Below, in pieces: positions 1 through 64,000 of a DNA stretch of 64,000 nt. Location: contig NZ_CP009244.1 in assembly GCF_001941425.1 (NCBI RefSeq), positions 1,612,001 to 1,676,000 of the forward strand, written 5' to 3'. Origin of the DNA: Corynebacterium ammoniagenes DSM 20306 (GTDB lineage: Bacteria > Actinomycetota > Actinomycetes > Mycobacteriales > Mycobacteriaceae). Position numbers and translations under genes: made by a program. Position 1 is the stretch's first letter, and each line of letters starts with the position of its first letter. Below the pieces are notes generated by a model. That model searched no databases. It had not been told where the DNA came from and saw only the letters and a list, made by a program, of their open reading frames with translations.

Positions 1-190
1 AGTCGCTCGTGAGATCATCGAGCTCTGCCAATGCCATCTCGACCTGCTCAGCGAACGCGGCCGAATTTGCCAACCTCTCTGCCGGAATAGCGTCGGCATA
101 GGCCCGGACAGGTCCGTGGCCCAGCGCTACGGTTCCGTCAAAATCGAAGATGACAGCAGCCTGCTGCCGCAAATCCTGTCGCAATATCAT
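1..190 (-). CDS. HAD-superfamily hydrolase, N-terminal part (runs off the window)
   Basis: Only the first 63 residues lie in the window; the gene continues past base 1. The start is ATG at 190, preceded on the minus strand by a GGGAG ribosome site about 6 nt away. Residues 16-20 read D-F-D-G-T, the motif I of haloacid-dehalogenase-type phosphohydrolases, where the first Asp is the nucleophile and the second the general acid. The substrate cannot be told, because the cap and motifs II-IV are missing. The gene is divergent from the App1-like phosphatase at 374, and the shared promoter region holds two inverted repeats. It could be a serine phosphatase-like (SerB-type) or phosphoglycolate phosphatase-like enzyme; the fragment does not decide. 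Confidence 0.8.
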   Translation of the reverse strand, partial: MILRQDLRQQAAVIFDFDGTVALGHGPVRAYADAIPAERLANSAAFAEQVEMALAELDDLTSD

Positions 191-251
191 AAAACTCCCT
201 CATGCCAGGCAAGATGCTCCGGTTGTTGTTCGTACATGACGTCCACCCTTA

Positions 252-297
252 TGAACGTCACGTTCAGACTATGGGGCGGTTGTGAACGGTTCGTTCA
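252..297. promoter_or_regulatory. Pair of inverted-repeat operators in a divergent promoter region
   Basis: Two perfect-arm inverted repeats of 15 bp lie between the HAD gene and the App1-like gene: TGAACGTCACGTTCA at 252-266 and TGAACGGTTCGTTCA at 283-297. They share the form TGAACG-N3-CGTTCA, and their centres (259 and 290) are 31 bp apart, about three helical turns. This is the geometry expected for cooperative binding of a dimeric repressor on one DNA face. The regulator is unknown. Confidence 0.6.
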
Positions 298-373
298 AAT
301 GGAATGAACTCTGGGGAAACTCTCTTCAAAATCAACGATTCGAGAAGCCGGAATTCCAGTAAGATTGGACACC

Positions 374-1402
374 ATGGCCGTAAGCGACATCGTCCGCAAA
401 GTAGAAACCACCTTCAACAAGGCATCGGTAAAGTATGTGACAAAGCGGGGCTGGGTGCCTGCGGTCAGTGGATACACCGGGTATGGATCGCGGGAAAGTA
501 TTCGCATCTTCGGTCGTGTGCTCGCCGTGGAACCCGATAGTCCTGCAGCCGTTAACCCAGGGGCGCATCCCGATGATCTCGGCGAACAGCGCGGGTGGCG
601 GCAATTTATCACCGTGCAATTGGGAGACTTCCCGTTTACGGTGCGCATCGGTGACAAGGAAGTGCACGCACATACTGATGACAATGGCTATATCGATATC
701 GCCATTGATAACCCTGGACTAGAGCCAGGCTGGCACACAGCAACGATTTCCATCGCGGGCGCACCAGATGCCGACGCCGAGGTCATGATCGTCGATTCCT
801 CCCAGGAAGTCGGGATCATCAGCGATATCGATGACACCATCTTGGTCACGTGGCTGCCCCGCGCGCTGGTAGCGGCGTGGAACTCCTGGATTAAGCGCAC
901 CAATACGCGCATGCCTGTCGATGGCATGGCGGAATTCTTCCAGCGCCTGCGCACCTCGTATCCAAAGGCACCGGTGTTTTATCTGTCCACCGGAGCGTGG
1001 AATACCTACCGCACGCTAAATAAGTTCACCCGCCAGCATGGCTTCCCGCGCGGGCCGATGCTGCTGACAGACTGGGGCCCAACAGAGACCGGATTATTCC
1101 GCAGCGGCATGGAACATAAAAAGGTGCAGCTGCGCAATCTCATTATCGACTATCCGCATATGACGTGGATTTTGGTCGGCGATGACGGTCAGCATGACCC
1201 GCTAATCTTTTCCGAAGTGGTCAAAGAACACCCCACGCAGATCAAAATGGTCGCGGTGCGCACGCTGACCCCGCGCGAGCACGTACTGTCGCACGGTACG
1301 GTGGCTCCCCTAGCGGAAGTCGCCAACAACGCCCGCGCAACGGTTCCCTTTATTCACGGCCCCAATGGCCATGAGCTCATCCGCGAATTAGACCAGCTAT
1401 AA
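374..1402 (+). CDS. App1-family phosphatase-domain protein (DUF2183)
   Basis: A 342-residue protein. The C-terminal half carries D-I-D-D-T at residues 151-155, a DxDxT phosphatase signature, followed by P-V-F-Y-L-S-T-G (phosphate-binding Ser/Thr) and I-L-V-G-D-D-G-Q-H-D, which together match the App1/DUF2183 catalytic domain. In yeast App1 this domain is a phosphatidate phosphatase. The bacterial members are uncharacterised and the substrate here is inferred at best. The N-terminal 130 residues are beta-rich and lack a signal peptide, so a cytoplasmic location is likely. An in-frame TTG at 365 is possible, but ATG at 374 is preferred: TAAGAT ends 8 nt before it, the spacing of a leaderless corynebacterial transcript. 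An intrinsic terminator follows. Confidence 0.8.
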   Translation: MAVSDIVRKVETTFNKASVKYVTKRGWVPAVSGYTGYGSRESIRIFGRVLAVEPDSPAAVNPGAHPDDLGEQRGWRQFITVQLGDFPFTVRIGDKEVHAHTDDNGYIDIAIDNPGLEPGWHTATISIAGAPDADAEVMIVDSSQEVGIISDIDDTILVTWLPRALVAAWNSWIKRTNTRMPVDGMAEFFQRLRTSYPKAPVFYLSTGAWNTYRTLNKFTRQHGFPRGPMLLTDWGPTETGLFRSGMEHKKVQLRNLIIDYPHMTWILVGDDGQHDPLIFSEVVKEHPTQIKMVAVRTLTPREHVLSHGTVAPLAEVANNARATVPFIHGPNGHELIRELDQL

Positions 1403-1405
1403 AAA

Positions 1406-1435
1406 ATGCCGCCCGCAGATAATCTGGGGCGGCAT
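1406..1435 (-). terminator. Intrinsic terminator for the universal stress protein gene
   Basis: A 9-bp stem (ATGCCGCCC with GGGCGGCAT) and a 12-nt loop. On the minus strand it is followed by a run of six T, so it ends transcripts coming from 1450-1890. It probably also stops the opposing App1 transcript, although the plus-strand tail is less T-rich. Confidence 0.85.
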
Positions 1436-1449
1436 CAATATATCTCGCG

Positions 1450-1890
1450 TTAGTTCACCGTGTGAACAATCATGACATCGCAATCTGACTGACGGGCAAC
1501 GTCAGCGGGCACCGAGCCCAATAGACGACCGGTCAAAGAATTGATGCCGCGGTTACCAACCACCAGCAAATCCGCGTCATTGTCATTGACAATCGCCATT
1601 AGTGCCTGCACCGGGGTGCCCGCGCGCACCGCGGTTTCGATGTTTTTCACGCCGAACTTTTCCGCATGAGCCTTTCCGGAGGCAAGGTTTTCTGCAGCAA
1701 CCTCATCACCCAAGATCGTCACGGATTCTTGGCGCAGCGTCTTGGATGCTTCTTCTTTATTTTCGTAATAAGCGCAGCCAATGACCAGACGGGCATCAAA
1801 TGCTGCCGCGATCCGCGCTGCGCGCTCTACTGCCAGAAGGGACGACTTGGAGCCGTCGGTGCCTACAACGATGGTGTCATATTCGCTCAT
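1450..1890 (-). CDS. Universal stress protein (UspA family)
   Basis: A 146-residue single Usp domain, the normal length. It starts with the typical first strand (D-T-I-V-V-G-T-D-G-S) and has the ATP-binding G-x2-G-x9-G-S motif near the C-terminus (G-N-R-G-I-N-S-L-T-G-R-L-L-G-S-V). This places it in the nucleotide-binding (UspFG/MJ0577-like) branch. It is a cytoplasmic protein tied to starvation and stress survival in relatives, with no precise biochemical role known. Start ATG at 1890 has AAAGG upstream. A second paralogue lies directly upstream on the same strand with a 53-bp gap, so the two look like a tandem duplication, each with its own ribosome site. Confidence 0.9.
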   Translation of the reverse strand: MSEYDTIVVGTDGSKSSLLAVERAARIAAAFDARLVIGCAYYENKEEASKTLRQESVTILGDEVAAENLASGKAHAEKFGVKNIETAVRAGTPVQALMAIVNDNDADLLVVGNRGINSLTGRLLGSVPADVARQSDCDVMIVHTVN

Positions 1891-1943
1891 ATTGGACCTT
1901 TCGCACGCGTTAATAAGTAGTTTCAGTCTAACAATAGAATTGT

Positions 1944-2399
1944 CTAATTGCGCTCAGACGTGGTGTTTACCACGACAACGTCCGCGTGTGCTTTACGCGT
2001 AAGTTCGGTGGCAACAGAGCCAAAAACGCGTCCGCGCACCGAGTTCATGCCGCGGTTGCCGACGACGAACATATCCACGTCATAGTCTTTTTCCACTTCC
2101 AACATGGCCTTGACTGGATCGCCAGATTTACCAACGACTTCAATGCTGGTCGCGCCTTCATTTTGGGCAATGCCCGCGGCATTATCCAAGTAATTTTGGG
2201 CATCACCACGGTCGATGACCGGAACGCTTTCAGAATCCGGCGCCCCGAGCATCGCGCCCGGTTGGTTGTAGAAGGCGGAGATAATAATCAGCTTGGCATC
2301 ATAGACGCGCGCCATGCTGGCAGCTGCGCGTACCGCGCGCAGCGATGTTGGGGAGCCATCAGTACCCACCGCGATGGTGTTGTAGTTGAGCATGTCCAT
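1944..2399 (-). CDS. Universal stress protein (UspA family), second copy
   Basis: A 151-residue Usp-domain protein, paralogous to the product of 1450-1890. The first strand reads N-T-I-A-V-G-T-D-G-S, and the C-terminal ATP-binding signature is G-N-R-G-M-N-S-V-R-G-R-V-F-G-S-V. ATG at 2399 is used here; an in-frame ATG two codons later (2393) is possible. The two copies differ strongly outside the motifs, so the duplication is old. It is probably transcribed with the downstream copy and ends at the shared terminator at 1406-1435. Its upstream neighbour uvrB is on the same strand, with a 48-bp gap. Confidence 0.9.
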   Translation of the reverse strand: MDMLNYNTIAVGTDGSPTSLRAVRAAASMARVYDAKLIIISAFYNQPGAMLGAPDSESVPVIDRGDAQNYLDNAAGIAQNEGATSIEVVGKSGDPVKAMLEVEKDYDVDMFVVGNRGMNSVRGRVFGSVATELTRKAHADVVVVNTTSERN

Positions 2400-2447
2400 T
2401 CACTTTCTTTAAGAGGATGAATTTTACCTATATCAATTATTATGACA

Positions 2448-4535
<2,088 letters not shown>

Positions 4536-4553
4536 ACTGGCTATCCTACGCGG

Positions 4554-5153
4554 CTAGAGCAACCATGGTGCATCAGAGATCAGCTGATCCACCTGTGGTT
4601 TGAGGTTCTCCTCCGCAGCATTGTTATCGATAACCGAATCCGCCGATGCCAAGCGCAAACCATCCGGGATTTGCGAATTCATCCGACGGCGCGCGTCTTC
4701 TTCATCCAGCCCCCGGCCTTCGACCAACCGGCGCACCCGTTCATCTGGGGCAACATCGACAACGATCACCCAATCCATGGCGCGGTCGAGGCCGTTGTCG
4801 ACCAACAGCGGCATGTCGTAGATGACCGCTTCGACATCTTGCGCCCGATATTCATCGAAAAGCTCTTGCGTACGCTGTTGAATCTTTGGATGGGTAATCG
4901 CATTGAGCTGCTCGGTGTGTTCTTTATCCACGAAAGCCCGCTGCGCTAACAACTGACGGTCCAATTCCCCGGAAGGTTGGATAATGTCCGCGCCAAAAAC
5001 ATCGGCAAGCTCTTGCAATGCCGGCTGCCCGGGCTCGACGACTTCGCGTGCGACCTTGTCGGCATCGACCAGCGGAAAGCCTTCGTCTACAAAAAGCTGT
5101 GCCACCGTGGTCTTTCCACTGCCGATACCGCCTGTTAAACCGATGATTTTCAT
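4554..5153 (-). CDS. coaE: Dephospho-CoA kinase
   Basis: A 199-residue P-loop kinase that phosphorylates the 3'-hydroxyl of dephospho-CoA with ATP, the last step of coenzyme A synthesis. The P-loop G-G-I-G-S-G-K-T is at residues 8-15. Family motifs D-A-D-K-V-A-R-E and the lid Arg cluster ([13 protein letters not shown]) are present. Corynebacterial CoaE can carry a C-terminal UPF0157 extension in mycobacterial style; this one does not. Its ATG (5153) overlaps the stop of the upstream antiterminator gene by 4 nt, implying translational coupling to the sugar-PTS operon. The penultimate CoA enzyme coaD is also in this window, at 20180. Confidence 0.96.
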
Positions 5154-5971
5154 TGCTTTCCTTCAAGTCGTGCTACGTGCAGCGCCAAGTATGACACCTC
5201 ATCTTCTGTGACGGGTTCATCCATGCGCATCTCGATAATATTTGCCAAGACCTTCGCGCACTCGCTGGCGCGAGGATACGCTTCCACGATAGCGCGCCCG
5301 ATAGCGGAATGTTCCGCAAAAAGCTGATTGTTTTGCTGCATCCGCACAAAGAGGTACCGCAAATGGGTGATAAAACGTGCGACGGTGACTTCGTTGGTAT
5401 CGAGTTCCTTGCCGAAAAATTCCCCGATGATCGCGATTAACTGCTGGATAAGCCCAGTCATGCGGTAGGTCTGCGACAAATCTCCCGACGCGAAGCCGGC
5501 GTTGACAAGATGTAGTGCTACCGCGATGGCTTCTGATTCTGGCAGCTGGGTGTCTATCTCAGTGTTGATCACTTCGAGCAGGCGCACACTGCGCTGATAA
5601 TCCTCAGGATAGAGTTGTTCAACTTCAGCGCGCAGCGGATATTCCACGATATGTCCGTCGCGAGTTCTTTGCACCGCGGCTTGGAAGTGATCCGCCAAGG
5701 CAACCACGAGCGTTAATTCGGCATCCACCTGGATGGTGTTGAGCGCGACGACGACCTTGTCGATGTAGTCGGGGCTTAAAGCCGCCAACATGATCGCCAA
5801 GTGGTCGGGGTCGCGGCCCAGCGATGGGGTAAATACCTGCGCGATGCGGCCGGGATCTATCTCATCGCCGTGGTGGGCTTGGAATCCCACCCCGCGTCCA
5901 GTGACAATAACTTCGTCCTCCCCGCGGCGAGCGAGGACGACGTTGTTATTAAATACTCGAAGGATCTGCAT
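5150..5971 (-). CDS. PTS-controlled transcriptional antiterminator, LicT/BglG family
   Basis: A 273-residue RNA-binding antiterminator. Residues 1-55 form the CAT RNA-binding domain ([14 protein letters not shown] and G-R-G-V-G-F). Two PRD domains follow, with the four phosphorylatable histidines at 95, 154, 203 and 265, almost the same spacing as in Bacillus LicT (100, 159, 207, 269). The family binds a ribonucleic antiterminator hairpin and prevents a leader terminator from forming when sugar is present. Such a hairpin is present at 8027-8056, ahead of the PTS permease gene that lies 11 bp upstream of this one. The protein therefore very probably controls its own operon. Its stop overlaps coaE, so coaE may gain some expression when the sugar is present. 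Confidence 0.95.
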
Positions 5972-5982
5972 CGATAACTAGG

Positions 5983-7953
5983 TTAGCGCTTAATGTTCAC
6001 GACTGGTTCACCAGCCTTGACAGGACCTTCCGCATCACCGGAAACCTCCGTCATGGCCTTGGTGTTGGTCACCGTCATAACAACGGTGTTGTCGTATTCG
6101 GCTTCCTTAATCTTGTCCAGATCAACTTCTGCCAGTGGGCTGCCGACGCTGACTTTATCGCCCTTGGCAACCAATGGCTGGAATCCTTCGCCTTTCATCC
6201 GCACGGTATTAATGCCGATGTGGACGAGTACCTCTACCCCATCGTCGGTCTTGATGCCGAAGGCATGTCCGGTTTTGGTCACGGTGGCGATGGTGCCGGC
6301 GACGGGGCTGACGATGTCGCCGTTGACCGGCACGATGCCGATGCCGTTTCCAAGGGTTCCGCCGGCGAAGACCTTGTCGTCCACGTCGGTGAGTTTGACG
6401 GCCATGCCATCGACTGGCGATGCCAACTCGGTGGTCTCTGAGGTGGTTTCCGTATCTTCTGCGGGGACCAGACCGGCTGCGGCTGCGCGCTCGCGGGAGT
6501 TCTGCTTTTCTTCTTCGGTGCGGTAGTCGGTGAAGTAGATCAGCGCGAAAGCGACTGCGAAGGCCACGACAACGGCGATGGCGTAGGTCAGCATCGGTGA
6601 GAAGACCGGGATGGTCAGCAAGGAGGTAAAGACGAAGGCGGAAGTGGTCACGCCGCCGGAGGCGGTGCCCAAGATGGCGATGGTCAGACCACCGGCGAAA
6701 CAACCGACCAGCATGCGCGGGTAGATGCGCTTAAAGCGCAGGTGAATACCGTAGAGCGACGGTTCGGAAATACCACCGAACAGACCAGCAGCGAGAGCAG
6801 AACCAGAGGTCTGGCGCATTTCTGGGTCCTTTTCGCGCATGGAGATGGCCAAGACACCTGCTGTGGCACCGAAACATGCGAAGTTCCAGGCGCCCATGGG
6901 GCCTTGAATAAAGTCATAACCGAGAGCTTCAATGTTGACCAGCATCAGTGCGTTCAGTGGCCAGTGCAGACCAAGTGGCACCAGGAATGGGTACAGCATT
7001 GGGATCAAGATGGCGAAGACGAAAGGCGCGTTGCCGTTCATCCAAGCCAGGCCGACACCGATGGTCGAGCCGAGCCACACACCGAATGGACCAATGAGGA
7101 TGGCGGTAACTGGGATGGTGATCAGCAGGGTCAAAAATGGCACGAAGACCATGTGCACTGCGGATGGAATGATCTTTTGGAAACCCTTGTACACTCCGGC
7201 TGCTACCAGCGCCATAATCAAAGGTACGAAGACGTTGCCGCCGTAGTCTGGCAGGGCGACGTTGATGCCCAGCAGGTTGATCGAGCAGGTTTCTGCTTCC
7301 AAGGTGGCGTCGACAACACACTGCGCTGCGGGGTCGTCTTTAAGCCCCATGAACTCTGGGGTAAACAGCGCCAGCATCACTGCCGCGGGAACCCAGGGGT
7401 CAATGCGTAGTTTATTGCCGGCGTTATAGGCAACCATTACTGGCAGGAAGTAGAAGACGGAGCGCCACATGGCGTCGATGAAAAACCAGATGCCGGCTTT
7501 GTCATCCGCACGAGTGTCAACCACGCCGAAGGCTTCCATGACAGCCGTGAACGCAATGATCAGCGAGGCGCCGAGCAGCACGCCCAGAATCGGGCGGAAT
7601 GAGTCCGAGAGGTACTCAAAGGCCGTATCGAGCCACGGCATCTTGCCCTGGGCTTTAGCGCGGTTGGCAGCTTTGACATCGGCGTCGGTCTTGCGCACGC
7701 CGGGTAGCTGCATCATTTCGTCATAGACGCTGGCGACATCGCCGCCGATGACCACTTGGTAGTTGCGCCCGCCCTGCGGGACCGCACCTAAGACCTTGGG
7801 GATGGCGTCGAGTTTGTCTTTGTCTGCCTTGGATGCATCGTTAAGCTCAAAGCGCAGGCGCGTCGCGCAGTGCGTAAACGATGAAATATTATCCGCACCG
7901 CCGATGCCTTCGAGAATTTCTTCGGCTGCGGTGCGCATCTCAGTCTGGGACAT
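5983..7953 (-). CDS. bglF: Beta-glucoside-type PTS permease, EIIBCA
   Basis: A 656-residue phosphotransferase-system transporter with domain order IIB-IIC-IIA. IIB has the phosphocysteine at Cys29 in T-H-C-A-T-R-L-R-F. IIC has about ten membrane segments, with the conserved G-G-I-S-E-P-S-L-Y-G-I motif. IIA has the histidines of H-A-F-G-I-K (563) and V-H-I-G-I-N (578), the latter being the likely phosphorylation site. It takes up and phosphorylates a sugar, most likely an aryl- or alkyl-beta-glucoside, using HPr-derived phosphate. No phospho-beta-glucosidase gene lies in the operon, so the hydrolase must be elsewhere or the substrate differs. Expression is predicted to need the downstream antiterminator acting at the RAT/terminator leader. 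This module sits between rpsA and coaE, which are neighbours in many actinobacteria. Confidence 0.93.
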   Translation of the reverse strand: MSQTEMRTAAEEILEGIGGADNISSFTHCATRLRFELNDASKADKDKLDAIPKVLGAVPQGGRNYQVVIGGDVASVYDEMMQLPGVRKTDADVKAANRAKAQGKMPWLDTAFEYLSDSFRPILGVLLGASLIIAFTAVMEAFGVVDTRADDKAGIWFFIDAMWRSVFYFLPVMVAYNAGNKLRIDPWVPAAVMLALFTPEFMGLKDDPAAQCVVDATLEAETCSINLLGINVALPDYGGNVFVPLIMALVAAGVYKGFQKIIPSAVHMVFVPFLTLLITIPVTAILIGPFGVWLGSTIGVGLAWMNGNAPFVFAILIPMLYPFLVPLGLHWPLNALMLVNIEALGYDFIQGPMGAWNFACFGATAGVLAISMREKDPEMRQTSGSALAAGLFGGISEPSLYGIHLRFKRIYPRMLVGCFAGGLTIAILGTASGGVTTSAFVFTSLLTIPVFSPMLTYAIAVVVAFAVAFALIYFTDYRTEEEKQNSRERAAAAGLVPAEDTETTSETTELASPVDGMAVKLTDVDDKVFAGGTLGNGIGIVPVNGDIVSPVAGTIATVTKTGHAFGIKTDDGVEVLVHIGINTVRMKGEGFQPLVAKGDKVSVGSPLAEVDLDKIKEAEYDNTVVMTVTNTKAMTEVSGDAEGPVKAGEPVVNIKR

Positions 7954-7990
7954 GAGATGTACCTTCTTTCATTTTCCGGTAAAACACGAA

Positions 7991-8033
7991 AAGACCCGGG
8001 CAACAATTCCATGCGAAAAGTTGCCCAGGTCTT
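7991..8033 (-). terminator. Leader terminator of the PTS operon
   Basis: A 14-bp stem with one mismatch (AAGACCTGGGCAAC pairs with GTTGCCCGGGTCTT on the minus strand) and a 15-nt loop, followed by a T-rich stretch, 38 bp upstream of the bglF start. Its 5' arm overlaps the last bases of the RAT element, so the two structures are mutually exclusive. Confidence 0.92.
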
Positions 8034-8056
8034 GCCTCCATTACGAGTAACAACCC
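8027..8056 (-). promoter_or_regulatory. Ribonucleic antiterminator (RAT) site for the LicT/BglG protein
   Basis: Minus-strand RNA reads GGGTTGTTACTCGT, then AATGGAGGCAAGACCT. This keeps the conserved blocks of known RAT elements (GGATTGTTACTG...CAGGCAAAACCT) and the symmetric internal loops. The last 7 nt are shared with the terminator stem at 7991-8033, which is the hallmark of BglG-type control. Confidence 0.93.
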
Positions 8057-8075
8057 TGAGGGTGTTGTGTGTTAC

Positions 8076-8105
8076 ATTCTAGGCAGAATGTGGAAATAAA
8101 AGCAA
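8076..8105 (-). promoter_or_regulatory. Promoter of the PTS operon
   Basis: On the minus strand TTGCTT (8100-8105) and TAGAAT (8076-8081) are separated by 18 bp, a good sigma-A promoter. Transcription would start about 15 bp before the RAT element. Confidence 0.65.
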
Positions 8106-8158
8106 CTACTATTCAACCTTTAAGTTCTTCCAAGCTCGTACCCAGCAGCGCATAAAAA

Positions 8159-8193
8159 AAGAACGCGCCCCGATTTTTCGGTGACGCGTTCTT
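8159..8193 (-). terminator. Intrinsic terminator of rpsA
   Basis: A 9-bp stem (AAGAACGCG with CGCGTTCTT) with a 17-nt loop, followed on the minus strand by at least seven T. It lies 23 bp past the rpsA stop. Confidence 0.92.
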
Positions 8194-8215
8194 AGTAGCT
8201 ATCTAGCTGAGAGAA

Positions 8216-9685
8216 TTAGTTCTCGCCGCCAGCCAGCTTCTCGCGAAGAGCAGCGAGCTGCTCATCAGATGCGAGGGAACCTGCAGACTCTGCCGGTGCC
8301 TCGGATGCCGGAGCTGCATCGTTGGACTCGGAAGAGTAGTTAGCGGAAGCTGCCTCGGTCTCAGCTGCTTCTGCAGCAGCCGCACGGTGGCGCTCGATCT
8401 GAGCGGTGTGCAGCTGGAAGCGACGCTCGGACTCAGCGTAGCGTGCCTCCCAAGCCTGACGCTGCTCGTCGAAGCCTTCCTTCCACTCATTGGTCTCAGA
8501 GTCGAAGCCTTCTGGGAACACGTAGTTGCCCTGCTCATCGTAGGAGTCAGCCATGCCGTACTTGGATGGGTCGAACTCTTCGGTGTAGTCCTCGTCTGCC
8601 TGCTTAACGGACAGGGAGATGCGGCGACGCTCAAGGTCGATGTCGATGACCTTGACCATGACCTCTTCACCGACGTTGACAACCTGGTCTGGGACCTCAA
8701 CGTGGCGCTGAGCCAACTCGGAGATGTGAACCAGGCCTTCGATGCCCTCTTCGACGCGAACGAACGCACCGAATGGGACGAGCTTGGTGACCTTGCCTGG
8801 CACGATCTGGCCCACAGCGTGGGTGCGTGCGAATACGCGCCATGGATCTTCCTGAGTTGCCTTCAGGGAGAGGGATACGCGCTCGCGGTCCAGATCGACG
8901 TCGAGAACCTCTACGGTGACCTCGTCGCCTACGGTGACAACCTCGGATGGGTGGTCAATGTGCTTCCAGGACAGCTCGGAAACGTGAACCAGGCCGTCTA
9001 CGCCGCCCAAGTCGACGAATGCGCCGAAGTTGACGATGGAAGAGACAACGCCCTTGCGGACCTGGCCCTTCTGCAGCTGGTGCAGGAACTCGGAACGAAC
9101 CTCGGACTGGGTCTGCTCCAGGAATGCACGGCGGGACAGAACAACGTTGTTACGCTGCTTGTCGAGCTCGATGATCTTAGCTTCCAGCTCCTGGCCGATG
9201 TATGGCTCCAGGTCACGGACGCGACGCATTTCGACGAGTGATGCTGGCAGGAAGCCACGCAGGCCGATATCCAGGATGAGGCCGCCCTTGACAACCTCGA
9301 TAACGGTACCGGTAACTGGCTCTTCCTTCGCCTGCAGCTCTTCGATGGCGCCCCACGCGCGCTCGTACTGCGCACGCTTCTTGGAAAGGATCAGACGACC
9401 TTCTTTGTCTTCCTTGGTCAAAACCAAAGCGTCGATCTGATCGCCGACCTCGACTACCTCATCTGGGTCGACGTCGTGCTTGATGGACAGCTCGCGTGAC
9501 GGAATGACGCCTTCGGTCTTGTATCCGATGTCGAGCAATACCTCGTCGTGGTCAACCTTAACCACGGTGCCTTCGACGATGTCACCATCATTGAAGTACT
9601 TGATGGTGGCGTCGACAGCTGCGAGGAAGTCCTCAGCGGTACCGATATCGTTAATCGCTACCTGAGGGGTGTTAGAAGTGGGCAT
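8216..9685 (-). CDS. rpsA: 30S ribosomal protein S1
   Basis: A 489-residue protein with four S1 (OB-fold) RNA-binding domains at about residues 35-104, 122-187, 208-276 and 293-362, then an acidic Ala/Glu-rich tail. This four-domain form is normal for actinobacteria (E. coli has six). It binds mRNA upstream of the start codon and assists translation initiation. Domains 3 and 4 are the best conserved (G-A-F-V-D-L-G-G-V-D-G-L-V-H-V-S-E-L and G-A-F-V-R-V-E-E-G-I-E-G-L-V-H-I-S-E-L). Codon use is strongly biased, as expected for a highly expressed gene. This bias also creates a long antisense reading frame at 8387-9241 that should be ignored. The gene has its own promoter and a strong terminator. 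Confidence 0.98.
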   Translation of the reverse strand: MPTSNTPQVAINDIGTAEDFLAAVDATIKYFNDGDIVEGTVVKVDHDEVLLDIGYKTEGVIPSRELSIKHDVDPDEVVEVGDQIDALVLTKEDKEGRLILSKKRAQYERAWGAIEELQAKEEPVTGTVIEVVKGGLILDIGLRGFLPASLVEMRRVRDLEPYIGQELEAKIIELDKQRNNVVLSRRAFLEQTQSEVRSEFLHQLQKGQVRKGVVSSIVNFGAFVDLGGVDGLVHVSELSWKHIDHPSEVVTVGDEVTVEVLDVDLDRERVSLSLKATQEDPWRVFARTHAVGQIVPGKVTKLVPFGAFVRVEEGIEGLVHISELAQRHVEVPDQVVNVGEEVMVKVIDIDLERRRISLSVKQADEDYTEEFDPSKYGMADSYDEQGNYVFPEGFDSETNEWKEGFDEQRQAWEARYAESERRFQLHTAQIERHRAAAAEAAETEAASANYSSESNDAAPASEAPAESAGSLASDEQLAALREKLAGGEN

Positions 9686-9750
9686 ATTTAAGTGTGCTCC
9701 GAATTGTTTAGGAGATCGAAAATGGACAGAAACGTATCTCTTGAACTCGT

Positions 9751-9781
9751 AGTATCAATCTCACCTCGCCAGCGCAGTCAA
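9751..9781 (-). promoter_or_regulatory. rpsA: Probable rpsA promoter
   Basis: Minus-strand TTGACT (9776-9781) and GATACT (9751-9756) with a 19-bp spacer (18 if the -10 is read as TGATAC). This leaves a 5' leader of roughly 60 nt before the rpsA ATG. The exact -10 is uncertain. Confidence 0.5.
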
Positions 9782-9890
9782 CCCTCCTATACTGATTGAA
9801 ACCGCTCGCGGGCATAGACACGCCTCAACAACACTACATCCTCAAAGCAAGCTGTGCAATCTTTAACACGAGCCGGGTATCGTAATTTTT

Positions 9891-10349
9891 ATGCGTTATC
9901 GCCTATCTGTTCTTGTTCGCCGCGCAATCGGCTTCTGGATTGACGGTTTTGCCGTCGGTGCCGTCATTTTGATCGCCCAGTGGCTGATTAATTTAGCTGC
10001 CGATGCCCCACTGACCGGCGAAGCTGCGAGCATCTATCAGATTTGGGCTTTCTCCCTCGTCTTTTTCTTCTACCGCGTCATTGTCGAAGGCCGGTGGAAT
10101 ACCTCGCTCGGCAAATGGTCTTTAGGCCTCGACATCATTTCTATTACCCCGGGCTATAGGTCAGCCGCGATTCGCAATAGTTGGGTTCTGATTACTCTCC
10201 TAGCGGCTTTTGGTGTTCCCTACGTGGAGCCAATCATCTTCCTCGTCTTCGGCATCAGCATGCTGGGCCTAGCACAACATCCCTTCGATGTCTTGGCCAA
10301 GACCATGGTGGAGCGCCCAGTTGTGGATAACTCCACGCGCGCTCGGTAA
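9891..10349 (+). CDS. RDD family membrane protein
   Basis: A 152-residue integral membrane protein of the RDD family. The N-terminus R-R-A-I-G-F-W-I-D-G-F carries the signature Arg and Asp, and N-T-S-L-G-K-W-S-L-G-L-D-I matches the conserved T-x-G-K-x3-G-L motif. Three membrane segments are visible (about 17-37, 48-63 and 100-125). The family has no agreed function; some members are proposed to be Na+(Li+)/H+ antiporters. The start is well supported: TATCGT ends 7 nt before the ATG, as in leaderless genes. The neighbouring rpsA is divergent with a 205-bp intergenic region. Confidence 0.85.
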   Translation: MRYRLSVLVRRAIGFWIDGFAVGAVILIAQWLINLAADAPLTGEAASIYQIWAFSLVFFFYRVIVEGRWNTSLGKWSLGLDIISITPGYRSAAIRNSWVLITLLAAFGVPYVEPIIFLVFGISMLGLAQHPFDVLAKTMVERPVVDNSTRAR

Positions 10350-10422
10350 GTTATCCACAGATTTCGGGGCGGCTCAAACGCGCTCTTGTCAGGCTGATTA
10401 CTGGCTTCCTATCGTGGGAATC

Positions 10423-11571
10423 ATGACGTTGAGCAATGCATATAGCGCCTACCTGGCAGCCAAAAACAGTGGCTGGGACCTGGTAGCAAGCTTTCATGCC
10501 CGGGTGGGATCTACGCACCCGGAAATCGTTGCTCGCGAAGACAACCTCAGCCTCGATGAAGTCAGGCTTTTATTGCGGGTGCACAACCGCATCAAGCCAG
10601 GGCACCTGGTGGCATCCAAGCTCAAGCTATCCCTCGATCACCTCAAACTGGTATCGACTGCCATGAGCAAAGTTGATAAAAAGCTGAATAATCCAGTCAA
10701 AATCCTTGACCGCATGCTGCACGCTTGCGCCAATGCCACCGTGACGGATGCCGCAATCCACATCAAAACTATCCTCGCCGAATGCACTAAGCCGGAGAAA
10801 GCGCGCCGCGTCAACCGCCTGACCTTCGCACGCGAGCCCAACGAGCACGGCATGATTCGCGTTCAAGGCTTGATTAAAGAACACCAAGCGCGCGATATCC
10901 AGCAACAGGCACAAAGCTTTATCGCCAGCGCGAAGAAAAAGAACCCGCGTTTGCAATATGACCAACTCTTCGCCAACTGGATGCTCAGAAAACTCTTCTC
11001 CTCCAACCCCGAGGGCGAGCAGAAATATCAGCCCATGGTCATCATCTCCGGCGATCCGAACGTTGATTACGCCCGCGGGCACATCAATACTTTATCCGGC
11101 GGAACCATTCCCATCGATGAAGCAGTAAACCTCGCATTGGCTGATACCGGCTATGTCGCGCACACCAGCATGAAAGATGGTCGCGCGCAGCTTAATTTCA
11201 TCCAGCCCATTATCCGCACACGCTTTTCCACCGGCGAACACCGCCTCGGAGTCATGCTAGAGACCTTGACGTGCACGCGGTGCGGGCGCGCAGCCGTGAC
11301 CTGCCAGGCGCACCACATCGATGCCTATGCTTATGTGCGCAAAGATGAACACAACTGGGATGACTTAGCGAATGCGTGCGCCCCGCACAACGCTGCGAAC
11401 GATGACAATCCCAATGCGCCGCCGAAAAATGGCCGGATTGTCCGCGATTGGCTCGGGTGGCCAGGCTATCAACCCAAACCAAACGATCCCATCCACTACA
11501 ATCCGCGGCCTATCTTTTACGAAGGATGGCGCGGCACCGCCCACGATATGGCAAATAACCAGCGGGCCTAG
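10423..11571 (+). CDS. HNH endonuclease-motif protein
   Basis: A 382-residue protein with an N-terminal helical region and a C-terminal HNH zinc finger: C284-x2-C287, then C-Q-A-H-H-I-D at 294-300 and A-C-A-P-H-N-A-A-N. The layout resembles the DUF222/HNH proteins that are frequent and often multicopy in corynebacteria and mycobacteria. The biological role is not known; a metal-dependent nuclease is inferred from the motif. An open frame extends upstream to 10288, but ATG at 10423 is chosen because TATCGT ends exactly 7 nt before it and GGGAA is adjacent. Its stop overlaps the polA stop by 4 nt, so the two genes converge with no terminator. Confidence 0.75.
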   Translation: MTLSNAYSAYLAAKNSGWDLVASFHARVGSTHPEIVAREDNLSLDEVRLLLRVHNRIKPGHLVASKLKLSLDHLKLVSTAMSKVDKKLNNPVKILDRMLHACANATVTDAAIHIKTILAECTKPEKARRVNRLTFAREPNEHGMIRVQGLIKEHQARDIQQQAQSFIASAKKKNPRLQYDQLFANWMLRKLFSSNPEGEQKYQPMVIISGDPNVDYARGHINTLSGGTIPIDEAVNLALADTGYVAHTSMKDGRAQLNFIQPIIRTRFSTGEHRLGVMLETLTCTRCGRAAVTCQAHHIDAYAYVRKDEHNWDDLANACAPHNAANDDNPNAPPKNGRIVRDWLGWPGYQPKPNDPIHYNPRPIFYEGWRGTAHDMANNQRA

Positions 11572-14198
11572 TGCGCGGCAGCATCCCAGTTATCGCCGGT
11601 GCCGGCAGAGACTTCCAGTGGCACCCGCAAGCTTATCGATGCATCCATCTCCCTTTCCACGATCTCCTGCACCTTATTAAGCTCGCCAGGAGCTACTTCG
11701 ACGACCAATTCATCGTGTACCTGCAACAGCACGCGCGATTTAAAGCCTTCGAGGGCTTGGTCGACGCGGATCATTGCGACCTTGATGATATCGGCGGCGG
11801 TGCCCTGGATGGGAGCGTTGAGTGCAGCGCGCTCGGCGTTTTCGCGTGCTAGGCGGTTATCGGAGATCAGCTCCGGCAGATAGCGACGACGACCAAAGAC
11901 CGTTGCGGTATAGCCATCCTTGCGCGCTTGCTCGACGACATCCGCGAGGTATTTCTTTACCCCGCCAAAGCGGTCGAAGTACGCATCCATCGTTTTCTTC
12001 GCCTCGCCGGCAGGAATCGACAGCTGCTGCGATAGCCCGAATGCCGATAGGCCGTAGACCAAACCATACGACATGGCCTTGACTCGGCGGCGCAGCTCAG
12101 ATGTCACCTTGTCGACGGGCACATCGAAGACGCGCGAGCCGACATAGTTGTGTAAGTCCTCGCCTTCCTTATATGCCTCAATCAAACCCGGGTCCTGCGA
12201 CAGGTGCGCCATTACGCGCATTTCAATCTGCGAATAGTCCGCAGTCAACAAGGTTTCATAGCCTTCGCCCACGATAAACGCCGAGCGGATAGTCCGGCCT
12301 GATTCCGTGCGCACCGGGATATTTTGCAGGTTCGGCTCCGTCGACGACAAGCGCCCCGTCGAAGCCACCGTCTGATTGAATGTCGTGTGGATACGCCCAT
12401 CCGGCTGCACCGTTTTAATCAAGCCTTCCAGAGTGGTCTTCAGCTTTTGATACTCGCGGTGCGCTAACAGGTGATCCAAAAACGGGTGCGGATGATTAAT
12501 CGCCAGCTGCTCAATTTCTTTCGCCGCCGTAGAATACCCTGTCTTCGTCTTCTTCGTCTTCGGCAAATCCAACGTCTCAAACAAGACAGTTTGCAGCTGC
12601 TTCGGAGAATTCAGATTAAGTGTGTCATCGCCGGCCAGCTCGCGCGCCGCCTTTTCTTCCGCGGCCACGTGGTTGGCAAAGACTTCCTGCTGCGACTCCA
12701 GTGTGTCCACATTGACGGCAATACCGGTTGCTTCCATCTTCGCCAAAATAGAGACCAGAGGAATTTCCAGCTCGGCATAAAGCTGGTAGGAATCAATCTC
12801 CTGCAAAGCCTTCGTTAACTCCACGGTCAGCTCCATGATGGCGACGGCGGAGTCGATGCCGCCGGTGTCATCGAGAAGCGAAAGCTGCTCGCTGGAAGCC
12901 TCGAGTGTCTTGCGCAAGTGGCGCTGGTAGACATCGGGAAGTTCGTAAGTGCGTTGTCCAGGTCGCAAGAGATAGGCCGCGAGCGCGGTGTCGTGCGCGA
13001 TGCCGTTTAAGGTAATGCCGCGGCCTTGAAGCATGTGATAGGCCGCCTTGGCCTCATGCAAGAATTTCTCCGCATCAGATTCCAGCCAGGCAGCCAGCGC
13101 TTTATCATCTTCTGCCGATAAGTCGGCGAGTTCGGCGTGGATGGCGTCAAAGGTGTCATCGACAAGCGAAATGCTCGTGGCGTCACCTTGTCCAGGTCGG
13201 CCGTCGCCGGTGATAAAGACAGCAACACCGGTCTTGTCTTTCAGCCACTGCTTCAAGCTTTGCGATGTCACGCTGACCTTGACCGCATCTTCTGTCTCCG
13301 GCTCCGCGCCCTCGATATTAGGAAACGCATCCACCACGCGCTCGCGAAGGTTGACGCCGAACTCGAGTTCATCGAAAAGCTGCGCGATCGTCGCCGTCTC
13401 CGCCGACTTAAAGGCCAAGTCCTGCGGGCCGACTTCTAAGTCCATGTCCGTAATCATTTGCGTCAAGGTGCGGTTTAAACGCACCTGCTCAATGCGCTCG
13501 CGCAGGTTATTGCCCACGACACCCTTGATGTCTTCGGCGTGATTTAACAGATTGTCTAGGTCCTCATACTGCAAAATCCACTTTAAAGCCGTCTTCTCCC
13601 CGACTTTGGGAACGCCCGGCAGATTGTCCGAGGTATCCCCGCGCAGCGCCGCATAATCCGGATACTGCTGCGGTGTCAGGCCATATTTTTCCTCCACTGC
13701 TTCCGGGGTAAACCGGTGCAGCTTGGACACACCCTGCATGGGATATAACACCGTGGTGGAGTCGTTGACCAGCTGCAAATAGTCCCTATCGCCGGTAACA
13801 ATCAGCGTGTCGAATTCATCCATCTGCGTTGCCTGGGTGGCCAAGGTGGCCAAAATATCATCGGCCTCGAAGTTCTCCCGCGACAAGGTGGTAATGCCCA
13901 TTTTGTCTAGAACATCGCGAATAATCGTTACCTGGCCCTTGAATTCCTCCGGGGCAGATTCCCGCTGCGCTTTATACTCCGGGAACATCTCCGTGCGGAA
14001 CGTCTTGCGCCCCACGTCGAAGGCAACGGCGATGGAGTCGGGCTTTTCCTCGCCCACTAAAGCAGCCATCATGGACATAAATCCATAAACAGCATTGGTG
14101 TGTTGCCCGCCGGAGGTAGAAAACTTATCTACCGGCAGAGCGTAGAACGCGCGAAATGCCATGGAATGGCCGTCAATGAGAAGTAGCTTTGAAGTCAC
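11568..14198 (-). CDS. polA: DNA polymerase I
   Basis: An 876-residue family A polymerase for Okazaki-fragment processing and repair synthesis. The N-terminal 290 residues form a 5'-3' exonuclease/FEN domain (L-L-L-I-D-G-H-S-M-A-F-R-A-F at the start; D-D-I-L-A-T-L; G-D-T-S-D-N-L-P-G-V). The middle 3'-5' exonuclease domain lacks the usual catalytic acidic set, as in other actinobacteria, so proofreading is probably absent. The polymerase domain shows motif A (T-A-D-Y-S-Q-I-E-M-R), motif B (R-R-R-V-K-A-M-S-Y-G-L-V-Y-G) and motif C (V-H-D-E-L-V-V-E-V). GTG at 14198 is chosen over the in-frame GTG at 14240: homology starts right after it, and TACACT ends 7 nt upstream, the leaderless spacing. Confidence 0.97.
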   Translation of the reverse strand: MTSKLLLIDGHSMAFRAFYALPVDKFSTSGGQHTNAVYGFMSMMAALVGEEKPDSIAVAFDVGRKTFRTEMFPEYKAQRESAPEEFKGQVTIIRDVLDKMGITTLSRENFEADDILATLATQATQMDEFDTLIVTGDRDYLQLVNDSTTVLYPMQGVSKLHRFTPEAVEEKYGLTPQQYPDYAALRGDTSDNLPGVPKVGEKTALKWILQYEDLDNLLNHAEDIKGVVGNNLRERIEQVRLNRTLTQMITDMDLEVGPQDLAFKSAETATIAQLFDELEFGVNLRERVVDAFPNIEGAEPETEDAVKVSVTSQSLKQWLKDKTGVAVFITGDGRPGQGDATSISLVDDTFDAIHAELADLSAEDDKALAAWLESDAEKFLHEAKAAYHMLQGRGITLNGIAHDTALAAYLLRPGQRTYELPDVYQRHLRKTLEASSEQLSLLDDTGGIDSAVAIMELTVELTKALQEIDSYQLYAELEIPLVSILAKMEATGIAVNVDTLESQQEVFANHVAAEEKAARELAGDDTLNLNSPKQLQTVLFETLDLPKTKKTKTGYSTAAKEIEQLAINHPHPFLDHLLAHREYQKLKTTLEGLIKTVQPDGRIHTTFNQTVASTGRLSSTEPNLQNIPVRTESGRTIRSAFIVGEGYETLLTADYSQIEMRVMAHLSQDPGLIEAYKEGEDLHNYVGSRVFDVPVDKVTSELRRRVKAMSYGLVYGLSAFGLSQQLSIPAGEAKKTMDAYFDRFGGVKKYLADVVEQARKDGYTATVFGRRRYLPELISDNRLARENAERAALNAPIQGTAADIIKVAMIRVDQALEGFKSRVLLQVHDELVVEVAPGELNKVQEIVEREMDASISLRVPLEVSAGTGDNWDAAAH

Positions 14199-14262
14199 GT
14201 CTACCAGTGTAGACGGCGTGATTTTATTTTTGCGAACCACTTACGCTACTATCTTCTTGTAC

Positions 14263-14339
14263 GCCCTTGTAGCCCAATTGGCAGAGGCAACGGATTCAAA
14301 ACCCGTCCAGTGTGAGTTCGAGTCTCACCAGGGGCACCA
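14263..14339 (+). tRNA. tRNA-Leu (anticodon CAA), class I shape, CCA encoded
   Basis: A full cloverleaf can be drawn: acceptor GCCCTTG/CAGGGGC (one G-U), D-arm GCC...GGC, anticodon stem ACGGA/CCCGT with loop TTCAAAA, T-arm GTGAG-TTCGAGT-CTCAC, and a genomic CCA at 14337-14339. The anticodon at 14297-14299 is CAA, reading UUG (Leu). The variable loop is only 5 nt, whereas bacterial leucine tRNAs normally have a long variable arm, and pair 31-39 is an A-C mismatch. The identity is therefore taken from the anticodon only. Confidence 0.85.
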
Positions 14340-14346
14340 TAATAAA

Positions 14347-14376
14347 ACCCTCGCAGGAGAGCTTTTCTGCGAGGGT
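14347..14376. terminator. Bidirectional terminator between tRNA-Leu and the M20 gene
   Basis: A 10-bp perfect stem ACCCTCGCAG/CTGCGAGGGT with a 10-nt loop. T-rich flanks on both sides suit termination of both the tRNA and the convergent amidohydrolase. Confidence 0.85.
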
Positions 14377-14386
14377 ATTGTCGTGT

Positions 14387-15589
14387 CTAGGACGCGACGT
14401 AAGCACCGATTGCAGCCACGGCGGCGCGAACACCGGTGGCCAGGGTGGGCTCTTCTACGGGCAAGAAGCGTGGCGAATGGTTTTTCGCTGGGTTGTCATC
14501 ATCGGCCGCGGCTCCGCCGAAGAACCAGAACATGCTGGGCACATCAATCGAATCAGCCAGGTGGCCAAAATCTTCCGAGCCCATCAAAGGTGGGGTTTCA
14601 ATGACTTTGTCCTCGCCGAGTTCCGCGCGCAGGGCTGTGGCGACGCGTGCGCCTTCCTCGGCGTGGTTTTTCAGCTGCGGGAAGGTATAAATTTCCTCGA
14701 TATCAGGCTGCGGCGCACCCGAGGCTTCAGCTTCGGCGTTGACAATGCGGGTGATCGCATTTAAGACCTGCTCTCGCACATCCGGTGTCAAGGTGCGAAT
14801 ATTCAGCTTGAGCTCCGCGCGGTCCGGGATGATATTTTCCTTCAGGCCCGCATTAAACGTCCCCACGGTCACCACCGCAGAATCCAACGGCGCAATTTCG
14901 CGGCCCACAATAGTTTGCAGGCGGGTGACAATATGCGCACCTAAGACAATCGGGTCAATGGAATCCTGCGGCTGGGATCCGTGCGATTGTTCCCCATGCA
15001 ACGTGATTTTCAGCGAATCGGCCGCGGCCATGGCGGCATTCAAGGTGTAGTGCAAGGTGCCCGATTCAAAAGGAAACACGTGCTGGCCCAAGACAATGTC
15101 CGGTTTCGGCGCCTTGTCCCACAGCCCATCGGCGACCATGGCGCGGGAGCCTTCGGCGGTTTCTTCCGCCGGTTGGAAAATCCACACGATGGTCCCCGCC
15201 CACGCGTCACGCTGCTCGTGAATCAGGCGCGCGGCGGTCAACGCGGCGGTGACGTGGCTATCGTGTCCACAGCCATGCATTACCGGCACGGTGGCACCAT
15301 CTAATTCGCCAGTGCTTGTCGATGCATATTCCACGCCCGTCTTCTCCTCAATCGGCAAAGCATCGGTGTCCGCGCGAAAAGCGACCGTAGGACCGTCACC
15401 GTTGCGCTCGATGGCGACTACGCCGGTGCCGCCGCATCGAAAGTGTTCGATGCCAATATCATCGAGTTCTTTTTCGATAAATTCCTGCGTCTTGTACTCC
15501 TGCATGGATAGCTCGGGGTTTTGGTGCAGGTGCCGGTAGGTGGCAATCATTTTTTCATGTGCTGAGGTGCTCAAATCGGTATTAATCAT
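14387..15589 (-). CDS. M20-family amidohydrolase (N-acyl-amino-acid / hippurate hydrolase type)
   Basis: A 400-residue metallopeptidase-fold enzyme. It cleaves an amide bond in a small N-acylated substrate, with two metal ions. Metal-binding motifs are M-H-G-C-G-H-D-S-H (around residue 108), E-E (Q-P-A-E-E-T-A-E-G, the catalytic Glu), the G-Q-H-V-F-P motif and G-S-E-D-F-G-H near the C-terminus, the order typical of the AmhX/HipO/AbgB group. A dimerisation lid lies between. No signal peptide, so cytoplasmic. In corynebacteria close relatives include the skin aminoacylase AgaA that frees odorants from N-acyl-glutamine, but family reading alone does not set the acyl group. ATG at 15589 has GGGG and a TACTTT box 7 nt upstream. 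Confidence 0.88.
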   Translation of the reverse strand: MINTDLSTSAHEKMIATYRHLHQNPELSMQEYKTQEFIEKELDDIGIEHFRCGGTGVVAIERNGDGPTVAFRADTDALPIEEKTGVEYASTSTGELDGATVPVMHGCGHDSHVTAALTAARLIHEQRDAWAGTIVWIFQPAEETAEGSRAMVADGLWDKAPKPDIVLGQHVFPFESGTLHYTLNAAMAAADSLKITLHGEQSHGSQPQDSIDPIVLGAHIVTRLQTIVGREIAPLDSAVVTVGTFNAGLKENIIPDRAELKLNIRTLTPDVREQVLNAITRIVNAEAEASGAPQPDIEEIYTFPQLKNHAEEGARVATALRAELGEDKVIETPPLMGSEDFGHLADSIDVPSMFWFFGGAAADDDNPAKNHSPRFLPVEEPTLATGVRAAVAAIGAYVAS

Positions 15590-15667
15590 AAACCCCAAAG
15601 TACTCGTGGTTTTGCCGCTTGAGTATCGTATGGACAGATTCCAACCACTTTTTCAGGAGAAATTCAT

Positions 15668-15994
15668 ATGCGCACCAAGCTTGCCGCTGTCATCACCGCT
15701 ACCGCTGTGACCTTGACACCAGTAACCGTGGCCAACGCCCAGGAGCTATCGTCTCAGGTGGAGACGTCCTCAGAAAATCTCTCGTCCTCATTTACTGGCT
15801 CCTCTTCAGGCTCGTCGACCGGCTCGTCGGTCCCAGTTCCCCAGCGCACGGAGAGCACGGTGCTCAATATCATCCGCGATGTGCTCGTTTCCGTCGGCGT
15901 GTGGGCAGGCCTGGGTTCTTTTTACGGCAGCGTGATTGCGCCACACATTCCGCACTTTAATATTTATGACGTGCTGCCTTTCCTTCGCGGATAG
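15668..15994 (+). CDS. Small exported Ser-rich protein, function unknown
   Basis: A 108-residue protein with a clear Sec signal peptide (Arg/Lys, hydrophobic core, cleavage likely after A-N-A, about residue 24). A Ser/Gly/Thr-rich low-complexity segment follows (about 28-58), then a C-terminal segment with a hydrophobic stretch V-L-V-S-V-G-V-W-A-G-L-G-S-F-Y-G that may be a membrane anchor or amphipathic helix. I do not recognise the family; small proteins of this form are common in the corynebacterial envelope. The AGGAG site lies 7 nt before the ATG. It precedes the DUF368 gene by about 75 bp on the same strand, so the two could be co-expressed. Confidence 0.7.
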   Translation: MRTKLAAVITATAVTLTPVTVANAQELSSQVETSSENLSSSFTGSSSGSSTGSSVPVPQRTESTVLNIIRDVLVSVGVWAGLGSFYGSVIAPHIPHFNIYDVLPFLRG

Positions 15995-16070
15995 CCCGCG
16001 TGGGGATTAAATTTTATGCGCATACACGTGTACCGTGAAACGTTGTTCTATACACGTTAAGGGGTTAACT

Positions 16071-16910
16071 TTGCAGCACATTTTCAATCTAATTCGCGGC
16101 GCGTTAATCGGTTCAGCCGAACTCGTGCCGGGAATCTCCGGCGGTACCGTGGCGCTGATCGTCGGCATTTATGAACGAGCCCTGGCCAGCGCGGATAAGA
16201 TCATCAAGGGCAAGTTTAAAGAAGTCGATTGGCTCTTAATTTTATTCGTCGGCGTCGGCATGGTCGCCGCCGTCTTTGGCATGTCGAGTGTCCTGTCTGC
16301 CTTCGTCGACAATAACTTCTCCATCTCCCATGCATTATTCATGGGCATGGTCGCAGTATCGATTATCGTGCCACTTTCGATGATGAGCGCTGAGGAACGC
16401 CGCAAGCCCATCTACTGGCTCTACGGCCTGATTTCCGCCGTGGTCATCTTCGTGGTCACCGGCTTTACCGCCGATGCTGTCGAGGACCCTAGCCTGATTG
16501 TTATCTTCTTCGCCGCCGCCGTCGCGGTCTGCGCGCTGATTATGCCGGGTGTTTCCGGCTCGCTCATCTTGTTAATGCTCGGGCTTTACCAGCCAGTTAT
16601 CGCCGCGGTCTCGGAGCGCAACCTGACTATCATCGTCGTGTTTATCGCCGGTGCTATCTGCGGTCTCATCGTTTTTGTCCGCGTTCTCAACTGGCTGCTA
16701 GACAATCGCCGTGGCGGCACGCTCGCAGTCATGTCTGGTTTCATGCTCGGCTCCCTGCGCGCGCTGTGGCCGTGGGGCGAGAAGCAGGATGCCGGTTCGC
16801 TGGCTATCATCGTGATGTTTATCCTCGGCGCGGCCATCGTGGGCGGTTTTATTTATGCGGATACACGCATCGCTAAGAAAAAGACCGCAGAAATGCAGGC
16901 GGCCCACTAA
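16071..16910 (+). CDS. DUF368 membrane protein, PopT-type undecaprenyl-phosphate translocase candidate
   Basis: A 279-residue polytopic protein with about eight membrane segments. The two inverted DUF368 signatures are present: A-E-L-V-P-G-I-S-G-G-T-V-A near the N-terminus and A-L-I-M-P-G-V-S-G-S-L-I-L in the middle. Work published in 2022 showed that DUF368 proteins (PopT) recycle the undecaprenyl-phosphate lipid carrier across the membrane, alongside DedA-family UptA. Assigning that role here is by family. The frame is open from GTG 16035, but TTG at 16071 is preferred because AAGGGG lies 6 nt upstream. Corynebacteria use decaprenyl-phosphate for arabinogalactan and mannan synthesis and undecaprenyl carriers for peptidoglycan, so the exact lipid is open. 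The stop abuts the next gene's ATG. Confidence 0.85.
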   Translation: MQHIFNLIRGALIGSAELVPGISGGTVALIVGIYERALASADKIIKGKFKEVDWLLILFVGVGMVAAVFGMSSVLSAFVDNNFSISHALFMGMVAVSIIVPLSMMSAEERRKPIYWLYGLISAVVIFVVTGFTADAVEDPSLIVIFFAAAVAVCALIMPGVSGSLILLMLGLYQPVIAAVSERNLTIIVVFIAGAICGLIVFVRVLNWLLDNRRGGTLAVMSGFMLGSLRALWPWGEKQDAGSLAIIVMFILGAAIVGGFIYADTRIAKKKTAEMQAAH

Positions 16911-17777
16911 ATGAAATACAAGGTACTCGCAGCGCTGGCCTCGGTGACGGTACTATCCGGCTGCGTCACCAACTCCGAGCCCGCACTTCCCGACGGCTGG
17001 GAAGAGATAACCCCCGAGCGTGTCGATGCCATCGCCGCCATGGTCGACGACGAAGACGGCGTGCTCACCGCCGGTACTAATCCCCCATTCGCACCGTTTG
17101 AGTTCAAAGACGATGCCGGCAATATCGTCGGCGTCGAAATGGACCTCGCGCGAGCGATGGCCAGCGTCATGGGATTGGATTTTCAGCCCGTCGAGCAAGA
17201 CTTCGCCATGATTTTGCCGTCAATTCAAGGCGGACAACTAGACATTGGCGTTTCCGGGTTTACAGATACGGAAGAACGTCGCCAGAACTTCGACTTCGTC
17301 AACTACCTGTACGCGGGTATTCAATGGGCCCAGCCGACATCGACAAGCAAAGATGTCGACCCCGAAAATGCCTGTGGGCTTACTGTTGCCGTGCAGCGCA
17401 CTACCGTGTCTGAAACCGACGATGTGCGCCCCAAAGCCGCAGAGTGCGACGGCGACCTGGAAATCTTAAGCTATGACACCTCCGATAATGCTGCCATCGC
17501 AGCCTTAACCGGCCGCGCGGATGCGCTGTCGGCGGACTCCCCCGTCACTGCCTATGCCGTCAACCGCTCCGACGGCCAGCTGGAAATGGTCGGCGAGATG
17601 TTTGATGCTGCCCCTTATGGCATGGCTGTGGCCAAAGATTCCGACTACGGTCCCGCGATGGCTGCTGCCCTACAACACCTGATTGATACCGGAGATTATG
17701 CCCGCATTCTTGCCCAATGGGGTATTGAAGACGGACTCATCGACACGGCAATGATTAATGAAAGGCCCCAATCATGA
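16911..17777 (+). CDS. Amino-acid ABC transporter substrate-binding lipoprotein
   Basis: A 288-residue periplasmic-type binding protein of the SBP_bac_3 (polar amino acid) family. A lipobox L-S-G-C ends at Cys18, so it is lipid-anchored on the outside of the cytoplasmic membrane. Family features are G-T-N-P-P-F-A-P-F-E-F, G-V-E-M-D-L-A-R-A-M and the D-F-x4-P-x-L/I-x2-G-x-L-D motif (I-L-P-S-I-Q-G-G-Q-L-D-I). It captures an amino acid and hands it to the permease encoded next. Its ATG directly follows the stop of the DUF368 gene, and its stop overlaps the permease ATG (ATGA), so the four genes 16071-19451 are probably one transcript. Confidence 0.92.
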   Translation: MKYKVLAALASVTVLSGCVTNSEPALPDGWEEITPERVDAIAAMVDDEDGVLTAGTNPPFAPFEFKDDAGNIVGVEMDLARAMASVMGLDFQPVEQDFAMILPSIQGGQLDIGVSGFTDTEERRQNFDFVNYLYAGIQWAQPTSTSKDVDPENACGLTVAVQRTTVSETDDVRPKAAECDGDLEILSYDTSDNAAIAALTGRADALSADSPVTAYAVNRSDGQLEMVGEMFDAAPYGMAVAKDSDYGPAMAAALQHLIDTGDYARILAQWGIEDGLIDTAMINERPQS

Positions 17778-18691
17778 GTACCCCTGAGAGGATCCAAGCA
17801 AAACCCCTGCGCCACCCCTGGCGCTGGACCTTCGCCGTCATCATCTTGCTACTCGCCGCATGGTTTATCATCGGCGCAGCCCGCAACGAGGCCTACGGCT
17901 GGGATACCTACTTCGCCTATCTTCTAGACACCCGGATTGCCATTGCGTCCTTGCACACCTTGGCTATTACCTTGCTGGCGATGATCATCGGCGTGGTCGG
18001 CGGCGCCATCCTGGCTGTGCTGCGCATGTCGCCGAACCCCGTGCTGCGCTCAGTGTCCTGGATTTTCCTCTGGGTCTTTCGTGGCACGCCCATCTACGTC
18101 CAGCTGGTGTTTTGGGGCCTGCTCGGAGCACTCTATCAATCCATTAACTTAGGCTTTGCCGAAATCTCTTTGGAAGGCGTGCTCTCCTCGGCCTTCTTCT
18201 TGTCCGTGGTTGGTCTGGGCCTGAATGAAGCCGCCTATATGGCGGAGATTGTGCGCTCCGGTATTTCTTCGGTGCCGGAGGGCCAGAAGGAAGCATCGAA
18301 AGCATTGGGCATGGGCTGGTGGATGACCATGCGCCGCACCGTCATGCCGCAGGCGATGCGCATTATTATCCCGCCAACGGGCAATGAATTCATCTCACTG
18401 CTCAAGACTTCGTCCCTGGTGGTCGCTATTCCCTACACCCACGAAATCTTCGGCCGCGCCACCGATATCTCCGCAGCGCTGTTTGAGCCCATCCCGCTGC
18501 TGATGGTCGCTGCCACCTGGTACCTGGTTATTACCTCCATTTTCATGGTCGGCCAGCACTACCTGGAAAAGTACTATGAAAAGGGAGCTACCCGCGAGCT
18601 CACCGGCCGCCAACTCGCTGCCTTAGCTGATGCCGAAGGTACTATTCCCCGCAACGTATCTGTGATCCCGGAGGTCAACCGCAATGAATAA
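17774..18691 (+). CDS. Amino-acid ABC transporter permease
   Basis: A 305-residue inner-membrane subunit of the HisMQ/GlnP type. Five to six membrane segments are visible, with the EAA loop [13 protein letters not shown]...G-Q-x-E-A-S-K-A-L-G that docks on the ATPase. One permease gene is present, so the channel is presumably a homodimer. It is about 50-70 residues longer than minimal family members, because of a cytoplasmic N-terminal extension and a C-terminal tail after the last helix. The tail overlaps the ATPase gene by 8 nt. The substrate (glutamine, arginine, cystine or another polar amino acid) is not resolved by sequence. Confidence 0.92.
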
Positions 18692-19451
18692 ACCCATGGT
18701 CGAGGCCATCGATGTCTACAAGTCTTTTGGCCAGCTCGAAGTACTCAAGGGCATCAATGTCACGGTTGAGCCCGGCGAGGTCATGTGTCTCATCGGTCCC
18801 TCGGGCTCCGGTAAATCGACGTTTTTGCGGTGCGTGAACCACTTGGAAAAGATCACTGCGGGCAGGCTGTATGTCGATGGCGATTTCGTGGGCTATCGCG
18901 AGCGCGACGGCGTGCTTTATGAAATCTCGGAAAAAGATGCCTCGCTGCAGCGCCAGCACATCGGCATGGTCTTTCAGTCCTTTAACCTTTTCAGCCACCG
19001 CACGGCGTTAGAAAATATCATGGAAGCGCCAGTCCACATCAAAGGCATCAAGCCGGACGTGGCCAAAAAGAGGGCCATGGAACTACTGGACCAGGTGGGC
19101 TTGGCGCACAAGGCCACGGCGTATCCAGTCCAGCTTTCTGGTGGGCAGCAACAGCGCGTGGCTATCGCGCGTGCGGTGGCCATGGACCCGAAGCTTATGC
19201 TTTTCGATGAACCCACCTCCGCGCTTGACCCCGAACTCGTTGGCGAAGTTCTGCGCGTGATGAAAGACTTAGCCTCCGGTGGTATGACCATGATTGTGGT
19301 GACCCACGAGATGGGCTTTGCGCGTGAAGTCGCGGACAAGGTCGTGTTTATGGCCGACGGTGCTGTGGTGGAAATGGGCACTCCTGAGCAGGTGCTGGAC
19401 AATCCACAGCAGCCACGCACAAAGGAGTTTTTGTCGTCGCTTTTAAAGTGA
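18684..19451 (+). CDS. Amino-acid ABC transporter ATP-binding protein (GlnQ type)
   Basis: A 255-residue ATPase: Walker [10 protein letters not shown] at 38-46, Q-loop V-F-Q-S-F-N-L-F, signature L-S-G-G-Q-Q-Q-R, Walker [13 protein letters not shown], and the switch His in V-V-T-H-E-M-G-F. It belongs to the polar amino acid uptake subgroup and powers the importer with the two preceding genes. Between Walker A and the Q-loop is an insert of about 15 residues ([11 protein letters not shown] region), seen in some actinobacterial members. Its last codons overlap the end of the convergent TSUP gene by 9 nt. Confidence 0.95.
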
Positions 19452-20183
19452 TGTCACACCGCGGATAATGGCTGCGGTTGCTCCGGCGGCGGCGATGAAC
19501 AGCGAAAGCTTTCTCGCCGCCGCTTTGTCGATCTTGCCGGCGATTAGACCGCCGATGCTAATGCCGACCAGCATGCCGGCGACACCGGCTGGCCAGACCA
19601 GCCAATCGATGGTGGTCAGCGAGGCGGCACCGACGAGGGCTTTGACGATAAATGACAGCGCCCCGGCAATCATAAAAAGCGGCTGCATGGTCGCCGCGTA
19701 TTGGGCTTGCGGCCATTTGGCGGCGGTGAAATACACGGTAAAGACAGGACCCGCGACACCGGCGAGGGTATTGGCGAAGCCGCCGAGTACGCCGGCTGTC
19801 AGCGCCGGGGTGCGCCCGGTGACAGACGGAAAGAGATTTTTGCCGAAGGTGGCTACGGCAAGGGCGATCAGCAGCAGCGCGCCGACGATAATGAGCAGCG
19901 GTGCGGTCTCGGTGGCGGCGATAAGAAATGCTGCGGGAACCGAGCCGATGACTAGCACGGAGCCAATCAGCCAGACGTATCTCCACTGCACGTTACGCCG
20001 CACGGTGACTGTGGTCGCTGCGGCGTTGGCGCAGGCGAGGATGTTGAGCACCATGATGCCTTCCACCGGTCCCAATAAAATGGAAATGACCGGCCCGGTA
20101 ATGAGACCCACGCCCATTCCGGAGACTCGCTGCATGCAGGAGCCCACAGCGATAGCGAGGAAGACACCAAGCGCGATAATCAT
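19443..20183 (-). CDS. TSUP-family permease (sulfite exporter TauE/SafE-like)
   Basis: A 246-residue membrane protein with about eight helices and the two-fold TauE/SafE repeat (G-x-G-x-G-L-I-T-G-P in the first half; [17 protein letters not shown] in the second). Family members export sulfite, sulfoacetate or other organosulfur anions; the substrate here is unknown. A longer frame runs to 20270, but ATG at 20183 is the natural start: it overlaps the coaD stop as ATGA and begins directly with the first helix. It therefore appears co-translated with coaD and rsmD, a frequent but functionally unexplained pairing. Confidence 0.85.
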
Positions 20184-20656
20184 GCGCGGTATTTCTCCAG
20201 CACAGCTTGACCGACTGGTTCGGGGAAGAACCCGGAGATATCGCCGCCGTATTTGGCGACCTCCTTGCATAGGGACGAGGAGATATAGCCGTATTTTTCA
20301 TCGGTCAACAGCAGCACGGTATCAATGCCGGACAGGCGCTTGTTCATCTGCGCCATGGGCAGCTCATATTCGTAGTCGAGCGAGGAGCGCAGGCCTTTGA
20401 CGATGGCGTCGATGTTGTTCTCGGTGGTGTAGTCAACGAGCAGTCCCGCCCAGGTATCGACGTGGATATTGGGCTGATCGATGACCTGGTTGATCAGGTC
20501 CACACGCTCGTCGATGCTAAATAGCCCGGTTTGTTTATTGGGATTGCCGGTCACCAGGATGGTGACTTCATCGAAAAGCGCTGCGGAGCGGTTGAAGATA
20601 TCGAGGTGTCCCAAGGTCATGGGGTCAAAAGAGCCTGGGCAAACTGCTTTAGTCAT
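20180..20656 (-). CDS. coaD: Pantetheine-phosphate adenylyltransferase
   Basis: A 158-residue nucleotidyltransferase that adds AMP from ATP to 4'-phosphopantetheine, giving dephospho-CoA, the substrate of CoaE at 4554. The T-x-G-H motif is in G-S-F-D-P-M-T-L-G-H-L-D (residues 8-19), and the second nucleotide motif is in the C-terminal half (V-L-L-L-T-D-E-K-Y-G-Y-I-S-S-S-L-C-K-E-V). ATG 20656 is chosen over an upstream in-frame start because AAGGGAAG sits just before it and the fold begins at M-T-K-A-V-C-P-G. It overlaps the rsmD end by 8 nt; the rsmD-coaD pair is conserved in bacteria. Confidence 0.97.
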   Translation of the reverse strand: MTKAVCPGSFDPMTLGHLDIFNRSAALFDEVTILVTGNPNKQTGLFSIDERVDLINQVIDQPNIHVDTWAGLLVDYTTENNIDAIVKGLRSSLDYEYELPMAQMNKRLSGIDTVLLLTDEKYGYISSSLCKEVAKYGGDISGFFPEPVGQAVLEKYRA

Positions 20657-21218
20657 GTACTTCCCTTTCAAAAATGGCCATGTCCATGCGCGCGATTCCG
20701 TAGGTGCGCTTTTTTAGTTTTTGCCCCGTCGGGTCGTACTCCGCCGGCCAGGCCGGCTCAGGGCTGTCGATGTGGCGTTCGATGACCACGATGGCATCAT
20801 CGGCCAACACGGGCGTGATGGCGACGAGAAGCTCGTCGACGTCGGCGAAATCATAAGGCGGATCGGCTAGCACCATGTCGAAGTGTTCGCGCGGGGCCTG
20901 CGCCAAATACGTGCTGGCTTGCAGCTGATGGATGTGCACCTTGGGGTGGCCGACCACGCCGGCGTTATGGGTGATGTTTTTGATCGCCTGGGCGCTATTG
21001 TCTACCAGGTGTACTTCCGCGGCACCGCGGCTGGCAGCCTCGAGGCCTAGGGCGCCGGAGCCGGCGAACAGGTCGAGAACGCGGGAGCCTTCAAATCCCC
21101 AGCGCACGGCGAGCGAAGAAAAAAGCCCTTCGCGGGCGCGGTCGGAGGTCGGGCGCGTGCCTTCCTCCGGCACGATAATGGTGCGACCACGAGCTTGGCC
21201 GGCAATGATTCTGGTCAT
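20649..21218 (-). CDS. rsmD: 16S rRNA (guanine966-N2)-methyltransferase
   Basis: A 189-residue SAM-dependent methyltransferase that modifies G966 of 16S rRNA in the assembled small subunit. The N-terminus R-I-I-A-G-Q-A-R-G-R matches the family (usually R-I-I-x-G-x-x-R-G-R). The SAM site is V-L-D-L-F-A-G-S-G-A-L-G-L-E-A, and the catalytic motif IV is A-D-P-P-Y (a form of D/N-P-P-Y). TAGGCT ends 7 nt before the ATG, so the transcript is probably leaderless and starts here. coaD and the TSUP gene follow with overlaps, forming a three-gene operon. Confidence 0.95.
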   Translation of the reverse strand: MTRIIAGQARGRTIIVPEEGTRPTSDRAREGLFSSLAVRWGFEGSRVLDLFAGSGALGLEAASRGAAEVHLVDNSAQAIKNITHNAGVVGHPKVHIHQLQASTYLAQAPREHFDMVLADPPYDFADVDELLVAITPVLADDAIVVIERHIDSPEPAWPAEYDPTGQKLKKRTYGIARMDMAIFEREVHD

Positions 21219-21244
21219 GGCATCTAGCCTAACTCATGGCATGG

Positions 21245-23341
21245 TCAGGATTTGTCTAAGTATTCTTGTTCTTCCTCGCGGATGCCGACGGTGAGGTGAA
21301 AGGCGAGCTCGGGGTTGTCATCGACAAGCTGATAGGCGTCTTCATAGGCGCGTTCGATAATGAGCAAATCCTCGGATAAATCAAGCAATTGCAGCGTGCG
21401 CTGGCGCCCGGATTGGCGTGTGCCTAAAACGTCACCTTCGCGGCGGTATTCCATATCGAGCTCGGTGAGTTCAAAACCGCTCGAGGTCGCGGCAATTTTG
21501 GCAATGCGCTCGAAGCTTTCCGAATTCGGGGCGGCGAGCGTGTGAAATAGACACAGCGAGGCATTACCGCCACGGCCGACGCGCCCGCGCAGCTGGTGGA
21601 GCTGGCTGACGCCAAAGTTCTCCGATTCGCGAATGAGCATCACCGTGGCATTGGCGACGTCCACGCCGACTTCGATCACGGTGGTGGATACAAGCACATC
21701 GATATCCCCGCGGGCAAAGGCCGCCATGCGCTCATCTTTATCATCCATGCGCCCATGCAAAACCATAATCCGCAGGCCGGCCAAAGGCCCGTCCTGGAGT
21801 TCTTCGGCTAGTTCTAAGACCCCGCCTTCGCCCTCGATGCGGGGGCAAACGATATAAGCCTGGTGCCCGGCGGCAACTTCCTCGCGAATGCGCTCAAAAG
21901 CACGCGTGACCCACGTGGGCTTGGCTTCTGGAACCACGGAGGATTGAATCGGCTTGCGCCCGCCGGGTAATTCGTGCAGGGAGGATACTTCCAAATCACC
22001 GAAGACCGTCATGGCAATAGTGCGCGGAATAGGCGTTGCCGTCATCACCAGCACGTGCGGGAAAGTACCCTCGGGGGCTTTCATCCGCAAAGAATCGCGC
22101 TGTTCTACGCCGAAGCGGTGTTGCTCATCAACAACGACCATGCCAAGGGAGAAAAACTCCACGGTCTCTTGGATAATCGCGTGCGTGCCGACCACAATAT
22201 CGGCTTGGCCGGAGACGATATCCAATAAGGCCTGGCGCTTTTCGGCGACTTTCATCGAGCCCGATAGCACCGTCAGGCGGATATCGTCCGGCAGCATCGC
22301 CGAAATAGAGCGCGCATGCTGGTGCGCAAGCACTTCCGTGGGCGCCAGCAAGGCTGCTTGATGCCCGGCATCGACAGCAGAGAGCATGGCGGCTACCGCG
22401 ACTAATGTTTTACCGGAGCCAACTTCACCTTGCAGCAGCCGGGACATGGGCTCGGCCTTGGATAAATCCCGGTCGATATCTTTCAATACGCGCTGTTGTC
22501 CGCCGGTGAGCTCAAAAGGCAGTTTGGCGAGCATCTCCGCGCGGTAGCCATCGGGAGCCGGTGGCAATGCAAACGCACGCCAGTGGCGGGTATCGCGCCG
22601 GCGCAAGGCCATGACCAGACCAATGCCTAAAGCCTCGTTGTATTTCAAGCGGTCGATAGCACGCTGCGGGCCTTCCGGTCTAGGTTCGTGGATTTGGCGC
22701 AGCGCCATATCGAAGGTCAGATCGGAGATATCGAGCGGATCTTCAATTGGCGGCAGGGTTTTTAACACGTGGTGGATCGCGGCCATGATCGTCCACGTCT
22801 TCAGCGTCGAGGACGCCGGATACACCGGCAGCCACTCGCGATCACGCAGCAGCTCTTCCACGTCCACAAATTGCGCAATCGCTTTCAACGTTCCGCCCCA
22901 GCGCTTGGACACGGCGGATTCCCCGCGCGGTGCATCCAGAATCAAAAATTCCGGGTGCTGCAATTGCGCAGTGTTGTGGAAAAACTTCAGCTTGCCCGAA
23001 AAGAGCACGCGAATGCCCGGATATAACACGCGCTCTTGCCACACACCGTTGAAAAACACGGCGGTATAGGCATCATCGACGGTCACGTTGAGCACAAACC
23101 CATTGCGAATGGGACGCTTGGCAATATGGGTCACCGTGCCCGAGACGGTGATAAACGAGCCTTCCGGGGCTTGTCTTTCGGCAAAGGCCCGGAAGTTTTT
23201 GCCCTGGCGGATATAATCGCGCGGAAAGTGGTTGAGCAGCAGTTGCCCGCAGGTGGAATAGCCAAAGCTTTTGGTCAGCGCCTTGGCCACTTTGCCCGGC
23301 AGAACCTCAGATAGCGGCCGGTCATCCTTCCACCCCAACAT
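21245..23341 (-). CDS. recG: ATP-dependent DNA helicase RecG
   Basis: A 698-residue superfamily 2 helicase that reverses stalled forks and branch-migrates Holliday-type junctions. The N-terminal wedge/OB domain contains F-I-T-V-S-G-T-V-T. Helicase motifs include Q-G-E-V-G-S-G-K-T-L-V-A (Walker A), D-E-Q-H-R-F-G-V (DExH), T-A-T-P-I-P-R-T, and the C-terminal Q-L-R-G-R-V-G-R-G with the adjacent TRG-type motor coupling region. The length is normal. TAGAAT ends 8 nt before the ATG, giving a likely leaderless start, and the DAK2 gene ends only 6 bp upstream. The row recG-DAK2-ung-thiL is a conserved actinobacterial order. Confidence 0.97.
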   Translation of the reverse strand: MLGWKDDRPLSEVLPGKVAKALTKSFGYSTCGQLLLNHFPRDYIRQGKNFRAFAERQAPEGSFITVSGTVTHIAKRPIRNGFVLNVTVDDAYTAVFFNGVWQERVLYPGIRVLFSGKLKFFHNTAQLQHPEFLILDAPRGESAVSKRWGGTLKAIAQFVDVEELLRDREWLPVYPASSTLKTWTIMAAIHHVLKTLPPIEDPLDISDLTFDMALRQIHEPRPEGPQRAIDRLKYNEALGIGLVMALRRRDTRHWRAFALPPAPDGYRAEMLAKLPFELTGGQQRVLKDIDRDLSKAEPMSRLLQGEVGSGKTLVAVAAMLSAVDAGHQAALLAPTEVLAHQHARSISAMLPDDIRLTVLSGSMKVAEKRQALLDIVSGQADIVVGTHAIIQETVEFFSLGMVVVDEQHRFGVEQRDSLRMKAPEGTFPHVLVMTATPIPRTIAMTVFGDLEVSSLHELPGGRKPIQSSVVPEAKPTWVTRAFERIREEVAAGHQAYIVCPRIEGEGGVLELAEELQDGPLAGLRIMVLHGRMDDKDERMAAFARGDIDVLVSTTVIEVGVDVANATVMLIRESENFGVSQLHQLRGRVGRGGNASLCLFHTLAAPNSESFERIAKIAATSSGFELTELDMEYRREGDVLGTRQSGRQRTLQLLDLSEDLLIIERAYEDAYQLVDDNPELAFHLTVGIREEEQEYLDKS

Positions 23342-23347
23342 GGCCGC

Positions 23348-24670
23348 TTATTCTACCCCGATTTCGGTGCGCATACCTGCCACCTGCACCACGATCACTT
23401 CCACGCCCAGCTGCCGGGTCAGTTGCTCGGTATCGAGCGTCAGCGAAGTCAAGATGGTCAATTGCTCATCACCGTCGCGCACTAAGTCATGACAGCAGGC
23501 CAAAATCGCGCCAACAGTTTCATCACTGGGTTTATCCACCCGCATCGCGCGCGCTACTTCGACCATGGCCGTCACCGCACCTGGGCCTGGGGCATAGACG
23601 GAAATCGCCGCGATTGCTTCCACGTTACTCGACACCGGCACGACCTCGGCACCACCGAGTTCAATTCCGCGCGGGGTGCCCACAAAAATATCGTCATCAC
23701 CCAGAGCCATACCCGGGGTATAAATCGTGGCACCAATGGAGCGAAACAGCTTCGCTAACTCCCCGTCACGGGTGGAGACAATAACCCGCGGGGTGTCATC
23801 GACAAGCTTTTCTGGCACTTGTGCCTTCGCCGGCAATACCTCCAAGCGCAGGCTCGTAACCTCACCTAGCCCAAAAGCTTTCTCGATCACTTCGCCGGCG
23901 TGCGAGGTATGAATATGGACATTGGCTTCTGCTTCGGTCGCGCGCGCAATGACCACGCTATCGCCCAGTGGGCTAATCGCCGCATCTAGCTTGTCGATGT
24001 CCCCGTGGTAGTAAAAGACCACTTCCAATTCAACGACACTTTCGGGAATGGCAATTCCTTCGCGCGGTTCAGCCTCAGTAACTTCTGCCAGCAGGCACTC
24101 GAGCAAAATCACCAGGCCCGCTCCCCCGGCATCAACCACGCCGGCCTCGCGCAACACGGCCAATTGTGACGGCGTATTGGCCAACGCCTTCGCTGCTTCA
24201 TCGCAGGTCGCGGTGAGTACTTCCACCAGCACGTCGGAATGCTGCGCGGATTTTTCTGCCGCCACGGCCGCGGCTTTCAGCACGGAGACCACGGTGCCTT
24301 CGACGGGCTCGGAAATGGCACGATCAACTAAATCCACCGCTAGGGTGAGTGCGTTGACCAACGTCTGGGCATCGATAAGTGAATCCGCCGTGGAATCTGC
24401 TACCGCGCGCAAGACCTGCGATAACACCATGCCGGAGTTGCCACGTGCCCCGCGCACGGAGCCAATGGCCAGTGCCTGGGCGACATCGCCGCCCTTATCG
24501 GCCTCAGCCAAGGCTGCTTCCATGGTGTGCGCCATATTCGAGCCGGTATCTGCGTCCGGAACTGGAAAGACGTTGAGCTGGTTGAGCTCGGCGCGGCGCA
24601 GGGAAAGCTCTGCCACCGATCGCTTCGCCCACGCGTGCAGCGTGGGGGCGTCAATGTGGTTTATAGCCAT
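23348..24670 (-). CDS. DAK2-domain protein, YloV/FakA-like
   Basis: A 440-residue protein with an N-terminal DAK2 (DhaL) kinase domain, whose metal/ATP-binding Asp residues lie in N-V-F-P-V-P-D-A-D-T-G-S-N-M, plus the glycine-rich loop S-V-R-G-A-R-G-N-S-G-M-V-L-S-Q. A YloV-type C-terminal domain follows (the second region with V-H-I-H-T-S-H-A-G-E-V-I). In Firmicutes the homologue FakA phosphorylates fatty acids bound to FakB (DegV). Whether this protein does so is not known; no FakB gene is nearby. GTG at 24694 is in frame, but ATG 24670 is preferred because TAGACT ends 8 nt upstream and homology begins after it. It sits between ung and recG. Confidence 0.88.
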   Translation of the reverse strand: MAINHIDAPTLHAWAKRSVAELSLRRAELNQLNVFPVPDADTGSNMAHTMEAALAEADKGGDVAQALAIGSVRGARGNSGMVLSQVLRAVADSTADSLIDAQTLVNALTLAVDLVDRAISEPVEGTVVSVLKAAAVAAEKSAQHSDVLVEVLTATCDEAAKALANTPSQLAVLREAGVVDAGGAGLVILLECLLAEVTEAEPREGIAIPESVVELEVVFYYHGDIDKLDAAISPLGDSVVIARATEAEANVHIHTSHAGEVIEKAFGLGEVTSLRLEVLPAKAQVPEKLVDDTPRVIVSTRDGELAKLFRSIGATIYTPGMALGDDDIFVGTPRGIELGGAEVVPVSSNVEAIAAISVYAPGPGAVTAMVEVARAMRVDKPSDETVGAILACCHDLVRDGDEQLTILTSLTLDTEQLTRQLGVEVIVVQVAGMRTEIGVE

Positions 24671-24681
24671 GATGGCTAAGT

Positions 24682-25308
24682 CTACAATTGCCACCGGACA
24701 GGTGCTGATCCGGCCTGAACCAACGCCTCATTCGCCCGGGAAAAGGGCCGGGATCCGAAAAAGCCCCGGCGCGCGGATAGCGGTGAGGGGTGCGGGGAGG
24801 CAATGATGGTTGCCTCGGGGATAAAGCGTGCGGCAGATTGTGCGTCTTTGCCCCATAAGATAGCCACCAGGTCTGGGCGATTAAGCGCGCGGATGGCTGC
24901 CTCGGTCACTGCTTCCCAGCCCATGCGCCGATGTGAACCGGCGTTTCCTGCTTCTACTGTCAGCACGCGGTTTAAAAGCATGACTCCTTGCTCAAACCAG
25001 GATGTGAGATCACCATCGGCGCGACCCGTATCCGACAAGACAATACCCAGGTCGGATTCGAGCTCTTTATAAATGTTGACCAATGAGCGCGGCGGGCGCA
25101 CCCCGGGTTGGGTGGAAAAGGACAAGCCCATTGCATGCCCTGGGGTGGGATATGGGTCTTGGCCCAGTATTAATACTTTGACGTCCGAGGGTGCGAGGTC
25201 AAAGGCACGCATGACATCATCGCGCGGCGGGAGGGTATCCGGGCCGTAGATATCCGTACTGATGTGATTAAGAGGTTCTTGGATAATCGGTTGCCAGTCA
25301 GGGTGCAT
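24682..25308 (-). CDS. ung: Uracil-DNA glycosylase, family 1
   Basis: A 208-residue enzyme that excises uracil from DNA. The catalytic water-activating Asp is in G-Q-D-P-Y-P (Asp51). The Leu-intercalation/His motif is [14 protein letters not shown] near the C-terminus, and the uracil-recognition Asn lies in M-L-L-N-R-V-L-T-V. All are intact. ATG 25308 is chosen rather than an upstream in-frame ATG: it overlaps the thiL stop by 1 nt (TAATG) and has GGAGG inside the thiL end, giving strong translational coupling. Confidence 0.97.
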
Positions 25309-26279
25309 TAGGCCTCCTCCGGGAATGATTCCCATCCAGAGATGTAGCGCGCAGGCGCACCATCAACGGTCACCAGGTCCCCACCATTGCCGCGGGTGAC
25401 TTCACCGATCAGACGAAAGCCGGACGGTGCATCTTTCATAGTGGTGCCTAACAGCGTGTGGTCTTCCCCGCCAGCCAAGACCCAATCCCACGGGTCATGG
25501 TCTAATAATTCGCCTGCGCGTACTAAGAGCTCATCGGGGGCGACCGCGTCGGCGAAGATATTAATGCGTACCGATGAGCGCCGCGCGATGGTGTGCAAGT
25601 CGTGCACGAGCCCATCGGAGTTATCCGTCATGGCGGTAGCACCTGTAGCCCGGGCAATGACCCCACGGCCAGGATCGAGCATGGGCGCACAGTGAAAGTC
25701 CACCAACGGTTGCAGCTCGGCATCAGGTATATCGCGCCCGAAGCGCTCCAGCAACGCCCAGCCAGCCGCCGACCACCCAATTTTGCCATGGGCTACGACC
25801 TTTTGCCCGGCGCGCGCGGCACTCAAGGCCAAAGGTTGGCGATCTCCGCCCAGTGCCCCAATGGCGGTAACGGAAACCGTAATCTTTTCCGCCTGGGTGA
25901 CATCGCCGCCAACTAACTCCGTGTTGTACTCGCCGGTGCGCTGGGCAATACCCTCGGCGATTTCCCGTACCACGGATACGGGAGTGTCCAAAGGTGCACC
26001 CAGCGCCATCAAAGCACCGATGGGACGTGCGCCCATGGCTTCAATGTCAGCGTAGTTTTGGGTAATAGCTTTCATGCCCACTTGGTACGGCGTGGACCAA
26101 TCGCGGCAAAAGTGTCGTCCTTCAACCAGCATGTCTGTGGTGGCCACGGTGCGCGAGTTCGGCGCTAGTGGCAACAGCACTGCGGCGTCGTCGCCATTTA
26201 AGGAGCTGGGGGCGGCGGCGATGATTTCTTGGATGACGCCGTGTTCGCCCACATCGCGGAGGGTCGGAGTGTTTTTCAC
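25308..26279 (-). CDS. thiL: Thiamine-monophosphate kinase
   Basis: A 323-residue ATP-dependent kinase making thiamine pyrophosphate from thiamine monophosphate, the final step of the vitamin B1 pathway. It has the PurM/HypE-like fold with [17 protein letters not shown] (Mg2+/substrate), E-L-V-G-G-D-V-T and [11 protein letters not shown] at 26279 starts the gene with GAAAGG upstream. It is divergent from the DUF3515 gene 28 bp away, and coupled to ung downstream. No TPP riboswitch is visible in the short leader. Confidence 0.95.
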
Positions 26280-26307
26280 AGATTGCCTTTCAGTAACATG
26301 TGGCTCT

Positions 26308-27213
26308 ATGACTACCCAATTTAATCGCCCGGCTATTTACATTTCACTTGGGCTGTCCATAGTGCTGGTAATTGGCGTGCTTTTTGGCACTAAATACTAC
26401 TTTGAAAACGTGGCACGACAGCCTGTGTCCGTCAGTGCGGTTGATTCCCCCGAGGCGTCCACGCCGTTGTGTGAGGAATTGGTGGCTAATCTGCCTGAGC
26501 GGTTTATGGGTGAAAAGCGTTCAGAGCTCGTTGAGCCCGCACCCGACGGTGTGGCCGCCTGGGCTGATATCTCCTCCATGGCAACCGTGCTGCGCTGCGG
26601 GGTGGATATGCCCTTGCAGTACACCGAATACTCCCAACCGGTAGACATTGATGGCTCCAACTGGTTGGAAGTTCGCGATATGACCGAGGGTTCTTCCTTG
26701 ACCACGTGGTACAACACCGACTTCTCCCCGGCGGTAGCAGTGACCACCCATACCGATAAGCAGCCAGAGGGACTGTCAGATGCATTAGAGGTACTCGATG
26801 CCACGGAACAAGAGCCACGCCCAGCGCCGTTGTCACAGTTAAACTCAGCAGATAATGCCGAGGCGTGCACTTCGCTTGACGATGCCCTGCCCGATACCCT
26901 CGGCGAAGACTACCAACGCATGGACGTCTCGGAAGAGCACACTGCCGCCTGGAGCGCTGCTGGCCGCGAACCCGTAGTCATCCGCTGTGGTGTGGAGCCC
27001 CCAGCAGGCTATGAAGCCGGCGAGCAGCTACAGCAAATCAATGACATTCCCTGGTTCCAAGACACCACCCTGGGCGAAGGAACCACCGCCGGTACCTGGT
27101 ATGCCCTAGGCCGTGAAACCGACATCGCTGTCAGTGCCCCACAAGATATTGCCAATACCGCACTGGTCGAACTAGGCGATGTGATTGTCGCTAATACCAA
27201 GGAGCAGGACTAG
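26308..27213 (+). CDS. DUF3515 membrane-anchored protein with a duplicated domain
   Basis: A 301-residue protein with one N-terminal membrane helix (about 9-28), the rest being outside the cytoplasm. DUF3515 is an actinobacterial domain of unknown function, normally present once next to thiL/ddl. Here two copies can be aligned, at about 55-164 and 187-293. Each has C-x-x-L...L-P, an A-A-W motif, R-C-G-V-x-x-P and a T-W-Y segment; the cysteine pairs are C55/C97 and C187/C227, probably disulfides. The open frame reaches back to 26074, but ATG 26308 fits the helix start, with TAACAT ending 8 nt upstream. A terminator follows at 27251. Confidence 0.85.
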   Translation: MTTQFNRPAIYISLGLSIVLVIGVLFGTKYYFENVARQPVSVSAVDSPEASTPLCEELVANLPERFMGEKRSELVEPAPDGVAAWADISSMATVLRCGVDMPLQYTEYSQPVDIDGSNWLEVRDMTEGSSLTTWYNTDFSPAVAVTTHTDKQPEGLSDALEVLDATEQEPRPAPLSQLNSADNAEACTSLDDALPDTLGEDYQRMDVSEEHTAAWSAAGREPVVIRCGVEPPAGYEAGEQLQQINDIPWFQDTTLGEGTTAGTWYALGRETDIAVSAPQDIANTALVELGDVIVANTKEQD

Positions 27214-27250
27214 TCACCTGCTAGACCCGCCACACAGCGCTTTAAGCATC

Positions 27251-27283
27251 AGAGCACGCGTGATCGAATGATCCGCGTGCTCT
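27251..27283 (+). terminator. Intrinsic terminator after the DUF3515 gene
   Basis: A 10-bp stem AGAGCACGCG/CGCGTGCTCT with a 13-nt loop and a short T tail, 38 bp past the stop. Confidence 0.85.
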
Positions 27284-27389
27284 TTGCATATTTGCCACTT
27301 GTCTCTTGTGCCCATTTTCAAAGTAGGTAGACTGGGCTACTTACCAGCTCAGCAACCTCCTAGCTGAGCTACCGACTCGGAGGGACGCT

Positions 27390-27983
27390 ATGACAACCGC
27401 ACGGGATAAACTCTTGCACGCAGCAGGCAACCGCTTTTATCACCACGGCATCAACGCCACGGGTATTGACGCCATCACGACAGAAGCAGGTGTGGCGAAA
27501 AAGAGCCTGTACAACAACTTCGCGTCCAAAGCCGCGCTAGTCGATGCCTATATCGACCACCGCCACCAGGAATGGTTGAGCCTCTACCGCGCCCGAGAGG
27601 AGCAAGCCACAAGCCCGGCAGAGAAAGTACTCGCCGTCTTTGATGCTTATATCGCCCACGCCATGGATAGCTATGACGACGGTTTCCGTGGCTGTGGGCT
27701 GCTCAATGCCGCCGCCGAATTTCCCGCCGGCACGCCTGCGCGCCAAGCGGTCAACGAACACAAACAAGAAGTCGAAGCTATCCTCGCGAAGCACCTCACC
27801 GAACACCTAGCTGAGCATCCCACTGAGCAGCCATCACAGCTGTCTACCGTTAACCAGGTACAGCAACTGGCTGAGCACTTAAGCTTTCTCCTCGAAGGCG
27901 CCGTCGCGCGCGCCGGGCTCGAAGGCACACCACAGCGTTTACACAATGCCCGCCTTATCGCCGCACGGATGCTTGCCGAGTAA
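27390..27983 (+). CDS. TetR-family transcriptional regulator
   Basis: A 197-residue one-component regulator. The N-terminal helix-turn-helix (residues 5-50) reads R-D-K-L-L-H-A-A...G-I-N-A-T-G-I-D-A-I-T-T-E-A-G-V-A-K-K-S-L-Y-N-N-F-A-S-K, typical of the AcrR/TetR group with C-terminal ligand domain TetR_C_16-like. GGAGGGA precedes the ATG. Its stop overlaps the ATG of the EamA transporter gene (TAATG), so it most likely represses its own operon and the transporter is released by a ligand. The pair interrupts the conserved DUF3515-ddl row. Confidence 0.9.
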   Translation: MTTARDKLLHAAGNRFYHHGINATGIDAITTEAGVAKKSLYNNFASKAALVDAYIDHRHQEWLSLYRAREEQATSPAEKVLAVFDAYIAHAMDSYDDGFRGCGLLNAAAEFPAGTPARQAVNEHKQEVEAILAKHLTEHLAEHPTEQPSQLSTVNQVQQLAEHLSFLLEGAVARAGLEGTPQRLHNARLIAARMLAE

Positions 27984-28948
27984 TGAATAGTCAAGGAACA
28001 CTACTGGGTATCCTCGCCGTTCTCGGTGCTGCCGCACTGTGGGGTACCACGGGGACTGCCGCCACCTTTGCTCCAGATGTTGGGCCTTTAGCCATGGGCG
28101 CTGCCGCGCTCGGCATTGGCGGGATATTGCAAGCGCTCATTGCCCTCCCCGCGCTGTACCGGGCGCGTACAGAACTACGCGCACACCTCCCAGTCGTCTT
28201 CGCTGGTGCTGTGGGAGTATTTATCTATCCCCTCGCCTTTTATAGCTCCATGCACCTAGCTGGTGTGGCCGTAGGAACCGTGGTCTCCCTGGGCTCCGCG
28301 CCGATTGCCTCGGAGGTCTTAGAGCGCGTCAGTGAAAAACGACACCTCAGCCGCCGCTGGATGTTAGCCGCGGCACTGGGCATTACCGGTGCCACCACTT
28401 TGTGCCTGTCGACCATGCACAACGCTCCCAGCCAAGTAGCACCCACCATCGCAGGAATCGCTTTAGGTCTTGTCGCCGGTACGACCTACGCGCTGTATTC
28501 CTGGAGCGCACATCAGCTCATTGGTCGCACCATCGGGCGCGCTGCCGGCATGGGCGCTATCTTCGGACTCGGCGGGCTCGCTCTTATACCCGTGCTCCTT
28601 GCCACCGGCGCACCGCTTTTATCCAGTACCCAGTCATTTACCGTCGGCGCCTATATGGCATTAATTCCGATGTTCTTAGGCTATTTGCTCTTTGGCTATG
28701 GGCTGACGCGTGTGAACGCCAGTAGTGCGACCACGCTGACGCTTGCCGAGCCTGCCATCGCGGCCATCCTGGCCGTGGTCATTGTCGGCGAGCGCCTGGA
28801 CCCCCTCGGCTGGGTAGGAATCGCTGCTATCGGCGCCGCACTCCTCGTGCTCTCACTCGGTCCTGCTACCGGAGAGTCCAACCGACAGTCCACGCGCCGC
28901 CCGCGTACTACCAACGCAAAAAGCTCACTGCAGCAACAACCACAGTGA
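27983..28948 (+). CDS. EamA/DMT-superfamily transporter
   Basis: A 321-residue membrane protein with ten predicted helices in two EamA repeats. The first starts at I-L-A-V-L-G-A-A-A-L-W-G-T-T-G-T-A-A, the second near A-G-I-A-L-G-L-V-A-G-T-T-Y-A-L-Y-S-W. It is probably an exporter of metabolites or amino acids (RhaT/YdcZ-like superfamily); the substrate is unknown. A hydrophilic Arg/Ser-rich tail follows the last helix. It is co-translated with the TetR gene. The DNA of its last codons doubles as the stem of a terminator for the convergent ddl gene. Confidence 0.88.
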   Translation: MNSQGTLLGILAVLGAAALWGTTGTAATFAPDVGPLAMGAAALGIGGILQALIALPALYRARTELRAHLPVVFAGAVGVFIYPLAFYSSMHLAGVAVGTVVSLGSAPIASEVLERVSEKRHLSRRWMLAAALGITGATTLCLSTMHNAPSQVAPTIAGIALGLVAGTTYALYSWSAHQLIGRTIGRAAGMGAIFGLGGLALIPVLLATGAPLLSSTQSFTVGAYMALIPMFLGYLLFGYGLTRVNASSATTLTLAEPAIAAILAVVIVGERLDPLGWVGIAAIGAALLVLSLGPATGESNRQSTRRPRTTNAKSSLQQQPQ

Positions 28949-28951
28949 GCT
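28922..28951 (-). terminator. Terminator of ddl, embedded in the end of the EamA gene
   Basis: A 9-bp perfect stem (AGCTCACTG/CAGTGAGCT) that spans the EamA stop codon. On the minus strand it is followed by five T, so it serves the convergent ddl transcript, 22 bp past the ddl stop. Confidence 0.8.
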
Positions 28952-28972
28952 AAAGATGCCGATGTTTAAGCC

Positions 28973-30049
28973 CTAGACGTCCTGGTTCGCTTTGGCCAAA
29001 GCGGTGGCAATCAGAGTATCGAGCAGTTCTGGGTAGCTCACGCCCGATGCCAAAAATACCTGCGGGTACATCGAGATCGGCGTAAAGCCGGGCAAGGTGT
29101 TGATCTCATTGATCATTGGACCCTGCTCGGTGACAAAGAAGTCCACACGCGATAGGCCTTCGCAATTCAACGCCTGGAAAGTCTCGACCGCGAGGTCCTG
29201 CAGAGCCTTAGTGGTAGCTTCATCAAACGGCGCAGGGATGGTGGCGGTCACGGTGTTATCTAAGTACTTGGTATCAAAGCCATAGAAGCCTTCATCGGAA
29301 TCCTCGGTGCCATTGAGCTTGGCCGGTACCGAAGCAACCAGCTCACCCGTGGGGTATTCCAGCACGCCGACTTCAACTTCGGCACCGACTAGCTCGGCTT
29401 CGACAATGACCTTGTCATCAAATGCGGCAGCCTCGGCAATTGCAGCCGGTAGCTCGTCCCAGGTATTGACTTTGGAGACACCAATCGACGAGCCACCACG
29501 AGCAGGTTTGACGAAGACAGGCAGACCCAAGTGGTCTTTTTCTGCATCGGTTAGCTCTGTGCGGCCGCGCAGGATAACGTCACGGGTAACCGGCAAACCT
29601 TCGGCCACCATGAGTTTGCGCATGAATTCTTTATCCATGCATACCGCAGACGACATCACGCCGGTACCGACATAAGGAATGCCGGCCATCTCAAACACGC
29701 CCTGGACGGTGCCATCTTCGCCGTTGACGCCGTGCAGCGCGGGAAAGACCACGTCAATATCGGCGTGCAGGGTGCCACGGGTGACATTATGAATTTGCCC
29801 ATCACCGCGCGGATTCAACGAGACGGTGAGCTCATCGGCTTCTTCGACCTCCGGCAGCTTGCCATCTTTAATTTCTAAGCCCTCGGTGACACCAATGGTC
29901 CAGGTGCCCTCTTTGGTAATCGCAATGGGGATAATCTCATAGCGCTCCGGGTCCAAATGGCTCATGATTGCACCTGCGGTCACACAGGAGACGGAGTGTT
30001 CAGTACTTTTGCCACCATAGATGACAGCTACGCGCGTCTTTGAAGTCAT
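28973..30049 (-). CDS. ddl: D-alanine--D-alanine ligase
   Basis: A 358-residue ATP-grasp ligase joining two D-Ala for the peptidoglycan stem peptide. Motifs: Y-G-G-K-S-T-E-H-S-V-S at the N-terminus, F-P-A-L-H-G-V-N-G-E-D-G-T-V-Q-G, V-K-P-A-R-G-G-S-S-I-G-V-S (ATP loop) and I-N-E-I-N-T-L-P-G-F-T. The Tyr/Phe specificity loop is of the D-Ala-D-Ala type rather than D-Ala-D-Lac as far as can be read. TAGACT ends 8 nt before the ATG, so a leaderless transcript is likely, independent of gpsA upstream (18-bp gap). Confidence 0.97.
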   Translation of the reverse strand: MTSKTRVAVIYGGKSTEHSVSCVTAGAIMSHLDPERYEIIPIAITKEGTWTIGVTEGLEIKDGKLPEVEEADELTVSLNPRGDGQIHNVTRGTLHADIDVVFPALHGVNGEDGTVQGVFEMAGIPYVGTGVMSSAVCMDKEFMRKLMVAEGLPVTRDVILRGRTELTDAEKDHLGLPVFVKPARGGSSIGVSKVNTWDELPAAIAEAAAFDDKVIVEAELVGAEVEVGVLEYPTGELVASVPAKLNGTEDSDEGFYGFDTKYLDNTVTATIPAPFDEATTKALQDLAVETFQALNCEGLSRVDFFVTEQGPMINEINTLPGFTPISMYPQVFLASGVSYPELLDTLIATALAKANQDV

Positions 30050-30067
30050 GAGGATTAAGTCTAGCTA

Positions 30068-31069
30068 CTAAACTTCCGACTTCTTGCTACGACCCATCAG
30101 AGCAATCACCATGTCTTCGGCCGTCAAGTCTTTATGGCACACGCCAAAAACTGCTTGTGTGAGAGGCATATCCACCCCGGAATCCATGGCCAGGCGATAA
30201 ATCGAGGCCGAAGAAATCACGCCCTCGGCTACTTGCCCATTCGTTGCAGCCGCGGCTTCTTCTAAGCTGCCGCCTTGGCCCAGGCGAAAACCAAAGGTGC
30301 GGTTGCGCGATAATTCCGAGGTACAGGTCGCCACCAAGTCGCCTAAGCCGGCAAGACCGGCAAAGGTTCGAGAATCTGCGCCCAAGGCTTCACCGAGTCG
30401 GGTAATTTCTGCCAGCCCGCGGGTAATCAGTGTTGCCATGGTGTTGGTTCCCATGCCCATGCCGGTGGCCACACCACAGGCGAGAGCGATGACGTTTTTA
30501 CACGCGCCGCCGATTTCACACCCAACCACATCAGTATTGGTATACGGGCGCAAATACGGCGCAGAGACTGCCTGCTGGACCGCAATGGCGCGCTGTTCAT
30601 CCGGACAGGCAATGACGGTGGCGGCCGCTTGTTCTTCGGCAATCTCGCGCGCCAGGTTGGGGCCCGACAACACGGCGATACGATCCGCGGAGGCGCCGGT
30701 GCATTCGGCGATAACCTCGCTCATACGTTTCAAGGTCTCTGACTCGATGCCTTTGGAGATGGACACCAAGGTGGCATCGTTAGGCAAATGCTCATTCCAG
30801 CGCGCTAAATTATCGCGCATGGTTTGCGAAGGCACCGCAAAGACCACGATATCTGCCCCTTCTAAGGCAGCTTGGATATCCGTGGTGGCAGTAATAGTTG
30901 CAGGCAGCACGATATCGGGCAGGTAGTCCGCGTTGATGTGCGTGGTGGTGATGGCCTTTGCCAATTCCGCACGACGAACCCACAGGCGAACCTCACTGCC
31001 AGCGTCTGCAAACACTTTGGCCAGCGTGGTTCCCCAGGATCCCGCGCCCATCACTGCAACTTGTGCCAT
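30068..31069 (-). CDS. gpsA: Glycerol-3-phosphate dehydrogenase [NAD(P)+]
   Basis: A 333-residue cytoplasmic enzyme that reduces dihydroxyacetone phosphate to sn-glycerol-3-phosphate, for phospholipid synthesis. The N-terminal Rossmann motif is [10 protein letters not shown] (residues 6-15). The catalytic Lys region is [13 protein letters not shown], and the C-terminal domain carries [10 protein letters not shown] and [20 protein letters not shown] precedes the ATG. Divergent from mutT1 across 125 bp. The gpsA-ddl pair is conserved in actinobacteria. Confidence 0.97.
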
Positions 31070-31194
31070 TCATCAACCTTTCTAACAACCTGTCTTTCGC
31101 ATCCCATCATAAAACATGCCTGGCCATCACCCGGACTCTTCGCCCGGCAGGGTCTACGATATGAAGGAGCACACCACCCCCGAAGGAGCAGAAA

Positions 31195-32196
31195 GTGGCC
31201 TCAACACCCAAGGTTAAAGACATGCATGAAACTGATAAAGACATCCAATCGGAATCTTTCATATCTGGCCGCTTACAGCATGTTCCCAAAGACCCCAAGG
31301 CAGAATTCAAGCGCACCACCCTGGCAGCAGGTGCCGTGTTATGGCGCGGCGACCCGCAAGCACCTGAGGTGGCGTTAATTCACCGCCCCCACTACGACGA
31401 TTGGTCCTTGCCCAAAGGAAAAGTTGACCCCGGGGAGTCCTTGCCCGCCACCGTGGCGCGTGAGTTGTGGGAAGAAACCGGCTACCAGGTCAAGCTGGGC
31501 AAACTCGTCGGCAAAGTCACCTACCCGGTGCAAGGGCGCACCAAGGTGGTTTACTACTGGCTGGCGCAGGTGTTATCCGGTGAATTTATCGCCAATGAAG
31601 AAGCCGATGAACTGGTGTGGATGCCCATTGCCGATGCCCGCGAGCGCGTGACGTACAAGCTCGATGAAGACGTGTTGGATAAGGCCTTAAAGCGCTTGCA
31701 GTTAATGCCAGAGACCTTGGTGTTATATGTCCGCCACGCCCGCGCGCATGATCGTAAGACATGGAGCGGGGATGATAATTTGCGCCCATTGGATAAAAAG
31801 GGTCGTCGACAAGCGGAAATGCTTGTCTCTGAGCTTGCTCCCTACCACCCCACTGCGATCTATTCCGCCGTGCCCGATCGGTGTTTGCAAACCGCTGCGC
31901 CGTTGGCAGATGAGCTCAATCTTTCCATCCACGTTGACGCGTTGCTTGGCGATGATGCCTGGGTAGACCAACCCACCAAAGCCCGCCTGGCATTTGAGTC
32001 CATTGTCGCCCGCGGTGGCACCCCCGTGATTGTCTCGCAGGGACTGACTATCCCGTCCATCATTGACTCTTATGCCCCGAAGTTTATGGATACCGATGAC
32101 TTGAAGGTCAAAAAGTCCTCTGTGTGGGTCTTAAGCTTTCTACATGGCGAGCTGACCGGCGCGGACTATTTAGCCTCCCCGCTGCCGGTGCGATAG
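31195..32196 (+). CDS. mutT1: MutT1-type Nudix hydrolase fused to a histidine-phosphatase domain
   Basis: A 333-residue two-domain enzyme. The N-terminal Nudix domain has a full box G75-x5-E81-x7-R-E-L-W-E-E-T-G96. The C-terminal domain is histidine-phosphatase-like, with V-R-H-A-R-A-H-D-R at about 179-187 (catalytic His181) and a G-R-R-Q-A-E motif. In mycobacteria the same fusion (MutT1, Rv2985) hydrolyses 8-oxo-dGTP and 8-oxo-GTP and removes diphosphates, preventing oxidative mutations. The usual R-H-G is R-H-A here, as in that subfamily. GTG at 31195 has GAAGGAGCAGAAA upstream; an ATG nine codons later is an alternative. The stop abuts the convergent TDT stop. Confidence 0.9.
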   Translation: MASTPKVKDMHETDKDIQSESFISGRLQHVPKDPKAEFKRTTLAAGAVLWRGDPQAPEVALIHRPHYDDWSLPKGKVDPGESLPATVARELWEETGYQVKLGKLVGKVTYPVQGRTKVVYYWLAQVLSGEFIANEEADELVWMPIADARERVTYKLDEDVLDKALKRLQLMPETLVLYVRHARAHDRKTWSGDDNLRPLDKKGRRQAEMLVSELAPYHPTAIYSAVPDRCLQTAAPLADELNLSIHVDALLGDDAWVDQPTKARLAFESIVARGGTPVIVSQGLTIPSIIDSYAPKFMDTDDLKVKKSSVWVLSFLHGELTGADYLASPLPVR

Positions 32197-33129
32197 CTAG
32201 TCTTGGCTGGTTTCGGCTTCGTGGTTCAAACGCCACGAAGCCCAGCGGATAACGCACAATAGCCAGTTCAAAATTAAAAGGCCCAGGGCTGCTTGGCTAA
32301 TGATGTCAAAGGCATGGTTGCCGGTACTGACCGCCACAAAGTGCGTGCCTAGGCTCATGGTGCCCACCGGGAAGGTTGATCCCCACCAGGCGGGGTTATA
32401 GGCTGCCCATCTGCGTACCGTGCGGTATTCGTGATAGAGCGCATAAAGACTTGCCGCCGCACCTAATGGCAACATGATCGAGGCGTAGAGCAGGCCAAAA
32501 TCTTGGGAGAATAACAGCTGCGCCGCGGCGGTGGATTGCCCGACCACGCCCACGGGAATCCAGGTGGTATTGCCGACGATCGCTGGGATATTCGCGCGCC
32601 CGCGCATCAGCGCCAGGTAGACGTAGAGGAATACCGGCACCCCGATAATCCACACGAAGATAAAGCCAATGCGCCCGAGGGTTATAAATCCCAGCTGCGC
32701 GGCGCTGGTGGCTGCGACCATGGGAACCACCAGCGCAAGGCCCCATTGGAAGTTCGGTGAGCCAGCAAATTTCCGCCACTGATTGATAGCCAGCACAAAG
32801 CCTGCCAGCCCTGCGGTGAGATAGGTAATGAGCTGGTAGACGCTGTCACCGGTAATCGTGGTCCACGCCGTGCCTAAAGAGATAACGCCCATGGCAAACA
32901 TGCCCCACGGCCCCATGTGCTCCGGCAACAGCCGCGGGGTGCGATAGCGCAGGGTGCCGTAGCAGGTGACCACAAAGATGCCGGTGGCGAGCACCGCGAA
33001 GGCAATCGCTGGATAGTTGGCGCCGTGAATGGACAATAACGCGGCAATGATTGAGGTGCCCATTAATGAGCCAGTCCACGCGGGACCGGCTGGTGGGATC
33101 AATGTTTGCTGGATATGCACCCCTGTCAT
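32197..33129 (-). CDS. TDT/SLAC1-family transporter (TehA-like)
   Basis: A 310-residue membrane protein with ten predicted helices. The opening G-P-A-W-T-G-S-L-M-G-T-S-I-I-A and the later H-M-G-P-W-G-M-F-A-M-G-V match the tellurite-resistance/dicarboxylate transporter (TDT) family, which includes TehA, the yeast malic acid permease Mae1 and plant SLAC1 anion channels. Anion or dicarboxylate transport is inferred; tellurite need not be a substrate. It lies between mutT1 and leuD, the place where mycobacteria have hupB. It is separated from leuD by an unusual repeat-bearing hairpin. Confidence 0.75.
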   Translation of the reverse strand: MTGVHIQQTLIPPAGPAWTGSLMGTSIIAALLSIHGANYPAIAFAVLATGIFVVTCYGTLRYRTPRLLPEHMGPWGMFAMGVISLGTAWTTITGDSVYQLITYLTAGLAGFVLAINQWRKFAGSPNFQWGLALVVPMVAATSAAQLGFITLGRIGFIFVWIIGVPVFLYVYLALMRGRANIPAIVGNTTWIPVGVVGQSTAAAQLLFSQDFGLLYASIMLPLGAAASLYALYHEYRTVRRWAAYNPAWWGSTFPVGTMSLGTHFVAVSTGNHAFDIISQAALGLLILNWLLCVIRWASWRLNHEAETSQD

Positions 33130-33151
33130 CGTAGTACCTGCTTAAAGCAAA

Positions 33152-33230
33152 GCCCCAGGTAACCCGCTGGAAGCGGACCGCTGGAAGATGACTGCTGGAA
33201 GCAGACCACCAAAAGCAGATTTCCTGGGGC
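33152..33230 (-). repeat. Tandem 14-bp repeats held inside a leuD terminator-like hairpin
   Basis: GCCCCAGG (33152-33159) and CCTGGGGC (33223-33230) are inverted arms. The space between holds four 14-bp units at 33164, 33178, 33192 and 33206. Unit 1 is CCGCTGGAAGCGGA and unit 3 is CTGCTGGAAGCAGA; units 2 and 4 are more diverged. Units 1 and 3 can each fold as a 4-bp mini-hairpin, with compensatory changes. The structure is 21 bp past the leuD stop, so termination is likely, though the T tail is weak. Confidence 0.6.
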
Positions 33231-33251
33231 AGTCTCAGGCTCTATTAAAAC

Positions 33252-33839
33252 CTATTTGGCCACTGCGGGCTTAAACGCCGGGCGCTGTGCTTCAAAAGAG
33301 GTAATGGCCTCTTCATCGCGCAAGGTCAACCCGATATCATCTAAGCCTTCCATCAAGCGCCAGCGCGTGTAGTCATCAATATCAAAGCTGTAGACATTGC
33401 CGCCGACGGTGACGGTGCGTGCTTCCAAGTCCACGGTGACTTCGACATCACCGGATTCAAGCTGCTTCCAAATCAGCTCAATGTCTTCTTGCTCCATCAA
33501 CCCGGTCAACATGCCCGCCTTGCCGGAGTTGCCCCGGAAGATATCGGCGAAACGGGAAGAAAATACTGCCTTGAACCCGTAGTCGCCTAATGCCCAAACC
33601 GCGTGCTCACGCGAGGAACCGGTACCGAAGTCGGCGCCAGCAAAAAGCACGGTGCCCTTGTTGAATGGCTCCTGGTTCAGCACAAAGTTTTCATCTTTGC
33701 GCCAGTTGGAAAACAGGCCATCTTGAAAGCCTGAGCGCTTGACGGACTTGAGATAGACCGCGGGGATGATCTGGTCGGTATCGACATTGGAATAGCGCAG
33801 GGGAACGCCAATGCCGGTGTGCGTGGTGAACTTTTCCAT
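33252..33839 (-). CDS. leuD: 3-isopropylmalate dehydratase small subunit
   Basis: A 195-residue swivel-domain subunit of isopropylmalate isomerase, working with LeuC to turn 2- into 3-isopropylmalate in leucine synthesis. Motifs: [19 protein letters not shown] (N-terminus), [14 protein letters not shown] and [15 protein letters not shown]. Length is typical. It follows leuC by 59 bp on the same strand, so leuCD is one operon read away from ltbR. Confidence 0.97.
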
Positions 33840-33898
33840 GTGTTTAAAATTCCTTTGCTTATCGTCTTCGTCTGATCAGTATGGCTTTCGACGAAGCC

Positions 33899-35347
33899 TT
33901 AAGACGCCTGCTCCGCAGGCTCACGAGGGTCCAGATCAGCAGGTGATGCCAAATGGCCAGTGACCGCAGTAGCTGCTGCGACCAATGGGGAGACCAAGTG
34001 AGTGCGTCCACCAGGGCCTTGGCGGCCTTCGAAGTTACGGTTCGAGGTAGATGCCGAGCGCTCCCCTGGTTTGAGCTGGTCCGGGTTCATGCCCAAGCAC
34101 ATGGAACAACCCGCGGTGCGCCACTCAGCACCGAACTTGAGGAAGATCTTATCCAGGCCTTCATTTTCCGCCTGCTTTTTCACAACCTCGGAGGATGGCA
34201 CCACGATCATGCGGGTGTCAGGATCAATCGTGCGACCTTCCACGACCTCAGCTGCCACGCGCAGGTCCTCGATGCGCGCATTGGTGCATGAGCCCAAAAA
34301 GACAGTATCGATGGAAATATCGCGCAGCGGGGTACCCGGAGTTAAGTCCATGTACTCCAACGCCTTAGCGATAGCGGATTTTTCATTATCATCACCCGCC
34401 GCCTCTGGATCCGGCACGACAGAACCCAAGGGCAGACCTTGACCTGGGTTGGTACCCCAGGTAACAAATGGGGTCAGCTCATCGGCGTCAATTTCCACGA
34501 CGGTGTCAAACTCCGCGCCCTCATCGGTCGGCAGCGTCTTCCAGTACTCCACCGCCGCATCCCAGTCCTCACCCTTCGGTGCGAACTCACGGCCCTTGAC
34601 ATATTCGTAGGTCGTCTCATCCGGTGCGACCATGCCCGCGCGTGCGCCTGCCTCAATAGACATATTGCAAATGGTCATGCGCGCTTCCATCGACATCTTG
34701 CGAATCGCTTCACCACGGTATTCGATGATGTGGCCCTGGCCGCCACCGGTACCAATCTTGGCAATAATGGCCAAAATCAAGTCCTTGGCGGAAACACCTT
34801 CTGCTAATTCACCCTTGACCTCAATAGCCATGGTCTTAAAAGGCTTCAGCGACAGCGTCTGCGTTGCCATCACGTGTTCCACCTCTGAGGTACCAATGCC
34901 CATCGCGATGGAACCGAAAGCACCGTGGGTGGAGGTATGCGAGTCACCACAGACAATGGTCATCCCCGGCTGAGTAATGCCCAGCTGCGGGCCGACGGTG
35001 TGGACAATGCCCTGCTGGGCATCACCCATCGGGTGCAGGCGCACACCAAATTCCTCACAGTTATCGCGCAGCGTGGATACCTGGGTACGGGAAGTCTTAT
35101 CGAGGATTTCCAGCAGGTTACCGGTTTTAATTCCCAGGGTTGGTACGTTGTGATCTTCGGTTGCCAAATGCAGCTCGGGGTGACGCATCTTGCGACCTGC
35201 CAAACGCAGTCCGTCGAAAGCCTGCGGGCTGGTAACCTCGTGCAACAGCTGGAAATCGATATAAATCAGATCTGGCGCACCGCCTTCACCTTTGGTTACT
35301 ACGTGGTCGCGCCACACCTTCTCTGCCAGCGTCAGTTTCTCGGACAT
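33899..35347 (-). CDS. leuC: 3-isopropylmalate dehydratase large subunit
   Basis: A 482-residue aconitase-superfamily subunit that carries the 4Fe-4S cluster. The three cluster cysteines are in G-S-C-T-N-A-R (one) and G-C-S-M-C-L-G-M-N (two). Also seen: [17 protein letters not shown] and [23 protein letters not shown] precedes the ATG. The divergent regulator gene lies 50 bp away, and the space between holds a candidate LtbR box, so leucine-responsive repression is expected. Confidence 0.97.
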
Positions 35348-35366
35348 TCCATCACTCCACTTGAAA

Positions 35367-35378
35367 TCTCACTAATTG
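35367..35378 (-). promoter_or_regulatory. Candidate LtbR operator in the leuC-ltbR intergenic region
   Basis: The minus strand reads CAATTAGTGAGA. The LtbR motif described for C. glutamicum is CA(T/C)ATAGTG(A/G)GA; 10 of 12 positions agree. It lies between the divergent starts of leuC and ltbR, where the regulator binds in that species. Confidence 0.65.
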
Positions 35379-35396
35379 GGACGTATGTTTCAATAT

Positions 35397-36080
35397 ATGG
35401 GAGATTATAGCGCAGTTTCTGGCATTAAGGTACTCGATCGCGCAGTTGCGATTATGATGGCCGCCGCCAATAAACCATCAACGCTCAATGATTTGTGCGA
35501 AACCACCGGCCTGCCACGAGCCACCGCACACCGTCTGGCCACGGCTTTAGAAGCCCACCGACTGGTTGCACGCACCCCCGAAGGCAAGTGGACTATCGGC
35601 TCCGCCTTCCCCGGCAACCGCAATGACTTACTATCCAGCGCCAAGCCGATTATGGACCAATTGATGGAAGATACCGGCGAATCCATTCAATTATACCAGT
35701 GGACGGAGACTGCACGAACCTGTGTTGCCACCGCGGAGCCTGCCCAAGGACTACACAACGTGGTACCAGTGGGCAGCCAACTACCGCTGACCTCCGGTTC
35801 CGCCGCGCGCGTTATCGCCGCCTTCGCCGAAATCACTATTGAGGGCGCCACCTTTAGCCAAGCTGATGTCGATGCCGCCAAAGAAGCCGGCTATTCCGAA
35901 TCCGTCGAAGAACGCGAAGCCGGCCTTGCTTCCGTCTCCGCCCCTATCCTCGATGCCAACGGCCAACTCGTCGCCGTGTTATCCATCTCCGGCTCTGTCG
36001 ACCGCTACAAGCCCTCTCCCGCAGAAAAGTTTGGCGCACAGCTTCTCGATGCCGCCAGCCAGCTCAGCGCAGCGCTCTAA
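35397..36080 (+). CDS. ltbR: IclR-family regulator, LtbR orthologue (leucine/tryptophan biosynthesis)
   Basis: A 227-residue IclR-type regulator: an N-terminal winged HTH (G-I-K-V-L-D-R-A-V-A-I-M...L-N-D-L-C-E-T-T-G-L-P-R-A-T-A-H-R-L) and a C-terminal effector domain. In C. glutamicum the divergent neighbour of leuCD is LtbR, a repressor of leuCD, leuB and trp genes; position and sequence type make this the same gene. The open frame reaches back to TTG 35376 with an ATG at 35385. ATG 35397 is chosen because TATGTT ends 7 nt upstream, fitting a leaderless start. The -10 then overlaps the edge of the operator region, which would allow autoregulation. Confidence 0.88.
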   Translation: MGDYSAVSGIKVLDRAVAIMMAAANKPSTLNDLCETTGLPRATAHRLATALEAHRLVARTPEGKWTIGSAFPGNRNDLLSSAKPIMDQLMEDTGESIQLYQWTETARTCVATAEPAQGLHNVVPVGSQLPLTSGSAARVIAAFAEITIEGATFSQADVDAAKEAGYSESVEEREAGLASVSAPILDANGQLVAVLSISGSVDRYKPSPAEKFGAQLLDAASQLSAAL

Positions 36081-36101
36081 AACATTCGCTTCAACTTCAT
36101 A

Positions 36102-36153
36102 AAAATAACCTCAGCCCAGTCCCCTTCAAGGGACCGCGTGCTGAGGTTATTTT
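36102..36153. terminator. Bidirectional terminator between ltbR and gntP
   Basis: A 14-bp perfect stem AAAATAACCTCAGC/GCTGAGGTTATTTT, with a 24-nt loop that holds a smaller GTCCC/GGGAC hairpin. The A/T ends give U-runs in both directions. Confidence 0.92.
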
Positions 36154-36167
36154 ATTGCCGGAGGCGC

Positions 36168-37616
36168 TTAGACAGGCATCACCATCGCCAAGATGATGAC
36201 CACCGGTAGAGATACCAGCGAAGAAATCGCCGTCGATACCGTCATAGTCTTCAGTGCGCCCTTGGTGGTCAATCCCAACAAGGACTTAAACATCCAGAAG
36301 AAGTTACTGTTGACCTGCAATGCAAACATCGCACCGGAGGCAATCGCCAGACCCATGACAATCGGGTTGACAGCCACCACGCCCAACACCGGCGCGATAA
36401 TACCGGCGGCGGCAATGGCAGCCACAGAAACCGAGCCAATCGCCAGGTGCAACAAGGCCGCGACAAACCACGCCAGGACGACGATAGCTACAGTTGGCAT
36501 ATTCTCATTGGCGGTAAAGAGGTTTTCCAAGACCGAATCCAGTCCCGAGGCACCGATGACCGCACCGAGTGAGCCACCCACACCGGTAATCAGCAAAATC
36601 TCACCCGTGGTACCAAAACCTGATTGCATGGTCTCACTTGTAGCCTCATTACCCGTGGTCATGCGGGTGAGGATATAAGCACCCAATAGGCCGATAAACA
36701 AGGCAATATTGGCGTCACCAAGGAAAGCAATAATAGAATTCGAGAATTCAAAAAGGTCTGCGAAAGCACCCAAAGCAATCAGTACCAACGGCACCAAGAT
36801 GGGCAGGAACAACACCACCAGTGGAAGCTGGTCTGCCTTCGAGCCCTCATCGTCAGAACCGGGCCCGGAAGCTCCTGCGGATCCACCTGCAGAACCGGTA
36901 GAGCCGGTAGAACCAGTCCCCGCCGATCCACTACTAGCCTCGGCTGCGACGGCACGCGCTTCGGCAAATTCTTCTTGCGCCGCAGCATTTTCATCACTGT
37001 CCGGCTTCCAGTAATTGGTGCGCAGTACCAGGCGCATAATAAATGTCGTCACCAGCGCCGTTGCAGGGCCTAGAACCAGGCCAAAGAACAGCCACTTTCC
37101 TAAGGAAATTCCCATCAGCCCGGTGACCGATAGCGCCGCAAGGCCTGGAATGACGAAGACATAACCGGAGAAAATTCCCGTGCCCAAAGCAGAGGCCATT
37201 AAAGGCAATCCGTGTTTGCCGATGCTTGGCGCTGCCGACCGTGCCACGGGTGCGGCTAGCACTACCTGGACATCGACATAAATAGACGGCATCACCAGTG
37301 ATAACAGCGCCGCCATCGAATACGGCAATCGTTCCGCGCCAACAGTATTGACTAGCAAGCGCACAAGTCTGGTAAATGCCCCTGTTGATTGCATCAGGGC
37401 TCCGATGAGCACGCCAAAGCCGATCAACAGACCGACTTCAATCATGATTTCACCAAAGCCGGTGGTGATGGCTTCGATGGTTCCGCCTAAGCCCACGCCT
37501 GTTGCAATGCCTAAGTACAGCGAACCTAGAACAAGGCTGATAACTGGGTCGACTTTGAAGCGAATAATGAGCAGTACGACCGCAACGATCGCGATAAGTG
37601 TATGCACGGCGACCAC
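36168..37616 (-). CDS. gntP: GntP-family permease (gluconate or related organic acid)
   Basis: A 482-residue secondary transporter of the gluconate:H+ symporter family with about 12-13 helices. Typical segments are G-F-G-E-I-M-I-E-V-G-L-L-I-G-F-G-V-L-I-G, P-S-I-Y-V-D-V-Q-V-V-L and G-L-L-G-A-Y-I-L. Between helices, residues 206-262 form a charged then Gly/Ser/Thr-rich linker with no counterpart in most GntP proteins. Gluconate is the best guess; other sugar acids are possible. GTG 37616 has GGGAGG 6 nt upstream. TAGAAT at 37696-37701 (minus) is a candidate -10, giving an approximately 75-nt leader. No sugar-acid kinase gene is adjacent. Confidence 0.88.
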   Translation of the reverse strand: MVAVHTLIAIVAVVLLIIRFKVDPVISLVLGSLYLGIATGVGLGGTIEAITTGFGEIMIEVGLLIGFGVLIGALMQSTGAFTRLVRLLVNTVGAERLPYSMAALLSLVMPSIYVDVQVVLAAPVARSAAPSIGKHGLPLMASALGTGIFSGYVFVIPGLAALSVTGLMGISLGKWLFFGLVLGPATALVTTFIMRLVLRTNYWKPDSDENAAAQEEFAEARAVAAEASSGSAGTGSTGSTGSAGGSAGASGPGSDDEGSKADQLPLVVLFLPILVPLVLIALGAFADLFEFSNSIIAFLGDANIALFIGLLGAYILTRMTTGNEATSETMQSGFGTTGEILLITGVGGSLGAVIGASGLDSVLENLFTANENMPTVAIVVLAWFVAALLHLAIGSVSVAAIAAAGIIAPVLGVVAVNPIVMGLAIASGAMFALQVNSNFFWMFKSLLGLTTKGALKTMTVSTAISSLVSLPVVIILAMVMPV

Positions 37617-37973
37617 AGGTGGCCTCCCTTTCGATTCCTGGACTTATTTTCAGGGAGAGCACTCAGACATGGCACCTTTATTTCCCAATCAAGGGATTCT
37701 AATTTAAGTGTGAACTGCACGATAAATTTGCACCTGCGTGAGCGCCAGCGCCACAGGCCAGATTGCCGGCCTCATTCACTTCTTAATGCATTAAGACAAG
37801 GTTAATGCGACATTCACAGCTGAATAAATTCACAATGAATTTAATTACCCCGAAAAAGCCACACCATGTCCGCCAGTCGCACGCATCCCCACTAATCATC
37901 GGTACAAAAACACAGGGTCCAACCCTGCACCACAGAACCTTAGTCACGCAGGACCACAGCCCCGCAGAAGTTC
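37617..37973. other. 357-bp intergenic region with a 16-bp palindrome
   Basis: No convincing gene. It holds the gntP ribosome site and a likely -10 (minus TAGAAT, 37696-37701). At 37781-37796 is a perfect 16-bp palindrome, TCTTAATGCATTAAGA, about 165 bp upstream of gntP, that looks like an operator half-way into the gap. The end of the HD-domain gene (37974) faces this region. Confidence 0.6.
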
Positions 37974-38552
37974 TTAGGCATCCCCGATAGCATCAAAGCG
38001 GGCTAATAAATCGCGGTAGTCATCCAATACTGGCAGGTCTTCTACCTCGAGCTCACGCAAGCGGCGCTGCACTGTTTCATAGACTGCCCAGTACCACCAG
38101 CGCTGCGATTCTTTGCCGGAGTTAAACCGCTGCCACAGCGCATCGCCCACCTCGTCATAGTCGGTGAGGATGGAGCTTAAGTTATGGACCTTGTCGCAGG
38201 CAGCGATGATTAACGCTGCCGCTGGGGCATCGTCAAGCTGTGCTACATAAGCATCTGCACGCTCTCGCCAGGAAGATAGCCCATCATCTTTGGTCACGTA
38301 CTTCACCAACTGGACAACTTCGGGTCCAAACTCTTCTTCCATGGCGACTGCGGAATAGCGCCCGGAGGCATCTTCTAAGATGTCGTGAAATAGCGCGGCG
38401 ATCTGGGTGTCTTCATCCACCCCGGGTTGTTGGCTCACCAGGTGCATGACTGCATATACGTGGGAGATATACGGAATATCGGTGCCTTTACGCAACTGTC
38501 CATCATGTGCCCAGGCAGCTTTATTAATGGCACGAAGAAGTCTATTGCTCAT
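37974..38552 (-). CDS. HD-domain protein, RelA/SpoT-type hydrolase fold
   Basis: A 192-residue protein made almost entirely of an HD phosphohydrolase domain: W-A-H-D-G-Q-L-R-K-G-T-D-I-P-Y-I-S-H (His31) and A-A-L-F-H-D-I-L-E-D (His56-Asp57), with E-F-G-x-x-V...V-K-Y-V-T-K-D-D downstream. This arrangement resembles the N-terminal ppGpp hydrolase domain of RelA/SpoT and the short Mesh1-like hydrolases. There is no synthetase domain. A small alarmone or nucleotide hydrolase is a reasonable inference, not proven. TAGACT ends 8 nt before the ATG, suggesting a leaderless mRNA. Stands alone between gntP and a divergent lipoprotein gene. Confidence 0.85.
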   Translation of the reverse strand: MSNRLLRAINKAAWAHDGQLRKGTDIPYISHVYAVMHLVSQQPGVDEDTQIAALFHDILEDASGRYSAVAMEEEFGPEVVQLVKYVTKDDGLSSWRERADAYVAQLDDAPAAALIIAACDKVHNLSSILTDYDEVGDALWQRFNSGKESQRWWYWAVYETVQRRLRELEVEDLPVLDDYRDLLARFDAIGDA

Positions 38553-38838
38553 AACAATTTAGTCTACCGCCTCCAAATTTCATGTGAAGACCATTACACT
38601 CGAGGGCCAACGAAGGTCGTTGGTGACAAAACGGGCATCGTGTACTTGCATGCTTGCTGGCAAACAACAGCAGACACCGTAAGCATCAAGCGGGCGGAAA
38701 GTAGCGATGGCACAACATAGGGGACGTTTCAAGCGCACTGCACTCAACCCGACGAAGCCTTCGTGACGCCCCGCAAACTACACACCAGCAAAGTTATCCA
38801 TCGCGCTCATCTGTGTGAGCAAGAGGAAGGACTTCATC

Positions 38839-39495
38839 ATGAAACGCACGTGTGCACTGGCTGCTACTTCCGCAGCATTTGTCCTAGTCGCCTGCGGTGC
38901 CCCGACCGAGGACGAGGCCGCAGCCACTTCCGAGAACCCGCAAGAGACCACCACGATCACCCAAGCTGCCAGCTCCGAGGCCTCAGCTAAGCCCTCGACC
39001 AGCGCCACCGCAACCAATACCTCAGCAACGTCCGCAGCAGAATCAGAAACCGCGGCAGCATCACAGGCCACCACTACAGCGGCTGCATCCGAGGGTGCTT
39101 CGGCTTCCGCGGAGCCAGGGAGCTCTGAGGCTCCAAGCCAAGCCCCGGATGATTTCGAGGCAGCTATGGCTGAGCAAATGCGCATCAATGGCAATATCGG
39201 CGATCCCTTCGTCATTGATGGCCAAGAAACCACACTGTGCGTCCACGGCGATGGCTTTGGGCTCAACGTCGTTACTGCCGGCGGAAATACCACCTGTGAG
39301 TTCGCGCGCGATGTCATGAATTCGGCTACCGCTGGCCTCAATCCCACCGGTGACAACGTCCGCGATCGGATGCCTACGACTGTACGTGCCGCAAGTCCTG
39401 TCACCAGTCAGACCTATGACATGAACTGTTCGGTAGATGAGCGCAATTTGATCACGTGTACCGGCGGGGATAATGCCACCGTGTACATGTACTAG
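38839..39495 (+). CDS. Lipoprotein with Ser/Thr/Ala-rich linker and a four-cysteine C-terminal domain
   Basis: A 218-residue exported protein. The lipobox L-V-A-C ends at Cys19. Residues 25-110 are a low-complexity Ala/Ser/Thr/Glu stalk, as in cell-envelope proteins that cross the mycolate wall. The last 97 residues form a compact domain with four cysteines (T-L-C-V-H-G-D-G-F-G, N-T-T-C-E-F, D-M-N-C, L-I-T-C-T-G-G), probably two disulfides. The same domain recurs in the next gene. I do not recognise the family. ATG 38839 has AGGAAGG upstream and begins the signal peptide; the open frame extends 8 codons further without a signal. Confidence 0.78.
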   Translation: MKRTCALAATSAAFVLVACGAPTEDEAAATSENPQETTTITQAASSEASAKPSTSATATNTSATSAAESETAAASQATTTAAASEGASASAEPGSSEAPSQAPDDFEAAMAEQMRINGNIGDPFVIDGQETTLCVHGDGFGLNVVTAGGNTTCEFARDVMNSATAGLNPTGDNVRDRMPTTVRAASPVTSQTYDMNCSVDERNLITCTGGDNATVYMY

Positions 39496-39580
39496 CGTCA
39501 CACAGTCGTTGTAGAAATGCCGCCGCGCCGTGACCGCAATGCAGCCTAGTTGGCAGGGATGTCACCTAATGTTATTGGGT

Positions 39581-40054
39581 ATGAACACAAAAATGCGAAA
39601 GTCTTCCCGGATTCTTCTCGCAGGCGCCGTCGCTGCGGGGCTGAGTGTTCCTGCGCTGAGCGCAGCAAGCGCTGCCGAGGACGCAACTCATGATCCCGCG
39701 GCAACCAAGGCGCTGTATTCCCAGCTATATGACCAGCTGCAGGACGGCACGGTCAACCGCGGTGATGCGCTACAGCTGGGCGACCGCGAGGCCACCTTGT
39801 GCATGATGGGCAATGGCTACGGAGTGCATGGTTTGGCAGTAGGCCCCAACACCAGTTGCGAGTTCGGCAGTGAGGTGTTTGCACAGCTTATCGATGCCCA
39901 CTCGCCCTCCGACAACATCCGCGACCTCACCCCAGCAACCGTCAACGCCCACAGCCCCGTCACCGAACAGGACTATGACATGGAGTGCGTTACCGGACAG
40001 GATGACCTCATCACCTGCTCCGGCGGCGTGGGCGCCGAGGTCTACCTCTTCTAG
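39581..40054 (+). CDS. Secreted four-cysteine protein, paralogue of the preceding lipoprotein domain
   Basis: A 157-residue protein with a Sec signal peptide (K-M-R-K-S-S-R core, cleavage likely after S-A-A-S-A, about residue 31), then about 95 residues homologous to the C-terminal domain of 38839-39495. Shared blocks are A-T-L-C, G-x-G-x-G, N-T-x-C-E-F, D-N-x-R-D, P-x-T-V-x-A-x-S-P-V-T, D-Y/T-Y-D-M-x-C, L-I-T-C-x-G-G and A-x-V-Y. The four cysteines are conserved. Unlike its neighbour it has no lipobox and no stalk, so it should be soluble or loosely bound. ATG 39581 places the signal peptide correctly; upstream in-frame starts would bury it. Unknown function. Confidence 0.78.
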   Translation: MNTKMRKSSRILLAGAVAAGLSVPALSAASAAEDATHDPAATKALYSQLYDQLQDGTVNRGDALQLGDREATLCMMGNGYGVHGLAVGPNTSCEFGSEVFAQLIDAHSPSDNIRDLTPATVNAHSPVTEQDYDMECVTGQDDLITCSGGVGAEVYLF

Positions 40055-40066
40055 CTGGCTTCGGCG

Positions 40067-41224
40067 CTAAGCCGTCGCGAACGGGTAGGCATTAAACCGT
40101 GCCTGCACCCGCTTTTCGCGCGTGGCGCTAAAAGGCTTGAATTCTTCGATGACAAGTTTTCGCTTCGCCGCCGGTCCTTGACGCTTCCAAAAGCCAATGA
40201 CTTCCCCACCGGCGATCACTGCCTGGCGAAAGACGCCATTATTGCCGGGAACCAAATCCGCATGGTGTGCCTCGGGCACGATGTACATGCGGTCTTGATA
40301 GCCCAAGATGATTTCATCAAATGCCGCAAGCAACCGCGGCTTATTCGCCGCCTTGTCATACTCAGCGATGACCGGCAGCGCATCCTCGCGCACCCAGAGC
40401 TCTTCCCCCGGTACTGCAGCAGCGCTGCCCGGCGCGCCAGAGACCTCGTTCCAGGACACATATTCCTCGGCGATTTCGGCAAATGCTTGCCGCAATTTGC
40501 CCAGCGGAAGTTTGGACCACCAGGCAGCATCGCGAAGCGTTGCGGGTCCATGGCTATCCAGGTAGCGCCGCAGTAGCTCTACTGTGGCCGCATGTTTATC
40601 GCCGTTGAATTTGCCCTCGAGATCACTTCCGTGTGGTAACCACTGTTTGGCAATCATGACGCGGTTTTCCATCCGTGCGGATTCACCGACGATGGGACCA
40701 TAGGCCACGGTGCCATTATGTAGCAGCGCTTTGAGCAGATGATAGCCGCACCCTGGCCCCATGGGGATGCCGTCTTGTTCAAAACAGGCAAACAACTCGG
40801 TGCGGGTAGTGCCATCATCGACGGCAATATCGTGCAGTACCTGCGCTGCCTGATCGATATGAGCATCGTCCAGCCCTAACCGCGGACGATTGGTCTGCGC
40901 GGAACGCGCCGGCCCGCCGGAGCACAACTCAGTAATCCACGCCAAGTCTTCTGCCGCGGTGACAAAAACCGTGCCACGCATCGGGTAACCGCGTACCAGC
41001 AAACCTTGCTCAAAAGCTTGGCGCACGGCATCGACAGCTGTGGCAGTACCCAGGCGATACGCCAGCGCGGCGATAGCCCCTGGGAAGTCTTGCCCCTGGC
41101 TCGCGCCGAAGTACGCCGCAATCTCCTGGGCATGGGCAGGACTACCGGTATCCGCGGCGATCTGTAACGGCGCTGCGACACCTTGGTTGATCAGTCGTGC
41201 TCGTGCCAGGGGTTTATTAACCAT
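40067..41224 (-). CDS. Winged-helix DNA-binding protein of the AlkZ/YcaQ superfamily
   Basis: A 385-residue HTH_42 (DUF1006) protein. E. coli YcaQ and Streptomyces AlkZ of this superfamily are DNA glycosylases that unhook interstrand crosslinks. A Q-x-Q-D motif (Q43-G-Q45-D46, the catalytic QxQ position) and R-G-Y-P-M-R-G-T-V-F-V (corresponding to M-R-G-T-x-H) are present. However, a Val/Phe replaces the usual aromatic/His after R-G-T, and it may belong to the AlkX or AlkZ-like-non-QxQ branch. DNA repair or toxin resistance is inferred. TAAAAT ends 7 nt before ATG 41224. The gene converges with the secreted-protein gene at a 12-bp distance. Confidence 0.8.
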   Translation of the reverse strand: MVNKPLARARLINQGVAAPLQIAADTGSPAHAQEIAAYFGASQGQDFPGAIAALAYRLGTATAVDAVRQAFEQGLLVRGYPMRGTVFVTAAEDLAWITELCSGGPARSAQTNRPRLGLDDAHIDQAAQVLHDIAVDDGTTRTELFACFEQDGIPMGPGCGYHLLKALLHNGTVAYGPIVGESARMENRVMIAKQWLPHGSDLEGKFNGDKHAATVELLRRYLDSHGPATLRDAAWWSKLPLGKLRQAFAEIAEEYVSWNEVSGAPGSAAAVPGEELWVREDALPVIAEYDKAANKPRLLAAFDEIILGYQDRMYIVPEAHHADLVPGNNGVFRQAVIAGGEVIGFWKRQGPAAKRKLVIEEFKPFSATREKRVQARFNAYPFATA

Positions 41225-41253
41225 GACGGCTATTTTAGAGCAACCAGCATCTC

Positions 41254-41637
41254 CTAGTCGCGGACTGGCGGGCGACCAATCTGCAAGCCGCGCTTGCGAG
41301 TGTGCACGCTAAAATATCGCAGTCCTTGATCGCCTGCGACAAAGCGGCGCACCGAAAGCTTGGGCAACCACACCATTGAGCCTTGCTGCAAGGCAATGGT
41401 CTCCCCTTCAGTTTCCAACTCGCCTGCCCCCTCGAGAACCACGATGACCACATCAAGTTCTGGACCTTCGTGCCGGCCGATTTCCTCGCCCGGAGCAATA
41501 GCAATGATATTGCAGTCCAATCCGCGGGTATGTGGCTCTAATTTCCAAATCGAACCGGAAGCATCGCTCGGTGCAGCGAGTACCTCGGCGACATCGCCGA
41601 CTAGTTGTGGAAGCTGCTTGTCAGTGGGGTTAGTCAT
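41254..41637 (-). CDS. Cupin-domain protein
   Basis: A 127-residue single-domain cupin. Cupin motif 1 is G-E-E-I-G-R-H-E-G-P-E-L-D-V-V-I-V-V-L-E-G-A-G (metal-binding His, Glu) and motif 2 starts at Q-Q-G-S-M-V-W-L-P. The His of motif 2 is replaced (L-P-K-L-S-V-R-R-F), so metal binding may be partial and a sensor or binding role is as likely as catalysis. ATG 41637 has GGAGG immediately upstream and is preferred over longer frames. It lies 29 bp upstream of the AlkZ-like gene on the same strand. Confidence 0.78.
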   Translation of the reverse strand: MTNPTDKQLPQLVGDVAEVLAAPSDASGSIWKLEPHTRGLDCNIIAIAPGEEIGRHEGPELDVVIVVLEGAGELETEGETIALQQGSMVWLPKLSVRRFVAGDQGLRYFSVHTRKRGLQIGRPPVRD

Positions 41638-41722
41638 ATCCTCCAGCATAATCAGTGTGCCGCAGTCTGTGCCTGCAACGCCGGGCAGCCAATATTCACA
41701 CGCGTGATTAGAGTGGATCGGT

Positions 41723-41740
41723 GGTGCACAAAGGTGCACC
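41723..41740. promoter_or_regulatory. Inverted repeat upstream of the DUF308 gene
   Basis: GGTGCAC-AAAG-GTGCACC, a perfect 7-bp inverted repeat 30 bp before the ATG at 41771. It may be an operator, or a small hairpin in the leader next to the AAAGGA ribosome site. Confidence 0.45.
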
Positions 41741-41770
41741 CACTATTTCTTATAAAGGAAATATTCACCA

Positions 41771-42307
41771 ATGCTTGATTTTGTTAAACGCTCCGGGACC
41801 ATGATTATCATCTCGGGCGTCATCTCTATTATTTTTGGCCTCCTGGCCACATTTTCGCCCATCTCGACCATCTTCGCGCTCGTTGTGCTGTGGGGTATCT
41901 ACGCCATAGCCGATGGCGTCATGGCACTTGTCACCGCCTTCCAACCATCCGGGCAACGCGCCAAAGGTTGGCTTATCGCACTGGGCATAATCGGCATCCT
42001 CGCCGGACTATTCGTCATCTTCCAGCCTTTCGCCAGCACCGTCGCCTTCGTCTGGATCCTGGCTATCTGGTTGGTTCTACGCGGTATTGTTTCACTGATC
42101 TCCGCCTTTGGCCCTGTTACCAAGGGCTCACGCTGGTTAATCGGTATTACCGGCGCACTCTTTGTCATCGCCGGCATCGTCTTCCTCTTTAACCCCGGCT
42201 CCGCGGCTCTTGGCTTTACCGTATTCCTCGGTATTTTCGCCTTGGCCTGGGGTATTTTCCAAGTCGTCTTCGGCATCCGCGTACACAAGGAAGCCAAGCA
42301 GGGATAA
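41771..42307 (+). CDS. DUF308 / HdeD-family membrane protein
   Basis: A 178-residue protein with six membrane helices arranged as three pairs, the HdeD/DUF308 fold. The repeat I-I-F-G-L-L-A...V-V-L-W-G-I-Y-A-I-A-D-G recurs as L-A-I-W-L-V-L-R-G-I and F-L-G-I-F-A-L-A-W-G-I-F-Q. In E. coli HdeD is linked to acid resistance at high cell density; the mechanism is unknown, and for this homologue no role can be given. AAAGGA precedes the ATG, and a strong terminator follows, so it is monocistronic. Confidence 0.85.
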   Translation: MLDFVKRSGTMIIISGVISIIFGLLATFSPISTIFALVVLWGIYAIADGVMALVTAFQPSGQRAKGWLIALGIIGILAGLFVIFQPFASTVAFVWILAIWLVLRGIVSLISAFGPVTKGSRWLIGITGALFVIAGIVFLFNPGSAALGFTVFLGIFALAWGIFQVVFGIRVHKEAKQG

Positions 42308-42325
42308 TCATCACCGCATGCTAAA

Positions 42326-42351
42326 GGCCAGTCGAATGATATCGACTGGCC
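42326..42351 (+). terminator. Intrinsic terminator after the DUF308 gene
   Basis: A 10-bp perfect stem GGCCAGTCGA/TCGACTGGCC with a 6-nt loop, followed by TTTTCTTTT. Confidence 0.93.
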
Positions 42352-42431
42352 ATTTTCTTTTGGCGCGGACAGCACGCTGACGCCATAGTTCAGGGACCAC
42401 GAGCTAGCCAGTACCCAGCACGGCGGAGCTA

Positions 42432-42884
42432 CTACTGCGACAGTTCTTCTTCTACCTGACGGCGAAGCTCCTCTGCCTGAGAGACTGACGCCAGCCGTTG
42501 TTCGGTCGCAGGAGCCTTTTCCACCAACAAGCGCATGGATTGGATTTGTCGCTGCCTATGATCTCCCCAGCCAGGATTGTCCTGCAGGATTTTCTCTAGG
42601 CCTGTACCGATGCCCTTTTTCAACACCGCATCCGCCAATCGAAATTCCAACGCACGCAAATCCTGTGCGCAGTCAGCAGCCAGCAGCTCTACTTCTTCCG
42701 CTGTGCGCTTGGCTTCTCGCGACAAGGCGACGCCCTTCCACCCTGTATACATCATGACTACCGCACCCAGGACGGAAAATATTCCGACTAGAGCGCCCAC
42801 AATCCACAAACCAATGGCCAGTGCCCATACTGCGAGAGCGATGATTAAAAGAACACCAAATACAAGTGCGCATCCTCGTGCCAT
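42432..42884 (-). CDS. Small membrane protein with cytoplasmic coiled coil, function unknown
   Basis: A 150-residue protein. Two adjacent membrane helices (about 5-27 and 30-50) are followed by a long charged helical region rich in Glu, Lys, Arg and Ala (about 55-150), probably a coiled coil in the cytoplasm. No family recognised. The upstream gene (42888-43247) ends 3 bp before its ATG and also encodes a small membrane protein, so the two are co-translated and their products may form a complex. Confidence 0.65.
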   Translation of the reverse strand: MARGCALVFGVLLIIALAVWALAIGLWIVGALVGIFSVLGAVVMMYTGWKGVALSREAKRTAEEVELLAADCAQDLRALEFRLADAVLKKGIGTGLEKILQDNPGWGDHRQRQIQSMRLLVEKAPATEQRLASVSQAEELRRQVEEELSQ

Positions 42885-42887
42885 GAT

Positions 42888-43247
42888 TTAGCCCTCCCCC
42901 ATCGATGAGAGCCAGTCACCGGCAATGCCCATGATAAATAGCCCCAGCACGACTCCCAGTATCGCGAGAACTACTGCACCCACGGTCATGGCAAGAGCTA
43001 TCCCCACACTATTTCCCTGAGTATGGCGAAAACCAACCACGGCATCAGTCAGCTGCTGTTGATACTCCTTTAGATCTTCTGCATTAGAGATCGCATGGCG
43101 CTGCGCCCGTAACCACTGAGCATCCACCAACCGAAACGACGGCTGCTGTTCTTTCACGTCCACACTTTTTGCGGTATCCGCAGCGCGTTCCGGCGTGCCC
43201 TCGCCAGCTGCGGAAGAATTATCACTACTTGTCATGTCTTCAAACAT
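42888..43247 (-). CDS. Small membrane protein, function unknown
   Basis: A 119-residue protein. The N-terminal half is polar with Ser/Glu-rich disorder, then an amphipathic helix (A-Q-R-H-A-I-S-N-A-E-D-L-K-E-Y), then one strongly hydrophobic helix near the C-terminus (G-I-A-L-A-M-T-V-G-A-V-V-L-A-I-L-G). ATG 43247 is used with GGG upstream; ATG 43235 and a longer frame to 43298 are possible. Translationally coupled to the next membrane protein. No homology recognised. Divergent from the riboswitch-controlled CDF gene. Confidence 0.55.
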   Translation of the reverse strand: MFEDMTSSDNSSAAGEGTPERAADTAKSVDVKEQQPSFRLVDAQWLRAQRHAISNAEDLKEYQQQLTDAVVGFRHTQGNSVGIALAMTVGAVVLAILGVVLGLFIMGIAGDWLSSMGEG

Positions 43248-43341
43248 TAGCCCAGGTGACAGAAGTCGGCGGACTTTCATTCGAACACCTTGAATCAATA
43301 GCTAGTGAGCCCCAGCAGTATTGCTGTACACTCGACTGCTC

Positions 43342-43443
43342 GAAGGGGAGTAGTTCACACCCATACTTTTATGGCGATGAGTGGTCGACATACTGGCGTT
43401 AAGCCCGGCCACCAGCTCACGTATATGAGCGAACGAGACCTTC
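43342..43443 (+). promoter_or_regulatory. yybP-ykoY-type manganese riboswitch ahead of the CDF gene
   Basis: The leader keeps the strongly conserved blocks of this riboswitch class: 5' GAAGGGGAGTAG (43342-43353), an internal segment with GTCGACAT (43384-43391) and GCCCGG (43403-43408), and 3' ACGAGACCTTC (43433-43443). GAAGG and CCTTC pair to close helix P1. The class binds Mn2+ and turns on exporters when Mn is high. Immediately downstream AAGGTCTC (43493-43500) is a perfect complement of GAGACCTT (43435-43442) and contains the Shine-Dalgarno AAGG for the ATG at 43504. This gives a translational switch: P1 formation frees the ribosome site. Confidence 0.85.
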
Positions 43444-43503
43444 TGCCCGTATTCCTCGTGTCGGGTAGAACTCCCCGGCACCCGTTTTGCACAAGGTCTC
43501 ATC

Positions 43504-44418
43504 ATGATTACCCATGCAAAAGAGCAGAAGATCATCGAACGCTTCTTGCTCTTATCCATCGCTGCCGCCATTGCCACCATCGCGTTAAAAGGTGCCGCGG
43601 CCTATCTCACCGGTTCCGTCGGCTTTTTATCCGACGCCCTGGAATCCGTCGTCAACCTTGTTGCCGCCATCGTCGCGCTCATTGCCACTCGCATTGCTGC
43701 CAAGCCTGCCGATGCCAACCACAACTTCGGCCACGGCAAATCCGAATACGTCTCTGCGCTTGTCGAAGGCGCCATGATTTTCGTCGCCGCCGGCATGATC
43801 ATCTACACCGCGGTCGAACGCCTTTTCAATCCCGCTCCCCTGGACGAAGTCGGCATTGGCCTCGGCCTATCCCTCCTGGCCACGCTACTCAACCTCGGCG
43901 TCGGGCTTGCTCTTGTTAAAGCCGGCAAAAAGTACCGTTCCGCAGCACTCAACGCCGATGGGCACCATTTGCTTACCGATGTCTACACCACCATCGGAGT
44001 CATCCTCGGCATTGCCGCCGTCGCGCTCACCGGTTGGGTATGGCTGGACCCGGTCATTGCACTTCTCGTTGGCATCAACATTTTGTGGACTGGCTACTCC
44101 CTGCTCAAATCCTCATTAAGCAACCTGATCAGCGAAGCCCTACCCTCCGAAGACGTCGATATCCTCACGCAAGTATTCGCCGAGTTTGAATCCCAGCACA
44201 ACGTCACCATTGATGAGCCTAAAACCGTCGCGTCTGGTCGCAACCGCCTCATTTACTGCATCATGACCGTCCCCGGCGACTGGTCCGTCGACTACGCACA
44301 CCAGCTTGCCGATGACCTCGAAGCCGCCATCCTTAAAGCGCTACCCAATTCGCAGTCGATGATTCATACCGAGCCCCGCAGACTGAGCAACGATTTACAG
44401 CATCGAATCCCCAATTAG
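43504..44418 (+). CDS. Cation diffusion facilitator (CDF) metal exporter, likely Mn2+-controlled
   Basis: A 304-residue CDF transporter with six helices and a C-terminal cytoplasmic metal-sensing domain. Family marks: G-S-V-G-F-L-S-D-A-L-E-S (Asp44, helix 2), the H-N-F-G-H-G-K-S-E-Y loop (residues 73-82) and A-D-G-H-H-L-L-T-D-V-Y-T-T (HxxxD, helix 5). HxxxD in helix 5 is typical of Zn/Co exporters, while the leader is a Mn2+ riboswitch; the riboswitch is the stronger clue to the physiological metal, and mixed specificity is possible. ATG at 43504 has AAGG 7 nt upstream. Its stop overlaps the convergent META-gene stop by 4 nt. Confidence 0.92.
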   Translation: MITHAKEQKIIERFLLLSIAAAIATIALKGAAAYLTGSVGFLSDALESVVNLVAAIVALIATRIAAKPADANHNFGHGKSEYVSALVEGAMIFVAAGMIIYTAVERLFNPAPLDEVGIGLGLSLLATLLNLGVGLALVKAGKKYRSAALNADGHHLLTDVYTTIGVILGIAAVALTGWVWLDPVIALLVGINILWTGYSLLKSSLSNLISEALPSEDVDILTQVFAEFESQHNVTIDEPKTVASGRNRLIYCIMTVPGDWSVDYAHQLADDLEAAILKALPNSQSMIHTEPRRLSNDLQHRIPN

Positions 44419-44723
44419 CTTCTGCAGGCCAACGTGCCAATAGAGCTTCCCCCGCGATCAAAGACATACATTGTCTTCCCGCGCACCTCTGCGGATGCCG
44501 CCTGGCTGAGCCAGGTATCCACACCTTCGCAGTACATCATCGTCGACGCCATCTGAGTAAAACGCACCACGCCACCGTCCAACCGCCACCGCCCAGCCAA
44601 CCGATTGCAGCCGTCAGTGCCGGCGACAGTTCCGCTGAACGCATCATCAGCGGCGAGCACAAGGTTCGGTTGGCCGGGTTTTTCGCTTCCCCAGAAACCT
44701 TCAAAAGCGTCCAGGCTATTCAT
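44415..44723 (-). CDS. META-domain protein (HslJ-like)
   Basis: A 102-residue protein that consists of a META/HslJ-like domain: F-E-G-F-W-G at the start (the G-x-W motif), F-S-G-T-V-A-G-T-D-G-C-N-R-L-A-G-R-W (the conserved G-x-D-G-C-N/R-x4-G), then T-Q-M-A-S-T-M-M-Y-C and a C-terminal strand. HslJ is a heat-inducible lipoprotein implicated in novobiocin resistance; this version has no signal peptide or lipobox, so location and function are unclear. ATG 44723 has AAGG upstream; a longer in-frame start exists at 44741. Confidence 0.75.
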   Translation of the reverse strand: MNSLDAFEGFWGSEKPGQPNLVLAADDAFSGTVAGTDGCNRLAGRWRLDGGVVRFTQMASTMMYCEGVDTWLSQAASAEVRGKTMYVFDRGGSSIGTLACRS

Positions 44724-44747
44724 GCAGTCAACCTTATGCAACAGGAA

Positions 44748-44773
44748 CGCTCCCCCGCAGATGCGAAGGAGCG
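44748..44773 (-). terminator. Probable terminator after the XRE gene
   Basis: On the minus strand CGCTCC and GGAGCG form a stem, extended by two G-U pairs and CGCA/TGCG, 16 bp past the XRE stop. The following T tail is interrupted. Confidence 0.6.
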
Positions 44774-44789
44774 AAAAGTTTGACGGTAG

Positions 44790-45047
44790 TTAAGCACTGA
44801 CCGCGTTCTCAGAGGTCTGCGTTACTTCGGCATGGATACCCAACTTGGCACCGATGTTTATCAGCGCATCGAGACTGAACTGGCGGATCTTCGCGTTCAG
44901 CAGCTCAGCCACACGAGACCGAGTAAGCCCTAGGTGGGACGCAGCGCTTGATTGATCCCAACCCCGACTTTCGATGTCCTTGCAGATTGCACGGATGCAC
45001 TTCGCTCGCACCTTATTCAACGTCAAACCTTGGGGTCTGAGCTGCAT
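44790..45047 (-). CDS. Small XRE-family HTH protein (HigA-like), no toxin partner seen
   Basis: An 85-residue single-domain DNA-binding protein. The HTH is W-D-Q-S-S-A-A-S-H-L-G-L-T-R-S-R-V-A-E-L-L (about 30-50), followed by L-D-A-L-I-N-I-G-A-K-L-G, as in HigA-type antitoxins and short XRE repressors. No HigB/RelE-type ORF lies next to it. It starts 9 bp after the stop of the 8-TM protein gene on the same strand, so it is in an operon with that gene and may regulate it. The ribosome site is poor (GGTGAACC), fitting translational coupling. Confidence 0.8.
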   Translation of the reverse strand: MQLRPQGLTLNKVRAKCIRAICKDIESRGWDQSSAASHLGLTRSRVAELLNAKIRQFSLDALINIGAKLGIHAEVTQTSENAVSA

Positions 45048-45056
45048 AAAACCATG

Positions 45057-46577
45057 CTACGTAGGTTCACCTTCCGAGGCACCACTAGATCCGGTTTCCA
45101 TTGCTCTTTTGTCTAGTTTTATCTCGGCTCTGGCAGTAGAGCGCAGAGTCCTAAAAATCGATTTCAGTGCATGAATCTCATCTAAGGTTACGAAGTCTAG
45201 GCGCTTTTTAGATTCAGGCACCGTTACCTCAAGTTCTGCGAAATAGAAATACCCAAGGTCGTCTTCTTCCACGCTGGCAGGTGTCACTTTCGCTGCTACT
45301 TCGTGTTTGCTTCGTGCCAAACTGCACTTTTCGCGTTGCAGCTCAAACCGCACAACCGACGTGGACTCGCTATCACGGCGGCTTCTAATCCTTCTCCCCC
45401 AGATGGACAGATACGCAATAACGTAAGAGAACAAAACTGCTACAAGAATGTAGATTTTCCACGCTATTGCCATGTCAGAAATTAGAAAAGTTATGACCAT
45501 TACGCCTTGAAAGAACAGTGCAAGGACTAGTTGTACAAGGCCTACTCCCCGCATTCCCAAGTCACCTGCGATAGTGGCCATCGCGTTGATAGCGATCGCT
45601 CCAATCAGCGAGGAATAAAGCGAGAGTACGACAATGACGCCACTAGCTTTGCTGGCTACAAGCAAGGGGATCCACGCTGCAAGGTTTATCAGCGCATAAA
45701 GACCTAACAAACCCGCATGTACCAATCTCAATTTATTGCGGATGTGATTCGTTTTCAGCGCGCCTTTTGATACCTCACCGCTTGGATTGCGCCATTGGAA
45801 CTCGTTGTTTTCCATAAATTGCATGACGCGCTGGAGCAAAATTCCACTTCTGACTCTGGAGAGACGTTTTATCTCCCGAGAGTTTTCGAGCCTTCTCCGC
45901 TTCAGTCCATCTTGGACAAGCGCTTCCCCACCTTCGGTAAGTTGTAGCGTGCTAAAGACACTGCCCAAAACAACCGCTAGGGCAACGACAGAGAGCAAGT
46001 AAACAAATGTTTCGACTGACAAAGACGCCATAACCGCCCGCCACAGGAACGGATAAGAATGGTAGATATCGATTGCTTCTTGGACACTTGTCTCCGGGTT
46101 TCTGCCTAATTCGCCGGCAATACTATCGACGGCCCTGGCCCCTTTGAATTCCGAAAAGAGTGAGACGGAGATCTGCGATAGCAGACCGAAAACCAAGATG
46201 CTTGAACCAATTCCCTGCAGCCACGAAAGCAATATTGCCTTTCGATGATCATCGATGTTGATATTTTGGGCGTTGGTAATCAGGTAATAGTAAGCAGTAA
46301 TAATTAGCGGGAGAATGGTCAGCAGCAGCCCTAAGTCGATGGGGTTGCTCTCAGGAGCCCGCAAAAAGCTTGGGGACTCGCCAAGGAATTCGAGCGACAA
46401 GTTAGCAAGAATTTCCATGCTCATCACGGCATAAACTCCCATGATGAGAGCACCTAGCGCCATCAAAGCCACAACGGGAATTACCCAGGTTGTGGAAATA
46501 TTTCTCCGCGCGAAGCTGAAAAATCCGATAGGAATCTCAACTTTGTGCACTCGCGGATCTTCGGCCTTCTCCCCCAA
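45057..46577 (-). CDS. Unrecognised 8-TM membrane protein with a C-terminal soluble domain
   Basis: A 506-residue protein. Eight membrane segments can be placed at about 31-53, 81-101, 113-140, 188-210, 288-308, 312-337, 346-368 and 371-392. A positively charged cytoplasmic region (225-285) separates the two groups, and a C-terminal 110-residue polar domain ends in a basic/acidic tail. No family is recognised. Base use is more AT-rich and rare-codon-rich than the surrounding core genes, suggesting transfer. TTG at 46577 has AGGGG 7 nt upstream. It is followed directly by a small XRE gene; the pair looks like an accessory cassette next to tRNA-Glu. Confidence 0.65.
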   Translation of the reverse strand: MGEKAEDPRVHKVEIPIGFFSFARRNISTTWVIPVVALMALGALIMGVYAVMSMEILANLSLEFLGESPSFLRAPESNPIDLGLLLTILPLIITAYYYLITNAQNINIDDHRKAILLSWLQGIGSSILVFGLLSQISVSLFSEFKGARAVDSIAGELGRNPETSVQEAIDIYHSYPFLWRAVMASLSVETFVYLLSVVALAVVLGSVFSTLQLTEGGEALVQDGLKRRRLENSREIKRLSRVRSGILLQRVMQFMENNEFQWRNPSGEVSKGALKTNHIRNKLRLVHAGLLGLYALINLAAWIPLLVASKASGVIVVLSLYSSLIGAIAINAMATIAGDLGMRGVGLVQLVLALFFQGVMVITFLISDMAIAWKIYILVAVLFSYVIAYLSIWGRRIRSRRDSESTSVVRFELQREKCSLARSKHEVAAKVTPASVEEDDLGYFYFAELEVTVPESKKRLDFVTLDEIHALKSIFRTLRSTARAEIKLDKRAMETGSSGASEGEPT

Positions 46578-46774
46578 GTCTTTCCCCTCATCTACTCGAC
46601 AAAACGAATCTCAGTTTCGTTATGAGCATCACGATAGCTCACATATAACCTTGATGAGACCGAATCTTAAGTAACGATTGGCGGTACGGGCTGGAGACAG
46701 CTGGTATTGGGCCTGGAGGCTTGCAAAAAATAAAAATAGCCAGCCGATGAAAATCACCAACTGACTATCTCTTG

Positions 46775-46847
46775 TACCCCGTACGGGATTTGAACCCGTG
46801 TTACCGCCGTGAGAGGGCGGCGTCCTAGGCCGCTAGACGAACGGGGC
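46775..46847 (-). tRNA. tRNA-Glu (anticodon CTC)
   Basis: On the minus strand: acceptor GCCCCGT/ACGGGGT, D-arm with G-G-C-C-T-A, anticodon stem CCGCC/GGCGG with loop CTCTCAC (anticodon CTC, reading GAG), T-arm ACGGG-TTCAAAT-CCCGT. The CCA is not encoded; the discriminator base is A. Confidence 0.95.
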
Positions 46848-46873
46848 CTGTGCCTTTCGGACTTGATAAGAGT

Positions 46874-46920
46874 AAACTACCGGTAGTCAGCTTCACAAAT
46901 TGGCTGGCTACCGGTAGTTT
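46874..46920 (+). terminator. Strong stem-loop upstream of tRNA-Glu
   Basis: Perfect 13-bp arms AAACTACCGGTAG and CTACCGGTAGTTT, extended inward by one G-U and CAGC/GCTG to 18 pairs, with an 11-nt loop and a T run on the plus strand. It behaves as a plus-strand terminator, yet no plus-strand gene precedes it; it may be what is left of one, or an operator for the tRNA promoter. Confidence 0.55.
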
Positions 46921-46924
46921 TTAA

Positions 46925-47479
46925 AGACCTATACAATTGGAAATCCCGAATCATTTGTCTCAACTTGCGGTGTACTACTCTGCGGTCGAGGTGCGGATCG
47001 AATCAGTGGTTATTCCGCTTCTTATCTGTGGATAATTATGGACCGGTTAGAACTGTGCTTGTTGAGGATGATTCGGGAGGACGCTATTCGCGTTGTGCAT
47101 CCTTAGTAGCTCCTCTACTTCGACAATTGTTGGTGGCTAGAAGTTCTGGATTATGGCTATGCCGCTTCTAATTTTTAAGGATGCTCACCGTTACTGCGTC
47201 GAGAGTTATGATGTGAATTTTCTTGCATCTAATCTCCTTTGCTGTCGGTAACTTGTTCTACTTGCAGCATAACCCGCACCAATTTTCGGTGGAAGAGCTT
47301 TGTTTAAAATCCAGGTGGTCTTAACCCCGGTTATAAAAGTGACTCCCGTCTCACCATGGTCGATGCTTCACCGGTAAGGGGTAGCCCAAGACCAGTGAGA
47401 ATATTTCCCCCGAAATTACGCCAAGCTGCACAAACGCTAGAGACTGTACAGTACAAACACAGCAGCTGCCAACCGTAAG
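46925..47479. other. 555 bp without a recognisable gene
   Basis: Six-frame reading shows only short frames with no start/ribosome-site pair, no signal peptide and no known motif. Base composition is lower in GC than the core genes. It could be decayed coding DNA between tRNA-Glu and the thioesterase gene; no tRNA, repeat or integrase remnant was found. Confidence 0.6.
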
Positions 47480-48256
47480 TTACTTTCGTGGGCGCACCGT
47501 CAAGACTTGAGAGCACGTGCCAATGGGTCCGGTCTCGTCGTGCAAGATCGAATGAGTAAGGCCAACACCAGAGCCACCGAAACTTACACTGGTATCGGTG
47601 CCAACCCATTTTCCTTCGGGCATGCGGAAAAGGTGTGCGGTGAGATCAAGGTTGGGAAAGACGACTTCCTGAGGATTTTCACGCACTGCTACCCCATTGG
47701 CCATATCCAAAATACTCATATAGGAAGCAAGGTTGGAAACAGTCTCTCCGTCAAGCAGCAGAACGTCGGTCTGCCACCACGCAATGCCACGGCCGGGTTC
47801 TTTCATTTCCTGATAGCCGGCAATGGAGTTAACAAAGCCGCCACCCCAACCAATTCCTAAACCAGGTCGGAGTTCTCCCGTTGGCTCTGGCATATCTTCA
47901 AACGCGGTGCCTTCAATGGCTGCTGTGTCTTCTTGAATCAAAAACCAGGTACGCATCCGCGCTGCTGGACGACCGTTTTGAACACAAATCGCCTCCACGA
48001 GTTCAATAGTGCGCCCGGGTCGGACAACCTCGATGTCAATATGAAATGGGTCGAAGCTAATCGTTCCGAGAATTTCCACTGAAATCCGCCCCGGAACCAT
48101 GTTGTTCGCAGCATCGCGTTGCGAGTGGTCCAGCTCGGTTAAATGAGTCATCAACCCGACCATCGGTGCAATATGTTGCTCCTTAGGATTCCAGGCACCC
48201 CCAGCATGTTCCGTTGCCGTGAATTCATTGTCTCCGGTCCGCTGGAAATAGGCCAT
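47480..48256 (-). CDS. Thioesterase-family protein (TesB-like double hotdog)
   Basis: A 258-residue protein of the acyl-CoA thioesterase superfamily. The N-terminal hotdog includes A-G-G-A-W-N-P-K-E-Q-H-I-A-P-M-V-G-L-M-T-H-L and the central strand F-D-P-F-H-I-D-I-E-V-V-R-P-G-R-T-I-E-L-V-E-A. The second hotdog has L-T-A-H-L-F-R-M-P-E-G-K-W-V-G-T-D-T-S-V-S-F-G-G-S-G-V-G, which matches the TesB_C/4HBT_3 W-x2-x-x-S...G motif. Acyl-CoA hydrolysis is inferred. ATG 48256 has AAGGTGTGAG upstream. It lies 58 bp downstream of benE on the same strand and may act on aromatic acyl-CoA. Confidence 0.75.
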   Translation of the reverse strand: MAYFQRTGDNEFTATEHAGGAWNPKEQHIAPMVGLMTHLTELDHSQRDAANNMVPGRISVEILGTISFDPFHIDIEVVRPGRTIELVEAICVQNGRPAARMRTWFLIQEDTAAIEGTAFEDMPEPTGELRPGLGIGWGGGFVNSIAGYQEMKEPGRGIAWWQTDVLLLDGETVSNLASYMSILDMANGVAVRENPQEVVFPNLDLTAHLFRMPEGKWVGTDTSVSFGGSGVGLTHSILHDETGPIGTCSQVLTVRPRK

Positions 48257-48314
48257 GCGATGCTCACACCTTAAAAACTTTTGATTAGGTAACAACCTGC
48301 AAATACTAACGTAT

Positions 48315-49547
48315 TTACTGGTGGTCCGCGTGCTCTTGGGCGATCTTGTCTTCTTCTTTTTGCTTGCGCGCCAAGATGATGCCACGAACAATAAGCCCAC
48401 CAGCAATAGACCAGATAGCGGCACCGATACCGAAGATGGTCAGCCCAGAGGCAGCAATAATGAAGGTAACTGCCGCAGGCATACGGGAATGTTCAGCAGG
48501 GTTTTTCCATGCGCCGGCGACTGAGCCACTAAAGGTACCCACCAAGGCAAGGCCAGCCAAGGTACTAAAGACCTCTGATGGTGCGGCAGAAATGACCAAG
48601 ACGACGACACTACACAGCAAGCCCAAAACCAGATATGTGCTGCCACTCCACATCGCACTTCGCCAACGACGCAGGTGCTTTACTCCAGATTCAGAACCTG
48701 CTGATAATGCTGCGGAAATAGCAGCCAGGTTAATAGTTAGTCCACCAAAGAGTGCGGCGACTGAGCTCATAAAGCCGGTAGAGACCATAGCGCGCTTCCA
48801 CGGCAGCTTGTAGTCATAAGCCTTCAAGATTGCAAGTCCCGGCAGGTTCTGCGAGGCCATCGTGACCAGGTAGAGCGGCAGCGCAATGTTAACGATGGAG
48901 GCTGCATCAATCGCTGGAACGACGAATTCTAGGTGCGGAAGCAGGATGACGTCATCGACAGCTTCGGTATTAAAGTTAAAGGCAATTACTACTAGTGATG
49001 CCACGAATGCCGCTGGGATAGCCCAACGTGGTGCTTTCCAAAGTGCGATGAGCCACACAGCGATGACTGGGCCAGCAAGCCACGGATTCGATGCCAGGTT
49101 AAGAAATGGCTCGGTACAGTAGGCAAGCAAGAATCCTGCCAGCATGGCTTGGGCAATTTCCCCGGGGATCTTGGCGACCAAATCTGCCAAGGGGCGCACC
49201 AACCCTGTGGCGATAAGCAATACACCGGTAATAAGGAATGCGCCCATCGCGTGCGAAAATAATTCGCTATCGCCTTCACCGGCAGCAAATGCACCGGCAA
49301 TCAGTGCCGCGCCCGGGGTTGACCACGCAATGGTAATGGGTGCCTTAGTGGTGTAAGCCAAAAAGAAGGTGGTTAATCCGATGCCGAAACACACTGCGAG
49401 GAGTCCACTTGAAATCTGTCCGTCGGTGGCACCGAGGTTTTGCATCATCGCGATGACAATGACAAATGAGCTTAAAAAGCCCACCAAACCTGTGGTAATA
49501 CCGGCTATGGCAGACAGAGTTCCTTGTGAAGCGCCCGGCCTAGGCAA
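48315..49547 (-). CDS. benE: BenE-family transporter (benzoate/H+ symporter type)
   Basis: A 410-residue secondary transporter with 12 helices. BenE family marks are I-A-W-S-T-P-G-A-A-L-I-A, A-M-L-A-G-F-L-L-A-Y-C and P-L-Y-L-V-T-M-A-S-Q-N-L-P-G. Benzoate is the substrate in Acinetobacter; other aromatic acids are possible, and no benzoate degradation genes are in the window. TTG 49547 is the start, with GGAAGG 7 nt upstream. A small inverted repeat (49570-49585) lies just upstream. A hydrophilic Lys/Glu/Asp-rich tail ends the protein. Confidence 0.88.
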   Translation of the reverse strand: MPRPGASQGTLSAIAGITTGLVGFLSSFVIVIAMMQNLGATDGQISSGLLAVCFGIGLTTFFLAYTTKAPITIAWSTPGAALIAGAFAAGEGDSELFSHAMGAFLITGVLLIATGLVRPLADLVAKIPGEIAQAMLAGFLLAYCTEPFLNLASNPWLAGPVIAVWLIALWKAPRWAIPAAFVASLVVIAFNFNTEAVDDVILLPHLEFVVPAIDAASIVNIALPLYLVTMASQNLPGLAILKAYDYKLPWKRAMVSTGFMSSVAALFGGLTINLAAISAALSAGSESGVKHLRRWRSAMWSGSTYLVLGLLCSVVVLVISAAPSEVFSTLAGLALVGTFSGSVAGAWKNPAEHSRMPAAVTFIIAASGLTIFGIGAAIWSIAGGLIVRGIILARKQKEEDKIAQEHADHQ

Positions 49548-49569
49548 TCGAATTCCTTCCCAAACTGTT

Positions 49570-49585
49570 GTATATCCCTATATAC
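49570..49585. promoter_or_regulatory. Inverted repeat upstream of benE
   Basis: GTATAT-CCCT-ATATAC, a perfect 6-bp inverted repeat between the methyltransferase stop and the benE start. It resembles half of the GTATAC-type operator at 58348 but with a different spacer. Possibly a repressor site for the benE-thioesterase pair. Confidence 0.4.
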
Positions 49586-49586
49586 C

Positions 49587-50216
49587 TTAGTGGTTTTCGC
49601 TGGTTATAGCATTTGCGAGGAAAAGTGAGAAGCTTCCATCCTCTCGTTCAATCTCGCCAGCGTCATGAAATTCGACCTGAGCAAAGCCTGCCTCAAGCAA
49701 GGATTTCTCAAACTTTTCGCGCTTGAATCCATCATGTCCGTCGTAGTGTTCAATATGCGCGTGGAACTTGCCACCAGCATCATCGAGCTCAATAATGCAC
49801 GCTGCTCCCCTAGGCTCAAGAATGCTGGCGAAAGTTTTCAGTAGTGCAGGAACATCCGCAACATGGTGCAAAACAAGTGAAGCCACAACGAGGTCATATT
49901 TCTGATCCGGCAGCTTTCCCTGGACAAGGTCAGAATCCGACAGCGTCGCCTCTGGAAGGACACCAGCTTCAATCTTTTGGGCAATCACATCGCGCATGCC
50001 CTCGGAATTATCCGCCAAGGTTAAGGCTCCAACATGCGGCGATAAAAATTGCGACACGAGGCCAGTTCCGGCACCGAACTCAAAAACTTCTGCCTCACCG
50101 TTCGGTGCCACTGTGTCCAAAATCAGTTGGGCAGTGTGCTGTGCCCGCTCAATCTTTTTCGGGTCTTTATCCCATTCAGCTGCACGGTCATCAAAGAAAT
50201 GGCTATGGTCAATCAT
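49587..50216 (-). CDS. Class I SAM-dependent methyltransferase
   Basis: A 209-residue methyltransferase. The SAM motif I is V-F-E-F-G-A-G-T-G-L-V-S-Q-F, motif II contains L-T-L-A-D-N-S-E-G-M, and motif IV is Y-D-L-V-V-A-S-L-V-L-H-H-V-A-D, the UbiE/Methyltransf_11/12 pattern. The acceptor is unknown; small molecules and toxic-metal or quinone-type substrates are all possible. The N-terminus F-F-D-D-R-A-A-E-W-D is typical of the group. TAAACT ends 6 nt before the ATG, giving a likely leaderless mRNA. Stands alone between benE and the cutinase gene. Confidence 0.85.
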   Translation of the reverse strand: MIDHSHFFDDRAAEWDKDPKKIERAQHTAQLILDTVAPNGEAEVFEFGAGTGLVSQFLSPHVGALTLADNSEGMRDVIAQKIEAGVLPEATLSDSDLVQGKLPDQKYDLVVASLVLHHVADVPALLKTFASILEPRGAACIIELDDAGGKFHAHIEHYDGHDGFKREKFEKSLLEAGFAQVEFHDAGEIEREDGSFSLFLANAITSENH

Positions 50217-50378
50217 TACCGCAGTTTAGCAAGATATGTACCATCAGTTCCCGAAAATAATTGGGTAAACCATCTTGGCTACACATCATATGAGTAAAGC
50301 CCTACGAAGTGTTCAAAAGCTTTCGCAGCTTGTCGATGGATCCTTTTCCTCTCAATCCACATGACGCAGTGACTCGTT

Positions 50379-51236
50379 CTAGCCCGCGGTATTAAGCAAA
50401 CCCGCTACGGCGTCAATAACCTGAATGTCCTGCGCAGTAGGCTCATTGAGGAAATACGATGCATGCCGCTCCGCCTTGTTAGATAACGCATCGTTGGCTG
50501 CCTCCAAGGAGAAATCGCAAACGAAGTCCCCACTGAGGCAGTAATCCACGCGCTTGTCCTCTGGAAGCGCTGCTCTTTCCATGACCTGAGAATATTTATG
50601 CAATGGATTGCCGATGGTGATTGCACCTTCTAAGCGGCCGGTATCTGCCAGGTACTTTTCCACGCTCGTTGTCACCAACGCCCCTTGGGAATAACCGGCT
50701 ACTACATAGCGCGGGCTGCATCCTGTCGTGGCCTCGTAATCCTCCACCACTGTCGGCGCATTGTTTACTCCGGCGCGCAAACTATCGATTGCTCCAAAAG
50801 TTACCGAGTGCAGCAATTCGCCGAGCGGATACTGCTGAACAATGCCTACCGCCCGCTGAACCATTTCAATGGGACCGATGTTTTCGCCCTCTTCAGCCAA
50901 CGGCGGCAAATCCATGTTGGCAGGGTACGCGTCCTCCTCCAGGGCAAGTACGTAGACGCTATCCATGGTTCCTGGATGGCGCTGCTCTACTTGGTGAAAC
51001 AGGGCAGTGAAGTTGGGCCCCTCATAACCATTAGACGGCTCGGCGTTCTCAGAATAGCGCTGAGGGCCAAAGTATTCGCCGTTCTCCTCGTTTTGGTCAG
51101 AACCGCGCGCGGCGAGCACCACGGTATTCGGGCAGGTCTCATCAAAAGATGCCGCGTGGGCTGTCACCGGCGCCAGCCCAGCAAGTACGAAGCCAGCGAT
51201 AACGCCAAATACTCTCATTCGACGAAATATTCTCAT
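50379..51236 (-). CDS. Secreted cutinase-family esterase
   Basis: A 285-residue exported alpha/beta-hydrolase of the cutinase family. A Sec signal peptide ends near A-H-A-A (about 29). The nucleophile elbow is G-Y-S-Q-G-A (Gly-x-Ser-x-Gly), the first strand is V-V-L-A-A-R-G-S-D-Q, and the catalytic Asp/His are likely in D-Y-C-L-S-G-D-F-V-C-D and the C-terminal R-H-A-S-Y-F. Actinobacterial homologues are esterases, lipases or cutinase-like phospholipases. Several cysteines suit two disulfides, as in the family. ATG 51236 follows TAAGGT. The gene precedes the type I R-M operon on the same strand but is unrelated. Confidence 0.88.
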   Translation of the reverse strand: MRIFRRMRVFGVIAGFVLAGLAPVTAHAASFDETCPNTVVLAARGSDQNEENGEYFGPQRYSENAEPSNGYEGPNFTALFHQVEQRHPGTMDSVYVLALEEDAYPANMDLPPLAEEGENIGPIEMVQRAVGIVQQYPLGELLHSVTFGAIDSLRAGVNNAPTVVEDYEATTGCSPRYVVAGYSQGALVTTSVEKYLADTGRLEGAITIGNPLHKYSQVMERAALPEDKRVDYCLSGDFVCDFSLEAANDALSNKAERHASYFLNEPTAQDIQVIDAVAGLLNTAG

Positions 51237-51347
51237 ACCTTAAAGCTACGACACTAAGCCAGTTCTCGCACCGGATTCGAAGTCATCGTCGCTCGGCCTC
51301 CTCGTCGGCATTACCCTCACCGTCACGAAGTCAATCGGACCAAGTTC

Positions 51348-54300
51348 TTAGGCCGCCTCGTCTTCTGAATAAAGACCGACGAAGCGGTCAAAGAATCTTT
51401 GCAGCTTTTCGATGACCTTCTTCCGCTTTTCCCCATTACGCCCCGCGGCGGAAAACCTGGATACTGGTTTCATAATCCCGGTTACTTCAATGCCATTCGT
51501 TGCGACAGCGCCGTCACGAAATGCCCGCTCGACGAAGTTGGTAGCTTCTTCGGGACGAAGGTTTTCTTCCTTGATAATGTTTTGAAGTTCCACGTCCTTC
51601 TTACCAACAATGAACTTCCGCCATTCTTCCTCAATCTCACCACTAGTAGAAATAGAGTCGACGAAAGCCTCGACGAGGTCGCGCTTGTTACGCAAGCTTG
51701 GGCTGGAATCAACGGCACGGGTAATCTGTGCACGGATTTCTTTATCTTCACCGTCACCGCTCGCCTCACGGTATTTTTCAACCAACATGAGGATGTAGTC
51801 AACGTTAATCTCAGCTTGTTTGATCAGCTCGATCTCAAATACCACATCATCGTTGATGGTTTCCTTATCTGCAACCCTATCGTCTTTGAACTCTGCATAA
51901 TACTGGAGGTAGATGCTGCGGTAGTCCTGGTCTTGGCGCTCGCTAAGGATTTCATTACCAGCGAACTCATCGAATGAAGTCAGAATATTTAGCAGGCGCA
52001 AAATGGAGCCATAAAGCGCAATGAACTCCTTCTTTCGGGCTTCACCGATAATCTGCGTATTGACCGGGAATTCTTCCAGCAGCTCACTGACTTTTTCGGC
52101 GTATTCGTTGTAGTACTCGTGGTACGGCTTGAGCAGCACAATGCCGCGTGCTTCCTTATTACCGAAAAGCGCTAGGGCATCATTGGTTTGCTCTTCCAGA
52201 TTGCGGAAGCTAACGATGTTTCCGTAAGTCTTCACCGAGTTCAGAATGCGATTGGTGCGCGAATATGCCTGAATCAACCCGTGCGATTTCAGGTTCTTAT
52301 CCACCCACAGGGTATTGAGAGTGGTCGCGTCGAACCCGGTTAGGAACATGTTGACTACAATGACCATGTCAATCTCGCGGTTCTTCAGCCGAAGAGATAA
52401 ATCCTTGTAGTAATTCTGGAAGCTATCAGCAGAGGTGCTATAGCTCGTCCCGAACATCTGGTTGTAATCACGGATGGCCGATTCTAGAAAATCTCGAGAA
52501 GGGCCGTCCAAACCACCGGTATCAAATCCTTCGTCATCGAGGTAATCCTCTGATTCGGCTTCATTTGCCGCATAGGAATAGATAAGACCAATCTTCAAAC
52601 GCTGATCAGGAACCAAGTCCCTTTGCTGCTGCGCAAACGCAAGATAGTAGCGCTTTGCAGCTTCAATCGATGCGGTTGCAAAAATGGAGTTGAAACCCTT
52701 AACCCGTAGTGCTGCTTTCTCTTCAACAACACGGTTTCTTCCCCCAGCTACCGCAGAGACATTGGAGACCACCGAATGACTGTAGGTGCTGGTTCGCCGC
52801 GTCTTCTGCGCAAAGTGATCGAGCGTATACTTCACGATCGCATTAATACGCTGCGGTGCTAGCAGAGCCTTTTCGGTGTCAATGGCAGAGACATCTTTAT
52901 CGTCTACTTCTCCCACCCGCACCGTGTTGACATAGTCAATGCGGAAGGGAAGCACATTCTTATCGGTAATCGCATCAACAATGGTATAAGTATGAAGCTT
53001 CTCGCCGAATGCCTGCTCGGTCGTGCGCAGTTGCGGGTTGCCGCCTGCTGTGGAGTTCTCCGCGAAAATAGGCGTGCCGGTAAAGCCGAAGAGGTTGTAC
53101 TTCTTGAACGCCTTGGTAATCGCTTGGTGCATATCTCCGAACTGCGAGCGATGACACTCGTCAAAAATGATGACAATGTGCCCCTCATAGATCGAGTGGC
53201 CCTTATTCCCTGCGATAAACGTGGAGAGCTTTTGGATCGTAGTGATAATTATCCGGGCATTGGAATCTTCCAGCTGTCTCTTCAATACTGCAGTAGAAGT
53301 GTTGGAGTTAGCCGCGCCTTTCTCGAAGCGGTCATACTCACGCATCGTCTGATAGTCGAGGTCCTTACGGTCCACAACGAAAAGAACCTTGTCTACACTC
53401 TGCATCTTAGAGGCCAATTGCGCGGCCTTAAATGACGTCAACGTCTTGCCTGAACCGGTAGTGTGCCATACATAGCCACCGGCTTGGATGGTTCCCAAGC
53501 GTTTATAATTATCCGCAACTTCAATGCGCTGCAGAATACGCTCGGTTGCCACGATTTGGTACGGACGCATCACCATCAACGTCTTATCTACGGTGAGCAC
53601 GCAGTACTTCGTCAGAATGTTCAGCAAAGAATGCTTAGCGAAGAAGGTCCTAGCAAATGAACGGAGATCCTGAATCGGCTTATTCTGGGCATCTGCCCAC
53701 CAAGACGTGAACTCAAAGCTATTCGAAGTCTTCTTGCCCCGATTCTTCCCGTCAGTCTCTTTGATGTGAAGCTGTCGGGTGGTATTGGAGTAGTACTTCG
53801 TCAGAGTGCCATTGCTGATAACAAAGAGCTGAACGTATTCGAACAGTCCAGATCCGGACCAGAAACTATCGCGTTGGTAGCGATTAATTTGGTTGAATGC
53901 TTCACGAATATCTACCCCACGACGCTTGAGCTCGACATGCACCATCGGCAATCCATTGACCAAAATGGTCACGTCATACCGCGTAGCGTGCTTCGTTCCG
54001 CCTTCGCCCTCACCGGTCTCATACTGATTGATAACTTGCAGCCGATTGTTGTGGATATTCGTCTTATCCAACAACATCACATTCTTGGTAGACCCATCAT
54101 CGCGCCGCAACAGCTGAATATGGTCTTCATGGATACGCACAGCTTTTTCGACAATGCCATCGTTGTTGCCAGCAATTCGCTCCATGAAAAACTGCTTCCA
54201 CTCAGCATTAGAAAATTCAATCTTATTAAGAATCTCCAACTGCGAGCGAAGGTTTTCTTCCAGCTGACTTTGCGACGTGATAGGCAAGTAGTCATAGGCT

Positions 54301-54449
54301 TGCGACTCCAACAAGCGAATGAGCTCTTGTTCCAACTGGGATTCCGACTGATAGCTCGCCTCAGCGTTAGCATCGGCTTCGTACTCAGCAACAACCGTAC
54401 TTTCGCTGCCAACTGCGATTGGATCATACTTACGTAGTGGCTCGGTCAT
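51348..54449 (-). CDS. hsdR: Type I restriction enzyme subunit R
   Basis: A 1033-residue motor-nuclease subunit, full length. The N-terminal PD-(D/E)xK endonuclease core has V-H-V-E-L-K-R-R-G. The SF2 translocase has W-H-T-T-G-S-G-K-T-L-T (Walker A), I-I-F-D-E-C-H-R-S-Q (DECH), G-F-T-G-T-P and the C-terminal T-G-F-D-A and Y-S-R-T-N-R-I motifs. A C-terminal helical domain binds the M2S core. With HsdM and HsdS it cuts unmethylated DNA far from the recognition site after ATP-driven translocation. ATG 54449 overlaps the hsdS stop (ATGA). All catalytic motifs seem intact. Confidence 0.97.
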   Translation of the reverse strand: MTEPLRKYDPIAVGSESTVVAEYEADANAEASYQSESQLEQELIRLLESQAYDYLPITSQSQLEENLRSQLEILNKIEFSNAEWKQFFMERIAGNNDGIVEKAVRIHEDHIQLLRRDDGSTKNVMLLDKTNIHNNRLQVINQYETGEGEGGTKHATRYDVTILVNGLPMVHVELKRRGVDIREAFNQINRYQRDSFWSGSGLFEYVQLFVISNGTLTKYYSNTTRQLHIKETDGKNRGKKTSNSFEFTSWWADAQNKPIQDLRSFARTFFAKHSLLNILTKYCVLTVDKTLMVMRPYQIVATERILQRIEVADNYKRLGTIQAGGYVWHTTGSGKTLTSFKAAQLASKMQSVDKVLFVVDRKDLDYQTMREYDRFEKGAANSNTSTAVLKRQLEDSNARIIITTIQKLSTFIAGNKGHSIYEGHIVIIFDECHRSQFGDMHQAITKAFKKYNLFGFTGTPIFAENSTAGGNPQLRTTEQAFGEKLHTYTIVDAITDKNVLPFRIDYVNTVRVGEVDDKDVSAIDTEKALLAPQRINAIVKYTLDHFAQKTRRTSTYSHSVVSNVSAVAGGRNRVVEEKAALRVKGFNSIFATASIEAAKRYYLAFAQQQRDLVPDQRLKIGLIYSYAANEAESEDYLDDEGFDTGGLDGPSRDFLESAIRDYNQMFGTSYSTSADSFQNYYKDLSLRLKNREIDMVIVVNMFLTGFDATTLNTLWVDKNLKSHGLIQAYSRTNRILNSVKTYGNIVSFRNLEEQTNDALALFGNKEARGIVLLKPYHEYYNEYAEKVSELLEEFPVNTQIIGEARKKEFIALYGSILRLLNILTSFDEFAGNEILSERQDQDYRSIYLQYYAEFKDDRVADKETINDDVVFEIELIKQAEINVDYILMLVEKYREASGDGEDKEIRAQITRAVDSSPSLRNKRDLVEAFVDSISTSGEIEEEWRKFIVGKKDVELQNIIKEENLRPEEATNFVERAFRDGAVATNGIEVTGIMKPVSRFSAAGRNGEKRKKVIEKLQRFFDRFVGLYSEDEAA

Positions 54450-55561
54450 ACAGACAGTTCCTTAAAAGTCAGTAGCTTATCCCGATAGTACTCATACTGC
54501 TTGCGACGAGCTGCGATTTCAGAGAAAAGGACGGAATTCAAATCGTTGATTAAGGAACCAAACTTGTCAAGGATCGCAGCAGTCTCCCTTTGTATTTGGA
54601 GATCAGGAAGAGGAAACGGAACTCTCTTCAGGCGGGCAACGGAAAGCCCCGGCTGTGCGGACTTCGTCGCATATTTATTCAAGTCCAAGAAACCAAGCAT
54701 GTGGTATGCCCATCTAGCATTGACTGTCTGGTGTGGAGTAGCGACGATAGCGTGTTCGGTTGCATAAAAATACCCTTCTGCCCAGTTAACGTTTCCACAA
54801 AGTGCGCCCTGCCTCCCAATTAAAGGAAACTGCCCGTTATGACTATGGGATTCAACAAAGCCTCGAATCCCGTTGCCACCAAAGCAAGGGATATGACGAT
54901 CCGACGTTACACGGCTGGAAATTGCATCACTTTTAATAGATTTTCCGGCCTTCAATGCGAAGGATTCGCCCAAAGTCGTCCATCTCCAATCTTCCCCGGA
55001 AGAAAGTAGCATCGTACGGTAATATTCGTATTGGGTTCTCCGCGCCTCCAGCTCGGACTCCAGCACAGCTTTGTGCTCCGACTCCAGATGAGCAAAATCG
55101 TCGAGGATTTCGACGATGACATGCTGGATCTCGAGAGGAGGCACAGGAATTCGGAGTTTCCCGACATCCTTCGCATATACGTGAGGGACTCCACCACCGC
55201 TTTTTAAGCTATGCAGTATTTCCTGCTGAAAAGTTAACCAATAATAGCAGTATCGAGGGATTAGGAAGCGTTTTTCGGGCTTAACTGAGAATGCATCTGA
55301 TACGAAAATCGGCCCTTCCCACCAACTGACATACCCAGCGTAAGCTCCAGAGCCTGCAATTACGATCGTCTCTCCCTCGCGGTTGGACTCCCCATGAAAA
55401 TATGCTGCCGTACGTCCACCGGCTACTACTGGAATGTCTCCCTCAGTTACTTGCTTTTTCGTGATCGAGGTTCCACGCTTGAGTTTTGCAACTGTGTTAA
55501 GGGGTGCAAAATTAACTCCCTCCGGACAAAGCGCCTCAATTAACTGGTTGGCATTGCTCAC
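54446..55561 (-). CDS. hsdS: Type I restriction-modification specificity subunit S
   Basis: A 371-residue subunit that determines the split DNA target. Two target-recognition domains lie at about 10-140 and 195-330, separated by conserved helices containing L-E-S-E-L-E-A-R-R-T-Q-Y-E-Y-Y-R. The same helix recurs near the C-terminus as S-E-I-A-A-R-R-K-Q-Y-E-Y-Y-R-D-K-L. The repeated helices set the spacer length of the target. The target sequence cannot be read from the protein. GTG 55561 overlaps the hsdM stop as GTGA. No inverted second hsdS fragment is nearby, so phase variation by inversion is not indicated. Confidence 0.96.
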   Translation of the reverse strand: MSNANQLIEALCPEGVNFAPLNTVAKLKRGTSITKKQVTEGDIPVVAGGRTAAYFHGESNREGETIVIAGSGAYAGYVSWWEGPIFVSDAFSVKPEKRFLIPRYCYYWLTFQQEILHSLKSGGGVPHVYAKDVGKLRIPVPPLEIQHVIVEILDDFAHLESEHKAVLESELEARRTQYEYYRTMLLSSGEDWRWTTLGESFALKAGKSIKSDAISSRVTSDRHIPCFGGNGIRGFVESHSHNGQFPLIGRQGALCGNVNWAEGYFYATEHAIVATPHQTVNARWAYHMLGFLDLNKYATKSAQPGLSVARLKRVPFPLPDLQIQRETAAILDKFGSLINDLNSVLFSEIAARRKQYEYYRDKLLTFKELSV

Positions 55562-57114
55562 TTCGATGCCTCCATATCAGCCACAATTCCATCGATAACT
55601 GTTCGAAGTTCTGCTTGGCGTGCAACAAGCTGCTTTATCTCCGCATTGAGCTCCGTGATATCGACTGTTTCACGTTTGTCTTCCGCTTTGACGTACGAAG
55701 AAACCGTTAGGTTGTAGTCATTGTCCGAAATTTCTTCATTTGGGACGAGTTCTGCGAAGTGGTCAACATCCTCTCGATCGATAAAGGCGTCCAATATGGT
55801 TGCCTGGTTCTCCTCAGCTAGTTTGTTCTTATTCCCACTGCGAACAAACTGCTCAGATGCGTCGATGAAGAGCACAGAGTTATCCTTCTTTGATTTCTTC
55901 AAGACCATAATGCAGGTACCGATGGTTGTTCCAAAGAAGAGATCTGGAGGCAGCTGGATGATTGCATCAATATAGTTATTATCGATCAGGTACTTACGGA
56001 TCTTCTTTTCGGCTCCCGCGCGGTATAAAACGCCAGGGAACGAAACAATTGCGGCTGTACCGTTTACTGCCAGCCACGACAATATGTGCATCGCAAAAGC
56101 TAAGTCGGCCTTAGACTTTGGAGCTAAAACCCCTGCCGGGGAATAGCGCGGGTCGTTAATCAGCACTGGGTTCGCATCGCCCTCCCACTTAATGGAATAG
56201 GGAGGGTTGGAGACGATCGCTTCAAATGGTTCATCGTCCCAGTGTTTTGGATCGGTCAGCGTATCGCCAAGTGCAATATTGAAGTCTGCGTAGTTGACGT
56301 TGTGCAGAAACATATTAATTCGAGCCAAGTTATACGTGGTCAGGTTAATCTCCTGGCCGAAATAACCGTTACGAACGCCGCCTTTGCCGAGCACTTTCTC
56401 GAATTTCAGAAGCAGCGAGCCGGAGCCAACCGCTGGGTCGTAAACCTTATTGACCGATGTCTTCCCCACAACTGTAATTCGCGTCAGAAGTTCGGAGACT
56501 TCCTGCGGCGTGTAGTATTCGCCCCCAGATTTTCCGGCGGAGGAAGCGTACATGCCCATCAGATATTCATAAGCGTCACCGAAAACATCAATTGTGTTGT
56601 CCGACCAGTCGCCTAAAGGGAGATCGCCAATTGCTTCCAAGAGTTTTACGAGCGTAGCGTTTCGCTTCGCAACAGAGTTTCCGAGGCGGGTGCTGTTGAC
56701 ATCGAGGTCATCGAAAAGCCCCTTGAGGTCATCTTCACTGTCAGTGCCGACCGCAGAGCCTTCAATATTTTTAAATACGGCCTCAAGTTTCTCATTGAGA
56801 TTCTCATCCGTCTTCGCTCTAGCACGGACATTCACGAACAGTTCAGAGGGCAGAATGAAAAAGCCTTTATCGGAGACGGTCCACTCGCGTCCGAACTCAG
56901 CGTCTTCATCGTTAAGCTCGGCGTAATTGAATTCCGTCTCGCCTGCCTCATGTTCCAGGCGGTTTAGGTACTCAGTGAGGTTCTCTGAAATGAAGCGATA
57001 GAAAAGCAGGCCTAACACATAGCTTTTAAAGTCCCAGCCGTCAACGCTACCGCGTAAATCGTTTGCGATTCGCCAAATCGTTTTATGCAGTTCGGCACGC
57101 TGTGCTTCTTTCAC
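55558..57114 (-). CDS. hsdM: Type I restriction-modification methyltransferase subunit M
   Basis: A 518-residue N6-adenine methyltransferase subunit. Motif I is Y-D-P-A-V-G-S-G-S-L-L-L-K and motif IV I-V-S-N-P-P-Y-S-I-K-W (N-P-P-Y). The N-terminal HsdM_N helical domain is W-R-I-A-N-D-L-R-G-S-V-D-G-W-D-F-K-S-Y-V-L-G-L-L-F-Y-R. With HsdS it methylates adenine in both strands of the target. GTG 57114 begins the gene after AAAGAGA. It is first in the hsdM-hsdS-hsdR operon, whose genes overlap by 4 nt each, so expression is tightly coupled. Confidence 0.97.
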   Translation of the reverse strand: MKEAQRAELHKTIWRIANDLRGSVDGWDFKSYVLGLLFYRFISENLTEYLNRLEHEAGETEFNYAELNDEDAEFGREWTVSDKGFFILPSELFVNVRARAKTDENLNEKLEAVFKNIEGSAVGTDSEDDLKGLFDDLDVNSTRLGNSVAKRNATLVKLLEAIGDLPLGDWSDNTIDVFGDAYEYLMGMYASSAGKSGGEYYTPQEVSELLTRITVVGKTSVNKVYDPAVGSGSLLLKFEKVLGKGGVRNGYFGQEINLTTYNLARINMFLHNVNYADFNIALGDTLTDPKHWDDEPFEAIVSNPPYSIKWEGDANPVLINDPRYSPAGVLAPKSKADLAFAMHILSWLAVNGTAAIVSFPGVLYRAGAEKKIRKYLIDNNYIDAIIQLPPDLFFGTTIGTCIMVLKKSKKDNSVLFIDASEQFVRSGNKNKLAEENQATILDAFIDREDVDHFAELVPNEEISDNDYNLTVSSYVKAEDKRETVDITELNAEIKQLVARQAELRTVIDGIVADMEASK

Positions 57115-57534
57115 TGTGAAAATCTCTTTCTACTTGCTTCTGGGCTGAGGTGGACCCGCCTGGAAAAGACCTCGACGGTGTTTTATCTCAGAATCGGCCT
57201 CTACATGACACATTAGCTTGTCCAACGAACAGCCCCTCAATTCTTTCGCACAAACCGGTCGAAACGTTCGAATAAATATTAGGCGATTGTCTCACGTTTT
57301 CTGATTAGAACATGGGATTTACAAGTATTGGCCTTCCCTACCAAATTCGAACGCACAAGGTATAACCCCACGAAAGGGTCCATTTCCAATGCCAACTTCT
57401 GGGATGGGACGACCGATTCATCAGCACAATCATCGGCAATTCGAGCCGTTACAAACCATGGCACCACGTCCCGCCCAATCAATAACGTAGCTGTTCGTCG
57501 TTCAACACCACACAATCACGTACTCGACATCCCC
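57115..57534. other. 420-bp gap between hsdM and the GntR gene
   Basis: No convincing gene. It must hold the hsdM promoter, which I cannot place with confidence. TCGAA-ACG-TTCGA at 57259-57271 is a short inverted repeat about 145 bp before hsdM. A plus-strand open frame (57328-57840) runs over the GntR end and is judged not coding. Confidence 0.55.
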
Positions 57535-58278
57535 CTAAAGGCGTCCATGTCCAAACTCAGGAATATCAGAGAAATTCAACCCCTCAACAGCATTCATCTC
57601 CAGAAATTGCCGGATGCGGGACTGGAAGAGCTCAACGTGTCTAACGGCTACCCTTTCAGCAGTAGCTACGTCGCGGGAGCGAAGAGCTTTCAAGTAATCC
57701 CAGTGGTCTTCATGGACATTCTCGTAATGAGTGAGCAGGCTTGGGTCTTGGCCATCTCCGCCAATTCCGCCGGCACCGCCAAAGCTAAGGAAGGCAAGGC
57801 GTTGAAGGTGGGTGTAGACCCGCTCCGCCATCGACAGTAAATAGTCGTTGCGGGTTAATCGTGTCTCAAGGATATGAAGTTTCGAATTCGTGTCTGCGAC
57901 TGCATGTGGATCGCGGGATTGCTCGGCTTCATCGACTGCGCGTACTGCTGCCTCTAGTTCATCGAAGTCGTCGTCGGTTGCACGAGCGACAAGCAGGTGG
58001 GTAACTGCGCGTACCAGGATGTGTTGGGCCTCGATCAGCTCCCGGAACCGGTGCAGATTCATGTCGGCGACAACATACCCACCGCGGGAAACGATGGTGA
58101 CTAGTCCCTCGGCGGATAGCTGATGGAAAGCCTCCCTAACAGGGGTGCGGCTCACGCCGAGCTCTTCAGCGATCCGGTTTTCATCGAGACGCTGCGATGG
58201 TGCCAGTTCTAACGTCAGGATCCGCTGTCGTAGCTGTTCATAAGCCCGCTCGCGGGCATTTCGGGTGCGCGTACTCAT
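57535..58278 (-). CDS. GntR-family regulator, FCD subfamily
   Basis: A 247-residue repressor. The N-terminal winged helix has A-Y-E-Q-L-R-Q-R-I-L-T-L-E-L-A-P-S-Q-R-L-D-E...L-G-V-S-R-T-P-V-R-E-A-F-H-Q-L. The C-terminal all-helical FCD domain binds a carboxylate ligand through a metal, with a likely Asp/His set in the D-x3-H...H...H arrangement (E-N-V-H-E-D-H-W-D-Y-L-K-A-L and R-H-V-E-L-F). ATG 58278 with GAAAGAAAA upstream is chosen over a longer frame to 58368 that would run through the operator. It is divergent from the MFS-hydantoinase cluster, with a palindromic operator between, so it probably represses that cluster and itself. Confidence 0.88.
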   Translation of the reverse strand: MSTRTRNARERAYEQLRQRILTLELAPSQRLDENRIAEELGVSRTPVREAFHQLSAEGLVTIVSRGGYVVADMNLHRFRELIEAQHILVRAVTHLLVARATDDDFDELEAAVRAVDEAEQSRDPHAVADTNSKLHILETRLTRNDYLLSMAERVYTHLQRLAFLSFGGAGGIGGDGQDPSLLTHYENVHEDHWDYLKALRSRDVATAERVAVRHVELFQSRIRQFLEMNAVEGLNFSDIPEFGHGRL

Positions 58279-58347
58279 AGGTTTTCTTTCTACCAGTTGG
58301 TGGGTTGTCTTAGTAACCCCTTCACAAATCTTCCATTCAGTGCAATC

Positions 58348-58368
58348 ATGTATACCACTCGTATACAT
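58348..58368. promoter_or_regulatory. Perfect palindromic operator for the FCD-GntR regulator
   Basis: Arms ATGTATAC and GTATACAT with a CACTC spacer, 21 bp in total with no mismatch, 34 bp before the MFS start and 70 bp before the GntR start. GTATAC-type palindromes are typical operators of FCD-GntR proteins. Confidence 0.8.
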
Positions 58369-58401
58369 ACTCTAAATCACTCACGGATTGGTAATTGAGA
58401 T

Positions 58402-59679
58402 ATGACACACGAACATCAAGCTGTTCCATCGAAGCCACCCGTTGATGACAGCCACGTAGAAAAGTATCGCCGTCGAGCCATTGCCGCCTCCGGTATTGGT
58501 TGGGGCTTGGACGGATTCACCTGGACTATGTACGGCTTTGCCCTTACCGCTGCTATGCCGGTACTGGGTATGAGCGAAGGGGCATCCGGCTGGGTCACAG
58601 CGATTAGTATCGTTGCGTCCGCAGCAGGCGGTGTTATCTTCGGCAACCTCGCCGACCGCTTTGGACGCATTAATATGCTCACGGTCGTCATCCTTGGCTA
58701 CAGTATTTTCACTGCTTTAACCGCGACATCGCAGCACACATTTGATTTCCTTCTGTGGCGCACACTCGAAGGACTCTTCTTTGGTGGTGAGTGGGCTGTC
58801 GGCGCCGCGCTAGTTGCTGAATACGCACGGCCGGAAAAACGCGGACGTTCTCTTGCGATTGTGCAAAGCTGCTACGCCATTGGCTGGGCAGTTTCTACCA
58901 CCGCGTATCTAACGCTTTATTCCATATTCCCACCAGAAGTTGCCTGGCGCTATCTCTTCCTCGTGGGGATTATTCCAGCGCTCGCCGCATTCGTCATTCG
59001 ACGCACCACGAAGGACGCAACGGAGATCAGCGGCCAAAGCAAACCCGACGAAGGTAAATCGGAAGGAAAGTTCGCTCGCCTTTTCAAAGCGGATCTTCGC
59101 GCACGCACTCTTTCCGCCACTCTGCTGGGTGTCGGTGTTCAAGGCATCTACTACTCGGTCTTCATCTTCTTGCCTACGTATCTGCAAGAAGATCGCGGTT
59201 TGAGCATCGTCGGCACTGCAACCTACACCTGGGTTGCGATTGTCGGTTCATTCATCGGCTATGTGGCATCTGGGTTCTTGCTTGATGCCATTGGCCGCCG
59301 CCCCACCTTCCTCTTTTTCTTCTTAGGCTCAGCTGCCAGTGTCTCGCTGTTTGTCCTCACCCCCGCTGCCCAACCGGAGCTCGGAATCTTGATTATCTTG
59401 CTGCTCGGATTCTTCGCTTCCGGGCAAGCAGGCGGTACCGGTGCATATCTCGCGGAGCTCTTCCCTACAGAGGTTCGCGCGACGGGACAAGCTATTTCCT
59501 ACAACTTCGGACGCGGCTTAGCGGCCTTTGGTCCGCTCACCGTCGGTATTGCCGCAGCGTCGATTGGTTGGGGCTACTCCATCATGATCATCGCGATTGC
59601 CGGAGCCATCCTCGGCATCATCGCCTTGTCGCTGCTGCCAGAGACCAAGAACTCACAGCTAGTTAGTGCGATCGATTAG
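58402..59679 (+). CDS. MFS transporter (aromatic-acid/sialate-type sugar-porter-like family)
   Basis: A 425-residue 12-helix major facilitator. The loop 2-3 motif is N-L-A-D-R-F-G-R-I-N, the loop 8-9 copy is D-A-I-G-R-R-P-T, and helix 5/6 includes R-T-L-E-G-L-F-F-G-G-E-W-A-V-G. This pattern is that of the AAHS/MhpT/NanT-like group of organic acid:H+ symporters. It likely imports the substrate of the hydantoinase genes downstream; the compound is unknown. It is first in the cluster, downstream of the GntR operator. Its stop is 10 bp from hyuA, whose ribosome site TTAGGAG overlaps its end. Confidence 0.9.
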   Translation: MTHEHQAVPSKPPVDDSHVEKYRRRAIAASGIGWGLDGFTWTMYGFALTAAMPVLGMSEGASGWVTAISIVASAAGGVIFGNLADRFGRINMLTVVILGYSIFTALTATSQHTFDFLLWRTLEGLFFGGEWAVGAALVAEYARPEKRGRSLAIVQSCYAIGWAVSTTAYLTLYSIFPPEVAWRYLFLVGIIPALAAFVIRRTTKDATEISGQSKPDEGKSEGKFARLFKADLRARTLSATLLGVGVQGIYYSVFIFLPTYLQEDRGLSIVGTATYTWVAIVGSFIGYVASGFLLDAIGRRPTFLFFFLGSAASVSLFVLTPAAQPELGILIILLLGFFASGQAGGTGAYLAELFPTEVRATGQAISYNFGRGLAAFGPLTVGIAAASIGWGYSIMIIAIAGAILGIIALSLLPETKNSQLVSAID

Positions 59680-59689
59680 GAGATTCACC

Positions 59690-61735
59690 GTGAACAATTC
59701 TGACAACACTAAGAATCCAACGGGGCTGCAGGTTGCCGTTGATACAGGCGGCACCTTCACCGACATCGGGCTGCGCCGTGATGATGGCACCTTATCGGTA
59801 TGGAAAGTGCCCTCTACTCCATCTGCTCCTGATGAAGCAGTTATGACCGGTATCAACGGAGTATTAGAGCAAGAAGAAGGTGACAAAGGCAATGCCGAAG
59901 ACATCACCCGGTTGGTACATGGCACCACGGTTGCGACCAATACCATTCTCACCCGCGAAGGAGCCCGCGTAGGGCTATTAACCACCAAGGGATTCCGCGA
60001 TGTTTTGGCAATCGCCCACCAGGCGCGCCCGTTAATCTACGATGACAAAGCCCACCGCGTGGATCCACTTATCGGTGATGAATTCATCACCGAGATTGCC
60101 GAACGCATCGACGCCGACGGGGAGATTGTAAAGTCGCTCGAAGACGACGAACTCGAAGAAGTTGCGGAGCAGATTCGTGCACAAAAGCTTGATGCTGTGG
60201 TGGTCTCCTTCCTCAATGCTTATGCCAATAGCGAGCATGAGGTTCGTGCTGCCAAGCGCTTAGAAGAATTAGACGTTGCTCCGATTGTCTCCGCTGCCAC
60301 CAGCATCACCGCGGAAATGCGTGAGTATGACCGCACTTCCACCGCCGCAATCAATGCTTATGTTCGCCCTATTGTCTCCGGGTATATGGGCCGTCTGGAA
60401 AATAACATTGAAAAGCTCGGCATCCCCTCACCTTTATGGGTCATGCAATCAAATGGTGGTTTGCTCAACCCCAAGATGGCTAGTACTCACAGTGCACGCA
60501 CAGTTCTGTCCGGTCTTGCCGGTGGTGTCGTTGGCGCAGCCAACTGGGCACGCCACCTAGACCTGGATAAAGTAGTCAGCTTCGATATCGGCGGCACCAG
60601 CACCGATATTGCACTGATTCGCGAGGGTGAACCAGATGAAACTACTGCGGGTGAGATTGACTCCATGCCGCTTCGGCTTCCCAGCGTCGATGTTCACACC
60701 ATCGGTGCCGGCGGTGGGTCCATTGCGTGGAAAGACTCTGGTGGCAGCCTGCGGGTGGGTCCACATAGTGCAGGGGCCGAGCCAGGCCCCATTGCTTATC
60801 AACGCGGCGGTACAGAACTTACCGTCACTGATGCACATGTCGTACTCGGTCGCCTGGGTACTAATTTGCTCGGCGGCAGGTTCAAGTTGGATTATGACTC
60901 CGCCTATAAACGCATGCAGGAATTCGGCGAGGGCCTCGGCTTAAGCGCGGAGGAATGCGCCGAGGGCATAATCAAGGTCATCGCTGCGACCATGGCACGC
61001 GGTGTGCGCAAGGTCAGTGTGGAACGCGGTATTGACGTTCGTTCCTGCCACCTGATGTCTTTCGGCGGCGCCGGACCACTTCATGGTGCGGATCTTGTCC
61101 ACGAGCTGGGTATGCAGACCGCTGTCATTCCGCCTCTGCCCGGCATCGCTTCCGCCGTGGGCATGTTGGATGCACCTATTCGGCACGACTTTGCCGAACC
61201 AGTCCAAGCGGACTACTCCTCCGGTCTGGAGCAACTGGAATCCTCCTATGACCGTCTCAATAAAGAGGCGCAAGAGGAAATGAGCACGGAAGACTTCGAC
61301 AGCGAGCGGCTTGTCGATGCCCGCTATGTCGGCCAAAGCTATGAGCTGACAATTCCCTATCTTTCCGACTGGGACGAACAACGCACAGCATTCGATGAAG
61401 CACACGAAGAACGCTACGGCTTCCAGGACCCGGATGCCGAGATGGAAATCGTGGTCGCCCGGATTGTCGCCACGATTGGCCTGCCCATTCCACCCCAGCA
61501 AGAAATCGCAGGTGGTGATGATTCTTCGCTCTCACCCAAAGAGCACCGGCCGGCCTACATCGATGGGGAGTGGACGGACACCCCGATTTATGACCGAGAC
61601 GATCTTCCCGCAGGCACGGAGTTGCAGGGCCCGGCCATCCTCGATCAGTTCGACACCACGACCTATATCCGCCCGGACCAGACTTGTCGTTGCGACGAGT
61701 TTGGATTTTTGCACCTGTCCAAGATTGGAAAGTAA
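59690..61735 (+). CDS. hyuA: Hydantoinase/oxoprolinase family protein, subunit A (HyuA-type)
   Basis: A 681-residue ATP-dependent amidase subunit of the HyuA/5-oxoprolinase-A/acetone-carboxylase-beta superfamily. The N-terminal nucleotide motif is V-D-T-G-G-T-F-T-D-I (17-26), followed by H-G-T-T-V-A-T-N-T-I-L-T-R, D-I-G-G-T-S-T-D-I (second ATP motif) and G-A-G-G-G-S-I-A. The acceptor ring is most likely a hydantoin, a 5-oxoprolyl-like lactam or a related cyclic amide, opened at the cost of ATP; carboxylase activity is the other known outcome in the superfamily. GTG 59690 has TTAGGAG upstream. The subunit pairs with the product of the next gene. Confidence 0.92.
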   Translation: MNNSDNTKNPTGLQVAVDTGGTFTDIGLRRDDGTLSVWKVPSTPSAPDEAVMTGINGVLEQEEGDKGNAEDITRLVHGTTVATNTILTREGARVGLLTTKGFRDVLAIAHQARPLIYDDKAHRVDPLIGDEFITEIAERIDADGEIVKSLEDDELEEVAEQIRAQKLDAVVVSFLNAYANSEHEVRAAKRLEELDVAPIVSAATSITAEMREYDRTSTAAINAYVRPIVSGYMGRLENNIEKLGIPSPLWVMQSNGGLLNPKMASTHSARTVLSGLAGGVVGAANWARHLDLDKVVSFDIGGTSTDIALIREGEPDETTAGEIDSMPLRLPSVDVHTIGAGGGSIAWKDSGGSLRVGPHSAGAEPGPIAYQRGGTELTVTDAHVVLGRLGTNLLGGRFKLDYDSAYKRMQEFGEGLGLSAEECAEGIIKVIAATMARGVRKVSVERGIDVRSCHLMSFGGAGPLHGADLVHELGMQTAVIPPLPGIASAVGMLDAPIRHDFAEPVQADYSSGLEQLESSYDRLNKEAQEEMSTEDFDSERLVDARYVGQSYELTIPYLSDWDEQRTAFDEAHEERYGFQDPDAEMEIVVARIVATIGLPIPPQQEIAGGDDSSLSPKEHRPAYIDGEWTDTPIYDRDDLPAGTELQGPAILDQFDTTTYIRPDQTCRCDEFGFLHLSKIGK

Positions 61736-61741
61736 AAGCAC

Positions 61742-63334
61742 ATGTCTTCTGCATCTACTGATCTCAATGCCATTGAATTGGAGATTGCGCGCAACCGCCT
61801 CACGTCCATTTCGGAAGAAGTGGGTATGGCGCTGATTCGTACCTCCTACTCCCCTAATATCAAAGACCGCCGCGACTGTTCCGCCGGTATTTACGGTCCA
61901 GACGGCCGTTTAATCTCTCAAGCCGAGCATATTCCTTTGCACCTGGGACTCATGCCCACGATGATCGCGAATGTGATTGCTGAGTACGGCGTGGAGAACT
62001 TAAACCCCGGCGATGTCCTAATGACGAATAATCCTTATGTCGGAGGCTCCCACCTTCCAGATATGTGCGTGATTACCCCGATATTTGTTGACGACGAGGT
62101 GGTGGCCTTGATCGCCACGATGGCTCACCACGTCGATATCGGCGGAATGACGCCAGGTTCGATGGATGCCGCAGCGACAGAAATCTTCCAAGAAGGCATC
62201 CGCGTCCCGCCCATCAAGTTGTTCTCAGGCGGTGAGATCCAACGCGAAACCCTCGCATTTCTGCTGATGAATATTCGCACCGCGGATAAGACCCGCGGAG
62301 ACCTCATGGCGCAGGTGGCAGCCAACCGTCTAGGAGAGCGCCGCGTTCTTGAACTGATTGAGGAATGGGGAACCCAAGAATTCACCAGCTCCTGTGACGC
62401 GCTCGTTGCATACGGTGAGCGTCGCACGCGCGCAGCGATAAGCAGTCTTCCCAATGGAACGGGCACATTCACGGACTACCTCGAGCACAACGGTGTCGAA
62501 CAAGTAGATATCCCTATTACCGCCACTGTGACGGTAAGCGGTGAGGAAATCACCATCGACCTGACAGAAGCCGCCGATCAGGTTAAAGGTGCTGTGAACT
62601 GCTCCTATGCGGTGGCACAAGCGTGCGCAGCCTACGTCGTTAAGATGTTGGCAGATCCCACACTGCCGTCCAACGCTGGACTCACCGCCCCCATCGACGT
62701 GCGTACTCGCCCGGGCAGCCTGGTCCACGCGGAGTTCCCTGCGCCGGTAGCGCACGGCAATACTCAAACCTCACAGCGCATCGTCGATACGATCCTCGGT
62801 GCATTTGAGGAATTTACCGAACACCTCGTGCCAGCGGCATCGAGCGGCAGCATGAGCATCGTGACCATCGGTGGCGTCGACACGCGAACCGGCGACTACT
62901 ACTCGTATGTAGAAACCTACGGCGGTGGCCAAGGCGCAGCGTTCGATATGAATGGCGCTTCAGCCACCCATACCCACATGACTAATACACGCAACACACC
63001 GTGTGAGGTCATCGAACGCGAATACCCACTGCGCGTCGAAGCCTATGAAATCTCTCGGGGTACCGGCGGCAAAGGAAAGACCTCCGGTGGCGACGGAATT
63101 TTGCGTCACCTCACGCTGACCCACGGCAGTGCAACCGTTGTTGCCGGAACCTCCCGCGTGACCACCAAACCGTGGGGCTTGCAGGGCGGTGAACCGGGAA
63201 GTAACGCGCAGATTCAAAAGCACACCGACGAGGAGACAACCGCATTGCCAGCCATGAGCAAATTCGATGTGGAGGCCGGCCACGGCGTATCCATCCAAAC
63301 CGCAGGAGGTGGAGGCTATGGAAGCCCGCACTAA
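61742..63334 (+). CDS. hyuB: Hydantoinase/oxoprolinase family protein, subunit B (HyuB-type)
   Basis: A 530-residue partner of HyuA. Family marks are I-R-T-S-Y-S-P-N-I-K-D-R-R-D-C-S-A (N-terminus), N-N-P-Y-V-G-G-S-H-L-P-D-M, A-H-H-V-D-I-G-G and T-H-M-T-N-T-R-N-T-P-C-E-V-I-E near the C-terminus. The HxHxD-like pattern suits a metal site. It starts 6 bp past the hyuA stop, so the subunits are co-translated. The C-terminal S-I-Q-T-A-G-G-G-G-Y-G is the usual family ending, so the gene is complete. The reaction is inferred only to the level of ATP-driven cyclic amide hydrolysis. Confidence 0.92.
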   Translation: MSSASTDLNAIELEIARNRLTSISEEVGMALIRTSYSPNIKDRRDCSAGIYGPDGRLISQAEHIPLHLGLMPTMIANVIAEYGVENLNPGDVLMTNNPYVGGSHLPDMCVITPIFVDDEVVALIATMAHHVDIGGMTPGSMDAAATEIFQEGIRVPPIKLFSGGEIQRETLAFLLMNIRTADKTRGDLMAQVAANRLGERRVLELIEEWGTQEFTSSCDALVAYGERRTRAAISSLPNGTGTFTDYLEHNGVEQVDIPITATVTVSGEEITIDLTEAADQVKGAVNCSYAVAQACAAYVVKMLADPTLPSNAGLTAPIDVRTRPGSLVHAEFPAPVAHGNTQTSQRIVDTILGAFEEFTEHLVPAASSGSMSIVTIGGVDTRTGDYYSYVETYGGGQGAAFDMNGASATHTHMTNTRNTPCEVIEREYPLRVEAYEISRGTGGKGKTSGGDGILRHLTLTHGSATVVAGTSRVTTKPWGLQGGEPGSNAQIQKHTDEETTALPAMSKFDVEAGHGVSIQTAGGGGYGSPH

Positions 63335-63391
63335 GGCACACATGATTGCCTACACGTTCACTTAACAACCCTCATGAGAAAGGTACAACCC

Positions 63392-64000
63392 TTGTCCGAT
63401 CAAACAATCAACTTCCGCTACCTCAGCGAACCCGACATGATTGACGCTGGTGTCACCGACATGAAACGCTGCGTCGACGTTATGGAAGAAACCCTCGTGC
63501 TCCTTCGCCAGGGAGACTTCCGCATGGCAGGACCAACCGCCATGTCTCATGGCGCGATGATCGACTTCCCCAAAGAACCACAATTTGAAAACATGCCCGC
63601 TGACGGCCCTGATCGCCGATTCATGGCCATGCCCGCCTACCTCGGCGGTCGCTTCGGCACTACCGGCGTGAAATGGTACGGCTCCAACCTCACCAACCGC
63701 GAGAAAGACTTGCCTCGCTCGATTCACCTGTTCAATCTCAACGACACCGACACGGGCGCTCCCCTCGCAGTTATGTCAGGTAACCTGCTGTCGGCCTATC
63801 GCACGGGCGCAATCCCCGGTGTTGCCGTCAAGCACCTGGCACGGGAAGACTCCCGGGTATTAGGAATCGTCGGACCAGGTGTCATCGGACGCGCGGTTAC
63901 CGAAGCCACCTTAGTTCTGCGCCCGGGAATCAACCGCATCGTGGTCAAAGGCGTCGACGAGGCCGACGTTCAACGCTACGCGGACTACATCCAGCCACGT
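63392..64000 (+). CDS. Ornithine-cyclodeaminase/mu-crystallin family protein, N-terminal part
   Basis: The first 203 residues are in the window and the frame is still open at 64000. Features are R-Y-L-S-E-P-D-M-I, a substrate-binding segment with K-W-Y-G-S-N and S-A-Y-R-T-G-A, and the Rossmann motif G-I-V-G-P-G-V-I-G-R-A-V. The family holds ornithine cyclodeaminase, ketimine reductases and the protein named tyramine oxidase subunit B in actinobacteria. TTG 63392 is used, with GAGAAAGG upstream; an ATG at 63374 is also in frame. Position after hyuAB suggests a later step in the same pathway, probably on an amino acid or imine product. Confidence 0.85.
   Translation, partial: MSDQTINFRYLSEPDMIDAGVTDMKRCVDVMEETLVLLRQGDFRMAGPTAMSHGAMIDFPKEPQFENMPADGPDRRFMAMPAYLGGRFGTTGVKWYGSNLTNREKDLPRSIHLFNLNDTDTGAPLAVMSGNLLSAYRTGAIPGVAVKHLAREDSRVLGIVGPGVIGRAVTEATLVLRPGINRIVVKGVDEADVQRYADYIQPR

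Follow-up and report, generated by a model that had tools for sequence, protein, structure and literature searches.

Described manganese riboswitches

The yybP-ykoY riboswitch family, its Mn2+ ligand, switching through helix P1, control at the ribosome site, and corynebacterial members of the family are already known. In E. coli mntP, the ribosome-binding site is inaccessible without Mn, so that control acts at the ribosome site (available text of PMC11647493). In L. lactis, helix P1.1 of the yybP-ykoY element has been identified by experiment as an Mn-stabilized switch helix. It competes with a downstream helix, and P1 suppresses an overlapping terminator hairpin, which makes this a transcriptional switch (available text of PMC11087558).

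Annotations with older Rfam models placed three yybP-ykoY leaders in C. glutamicum, with scores of 43.7, 49.1, and 49.9 bits. The 49.1-bit leader belongs to terC (cg2157) and was seen in RNA-seq. Such annotations also placed yybP-ykoY elements in two strains of C. pseudotuberculosis, at 40.9 and 49.2 bits (PMC3890552, PMC3917459, and PMC3890534, in their available parts). These annotations concern the same family and genus as the element described here, and in the same parts of the papers terC is the only target gene named and CDF genes are not mentioned. A 2013 regulon survey of taxa that include the Corynebacteriaceae counts yybP-ykoY among the widely distributed motifs (PMC3766115, available part). 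No CDF gene was found as a yybP-ykoY target in the literature searched, some of it available in part. The founding papers (PMC4376352 and PMC4703321) lie outside that literature, and we make no claim of priority.

The element resembles the E. coli mntP and alx switches (RF00080) in its core strands, the order of its helices, L1, most of L3, and its place before an exporter gene. It differs from them in having a CDF gene as its target and in scoring below the Rfam 15 cut-off. As in L. lactis, P1 would be the switching helix in competition with a downstream helix; here, however, it is the ribosome site that lies within the competing helix, and the leader showed no terminator.

Locus and element map

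The window is the whole 64,000-nt stretch of Corynebacterium ammoniagenes DSM 20306 that was analyzed. A first-pass annotation had described 43342..43503 as a manganese riboswitch with a translational switch, and its strings and coordinates proved correct to the base on the window sequence. The element of 102 nt (43342-43443) begins with GAAGGGGAGTAG and ends with ACGAGACCTTC (43433-43443). It contains GGGGAGTAG at 43345-43353. GAAGG (43342-43346) and CCTTC (43439-43443) close P1, as had been proposed. The 8-nt complement that the annotation reported is also there: GAGACCTT (43435-43442) and AAGGTCTC (43493-43500) are exact reverse complements of each other. AAGG (43493-43496), inside AAGGTCTC, serves the ATG at 43504 as ribosome site, in agreement with the proposed Shine-Dalgarno sequence. 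The anti-P1 partner ends 3 nt ahead of this ATG. The window also contains two tRNA genes, at 46775-46847 (-) and 14263-14336 (+), found in the Rfam scan.

The features of the locus are as follows.

43327..43332, +: likely -10 hexamer TACACT, from the recurrence of TANNNT ahead of P1
43342..43443, +: probable yybP-ykoY (Mn2+) riboswitch aptamer; 110 bits with R1 (the Corynebacterium model described below) and 16.7 bits with RF00080, under the cut-off of the latter
43342..43346, +: P1 5' strand GAAGG; pairs with 43439-43443, with covariation
43347..43352, +: internal loop L1, 5' strand (GGAGUA); every base identical in 97/97 aligned elements, including those of E. coli
43353..43356, +: P1.2 5' strand (GUUC); pairs with 43431-43434, with two-sided changes in 4/4 pairs
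43361..43374, +: P2 hairpin, 43361-43365 with 43370-43374; predicted fold, with different sequences in aligned relatives as read by eye; outside R1
43382..43411, +: P3, 43382-43386 with 43407-43411; helices 3 and 4 covary
43387-43394, +: loop L3 GACAUACU; first part conserved, aligned to AACAUACU of mntP
43395-43397 with 43403-43405, +: P3 inner stem; covariation (helices 3 and 4)
43415..43430, +: P4 hairpin, 43415-43419 with 43426-43430; helix 5, two-sided changes in 5/5 pairs
43435..43442, +: putative switching strand GAGACCUU (L1/P1 3' strand); partner is the P1 5' strand (ON) or 43493-43500 (OFF), from the exact 8-nt complement and the fold
43444..43446, +: UGC, extension of the OFF helix with GCA 43489-43491; minimum-free-energy fold
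43458..43481, +: predicted linker hairpin within the OFF helix, GUGUCGGG (43458-43465) with CCCGGCAC (43474-43481)
43493..43500, +: AAGGUCUC, which pairs with the switching strand and includes the ribosome-binding site (AAGG, 43493-43496); from the sequence, the linker pairing tests, and the fold
43504..44418, +: CDF-family cation exporter of 304 aa with A-site E47 N51 / H155 D159; PF01545 E 4e-46, YiiP alignment

The -10 hexamer was placed by comparison. In 30/34 CDF leaders, against 4.5 expected, the stretch from 22 to 6 nt ahead of P1 contains a TANNNT hexamer. This test took 34 of the 38 CDF leaders and left out L082, L083, L095, and L174. A scan of the window leader with the strict E. coli consensus matched no promoter. 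Because TANNNT is placed shortly before P1, the transcript probably begins at P1, with a predicted start at about 43339-43341, just ahead of the helix.

Homology to established manganese switches

Exporter leaders were gathered by searching for the CDF protein in 201 Corynebacterium genomes, and 191 of these gave matches. R1 is a covariance model made from 21 Corynebacterium CDF leaders, including that of the window. The training leaders were chosen by the presence of GGGGAGTAG and CGA[GT]ACCTTC, and matches of R1 to those 21 are by construction. The training alignment contains 22 pairs, with 98.3% of cells paired. P2 was left out of R1 because MAFFT put this hairpin out of register.

R1 matches the window at 43337-43447 with 110 bits, the score of a training member, and the next-best match in the window has 12.2 bits. 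It is the sole match across the source genome at E<=10. In the 15.5 kb of E. coli DNA searched, R1 finds the mntP leader (45.9 bits, E 2e-11) and the alx leader (22.0 bits, E 1e-4). These matches end 113 nt before mntP and 79 nt before alx.

Within Corynebacterium, R1 matches 55 places in 50/201 genomes. Forty-six of the 50 have a single place and four have two or three. G116 has three matches, and G130 has two, one of them weak. R1 matches were found in 134/251 genomes of the family and 44/396 genomes of the phylum; the genome sets of the genus, family, and phylum searches overlap. The element lies upstream of 37/73 Corynebacterium CDF loci at >=50% identity, a count that omits three genes split in two pieces (G018, G061, and G187:C2). 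No match was found upstream of the other 36/73 at the threshold applied, and the filters of this search discard weak matches. Sixteen of the 37 CDF-linked matches fall outside the R1 training set, some of them nearly identical to leaders within it. The element was not seen in the 260 nt upstream of five CDF relatives at 64-65% identity (L021, L022, L023, L025, and L027). These five upstream stretches resemble one another and may carry another control site.

The MntP, TerC, GDT1, Na/Ca-exchanger, and CDF families include Mn exporters. There are 18 genus matches beyond the CDF-linked ones. Seventeen lie upstream of genes for MntP (10), TerC (4), or Na/Ca exchangers (3). These identities come from reading the proteins, with 3/17 confirmed by Pfam, and none of the 17 is in the R1 training set. 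The 18th (G130:C153, 57 nt, 22.9 bits) is outside this tally. Pfam searches of ten proteins downstream of R1 matches gave MntP (2), GDT1 (2), TerC (2), and Na/Ca exchangers (4). The same aptamer was found ahead of genes for CDF, MntP, TerC, GDT1, and Na/Ca-exchanger proteins (L153, L154, L162, L164, L107, L113, L126, L144, and L147).

The main evidence for the proposed membership is this retrieval, by a model trained on CDF leaders, of the leaders of other manganese-exporter families, experimentally established ones included. The identification as a yybP-ykoY (Mn2+) riboswitch made in the first-pass annotation is supported by homology to proven switches and by covariation, and Mn2+ is the ligand that we infer.

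The current Rfam model

The annotation had proposed an RF00080 scan of this locus as a check, with a high score as support. The scan of 43290-43560 gave 16.7 bits, and the gathering score is 45. Over the whole window, RF00080 (Rfam 15) found nothing at the gathering score, and the site is also absent from the list of the whole-genome search. Two matches elsewhere in the genome (L001 and L002; 13.3 and 12.5 bits) fall within or overlap coding sequence and were rejected as chance-like. In Corynebacterium, 0/101 genomes have a match at E<=0.001. The cut-off is reached by 0/20 R1-matched loci, and 2/20 loci of a second, overlapping set reach E<=1.

RF00080 was also run on 14 control genomes. It has matches in three (E. 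coli, B. subtilis, and C. vibrioides), above the cut-off in two. The E. coli mntP switch (L149:1962-2075) scores 41.6 bits, below the model's own cut-off of 45, with its 3' GAGACC strand unaligned. The E. coli alx leader (L150:4372-4501) is not listed at E<=0.1. The annotation had held that the lack of a significant RF00080 hit would refute the riboswitch. That lack is real here. We judge it uninformative because the same model scores E. coli mntP below threshold, and RF00080 was set aside as a membership test, since a proven switch falls under its cut-off too. The current model is narrow, though it works for some members. Some members of the family may go unannotated with RF00080, especially among relatives of the window element.

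Aptamer structure and conservation

Covariation and conservation were assessed in 97 elements (95 distinct), which are 95 of 97 loci fetched with R1 and the two E. coli leaders. The 95 loci are a minority of the places found in the family-wide R1 search. The alignment is fitted to R1 and so is biased towards the model, with 97.3% of cells paired and two-sided changes in 19/22 pairs against 10.5 in shuffles. Its covariation score of 0.459 compares with 0.156 for shuffled alignments and no more than 0.088 for slid ones. Each of the five helices counted, namely P1, P1.2, P3 (two parts), and P4, has support from covariation.

P1 has two-sided changes in 3/5 pairs, with 99.8% of cells paired in the 95 distinct sequences. 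It is constant in the R1 training set; outside it, GC changes to AU or UA, and AU to GC, in step. The two L1 strands (GGGGAGUA and GAGAC) are conserved, with GGGGAGTA in 97/97 elements and GAGAC in 96/97. The first part of L3 is strongly conserved, and a loose L3 pattern occurs in 89/97 elements. The aptamer core has 35 columns at >=90% across the 97 elements and is nearly invariant down to E. coli mntP. One element (L095:15-135) has GATACC in place of the near-invariant GAGACC, an exact fit to its own downstream GGTATC. L094 has the same GGTATC and an intact GAGACC.

The switch helix

The metal-free fold of 43337-43515 has a free energy of -59.6 kcal/mol. In it, 43435-43442 pairs with 43493-43500 with probabilities of 0.84-0.998, and P1 has a probability of about 0. 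A fold in which P1 and P1.2 are imposed loses 8.4 kcal/mol of stability, and its long OFF helix is broken. The AA of AAGG is then open, and GGU (43495-43497) is for the most part held in a small local hairpin, with unpaired probabilities of 0.07-0.17; Mn2+ is unscored by the folding model. Our confidence in the switch reading is slightly lowered because this forced ON fold leaves the ribosome site partly closed.

The best fold changes with the 3' end of the transcript. Among the lengths folded, P1 is present when the transcript ends at 43447 or 43460, and the OFF helix when it ends at 43500 or 43505. For ends at 43470-43496 the best fold contains neither of the two. Two other pairings in these folds were set aside. 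CUGCUC/GAGUAG, a 5' pairing in the free fold, uses a first strand most of which is missing from a transcript that starts at about 43340. GGGGAGU/ACUCCCC appears in folds ending at 43480-43496, and close relatives have ACTCTCCC at that place. A linker hairpin read by eye in the leader of one close relative, L008, is GCUUGGG/CCCGAGC.

The complementarity was compared with shuffled linkers. Of 5000 linker shuffles that kept AAGG in place, 0.32% pair equally well with GAGACCTT. Among dinucleotide shuffles of the linker, 0/500 match the pairing of the 15-nt GAGACCTTCTGCCCG and 1/300 that of its first 13 nt. In 26/34 CDF leaders, pairing between the switching strand and the linker reaches p<=0.05, often in a different register (CCUUCGG/CCGAAGG). 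For this test, 35 of the 38 CDF leaders were taken (L079, L082, and L083 omitted), and L174 was dropped for lack of a recognized frame. Start codons followed a simple rule and are probably too far downstream for several leaders. In the larger set, pairing reaches p<=0.05 in 64/97 elements and stays above p 0.05 in 33/97. The sequences in both counts are related, so that neither is a set of independent tests. The E. coli alx leader passes the pairing test (0/300 shuffles), whereas mntP fails it (p 0.92).

The annotation had named covariation that breaks this pairing in related genomes as a refutation. Overall, no such pattern was found. The exceptions are mntP, the 33 elements above p 0.05, and L008, which has an A-C mismatch within the 8-nt helix and is the same leader as L096 (p 0.23). 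The alignment of six leaders used for close comparison was read by eye only; in it, L009 is misaligned in the linker and L005 lacks its first three bases. Homology, covariation, and the recurrent complementarity support the proposed translational switch between P1 and a helix over the ribosome site, with a direction that is the likely one.

A T-run stands right after the partner of the switching strand in 16/97 elements (L101, L102, L126, L132, L140, L141, L142, L146, and L166, among others). These leaders suggest a terminator version of the same switch.

Exporter protein and metal

The CDF protein matches PF01545 with 157.7 bits (E 4e-46) and the dimerization domain PF16916 with 39 bits, both above cut-off. 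Its closest named relative found is a protein of Corynebacterium sp. J010B-136, with 79% identity. MntE, which we take to belong to the ND-DD clade 1, is its best NCBIfam profile (NF052621), but the score of 250.3 bits is half the equivalog cut-off of 500 bits. By alignment to YiiP, the full A-site is E47-N51 / H155-D159, or EN-HD. E and N are kept in 61/61 pattern-matched rows from the 81 loci scanned, with duplicates included and unmatched loci dropped.

HxxxD has been taken as a mark of Zn- and Fe/Zn-CDFs, and DxxxD as a mark of Mn-CDFs (available text of PMC1868760). The bacterial Mn CDF clade 1 is ND-DD (PMC5703985). The EN-HD site of the protein matches that of CDF clade 6, which is tied mainly to Mn and Fe2+, also to Zn and Cd, and whose site is possibly non-specific for metal (PMC5703985). 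The HxxxD signature noted in the first-pass annotation is present. Its reading as Zn/Co is incomplete, HxxxD being only the TM5 half of the EN-HD site, and was dropped after the full-site alignment. The annotation had also concluded that the riboswitch redefines the likely metal. It rather narrows what the protein itself suggests than overturns it, as EN-HD is compatible with Mn. The evidence from the exporter and from the RNA appears compatible with Mn, and Fe is possible, because the EN-HD clade has been published mainly for Mn and Fe2+.

Proposed mechanism and alternatives

We consider it very likely that about 43340-43503 forms an Mn2+ riboswitch of the yybP-ykoY family and switches on the translation of the CDF exporter, whose metal is most likely Mn2+ and possibly also Fe2+. 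Transcription from about 43340 would make the P1 5' strand first. Without Mn2+, GAGACCUU (43435-43442) would pair with AAGGUCUC (43493-43500), aided by UGC/GCA and the linker hairpin. This OFF helix would bury the ribosome site, and little exporter would be made. With Mn2+, the metal would dock the P1/L1 and P3/L3 legs and keep P1 (GAAGG/CCUUC) closed. The 3' P1 strand would then be occupied and the ribosome site freed from the long helix.

The same aptamer and ligand could act mainly through premature Rho-dependent termination, with hiding of the ribosome site as the trigger and not the whole effect. We regard this as the strongest of the alternatives, though unlikely. Rho-dependent termination accompanies the riboswitch in E. 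coli mntP, and the same source mentions an FMN riboswitch of C. glutamicum that involves Rho (PMC11647493, available text). The 16/97 related leaders with a T-run after the partner of the P1 3' strand indicate that transcriptional versions probably exist. Against this alternative, the switching strand here has the ribosome site itself as its OFF partner. Control of translation is favored because no intrinsic terminator or terminator-like site was found in the window leader.

It is improbable that the RNA has the yybP-ykoY fold with a ligand or exported ion that is not chiefly Mn2+ (for example, Fe2+, Zn2+, Cd2+, or Co2+). The links of the EN-HD clade to Fe2+, Zn, and Cd besides Mn would allow it, and we weight this alternative slightly higher in view of the description of the EN-HD site as possibly non-specific (PMC5703985). 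L3 is also GACAUACU here and AACAUACU in mntP. On the other side, the core is nearly invariant to E. coli mntP, and the further target genes belong to the MntP, TerC, GDT1, and Na/Ca-exchanger families. A chance resemblance without any structured element has next to no probability. The subthreshold RF00080 score in the window and the two chance-like scores elsewhere in the genome would fit it. It is contradicted by the R1 matches to mntP and alx, by the element at 37/73 close CDF relatives, and by the covariation. The Mn2+-responsive translational switch is the reading that we retain.

Significance for Corynebacterium and the riboswitch family

The window leader looks like a divergent, ordinary but solid member of the manganese riboswitch family and not a new kind. 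It leaves the accepted view of the switch mechanism unchanged. We think the following proposal likely as a whole. In much of Corynebacterium, EN-HD CDF exporters would export Mn2+ under riboswitch control and form a yybP-ykoY target class that we did not find in print. In addition, an actinobacterial branch of the family, which current Rfam misses at the loci tested, would employ a single P1 strand as a plug-in before exporters of five Pfam families. This strand would pair with the ribosome site of some genes and, at others, with a strand that resembles a terminator. The element thus gives a testable metal assignment for a CDF exporter group that is common in Corynebacterium, and it marks a branch of a known riboswitch family that, at the loci tested, the present Rfam model leaves unannotated.
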